From Pseudomonadota bacterium (GTDB lineage Bacteria > Pseudomonadota > Alphaproteobacteria > Rhizobiales > Rhizobiaceae): 11,738 nt of DNA. Within the stretch, counting starts at the first letter, position 1. Each line of letters begins with the position of its first letter. Made by a program: the position numbers and the translations under genes. Below the pieces are notes generated by a model. The model ran no database searches, had not been told where the DNA came from, and saw only the letters and a list, made by a program, of their open reading frames with translations. The stretch is from contig JAEYTV010000141.1 of assembly GCA_023433855.1 (NCBI GenBank), positions 1 to 11,738 on the forward strand. The letters run 5' to 3'. Of the stretch, positions 1-11,738 are shown one piece after another.

Positions 1-113
1 TCGATCTTGATGACGTCGGCGCCCAGATCGGCAAAAATCTGGCTGGCCCAGGGTCCCGCCATGATGCGACTGAGATCGAGCACGCGAATATGGGACAGAG
101 GAGACCGCTTCAT
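1..113 (-). CDS. CaiB/BaiF family III CoA-transferase, N-terminal fragment (cut by the left edge)
   Basis: Reading the minus strand from the ATG at 113-111 gives 37 complete codons beginning [16 protein letters not shown], then [20 protein letters not shown]. This is the characteristic N-terminus of family III CoA-transferases: an 'IRVLDLSR' strand, the 'AGPWA' nucleotide-fold turn and 'DLGADVIKI'. These enzymes move CoA between an acyl-CoA and a free carboxylic acid in the cytoplasm; the substrate cannot be told from this fragment. The catalytic aspartate would lie further on, outside the window. The start ATG overlaps the stop TGA of the upstream glutathione S-transferase gene (ATGA at 113-110), so the two are probably translationally coupled. 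The family call is firm; the specific function is open. Confidence 0.85.
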
Positions 114-733
114 GCGGCCGCCTCGTCGCCGGGCAGGGTGGCGAGTGACGAGGGACGGGCGGCGAACGTCCCGTACCATGCGGCCAGTGCAGGATGGGCG
201 CTGCGCCAGTCGCGGTCGGAGAACCGGAAGTCGAGGTAGCCCAGCCCGCAGCCAATGGCTATGTGGCCTATGCCAAACGAGCTCTTATCGAGATCGGGTG
301 CCTCAGGTTCTAAAGCAGCCAGGGCGGCGGCCACTTTCTGTTCAAACCCCGCGAGATAAGTGGGGGACGGCGCACCGTCAGGCCGTCCGACCTCGTTGCG
401 CAGCAGGAGCAGCACATCGAGCAGCCCGTCCCCCAACGCCTGTCGCCTCAGCGCGACAAGGCGATCCGCGGGATCGGTGGGAAAAAGACGCGGGCCATTG
501 TGCAGCCCGTCAAGGTATTCGCAAATGACGGCGGAGTCATAAATCACGCCCTGATCCGCCGTCAACAGAACGGGTATCTTGCCGAGGGGGTTATGCCGCA
601 GGATTTCCGGATTGACCTTGGCCATCGATGCAACGGCTCTGATAAATTCGACACGCCCAGCCAAGCCCGCCTCGTGAAGCACGATCATGACTTTGCGGAC
701 AAACGGAGATCGTGGCGACCATAGAAGCTGCAA
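110..733 (-). CDS. Glutathione S-transferase family protein
   Basis: A 207-residue cytosolic GST-type protein. Residues 1-75 form the thioredoxin-like domain: the N-terminal '[11 protein letters not shown]' with Ser9 at the usual catalytic position, 'GKIPVL' with the cis-proline Pro54 that contacts glutathione, and '[11 protein letters not shown]' with Asp66-Ser67 for the glutamyl group. The remainder is the alpha-helical C-terminal domain. The length is typical of bacterial GSTs (about 200-210 residues). The start is a TTG (733-731) preceded on the minus strand by a strong purine-rich Shine-Dalgarno, GAGGAGGGGGAG, about 3-10 bases upstream; no ATG is better placed. The stop overlaps the start of the CoA-transferase, so the pair forms an operon. 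Its substrate is unknown; the pairing suggests conjugation or isomerisation of a compound handled as a CoA thioester (inference). Confidence 0.9.
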
Positions 734-981
734 AACTCCCCCTCCTCAATAAACTAAAAGACTAGTGATATGACCTTTTAGCAAGCCGCCAAATGATGGT
801 CAACGGTAATGATCGGCTCGATCGGTGCAATACGTGACGGAAACCTGTCTCCCGGTTAGTTGCTCGCAGGCCTTTATCTGATCAGCACCCCGGCGGAAGG
901 GCGTTCGTGGACTGTTGGTTCGAACCAGTCGCCACCCGTCAGGGGAGGCCCTATACCAGAGATGTCCTCGATCCAATTCGT

Positions 982-1010
982 TTGACACCAGCAATGAAGC
1001 GGGAGAGTAT
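982..1010 (+). promoter_or_regulatory. Possible sigma70-type promoter of the EamA permease gene
   Basis: A perfect TTGACA (-35) at 982-987 is followed after 17 bases by GAGTAT (1005-1010), which matches the -10 consensus at three of six positions. Transcription would begin near 1018, just before the AT-rich operator-like site and about 40 bases before the GTG start. An alternative is the perfect TATAAT at 1032-1037, but it has no good -35 and lies inside the operator-like motif. Confidence 0.3.
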
Positions 1011-1024
1011 CGCCTCGGGCCATT

Positions 1025-1043
1025 TATCAAATATAATATATCG
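1025..1043. promoter_or_regulatory. Candidate operator, site 1 of 3 (upstream of the EamA permease)
   Basis: The 19 bases TATCAAATATAATATATCG match 16 of 19 positions of the sequence at 4799-4817 before the ABC operon. The right half, TAATATATCG, is 8/10 identical to the TGATATATCA palindrome found before both the kinase and the ABC genes. Such an AT-rich block stands out in GC-rich DNA and lies between a possible promoter and the gene start, as expected for a repressor site. The regulator family cannot be told from the motif. Confidence 0.45.
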
Positions 1044-1058
1044 TCTGCGAGTAGCACC

Positions 1059-1970
1059 GTGACCAATGCCTATGTTCTCGCTCTGCTCGCATACGCGGCC
1101 TTTTCCTTTACCGACGCGTCCGTTAAAGGTGCGGGCGCCCACCTTACGATTTTCGAAATCGCCTTTATAGTCAATGCTTTTGCGGGGCTCGCGCTGTTGA
1201 TCACGCGCCACCCGAACGAAAAATGGCGCGAGTTCTGGCGCACCCCCTACCCGCTCGCCGTCCACGGACGAGCCATCTGCGGCGTCGTGGCGAGCCTCTG
1301 CGGGGTCTACGCCTTCACCACCATTCCCTTGGCTCACGCCTATGCCCTGGTGTTTCTGTCGCCGCTGTTCGTCACGATCATGTCCGCCGTGGTGCTCAGG
1401 GAGTATGTCGGAATCTGGCGCTGGACCGCTGTCGTCGTCGGCTTTGCCGGCGTCCTTCTCGTGGTTAAGCCGGGGTACCTCCCGTTTCAGCTCGGGCATC
1501 TTGCGGCCATCGGAACCGGATTAGGCACCGGCACCGCGATCATCATCCTCCGCCGGGTCGGCGGAAAGGTGAAGACCACCAGCATGCTTGGCACCCTGAT
1601 CCTCTACCTCCTGGGCATCAACGCCGTAGCCATGACGTTGAGAGGGGTAACCATTCCGACGCTGCATGAACTAGCGCTGCTGGCCCTTGCGGGTGTCTGC
1701 TATGGCTTAGGGCAATGGGCGTTCGTCCTCGCGGCACGCCACGGACATGCCAATCAGATCGCGCCGATGCATTATTCCCAACTGGCCTGGGCCGTGGTTT
1801 TCGGCGTCCTCTTCTTTGGGGAGTATCCGGATGCGCTGGCGCTTGTCGGAATGATCGTCATCGCGGCAGCCGGCCTCCTGACGATCGTCCGCGAAAGATT
1901 GCGGGGCCTGAAGAGTGCAAGCTCCGGATCAGCGGTAGTTGGAATTCCGACTACTGCGGATGAAAGCTGA
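1059..1970 (+). CDS. EamA/DMT-superfamily permease
   Basis: A roughly 303-residue inner-membrane protein of the drug/metabolite transporter superfamily, with two EamA repeats and about ten predicted membrane spans. The first repeat runs from 'AYVLALLAYAAFSFTDASVKG' to the 'AGVLLVVKPG' turn that closes EamA domains. The second ends with 'QLAWAVVFGVLFFGEYPDA', the usual last-but-one helix signature. The frame is open from 915, but the upstream 48 residues are hydrophilic and unlike the family, so I place the start at GTG 1059, which gives the normal length of about 300 residues; its Shine-Dalgarno is weak. The last residues 'SAVVGIPTTADES' come from an inverted repeat in the DNA. EamA proteins often export amino acids or metabolites. 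Sharing a candidate operator with the downstream catabolic genes suggests a role for a related compound (inference). Confidence 0.88.
   Translation: MTNAYVLALLAYAAFSFTDASVKGAGAHLTIFEIAFIVNAFAGLALLITRHPNEKWREFWRTPYPLAVHGRAICGVVASLCGVYAFTTIPLAHAYALVFLSPLFVTIMSAVVLREYVGIWRWTAVVVGFAGVLLVVKPGYLPFQLGHLAAIGTGLGTGTAIIILRRVGGKVKTTSMLGTLILYLLGINAVAMTLRGVTIPTLHELALLALAGVCYGLGQWAFVLAARHGHANQIAPMHYSQLAWAVVFGVLFFGEYPDALALVGMIVIAAAGLLTIVRERLRGLKSASSGSAVVGIPTTADES
1928..1961. repeat. Inverted repeat (hairpin) inside the 3' end of the EamA gene
   Basis: Bases 1932-1942 pair with 1947-1957 around an AATT loop: eleven pairs of which two are G-T wobbles. After one mismatch (1931/1958), three more pairs extend it to 1928 and 1961. 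The core GTAGTTGGAATTCCGACTAC is easy to see. Because of the symmetry, both DNA strands encode 'SAVVGIPTTAD' in an open frame. No T-run follows, so it is not a standard intrinsic terminator. Confidence 0.6.
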
Positions 1971-1986
1971 TCCCTCATCGGATCAG
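1967..1986 (+). terminator. Stem-loop overlapping the EamA stop codon; weak terminator candidate
   Basis: CTGATCC (1967-1973) pairs perfectly with GGATCAG (1980-1986) around a six-base loop. The stop TGA (1968-1970) lies in the stem. It follows the larger hairpin after nine bases. Neither is followed by a T-run, so termination or 3'-end protection before the kinase operon is only a suggestion. Confidence 0.35.
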
Positions 1987-1990
1987 GGGA

Positions 1991-2018
1991 TTGCCAAGGT
2001 CAATATCTGATATATCAT
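1991..2018 (+). promoter_or_regulatory. Possible promoter of the kinase-aldolase-dehydrogenase operon
   Basis: TTGCCA (1991-1996, four of six to the -35 consensus) and TATCAT (2013-2018, five of six to the -10 consensus) are separated by 16 bases. The -10 box lies within the operator-like palindrome, which would let a bound repressor block polymerase. No experimental support is available here. Confidence 0.35.
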
Positions 2019-2023
2019 GTATT
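2002..2023. promoter_or_regulatory. Candidate operator, site 2 of 3 (upstream of the kinase operon)
   Basis: The perfect 10-base palindrome TGATATATCA (2008-2017) is flanked, after two mismatched pairs, by AATA (2002-2005) and TATT (2020-2023). This makes a 22-base imperfect palindrome with 9 of 11 positions paired. The identical core occurs at 4794-4803 before the ABC operon. The dyad symmetry and overlap with the probable -10 box suggest a dimeric repressor site. Confidence 0.55.
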
Positions 2024-2055
2024 AGAGACGGTCGGGGATGTGGTGTGGGAAGACA

Positions 2056-3342
2056 ATGAAGCCGATCTTCGGAGTTGTGGCGGACGACCTGACCGGCGGA
2101 ATGGAAACCGCAGCAATGTTGGTGGCGCATGGGATCAATTGCGCCTTTGTAACAGACCCGGATGCGCCGAGCGACATCGATCAGGCCGAAGCCATCGTCA
2201 TCGCACAGAAAACCCGGGTCATTCCCGCCGATGAAGCTGTATCGCGAACCGAGCGCGCGGCCCGGGCACTGATGGCGCGGGGCACGCGCCAGATCTTCTT
2301 CAAATACTGCGCCACCTTCGATTCCACGGACAAGGGCAATATAGGTCCTGTCTCCGACATGCTGCTCTCCATTACCGGAGCGCCCTACACCGTCTTCTGC
2401 CCTGCCTCGCCGACGCTCAAGCGCACCGTCTACAACGGGCACCTATTCCTCGCAACACAGCTGATTTCCGAATCTCCCAAGCGGGATGATCCACTGACGC
2501 CCATGACCGATCCCGACCTCGTCCGCGTGCTGCAGCGGCAGACACAGCATAGGGTCGGGCTGCTTGCGCATTCCGCTATCAGCGCCGGAGGTGCGGCGTT
2601 GCGCCAGGCGGTTGCCGACCAGGCCGCCGCGGGAGTCACCTATTTCATCGCTGATACGATCTATGACCGCGACCTCGATATGATCGCCGCCCTGACGACG
2701 GACTGGCCCGTGATGACTGGCAATGCCACCATCGTGCAGCACTATCCTGCGCTGTGGCGGGAACGCGGCCTGTTGCCGAGCGGACGATACCAGCGCAGCC
2801 TGTTCCCCGTTTCGGGCCCGGGCGTGGTGCTTTCGGGCAGCTGCGCCGAGCGCACGCTCGAGCAACTTGCAGATTTCGAGAGATATCATCCCGTTCTGCG
2901 GATGGACATGACAGCCGTCGAGGGCCCCGAGGCAGCAATCCAGGCTGCGATGGCTTGGGCACTGCCGAGACTGGAGACCGGCCCTGTCGGCATTTCGACA
3001 TCCGCCGCCCCCGAGGCGGTTGCTGCGGCGCAAGCCCGCTACGGTCGCGAGGGCGCCGCCGCGCTTGCCGAAAAGATCCTGGGCAACCTTGCCGTCGCGC
3101 TCCATCGAGCCGGCGTACGGCGCTTTGTCGTCGCCGGCGGCGAGACGTCGGGGTCGGTTGTGGAACATCTCGGCATTCGACGCCTCAATGTCGGTCCGTA
3201 TGGTGGGCCCGGCATAGGGACCGCGACGACCGAAGATGCCGACCCGGTCGCGTTATGCCTGAAGTCAGGCAAGCTCGGTCCCGTCGACCTCTTCATCCGG
3301 GCGCTCGCTGCGATGGAAAATCCGGAGAGCGAGACGACATGA
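2056..3342 (+). CDS. otnK: DUF1537-family four-carbon acid sugar kinase (3-oxo-tetronate kinase OtnK-like)
   Basis: A roughly 428-residue cytoplasmic kinase of the DUF1537 family, members of which phosphorylate C4 acid sugars such as 3-oxo-tetronate at O4 with ATP. The N-terminal substrate-binding domain opens with 'VVADDLTGG' (residues 8-15) and holds 'CPASPTLKRTVYNGHLF' near residues 115-131. The C-terminal nucleotide-binding domain has 'VVAGGETSGSVV' near 358-369 and ends with 'LKSGKLGPVDLF', the counterpart of the family's 'LKSGNFG' signature. I chose ATG 2056 because the conserved domain begins at once and GGGAAG lies just upstream; ATG 2038 in the same frame would add six atypical residues. 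The stop overlaps the aldolase start (ATGA), so the two are coupled. Kinase plus class II aldolase is the known pairing that sends tetronates to dihydroxyacetone phosphate. The exact acid sugar is not shown by the sequence. Confidence 0.85.
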   Translation: MKPIFGVVADDLTGGMETAAMLVAHGINCAFVTDPDAPSDIDQAEAIVIAQKTRVIPADEAVSRTERAARALMARGTRQIFFKYCATFDSTDKGNIGPVSDMLLSITGAPYTVFCPASPTLKRTVYNGHLFLATQLISESPKRDDPLTPMTDPDLVRVLQRQTQHRVGLLAHSAISAGGAALRQAVADQAAAGVTYFIADTIYDRDLDMIAALTTDWPVMTGNATIVQHYPALWRERGLLPSGRYQRSLFPVSGPGVVLSGSCAERTLEQLADFERYHPVLRMDMTAVEGPEAAIQAAMAWALPRLETGPVGISTSAAPEAVAAAQARYGREGAAALAEKILGNLAVALHRAGVRRFVVAGGETSGSVVEHLGIRRLNVGPYGGPGIGTATTEDADPVALCLKSGKLGPVDLFIRALAAMENPESETT

Positions 3343-3986
3343 GCGAAGCCGAATTGCGCGCAACCATGCTAGATGTGGTCGCAAAGCTCGAACAAAAAGG
3401 TTTCAACCACGGTTCGTCGGGCAATGTCAGCTGCCGGCTGGGAGAGGACATGCTGGTCACCCCGACGGGCGGAAACAGCGCCAACATGACGGCGGAGCGG
3501 CTGGTGCGGCTCGACCGTGAGGGCGAAACTGTGGGTGACGGCATTCCTTCGAGCGAGTGGCACATGCACCAGGCGATCCTCCACGCCTATCCGTATGTGC
3601 AGGCGGTCATCCATACCCATGCGGATTGCTGCGTGGCTCTGTCCTGCCTGGCAAAACCCATTCCGGCGTTTCACTACATGATTGCCAGCTTCGGCGGCAA
3701 TGACGTGCCCTGCGCCCCCTATGCGACCTTCGGGACGCGGGCGCTCGCAGCCGGCGCCGTGGCAGCGCTGAAAGACCGCAAGGCCTGCCTCTTGGCCAAT
3801 CACGGCATGATCGTTGCCGCAGGCAGCCTTCAGTCTGCTTTCGATCTCACAGTGAAACTGGAGACGTTGGCCCGCCAATACCTACTCGCATGCCAGGCCG
3901 GCACGCCGGCCCTCATTCCGGATGATGAGATCGAGCGGGTCCTCGAGCGTTACAAATACTATGGCCGCAGGCGGCTGCCGGGCTGA
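3339..3986 (+). CDS. Class II (zinc) aldolase/adducin-family protein, FucA-like; acts after the DUF1537 kinase
   Basis: A 215-residue protein, the same length as E. coli L-fuculose-1-phosphate aldolase FucA as I recall it. The metal ligands fall at the same numbers: Glu73 in 'SSEWHMHQ', His92 and His94 in 'HTHAD', and His155 in 'ANHGMI', with Tyr113 in 'FHYMIA' as the candidate general acid. The phosphate-binding loops 'GSSGNVS' (25-31) and 'TPTGG' (41-45) are present. Such enzymes cleave (or decarboxylate) a phosphorylated keto substrate to dihydroxyacetone phosphate. By position it could be the 3-oxo-tetronate 4-phosphate decarboxylase (OtnC role), but its sequence looks more like FucA than like OtnC, so a true aldol cleavage is also possible. 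The frame is open far upstream (from 2754), but ATG 3339, overlapping the kinase stop, begins the conserved protein. Confidence 0.87.
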   Translation: MSEAELRATMLDVVAKLEQKGFNHGSSGNVSCRLGEDMLVTPTGGNSANMTAERLVRLDREGETVGDGIPSSEWHMHQAILHAYPYVQAVIHTHADCCVALSCLAKPIPAFHYMIASFGGNDVPCAPYATFGTRALAAGAVAALKDRKACLLANHGMIVAAGSLQSAFDLTVKLETLARQYLLACQAGTPALIPDDEIERVLERYKYYGRRRLPG

Positions 3987-4000
3987 CGAAGAGAGCGTTC

Positions 4001-4789
4001 ATGGAGATCACTGGCAAATCGAAGATCATGTTCGTGCTAGCCGATCCTGTGGACCATGTTCGTGCCAGTGCTGTGCTCAACGCCTATTTCGCCGGGATCG
4101 GCGAAGATCTCGCAACGTCTCCACTGCATGTAAGGCCCGATGGGCTCCCGGCGGTCGTTGCCGCAATCCGCCTCATGGGCAATGTGGTCGGTTTTGGCGT
4201 CACAATCCCGCACAAGATCGCGATCATTCCTCATCTCGACGAGATAACGTCTGGCGCTCGGCTGATAGGAGCCGTGAACTTCGTCAAGCGAACCGCCGAT
4301 GGCCTGTTGATCGGCGACAATCTTGACGCGCCGGGCTTCATGGGAGCGCTGAGCTGCCATGGATGCACGGTGTCGGGCAGACGGGTGCTGCAAATCGGTG
4401 CCGGCGGCGCGGGGCGTGCAACGGCGGTAGCCATCGCCCAGGCTGGCGCGTCGGAACTGTGGATTTCGAATCGCGACGAGGCCAAGGCCGAGGGCTTGGT
4501 GACCATGCTCACGTCGCATTATCCGGAAACCAGGTTCAGGTCGGGCAGCGCAGCGGCCGAAACCTTCGATCTGGTGGTGAACGCGACGTCCCTGGGCATG
4601 AAGGCCAACGATCCGCTACCGGTGGAAATCGGCGGGATCGGCGGCTCCACCGTCATCTGTGACATTATCGTCAATCCGGCCGTGACCCGGCTGATGAGGG
4701 TGGCTGAAGGCCTTGGTGCGCGAACAATCGGCGGAAAAGCAATGCTGGACGAGCAAATGGCCCTTGTAGCCGATTTCGTTCGGCGGTAG
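4001..4789 (+). CDS. Shikimate/quinate dehydrogenase-family oxidoreductase (AroE-like), probably catabolic
   Basis: A 262-residue NAD(P)-dependent dehydrogenase of the AroE fold. The N-terminal substrate domain keeps the catalytic lysine (Lys72 in 'VTIPHK'), Asn93 ('GAVN') and Asp109 ('GDNLD'). The Rossmann domain has 'GAGGAGR' (133-139) and 'SNRDEAKA' (156-163), and the C-terminal 'GGKAMLDEQ' keeps the conserved glutamine. The N-terminal motif differs: where AroE has Ser-x-Ser for the shikimate carboxylate, this protein has Val20-Arg-Ala22 ('DHVRAS'), so shikimate is unlikely to be its natural substrate. The gene follows the aldolase by 14 bases, with GAAGAGAG ahead of the ATG, so it belongs to the same transcript. 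I infer that it oxidises a hydroxyl of a (poly)hydroxy acid before phosphorylation. A housekeeping AroE role is not excluded but fits the setting poorly. Confidence 0.83.
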   Translation: MEITGKSKIMFVLADPVDHVRASAVLNAYFAGIGEDLATSPLHVRPDGLPAVVAAIRLMGNVVGFGVTIPHKIAIIPHLDEITSGARLIGAVNFVKRTADGLLIGDNLDAPGFMGALSCHGCTVSGRRVLQIGAGGAGRATAVAIAQAGASELWISNRDEAKAEGLVTMLTSHYPETRFRSGSAAAETFDLVVNATSLGMKANDPLPVEIGGIGGSTVICDIIVNPAVTRLMRVAEGLGARTIGGKAMLDEQMALVADFVRR

Positions 4790-4793
4790 CCAA

Positions 4794-4817
4794 TGATATA
4801 TCAAATATGATATTTGG
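4794..4817. promoter_or_regulatory. Candidate operator, site 3 of 3 (upstream of the ABC-amidase operon)
   Basis: TGATATATCA (4794-4803) is identical to the palindrome before the kinase. It overlaps a second palindrome, CAAATATGATATTTG (4802-4816), whose arms pair completely around the central G. ATGATAT is also repeated directly at 4793 and 4807, a 14-base step. This dense AT-rich block lies in the 66-base gap after the dehydrogenase gene and suggests that the ABC operon has its own regulated promoter. I could not fix the -35 and -10 boxes. Confidence 0.5.
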
Positions 4818-4855
4818 AACCGGGATAAATAAGGCGTGAGATCGACGGGGTATCG

Positions 4856-6022
4856 ATGCTCCTCGCCCTGAGCCAAGCCAAACAAGAAAAGCGGGAACAG
4901 GCCTCAGTGAGTATGGCAATGAACAAAGCACAGACCGCCGGCGCGTCCATCCAGATCAGCCGGCTGGAAAAACGCTTCGGCAATGTATTCGCGGTGAATG
5001 GTGTCGATATCGATATCGCCGCCGGCGAGTTTCTCGCGCTGCTCGGGCCAAGCGGTTCCGGCAAGACCACCATTCTGATGAGTGTCGCGGGTTTCGAGTT
5101 TCCGTCCAGCGGGAGCATCCATGTCGATGCAGGCGATCTGACCTATCTGCCGGCCAACAAGCGAAACCTGGGCATGGTGTTCCAGAACTACACGCTGTTT
5201 CCGCATATGTCGATTTTGGACAATGTCGCCTTCCCCTTGAAAATGCGTGGCATAGCGAGAGCCGAGCGCCACAGGCTGGCCGAAGAGGCACTCGCCACCG
5301 TTAGGCTCGCCGGCTACGGCGGGCGCTTTCCTAACCAGCTGTCGGGTGGCCAGCAGCAGCGCGTGGCGCTCGCCCGCGCCATCGTCTACCGCCCCCGCGT
5401 GCTGTTGATGGACGAGCCATTGAGCGCGCTCGACAAGAACCTGCGCGAAGACATGCAGCTGGAGATCAAGCGGCTGCACGCCGAACTCGGCATCACGGTC
5501 ATCTTCGTCACCCACGATCAGAGCGAAGCGCTGACCATGGCCGACCGCGTCGCGGTCCTGAAGGACGGCCGAATCCAGCAGATCGGTCCCTCGCGCGAAC
5601 TCTACGAGCGGCCGGCCAATCTGTTCACCGCCGGATTCATCGGCGAGATGAACTTCATCGACGTGAGGGTCGAAAGCCTTGGCGACAGCGTAACAGTGCT
5701 TTCTTCGGCGGGCGAGCGCTGGGATGTTCCGGCCGAAGCCATGGTTGAAAAGATCTCGCCGGGCGAGAAGGCGGTGCTGGCGGTCAGGCCTGAACGGCTT
5801 GAACTCGGCGGCGCCGGCTCTGCCCTGACATTGCAGACCAAGCTCTCCGACGTGGTCTATGCCGGGTCCGCCCTGCTCTTGATAGGCAGGCTACCCGACG
5901 GCACCGAGATCCGGGCACGCCTGCCCGGGGCGTCCGATCTCAGCACGCTCACGCGCGGCGCGACGGCAACCTTCAGCGTACCGAAAGAAGCTGTCCTGCT
6001 CTATGCGGGGGGTGCGAAATGA
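4856..6022 (+). CDS. ABC transporter ATP-binding protein, spermidine/putrescine (PotA)-type
   Basis: A 388-residue ATPase that would power the importer encoded by the next three genes. Numbered from ATG 4856: Walker A 'GPSGSGKT' at 64-71, Q-loop Gln110 in 'VFQNYTLFPHM', signature 'LSGGQQQR' at 162-169, Walker B 'LLMDEP' at 183-188, D-loop 'SALD' and switch His220 in 'FVTHDQSEAL'. The C-terminal part from about residue 260 has the features of a TOBE_2 regulatory domain. The start is uncertain. GTG 4907, ATG 4913 and ATG 4919 lie in the same frame, and conserved homology begins only near 'IQISRLEKRFG', so the true protein may be 17-21 residues shorter. Its stop overlaps the first permease gene (ATGA at 6019-6022). 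Substrate specificity comes from the binding protein, not from this subunit. Confidence 0.93.
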   Translation: MLLALSQAKQEKREQASVSMAMNKAQTAGASIQISRLEKRFGNVFAVNGVDIDIAAGEFLALLGPSGSGKTTILMSVAGFEFPSSGSIHVDAGDLTYLPANKRNLGMVFQNYTLFPHMSILDNVAFPLKMRGIARAERHRLAEEALATVRLAGYGGRFPNQLSGGQQQRVALARAIVYRPRVLLMDEPLSALDKNLREDMQLEIKRLHAELGITVIFVTHDQSEALTMADRVAVLKDGRIQQIGPSRELYERPANLFTAGFIGEMNFIDVRVESLGDSVTVLSSAGERWDVPAEAMVEKISPGEKAVLAVRPERLELGGAGSALTLQTKLSDVVYAGSALLLIGRLPDGTEIRARLPGASDLSTLTRGATATFSVPKEAVLLYAGGAK

Positions 6023-6897
6023 GCACCGCAACCCGATCGCAATTCTGGCATTCGGACGGACGGCGCCTCAGCGGCCTTACCACGCTCCTGCTGCTGTCGC
6101 CCTTCTTCGCCATCATCGGCTTCGTATTCATCTATCCGATCTGCCAGCTTCTCTACATCAGCTTCATGGAGCCGGCGCCGACGCTCGACAATTATGCCCG
6201 GGTGGTCACCAACCCGGTCTATGCGCGCGTTCTCCTGCGCACCATCTGGACCGCCGTGCTGGTCACCGGCCTCGCGGTCATCCTCGGTTTTCCCGTCGCC
6301 TACTACATGAGCCGCGCCCGCGGCACGGTCGCGGTCCTGGTCGGCGTCTGCGTGATCCTGCCGCTGTGGTCGAGCGTCCTGGTGCGGACGGCCGCCTGGT
6401 CCTTCCTGTTCCAGCGCGAGGGTCTCGTCAATTCCGGGCTGCTGGCCGTCGGCATCACCTCGGAGCCGCTGAAGCTTCTCTATACCCAGGGTGCGGTGGT
6501 GGTGGCCATGACGCACGTGTTGCTGCCTTTCATGATCCTGCCGATCTTCGGCTCGCTACGCGCCATTCCCAATGATTATCTCAGGGCCGCGGCAGTCCTC
6601 GGTGCTTCACGCTTGCGCACGTTCCTGGAAGTCATCCTGCCGCTCAGCCTGCCCGGCATCGCTAGCGGTTCGCTGCTGGTGTTCCTGACCGCTCTCGGCT
6701 TCTTCATCACCCCTGCTCTTCTCGGCTCGCCGCAGGAGCTGATGATCGCGACCCTCGTCTCGCAGCAGATCCGCGAGGTGCTGGATTGGCCATTCGCGTC
6801 GGCGCTGGTCGGTGTGCTGACGCTCTTCGTCACAATCCTGGCGCTGGTGTTCAGCAAGACGCTGCGCTTCGACCGGCTGATGGGAGCACAGTCGTGA
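6019..6897 (+). CDS. ABC transporter permease, PotB-type
   Basis: A 292-residue inner-membrane permease with about six membrane spans; the first ('TTLLLLSPFFAIIGFVFIYPI') begins near residue 22. The cytoplasmic EAA-type coupling loop, which docks onto the ATPase, is 'YLRAAAVLGASRLRTF' near residues 187-202, followed by 'LPLSLPGI'. It is the first of two permeases, so the importer would be a heterodimeric channel of the spermidine/putrescine/iron type. The ATG lies in the ATGA overlap with the ATPase gene, and the TGA overlaps the GTG of the next permease, showing tight translational coupling. Confidence 0.92.
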   Translation: MSTATRSQFWHSDGRRLSGLTTLLLLSPFFAIIGFVFIYPICQLLYISFMEPAPTLDNYARVVTNPVYARVLLRTIWTAVLVTGLAVILGFPVAYYMSRARGTVAVLVGVCVILPLWSSVLVRTAAWSFLFQREGLVNSGLLAVGITSEPLKLLYTQGAVVVAMTHVLLPFMILPIFGSLRAIPNDYLRAAAVLGASRLRTFLEVILPLSLPGIASGSLLVFLTALGFFITPALLGSPQELMIATLVSQQIREVLDWPFASALVGVLTLFVTILALVFSKTLRFDRLMGAQS

Positions 6898-7685
6898 GAG
6901 CGCCGGTCGACAGAGGCTCCCTGGCACTCGGGGCATATGTCTATGCGGTCCTCGCCTTTATCATCATACCCCTGGTAATCGTCATACCGATGTCCTTCGG
7001 CACGAACGACTATCTGGAATTTCCCCCGCGCGGTTTTACGCTGAAATGGTACGAGGAGTATTTCGGCAGCCGCCAGTGGCGCAACGCCACTTGGCTATCC
7101 GTGCAGGTCGCCTTCCTCACCGCCATCTGCGCCTCCGCTATCGGCACGGCCGCCACCTATGCCATGGTGCGGGGACGGGGAAGCCTGGCGACCTTGTTCC
7201 AGATCCTGCTGATCGGCCCGATCATCGTTCCCCATATCGCACTAGCGGTTGGGCTCTACCTGTTCTTCCAGTCGATCGGCCTTTCCGGCACCGTTCCAGG
7301 CTTCGTGCTTGCCCATACCATCCTGGCGCTGCCTTTCGTGGTGTTCACTACGGCGTCTGCACTCGGGAAGGTCGATGCCAGCCTGGAAGCGGCGGCGATG
7401 AGCTGCGGCGCATCCCGCTTTACCGCCTTCGGGCTGATCACGCTCCCACTCATTCTGCCAAATGTCGTCAGCGGCGCGCTGTTCGCCTTCATCATCTCGT
7501 TCGACGAGCCCGTCGTGTCCTTCTTTCTGTCCGGCGTTCGCCACAAGACGCTGCCACGACGCATGTTCGAGGACATCGAGCAAAACCTCACCCCCATCAT
7601 TCCGGCGATAGCCACGCTGCTGATCGTCCTTTCAATCGCGATCCTTCTCGTCGCCTACCTGATGCGATCGCGGGCCAAGACCTGA
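6894..7685 (+). CDS. ABC transporter permease, PotC-type
   Basis: A 263-residue second permease with about six spans, beginning 'GAYVYAVLAFIIIPLVIVI'. The EAA loop is 'EAAAMSCGASRFTAF' near residues 165-179, followed by 'LPLILPNVVSGALFAF'. The 'FIISFDEPVVSFFLSG' stretch is typical of PotC-type subunits. The frame is open from 6786, but those residues would lie inside the preceding gene. The GTG at 6894, sharing GTGA with the upstream stop, begins the homologous protein and gives the usual PotC length. It pairs with the preceding permease in the membrane. Confidence 0.92.
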   Translation: MRAPVDRGSLALGAYVYAVLAFIIIPLVIVIPMSFGTNDYLEFPPRGFTLKWYEEYFGSRQWRNATWLSVQVAFLTAICASAIGTAATYAMVRGRGSLATLFQILLIGPIIVPHIALAVGLYLFFQSIGLSGTVPGFVLAHTILALPFVVFTTASALGKVDASLEAAAMSCGASRFTAFGLITLPLILPNVVSGALFAFIISFDEPVVSFFLSGVRHKTLPRRMFEDIEQNLTPIIPAIATLLIVLSIAILLVAYLMRSRAKT

Positions 7686-7727
7686 CTGGACCTAGAATAA
7701 AGAATCTAAAGCAAGAGGAGAACGTCT

Positions 7728-8795
7728 ATGCCTAAGCAGAACTGGAAATGGACCACCGCAGCCCTTGGGATTGCCGCCGGGCTTGCCGCTGCGTCCCCCG
7801 CCGCCACGCAGGAACTGGAGGATCAGTTGGTCATCGCGACCACGGGGGGCCTGATGGGCAATGCACTCACAAAATACTTTTACGAGCCGTTTGCCGACGC
7901 CAAGGATGTCGAGGTGGTCCCGGTCGCCATCGAGGTGCCGGACCAGTGGGCGCGCTCCGAGGCGATGATGCGCACTGGCAATGTCGAATTCGACATCGTC
8001 ACTGCGACCGGCCCTGATCTGGTTGCCCGCACCGAGATGCTCGAAAAGATCGATTGCAGCCAGCTGCCGAGCATCCAGAAGTTCGGCGTCGCCGATGCCT
8101 GCACCGAATATGGCGTCGTCCGCACGACTGGCGGCATGCTGATCAACTACAATACCGAGGTCTTCAAGGACAAGGCACCTAAGACCTGGGCCGACTTCTG
8201 GAATGTCAAGGATTTCCCCGGCCCTCGCGGCCTGCCTGATACCGGCGACCGCGACTGGTGGGTGCCCGTCGCAGCCCTCCTGGCCGACGGCGTGAAGCCC
8301 GAGGAACTGTTCCCGCTCGATATCGACCGCGCCTATAAGAAGCTGGACGAAATCCGTCCGCACGTGGCCGTATGGTGGAAGACCGGCGATCAGGTGCAGC
8401 AGATCATGCGCAACAAGGAAGTCGTGATGACCATGAGCTATTCCGGCCGCGCACTTGCCGTGGTCAAGGAAGGCGCTCCGGTCGCGATGTCCTGGGACGG
8501 GGCCATCCGCGACACCGGTTACATGGCGATCCTGAAGGGAGCCCCGGACAAGAACGCAGCGATGGCCTATCTCGACTACTTCTATGCCAATGCCGAAGCG
8601 CATGTTCCCTTTATGCGCGACGTCAACTACGCAACCGGCAGCAAGGCCGTGTTCGATGAGATGAAGCCCGAGGAAGGCAAGCTCTTCGCGACTTCGCCGG
8701 AAAACTACGAAAAGCTGATCAAGCCGGATTTCAAGTGGATCGGCGCCCATCGCGACGAGCTGCGCGCCCGCTGGACCGCCTGGCTGACGCGGTAA
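7728..8795 (+). CDS. Periplasmic substrate-binding protein of the ABC transporter (PotD/family 1 type)
   Basis: A 355-residue extracellular solute-binding protein. It starts with a Sec signal peptide: a short basic start (Lys3, Lys7), a hydrophobic Ala/Gly/Leu core at about 11-22, and probable cleavage between residues 22 and 28. The mature part 'LVIATTGGLMGNALTKYFYEPF' is a first strand-loop typical of spermidine/putrescine and ferric-type binding proteins. 'TGGMLINYNTEVF', 'PKTWADFW' and the late 'YSGRALAVVKEGAPVAMSW' are also family features. A strong GAGGAG lies about eight bases before ATG 7728, in the 42-base gap after the permease. This protein determines what is imported. Its ligand cannot be read from the sequence, but the following amidase genes suggest an amide or an amine-containing compound (inference). 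Confidence 0.92.
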   Translation: MPKQNWKWTTAALGIAAGLAAASPAATQELEDQLVIATTGGLMGNALTKYFYEPFADAKDVEVVPVAIEVPDQWARSEAMMRTGNVEFDIVTATGPDLVARTEMLEKIDCSQLPSIQKFGVADACTEYGVVRTTGGMLINYNTEVFKDKAPKTWADFWNVKDFPGPRGLPDTGDRDWWVPVAALLADGVKPEELFPLDIDRAYKKLDEIRPHVAVWWKTGDQVQQIMRNKEVVMTMSYSGRALAVVKEGAPVAMSWDGAIRDTGYMAILKGAPDKNAAMAYLDYFYANAEAHVPFMRDVNYATGSKAVFDEMKPEEGKLFATSPENYEKLIKPDFKWIGAHRDELRARWTAWLTR

Positions 8796-8814
8796 CATCG
8801 GTATGTGACGATTG

Positions 8815-8930
8815 CCCTCTCCCTCACGCGGGGCGAGGGAACCGCTCCCGCGGCCGACGCCGATGTCGCAAAGTTGCAGCATGTCCCTTCTCCCGGTCAC
8901 GGGAGAAGGAGCGTCGGCCGAACGAGGGGC
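8815..8930. repeat. Nested palindromic intergenic element (REP/RIME-like)
   Basis: Between the binding-protein gene and the amidase genes lie two nested inverted repeats. The outer pair is CGGCCGACGC (8851-8860) with GCGTCGGCCG (8911-8920), ten perfect pairs. Inside it is a perfect ten-pair stem CCTTCTCCCG (8886-8895) with CGGGAGAAGG (8900-8909) around GTCA. To the left, CCCTC (8821-8825) can pair with GAGGG (8835-8839). The CCTTCTCCCG...CGGGAGAAGG type resembles dispersed palindromes common between genes in Rhizobiales; that likeness is from memory. No T-run follows. It could protect the upstream mRNA or reduce expression of the following genes. The wider gap 8796-8963 holds no gene that I can support. 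Confidence 0.65.
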
Positions 8931-8963
8931 AGAGCAAGGTCATTGCAGAACAGGACTTTATCT

Positions 8964-9314
8964 ATGGATCACACCAGTGACCCCAACGCGATGCGCTACG
9001 TCATCGATCCGGAGAGGCTCGATCTCGTTGCCCAATTCCGCAAGAGTCCGCTAGGCGCACACAGCCCCGAATTGCGGGCGATGCTGGCAAAAATGCGCTG
9101 GGGCAAGGCCGAGGGCCGGCTGGTACTGATCGTGCTGGAGCCGGGCAAGGCGTGGCGCCTGTCGCGCATTCCCGAGCGGCGCGGCGACCCCATGCCCTTC
9201 GTCGACGACCGCATCTTCACCTCGCTGGCCGAGGCGGAATGGCATGTCTTCAAGATCCGCTGGCAGGCCATGACAGGTGCAACGCTACCCCCGGAGTACC
9301 AAGGTGATCTATAA
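8964..9314 (+). CDS. Small subunit of an N,N-dimethylformamidase-type amidohydrolase (DmfA1-like)
   Basis: A 116-residue soluble protein. The start ATG 8964 has AGGA eight bases upstream; the frame is open from 8805, but that part crosses the palindromic element. The C-terminal half, 'GKAWRLSRIPERRG' then 'PFVDDRIFTSLAEAEWHVFKI', follows the pattern I recall for the small subunit of Paracoccus/Alcaligenes dimethylformamidase: a W-x-x-x-R-I segment, a proline-bearing loop, then D-x-R-F/I-x-(T/S)-x-x-E-A-x-x-x-V-F-x-x-R. The N-terminal half is not recognisable. It ends 11 bases inside the large-subunit gene, as expected for a coupled two-subunit enzyme. In the known enzyme the small subunit packs on the large one and is needed for activity. 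The identification rests on this pattern and on gene order, so it is good but not certain. Confidence 0.7.
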   Translation: MDHTSDPNAMRYVIDPERLDLVAQFRKSPLGAHSPELRAMLAKMRWGKAEGRLVLIVLEPGKAWRLSRIPERRGDPMPFVDDRIFTSLAEAEWHVFKIRWQAMTGATLPPEYQGDL

Positions 9315-11550
9315 GACCAACGAATATCTCGGCTATCCCGATCGCATCAGCGTTCCCGCCGGAGAGACCGTCAAGTTCCAGCTGTCGAGCAAACGGCCCG
9401 CGGTCAACGTCGAGGTGCTGCGCCTCAGATGCGGCGATGTCGATACGAACGGTCCGGGCTTCAAATACGAGGTCATGCAGAGCGCCATAGACGGCGTTCA
9501 CGCATGCCTCGACCAGGAAATCCGCCCCGGCTCCTGCGCCGTGATCGAGCACGGCGGCACGCTTGTGCCGGCAGGCCGCGCCTGGTCGTTCGGCGCTTAT
9601 ATCTATCCAACCCGCATCGCTGACAATGCCCGGGGCATCATGGGCAACTGGTGCCAGAGCACCGCCCGGGGCTACGCCTTGGAGATGGACGCGGAAGGCC
9701 ATCCGGTTCTGGTTGTCGGGGCGACCCGTGTTGTTCTGAAGACAAAGGCGCGTCAGCGTATCTGGTCCTTCATCTCCGCTACCCTGGATTTCGACCGGGG
9801 CATTGCAACCCTTTCGCTTGTTGTGCCGGCCGACGGCACCCGGCCCGCCGCCGCCCACGCCGAGACCTTCGCGCTGCCCAAGGGGCTGTCGCTGGAGTCC
9901 GGCCTGGATTTTCTGATTGCCGCCCATCACCTCGACGAAGGCCAAAGATACACCGCCCATTTCGACGGCAAGATCGAAGCGCCGCGGGTGTTTTCCGCCG
10001 CGCTGGAGGCAGAGGCCTTGCGGGTCTTCGACGCAAGACCACGCACGGGTGCCACCACATCGGACCTCGTCGCCTTCTGGGATTTCGGCGAGGGCATCAC
10101 CACACTCGGCGTCAAGGATATCTCGGCCAATTGCCTGCATGGACACCTGCACCAGCTGCCGCGCCGCGGCGTAACGGGCTTCTTCTGGTCCGGCGCCGTC
10201 CATGATTTTCGCCTCGCGCCAGCCGAATACGCCGCCATCCATTTCCATAGCGACGACATCTATGACTGCCAATGGCAGACGACGTTTTCCCTCGATGTGC
10301 CGGATGACTGGCGCACCGGCGTCTATGCGCTTCGGCTGACACCATCGGGCGACAATCCCGAACCCGACTGCGAGAGCTACGTTACCTTCTTCGTGACACC
10401 CGGCAGAAAAACCAAACGCGCCGATCTCGTGGTCGTTATGTCGGTCGCCACCTATCTCGCCTATGCCAACAGTGCGCTGCGCCTCTATCAGGTTCATTTC
10501 GAGACGCTGATGGAGCATGTCCTGTGGCTGCCGCTCGACGATGTCTACATGCAGGAACACCCGGAAATCGGCCAGTCGACCTATGACTGCCATGTCGACG
10601 GTTCCGGGCGCGCCTACTCCTCCTGGCTGAGACCGGTGCTCAGCATGCGGCCCCGCGGCTACTGGTTCAATCTCATCAACGACACCCATATCCTCGACTG
10701 GCTCGAGGAAAAGGGCATCGCCTACGACATCATCACCGATGTCGAACTGGACCGCCAGGGCGCCCGCGCGCTCAAGCCCTACCGCGCCATGATGACGCCG
10801 ACCCACGCGGAATATTACTCGTTCAACATGATGAACGGCATCATGGAATATCAGAATGCCGGCGGCCGCCACATCTCCATGGGCGGAAATGCCTTCTACT
10901 GGCGCTGCGGCTTCCATCCCGCCGCGCCTGCCGCACTTGAAGTCAGGCGCGGAATGGCGGGCACACGCACCTGGGAATCGGAGCCTGGCGAGGTGCATCT
11001 TGCCGGTACGGGCGAACCCGGAGCGCTGTGGCGCCATAGCGGCTTTGCCCCGCAGAAACTGGTAGGTACCGGCTTCTCGGCCATGATCAACGACACCTGC
11101 GCCTACTACGTGCGCATGCCCGACAGCGAGGATGCCCGCGTCGCCTTCATCTTCGAAGGCGTGGGTCGCGATGAGAAGCTCGGCAATTTCGGCTTCCGCT
11201 ACGGGGGCGCCGTCGGCAGCGAGATCGACCGTCTGGACTACGAGCTCGGCAGCCCCAGGCATACGCTGCTGCTCGCCACCTCGGAGGGCCTTGGCGCCGG
11301 CGCCCTACCGACACCGGAGGAATTCCGCACCATGGTGGACGGTCTAGACGGAACGCAGAACGCGCTGGTGCGCGCCGACATGGTGTTCTTTGAAACGGCC
11401 AATGGCGGCGCCGTCTTCGCCTCCGGTTCGATCACCTACGGGATGTCGCTCGGATACAACAACTACGACAACAACATCAGCACCATCACGCTGAATGTCG
11501 TGAAGCGCTTCCTCGATCCCGAGCCGTTCCAGCTGCCGGCACTCGCGTAA
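9304..11550 (+). CDS. Large subunit of an N,N-dimethylformamidase-type iron amidohydrolase (DmfA2-like)
   Basis: A roughly 748-residue cytoplasmic enzyme subunit, close to the 762 residues of the Paracoccus dimethylformamidase large subunit. Domain order: N-terminal beta domain ('GYPDRISVPAGETVKF'), a concanavalin/LamG-like domain around 95-265 ('SFGAYIYPT' to 'FWDFGEG'), then the C-terminal catalytic domain from about 375. Numbered from GTG 9304, the expected iron ligands are present: Tyr387 ('TYLAYAN'), Tyr427 ('STYDCHVDG') and Glu503 ('THAEYYS'), with catalytic-type His501. They correspond to Tyr399, Tyr440, Glu521 and His519 of the Paracoccus enzyme (numbers from memory). 'MPDSEDARVAFIFEG' and 'YNNYDNNIS' near the end are also shared. 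GTG 9304 is chosen because GGAG lies seven bases upstream; GTG 9277 would add nine residues. The reaction is hydrolysis of an N-substituted amide. The import genes and distant resemblance suggest a substrate other than dimethylformamide. Confidence 0.85.
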   Translation: MIYKTNEYLGYPDRISVPAGETVKFQLSSKRPAVNVEVLRLRCGDVDTNGPGFKYEVMQSAIDGVHACLDQEIRPGSCAVIEHGGTLVPAGRAWSFGAYIYPTRIADNARGIMGNWCQSTARGYALEMDAEGHPVLVVGATRVVLKTKARQRIWSFISATLDFDRGIATLSLVVPADGTRPAAAHAETFALPKGLSLESGLDFLIAAHHLDEGQRYTAHFDGKIEAPRVFSAALEAEALRVFDARPRTGATTSDLVAFWDFGEGITTLGVKDISANCLHGHLHQLPRRGVTGFFWSGAVHDFRLAPAEYAAIHFHSDDIYDCQWQTTFSLDVPDDWRTGVYALRLTPSGDNPEPDCESYVTFFVTPGRKTKRADLVVVMSVATYLAYANSALRLYQVHFETLMEHVLWLPLDDVYMQEHPEIGQSTYDCHVDGSGRAYSSWLRPVLSMRPRGYWFNLINDTHILDWLEEKGIAYDIITDVELDRQGARALKPYRAMMTPTHAEYYSFNMMNGIMEYQNAGGRHISMGGNAFYWRCGFHPAAPAALEVRRGMAGTRTWESEPGEVHLAGTGEPGALWRHSGFAPQKLVGTGFSAMINDTCAYYVRMPDSEDARVAFIFEGVGRDEKLGNFGFRYGGAVGSEIDRLDYELGSPRHTLLLATSEGLGAGALPTPEEFRTMVDGLDGTQNALVRADMVFFETANGGAVFASGSITYGMSLGYNNYDNNISTITLNVVKRFLDPEPFQLPALA

Positions 11551-11556
11551 AGAACG

Positions 11557-11576
11557 GCCGCACCTCGTCGTGCGGC
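11557..11576 (+). other. Stem-loop after the amidase large-subunit gene
   Basis: GCCGCAC (11557-11563) pairs perfectly with GTGCGGC (11570-11576) around CTCGTC, six bases after the TAA stop. The following bases TATCGAAACC are not a T-run, so read-through into the next gene is likely. It may act as a partial terminator or an mRNA-stabilising structure. Confidence 0.35.
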
Positions 11577-11623
11577 TATCGAAACCGGCGGCATCGGCTG
11601 CATTCGCATTGCAAGAGACGACC

Positions 11624-11738
11624 ATGGCAGACACCAACGAATTTCAGTCCCCCGAACTCGGCACCATGAACGTCGCCCCCCGCAAGGTCAGGCCGATGTA
11701 TGCCGACGATCACTGGCATAGCCAGCCATGGTATGAAG
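11624..11738 (+). CDS. Unidentified protein, N-terminal fragment (cut by the right edge)
   Basis: An open frame starts at ATG 11624 and reaches the end of the window without a stop (38 codons). It encodes MADTNEFQSPELGTM, then a basic-proline stretch 'APRKVRPMYADDHWHSQPWYE'. A weak purine-rich AAGAGA lies about seven bases upstream. There is no signal peptide or membrane span in what is visible, and I do not recognise the family. It lies 73 bases after the amidase gene on the same strand, so it is probably part of the same operon and may handle an amidase product. The reading frame could in principle close just outside the window, but a real gene is more likely given codon use and position. 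Confidence 0.55.
   Translation, partial: MADTNEFQSPELGTMNVAPRKVRPMYADDHWHSQPWYE

Follow-up and report, generated by a model that had tools for sequence, protein, structure and literature searches.

The N,N-dimethylformamidase (DMFase) DmfA1A2 of Paracoccus (PDB 6lvb) resembles the A1/A2 pair encoded in the window (the whole stretch of DNA analysed, 11,738 nucleotides) in its tandem subunit genes, its PF20254 domain, its iron ligands and its catalytic His, Asn and Glu. The window's large subunit is 34% identical to that of the DMFase on plasmid pAMI2; the window's pair has Thr at the gate position Phe693 and is embedded in a putative regulon with an importer, a kinase and an aldolase. In the threonate/erythronate catabolism of E. 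coli (YgbJKLM), a DUF1537 kinase adjoins an enzyme of class II aldolase fold, as in the window; here, however, the aldolase is of the FucA type, the dehydrogenase comes from another family, and no YgbM homologue was found in the 26 loci searched. The opine/polyamine ABC importers (binding proteins 5l9s, 6hly and 4eq7) have binding-protein and permease families in common with the window's importer, which differs from polyamine importers in scoring under the polyamine model cut-offs. Finally, fumonisin catabolism in Sphingopyxis uses the aminopentol aminotransferase FumI, and clusters in relatives of the window encode an aminotransferase of this type, accompanied there by a kinase, an aldolase, a transketolase and amidases; this gene lies outside the window. 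In literature on dimethylformamidase, DUF1537, FumI and aminodiol catabolism, no description of the cluster appeared in titles or abstract openings among the matches listed.

We put the probability that the window holds most of an undescribed catabolic regulon for an N-acylated amine at roughly one half. A co-ordinated gene set is well supported, with gene content, conserved order, residue conservation, a DNA motif and co-occurrence all directly observed.

Gene set in the window

Open reading frames and family searches place four PotABCD-like importer genes and then DmfA1-like and DmfA2-like genes head to tail across 4856-11550 (Table 1), in agreement with the sequence-only reading, which had described four ABC genes joined by overlaps or short junctions and, in the same direction after them, the two Dmf-like genes. 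That reading had also called the importer fused with the amidohydrolase, but the genes are adjacent, not fused, and it had drawn the unit too narrowly; 2038-4789 belongs to it on the upstream side, and a second DMFA2_C-type gene follows from 11624. The palindrome TGATATATCA stands 5' of the kinase gene (2008) and 5' of potA (4794), with 0.01 occurrences expected, and is absent 5' of the window's EamA gene. The window stops short of any aminotransferase, transketolase or regulator gene of the set; all three were read from relatives.

Table 1. Positions of the features of the gene set within the window
Feature	Positions	Strand	Basis and remarks
Palindrome TGATATATCA, copy 1	2008..2022	+	Right flank TGTAT; overlaps sigma-70-like -10; 5' of kinase gene
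3-oxo-tetronate-kinase-like protein, DUF1537 family; predicted kinase of CH2OH beside ketone	2038..3342	+	NF043035, PF07005, PF17042
Class II aldolase, FucA type; zinc histidines, Glu, C-terminal Tyr	3339..3986	+	NCBIfam models and alignments
Shikimate-dehydrogenase-like oxidoreductase	4001..4789	+	PF08501, PF01488; best PDB match 7cok
Palindrome TGATATATCA, copy 2	4794..4803	+	5' of potA
ABC ATPase, PotA-like	4856..6022	+	ABC_tran and TOBE_2; best NCBIfam model PotA; start uncertain, possibly ~50 bases downstream
ABC permease, PotB-like	6019..6897	+	Best model PotB; 4-base overlap with ATPase gene
ABC permease, PotC-like	6894..7685	+	Best model PotC; 4-base overlap with PotB-like gene
Periplasmic solute-binding protein, opine/polyamine class	7728..8795	+	SBP_bac_8; 5l9s; 42-base gap after PotC-like gene
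DmfA1-like small subunit	8964..9314	+	Profile match 6lvb_B; adjoins A2 in relatives; 168-base gap before gene
DmfA2-like large subunit, predicted mononuclear iron amide hydrolase	9304..11550	+	PF20254, 6lvb; 11-base overlap with small-subunit gene
Second DMFA2_C-family protein, first 38 residues	11624..11738	+	Cut by window end; relatives ~558 aa

The kinase, aldolase and dehydrogenase genes under the same motif had gone unmentioned in the earlier reading. The kinase scores above the cut-off of the 3-oxo-tetronate kinase model NF043035 (415.2 bits vs 350). The aldolase falls below the cut-offs for OtnC (120 vs 250 bits) and for the curated FucA model (203.7 vs 264 bits) and is probably of the FucA type, not the fuculose enzyme itself. 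Aligned with E. coli FucA and YgbL, it retains the zinc histidines, the catalytic Glu and the C-terminal Tyr of FucA, the last of which is missing from YgbL. Across the 11 matching loci (26 searched), the aldolases score 125-180 bits with FucA vs 61-83 with YgbL, and a YgbJ homologue was found in one of the 26, as a weak match. The dehydrogenase is below the cut-off of the AroE model TIGR00507 (158.2 vs 200.2 bits), and its best PDB match is 5-ketofructose reductase 7cok (140 bits; next 126).

The predicted iron amidase and the importer

The large subunit carries PF20254 (DMFA2_C; 297.8 bits vs a cut-off of 27) and in a PDB search matches DMFase 6lvb across nearly its full length (E 6e-123). 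Alignment with DMFase shows that the iron ligands Y396, Y436 and E512 and the catalytic H510, N538 and E649 are kept (numbered in the open frame running from 9277). PMC7686228 reports that Phe693 of the published DMFase narrows the pocket and keeps large amides out; the corresponding residue here is Thr685, at a place where the local alignment is weak. The small subunit gave no Pfam match and no DMFase match in a single-sequence PDB search, but a profile of 10 homologues recovered 6lvb_B, the small subunit of DMFase, at E 8e-5 and gave no other match up to E 1. Over its 38 residues, the second DMFA2_C protein shares 66% identity with the N-terminus of the L001 protein; it has relatives in L001, L002, L025, L042, L045, L061 and L067.

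An N-acetyl-(R)-beta-phenylalanine acylase (PDB 8huy), which by its PDB title alone hydrolyses an amide larger than DMF, is almost as close to the large subunit as DMFase (406 vs 415 bits), and this title suggests that the DMFA2 fold accepts larger substrates. Many DMFA2-family proteins are automatically labelled N,N-dimethylformamidase, while the characterised ones that we met are the solvent-degrading enzyme and this acylase. The proven DMF plasmid pAMI2 carries a LuxR-type gene followed by dmfA1 and the beta-subunit gene, and over its 18.6 kb no importer is annotated and the importer queries gave no match.

The PotA-D labels of the importer genes are to be read as family-level matches. All four products score under the PotABCD equivalog cut-offs in NCBIfam (353.5/482, 178.6/348, 157.3/326 and 35.9/582 bits), and the ATPase falls just under the subfamily model TIGR01187 (351.1 vs 355.6 bits), a near miss. 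The binding protein (7728-8795) is nearest to opine-type proteins, with 5l9s 'Mannopine' as best PDB match (195 bits, E 1e-56), whereas 1pot, which binds spermidine/putrescine, reaches 36 bits. Its counterpart in Rhizobium sp. SSA_523 is 92% identical.

Relatives and the shared motif

A neighbourhood check had been proposed as a possible refutation, and the pairing is not unique to this genome: Neorhizobium, Bradyrhizobium and Rhizobium share the order importer-A1-A2, as does one further genome, and the cluster is conserved in L001, L002, L045 and L067 as well as in the window. Of the 32 places matching A2, 20 were taken as long stretches, one more was L001, and 11 were left out; an ABC ATPase was present in 19 of these 20 DmfA2-family loci vs 4 of 19 control windows, for which round positions were picked arbitrarily in 19 of these genomes. 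Elsewhere, A2 family members occur together with Pot, Opp/Dpp or Liv-type importers. The recurrent pairing, the Phe693 to Thr685 change and the lack of an importer on pAMI2 lend support, at the level of sequence comparison, to the earlier suggestion that the substrate is a polar amide of larger size and the amide-catabolism system one not yet characterised.

Clusters in relatives add genes that the sequence-only reading did not have in view: a second amidase, a split transketolase (which a substantial share of the relatives have) and the FumI-type aminotransferase, whose best PDB match is FumI at 444 bits, the next reaching 178. An assignment of this downstream PLP enzyme as glutamate-semialdehyde aminomutase was dropped on the same scores. 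The order-level search for the aminotransferase took in 21 of its 22 matches, the 22nd being left out, and a kinase or split transketolase was found in 11 of the 21 loci vs 0/19 controls (p 2e-4, Fisher), with queries set before 20 of the 21 loci were seen (L002 was already known). Unrelated amide hydrolases recur next to the aminotransferase gene, in a tally for which some queries were chosen after the loci were seen, and two of the 21 loci (L049 and L052) hold neither an amide hydrolase nor a hydroxyketone enzyme. A2 is no specific marker of this pathway, as it is present in only 5/24 aminotransferase loci and 17 of the 20 A2 loci gave no aminotransferase-query match within the stretch examined (among the other three, L034 has a 28% match).

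In relatives, TGATATATCA also stands 5' of the FumI-type aminotransferase gene. When up to 2 mismatches are allowed, the extended 17-base form of the motif has 10 sites in six whole genomes of relatives, all within the clusters. The motif occurs at 20 sites in 11/24 aminotransferase loci vs 0/19 controls and 0/18 other A2 loci; it is absent from 13 of the 24 aminotransferase loci, and neither the Variovorax A2 locus L068 nor any of the 4 additional phylum-level loci has it.

Candidate pathway and competing substrates

From these data we infer every reaction, the reaction order, the link between regulator and motif, and the substrate class. The opine-class importer would take up an amide R-CHOH-CH(NH-CO-R')-CH2OH or a close relative, to be hydrolysed by the two-subunit iron amidase A1/A2, with the second, single-chain DMFA2_C enzyme just past the window. 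From the amine so released, the FumI-type aminotransferase, encoded downstream in relatives, would make the hydroxyketone R-CHOH-CO-CH2OH. Its terminal hydroxyl would be phosphorylated by the DUF1537 kinase, and the FucA-type aldolase would cleave the product by retro-aldol reaction to dihydroxyacetone phosphate and R-CHO, the split transketolase providing an alternative cleavage of the same hydroxyketone. A GntR/FCD regulator may co-ordinate the genes through TGATATATCA. The shikimate-dehydrogenase-like enzyme may adjust a hydroxyl or ketone of a polyol-like intermediate, a step that the scheme does not explain.

Somewhat short of an even chance, in our estimation, is the more specific proposal of an undescribed, patchily distributed regulon that handles N-acylated compounds of the 2-amino-1,3-diol type, whose head-group chemistry is that of ceramides, serinol amides and amino-polyols. 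Interchangeable, unrelated amide hydrolases would act first, FumI-type transaminases would have their natural role, and cleavage would proceed by kinase and aldolase or by transketolase. The FumI papers (PMC2933618, PMC9858248, PMC4845651) describe removal of a 2-amino group beside a 3-hydroxyl; the 2-amine on which FumI was characterised lacks a terminal CH2OH, which counts against the proposed pathway. If the 2-amino-1,3-diol proposal is true, it would give a physiological role to this 'dimethylformamidase' branch and to FumI-type enzymes. The regulon would be a concrete, testable alternative role for one branch of that family and a natural context for FumI-type aminotransferases, which are known for removing mycotoxins. 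If confirmed, it would add a way for soil bacteria to regain the carbon and nitrogen of amino-alcohols bound in amides.

The kinase score also counts against the proposed pathway, as it would fit a sugar-acid intermediate instead. An amine half that is a 3-amino-2,4-dihydroxybutanoate-like beta-amino acid, or a tetronate acyl half, would then yield true 3-oxo-tetronate; once the kinase had phosphorylated it, the aldolase would decarboxylate it, giving dihydroxyacetone phosphate along the lines of threonate catabolism. The beta-phenylalanine aminotransferases among the weak PDB matches of the aminotransferase, and the beta-phenylalanine acylase name of one DMFA2 relative, would agree with such a route, but the aldolase is much nearer to FucA than to YgbL and below the OtnC cut-off, and the 26 loci searched hold no YgbM homologue and a single, weak YgbJ match, which speaks against it; we regard it as unlikely.

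We would give a similarly low chance to the importer and amidase serving an opine-, peptide- or N-acyl-amino-acid-like nutrient, with the motif-linked kinase, aldolase and transaminase serving another nutrient under the same regulator. The opine-type affinity of the binding protein is consistent with this, as are the many A2 relatives that have Opp/Dpp-type importers without the aminotransferase and an Agrobacterium larrymoorei locus with a DSD1-type PLP enzyme in its place. However, the motif stands 5' of both transcription units in the window, Pot, Opp and TRAP-type importers occur within motif-bearing loci, and L061 keeps an importer and a B-type amidase with the aminotransferase, without A2.

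True degradation of dimethylformamide or a small N-alkyl formamide, with the importer and sugar-type genes as chance neighbours, is very improbable and was set aside: all DMFase catalytic residues are retained and relatives carry the automatic annotation, but gene order and motif are common to several genera, the pAMI2 operon has no importer, the gate Phe is replaced, and a related pAMI5 locus is reported in PMC4543880 to be a paralogue without a link to DMF use.

N-acyl-homoserine lactone use, suggested by the isolation history of a Variovorax strain, was rejected because it does not fit the kinase, aldolase and transketolase. The DNA motif finds further members of the putative regulon, for example in a Variovorax plasmid with three matches on two sites, the first (two overlapping matches) just 5' of a FumI-type aminotransferase gene and the second before an importer.

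Gene content of the window and of related clusters

The four importer genes and the DmfA1-like and DmfA2-like genes (A1 and A2) named in the sequence-only reading were present as claimed. The GST-like gene at the other end of the window had no match among 24 aminotransferase loci or 20 A2 loci. The gap between the binding-protein and A1 genes contains GC-rich palindromic pieces of a kind known as rhizobial intergenic repeats, with one imperfect 19-base inverted pair.

Location of genes and other features in the window and in fetched stretches of relatives
Stretch	Feature	Position	Strand	Remark
Window	GST-like gene	110-733	-	best model PRK10357, score under cut-off
Window	EamA-type transporter	about 1020-1970	+	upstream of kinase gene
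Window	DUF1537 kinase	2038-3342	+	
Window	FucA-type class II aldolase	3339-3986	+	ATGA overlap with kinase gene
Window	Shikimate-dehydrogenase-like oxidoreductase	4001-4789	+	
Window	Four importer genes	4856-8795	+	
Window	Palindromic pieces	8812-8935		
Window	DmfA1-like gene	8964-9314	+	
Window	DmfA2-like gene	9304-11550	+	
Window	Second DMFA2_C-type protein	11624 on	+	first 38 codons
L001	EamA-type transporter	1800-2681		
L067	EamA-type transporter	9748-10596		
L004	A2-like remnants	10001-10338		
L069	A1/A2 locus	8141-18224		
L091 (pAMI2)	Predicted beta-lactamase	6096-6359		
L050	Motif copies	9162, 16726		
L093 (CP063167.1)	Variovorax paradoxus VAI-C cluster, single run	4138-17663		FumI-type aminotransferase and same motif

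A single genome-contig scan returned four loci, including one broken fragment. L001 (Neorhizobium petrolearium, 86%) and L002 (Bradyrhizobium stylosanthis, 81%) share the gene order of the window. Past the point that corresponds to the window's end, both carry a second DMFA2_C gene, split transketolase genes, a GntR/FCD gene in reverse orientation and a gene for a class III aminotransferase; no aminotransferase gene lies within the window itself. The same gene set without transketolase was found at locus L045, and the complete set including transketolase on plasmid pHM3 of Rhizobium sp. SSA_523 (L067). Two further loci, L025 with a Pot-type importer and L026 with an Opp-type importer, both have the kinase, aldolase, dehydrogenase, aminotransferase, A1 and A2, and the stretch adjoining L025 (L098) holds transketolase genes and an Opp-type importer. 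In an Arenicellales relative (L003, 36%), Pot-type genes lie 4-7 kb from A2, and no other cluster genes were found in that stretch. An EamA-type transporter gene lies upstream in the window, L001 and L067 clusters.

The A1/A2 enzyme and its importers

The alignment of window A2 with dimethylformamidase (6lvb) spans residues 18-752 at E 6e-123; that with the N-acetyl-(R)-beta-phenylalanine acylase 8huy is nearly as good, at E 2e-120. A published account of dimethylformamidase (PMC7686228) gives Y399, Y440 and E521 as iron ligands, H519, N547 and E657 as required for activity, and F693 from the adjacent chain as narrowing the pocket, the stated cause of poor use of larger amides. All six functional residues are kept in window A2 (Y396, Y436, E512, H510, N538 and E649), and F693 corresponds to T685, at a place where the alignment is weak. 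When 11 A2-type and seven second-type DMFA2_C proteins were aligned, the six columns were kept by the A2-type proteins except the pAMI5 paralogue, which has Asp at the catalytic Asn column; the seven second-type proteins kept five, with Arg in the Y440 column and Tyr one position further. The sole match of the A1 profile was 6lvb_B (E 8e-5), and kinship to the dimethylformamidase small subunit is distant yet real.

The sequence-only reading had paired this enzyme with a Pot-like importer. Neighborhoods were compared for 20 top-ranked A2 loci apart from that of L001 (L026 and L027 share one genome, and the A2 gene of L042 is interrupted); 19 stretches of 20 kb, placed arbitrarily in genomes of this and the aminotransferase sample, served as controls. 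Of the 20 A2 loci, 19 contained an ABC ATPase resembling PotA or its Opp/Dpp relatives, compared to 4/19 controls (p 2e-6), and an ABC part lay within 5 kb of A2 in 18/20. The pairing thus recurs: across the sampled genomes it is a general trait of the A2 family and not peculiar to the window, but the importers vary (Pot-like, Opp/Dpp-like, Liv-like), and the Pot-like subtype is only one variant. In contrast, pAMI2, a proven dimethylformamide-degradation plasmid, annotates a LuxR-type gene, dmfA1 and a beta-subunit gene with no importer, and importer queries found no match on it.

Several other A2-related observations were made. An Agrobacterium larrymoorei plasmid (L069) combines A1/A2 with an SDR oxidoreductase, a PLP enzyme of the DSD1 family and an importer of the Opp type, a combination that suggests a different amine partner for this enzyme family. 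Archaeal plasmid NC_014299.1 (Halalkalicoccus jeotgali) carries a DmfA2 relative with 36% identity, and short A2-like remnants with stop codons in Bradyrhizobium sp. CSA207 (L004) represent a decayed copy. The predicted beta-lactamase of pAMI2, which sits within an IS3-type transposase gene, is probably a spurious annotation.

A FumI-type aminotransferase and a proposed common intermediate

The L001 aminotransferase matched the fumonisin-pathway enzyme FumI (6hbs) at 444 bits, with the next PDB sequence at 178, and that of L067 matched FumI at 455 bits. According to PMC2933618, FumI strips the 2-amino group from hydrolysed fumonisin B1, giving a 2-ketone next to the 3-hydroxyl. In the 11 loci that matched, the aldolase scored 125-180 bits against E. 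coli FucA vs 61-83 against E. coli YgbL, and it keeps a C-terminal Tyr common to FucA but missing from YgbL. FucA-type DHAP-forming aldolases cleave R-CHOH-CO-CH2OP, the DUF1537 kinase of the tetronate pathway phosphorylates the CH2OH adjoining a ketone, and transketolase cleaves the same hydroxyketone motif. In the proposed chain, the amidase would free an amine (a 2-amino-1,3-diol), which a FumI-type enzyme would turn into the hydroxyketone motif, and kinase plus aldolase, or transketolase, would then act on it. One intermediate could therefore account for amidase, transaminase, kinase, aldolase and transketolase. The chain does not account for the dehydrogenase; its best solved relative reduces 5-ketofructose, and its gene family occurs in 6/28 compared sequences, all with A2, and also in L067. 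The A2 family has further roles beyond the pathway, because A2 was found in many loci without it.

Among 397 genomes of Bradyrhizobium's order, 22 had the aminotransferase at E <=1e-100, and 21 of these loci (L002, L045-L064; genome G573 left out) were analyzed. Using queries fixed before the loci were examined, L002 excepted, a kinase or split transketolase was found in 11/21 loci vs 0/19 controls (p 2e-4), or 12/21 counting a fused E1/transketolase found along the way. In 13/21 loci vs 1/19 controls there was an amide hydrolase, whether A2, a DMFA2_C protein of the second type, or one of the amidase-signature, penicillin-acylase or hydantoinase types, a tally biased upward because part of the queries were picked after the loci were seen. 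Either class was present in 19/21 loci vs 1/19 controls. A phylum sample of 398 genomes gave nine with an aminotransferase match, and four new loci were examined: a distant second-type DMFA2_C gene and an aldolase each occurred in two, and a transketolase and an amidase-signature gene each in one, while the exact motif and transporter-query matches were found in none of the four. In six loci (L053, L054, L055, L057, L062 and L064), the FumI-type aminotransferase adjoins amidase-signature proteins with no motif, and a flavin monooxygenase and a type 5 binding protein are each present in five; this arrangement is a sister architecture.

A shared palindrome and a candidate regulator

The palindrome TGATATATCA is common to the intergenic regions, lying upstream of the kinase gene and of potA in the window (two copies observed vs 0.01 expected) and, in relatives, upstream of genes for the aminotransferase, kinase, importer or transketolase. 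Exact copies numbered 20 in 11 of 24 aminotransferase loci, and neither the 19 controls nor 18 A2 loci from outside the cluster had any; within the 21-locus sample, the count was 8/21 vs 0/19 (p 0.004). Across six whole genomes (5-9 Mb), a 17-base form with <=2 mismatches gave 10 matches vs one for a reversed control pattern. Nine of the 10 were inside fetched clusters, and the tenth (genome G074, 8238) lies between aminotransferase and transketolase genes in an adjoining stretch. A near copy, ATATGATATATC, is upstream of the EamA-type gene in L001 and L067, and none was found upstream of that of the window.

In six plasmid records, a 14-base form with one mismatch allowed matched only pHM3 and the plasmid of Variovorax VAI-C, where the motif is absent from the A2 locus and the matches lie elsewhere, in a cluster that was an unanticipated find of the motif search. 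Two overlapping matches form one site directly upstream of the aminotransferase gene. After that gene come GntR, two genes for transketolase, one for an amidase, one of the penicillin-acylase family and an importer of the Opp type, with the third match upstream of this importer. A GntR gene was present in 10/11 motif-bearing loci vs 4/13 others. The GntR protein is the natural candidate for a regulator acting on the motif, to which we infer that it binds. Locus L050, with a FumI-type aminotransferase and transketolase, has motif copies upstream of a TRAP transporter gene and of a hydantoinase A/B pair, another, unrelated type of amide hydrolase.
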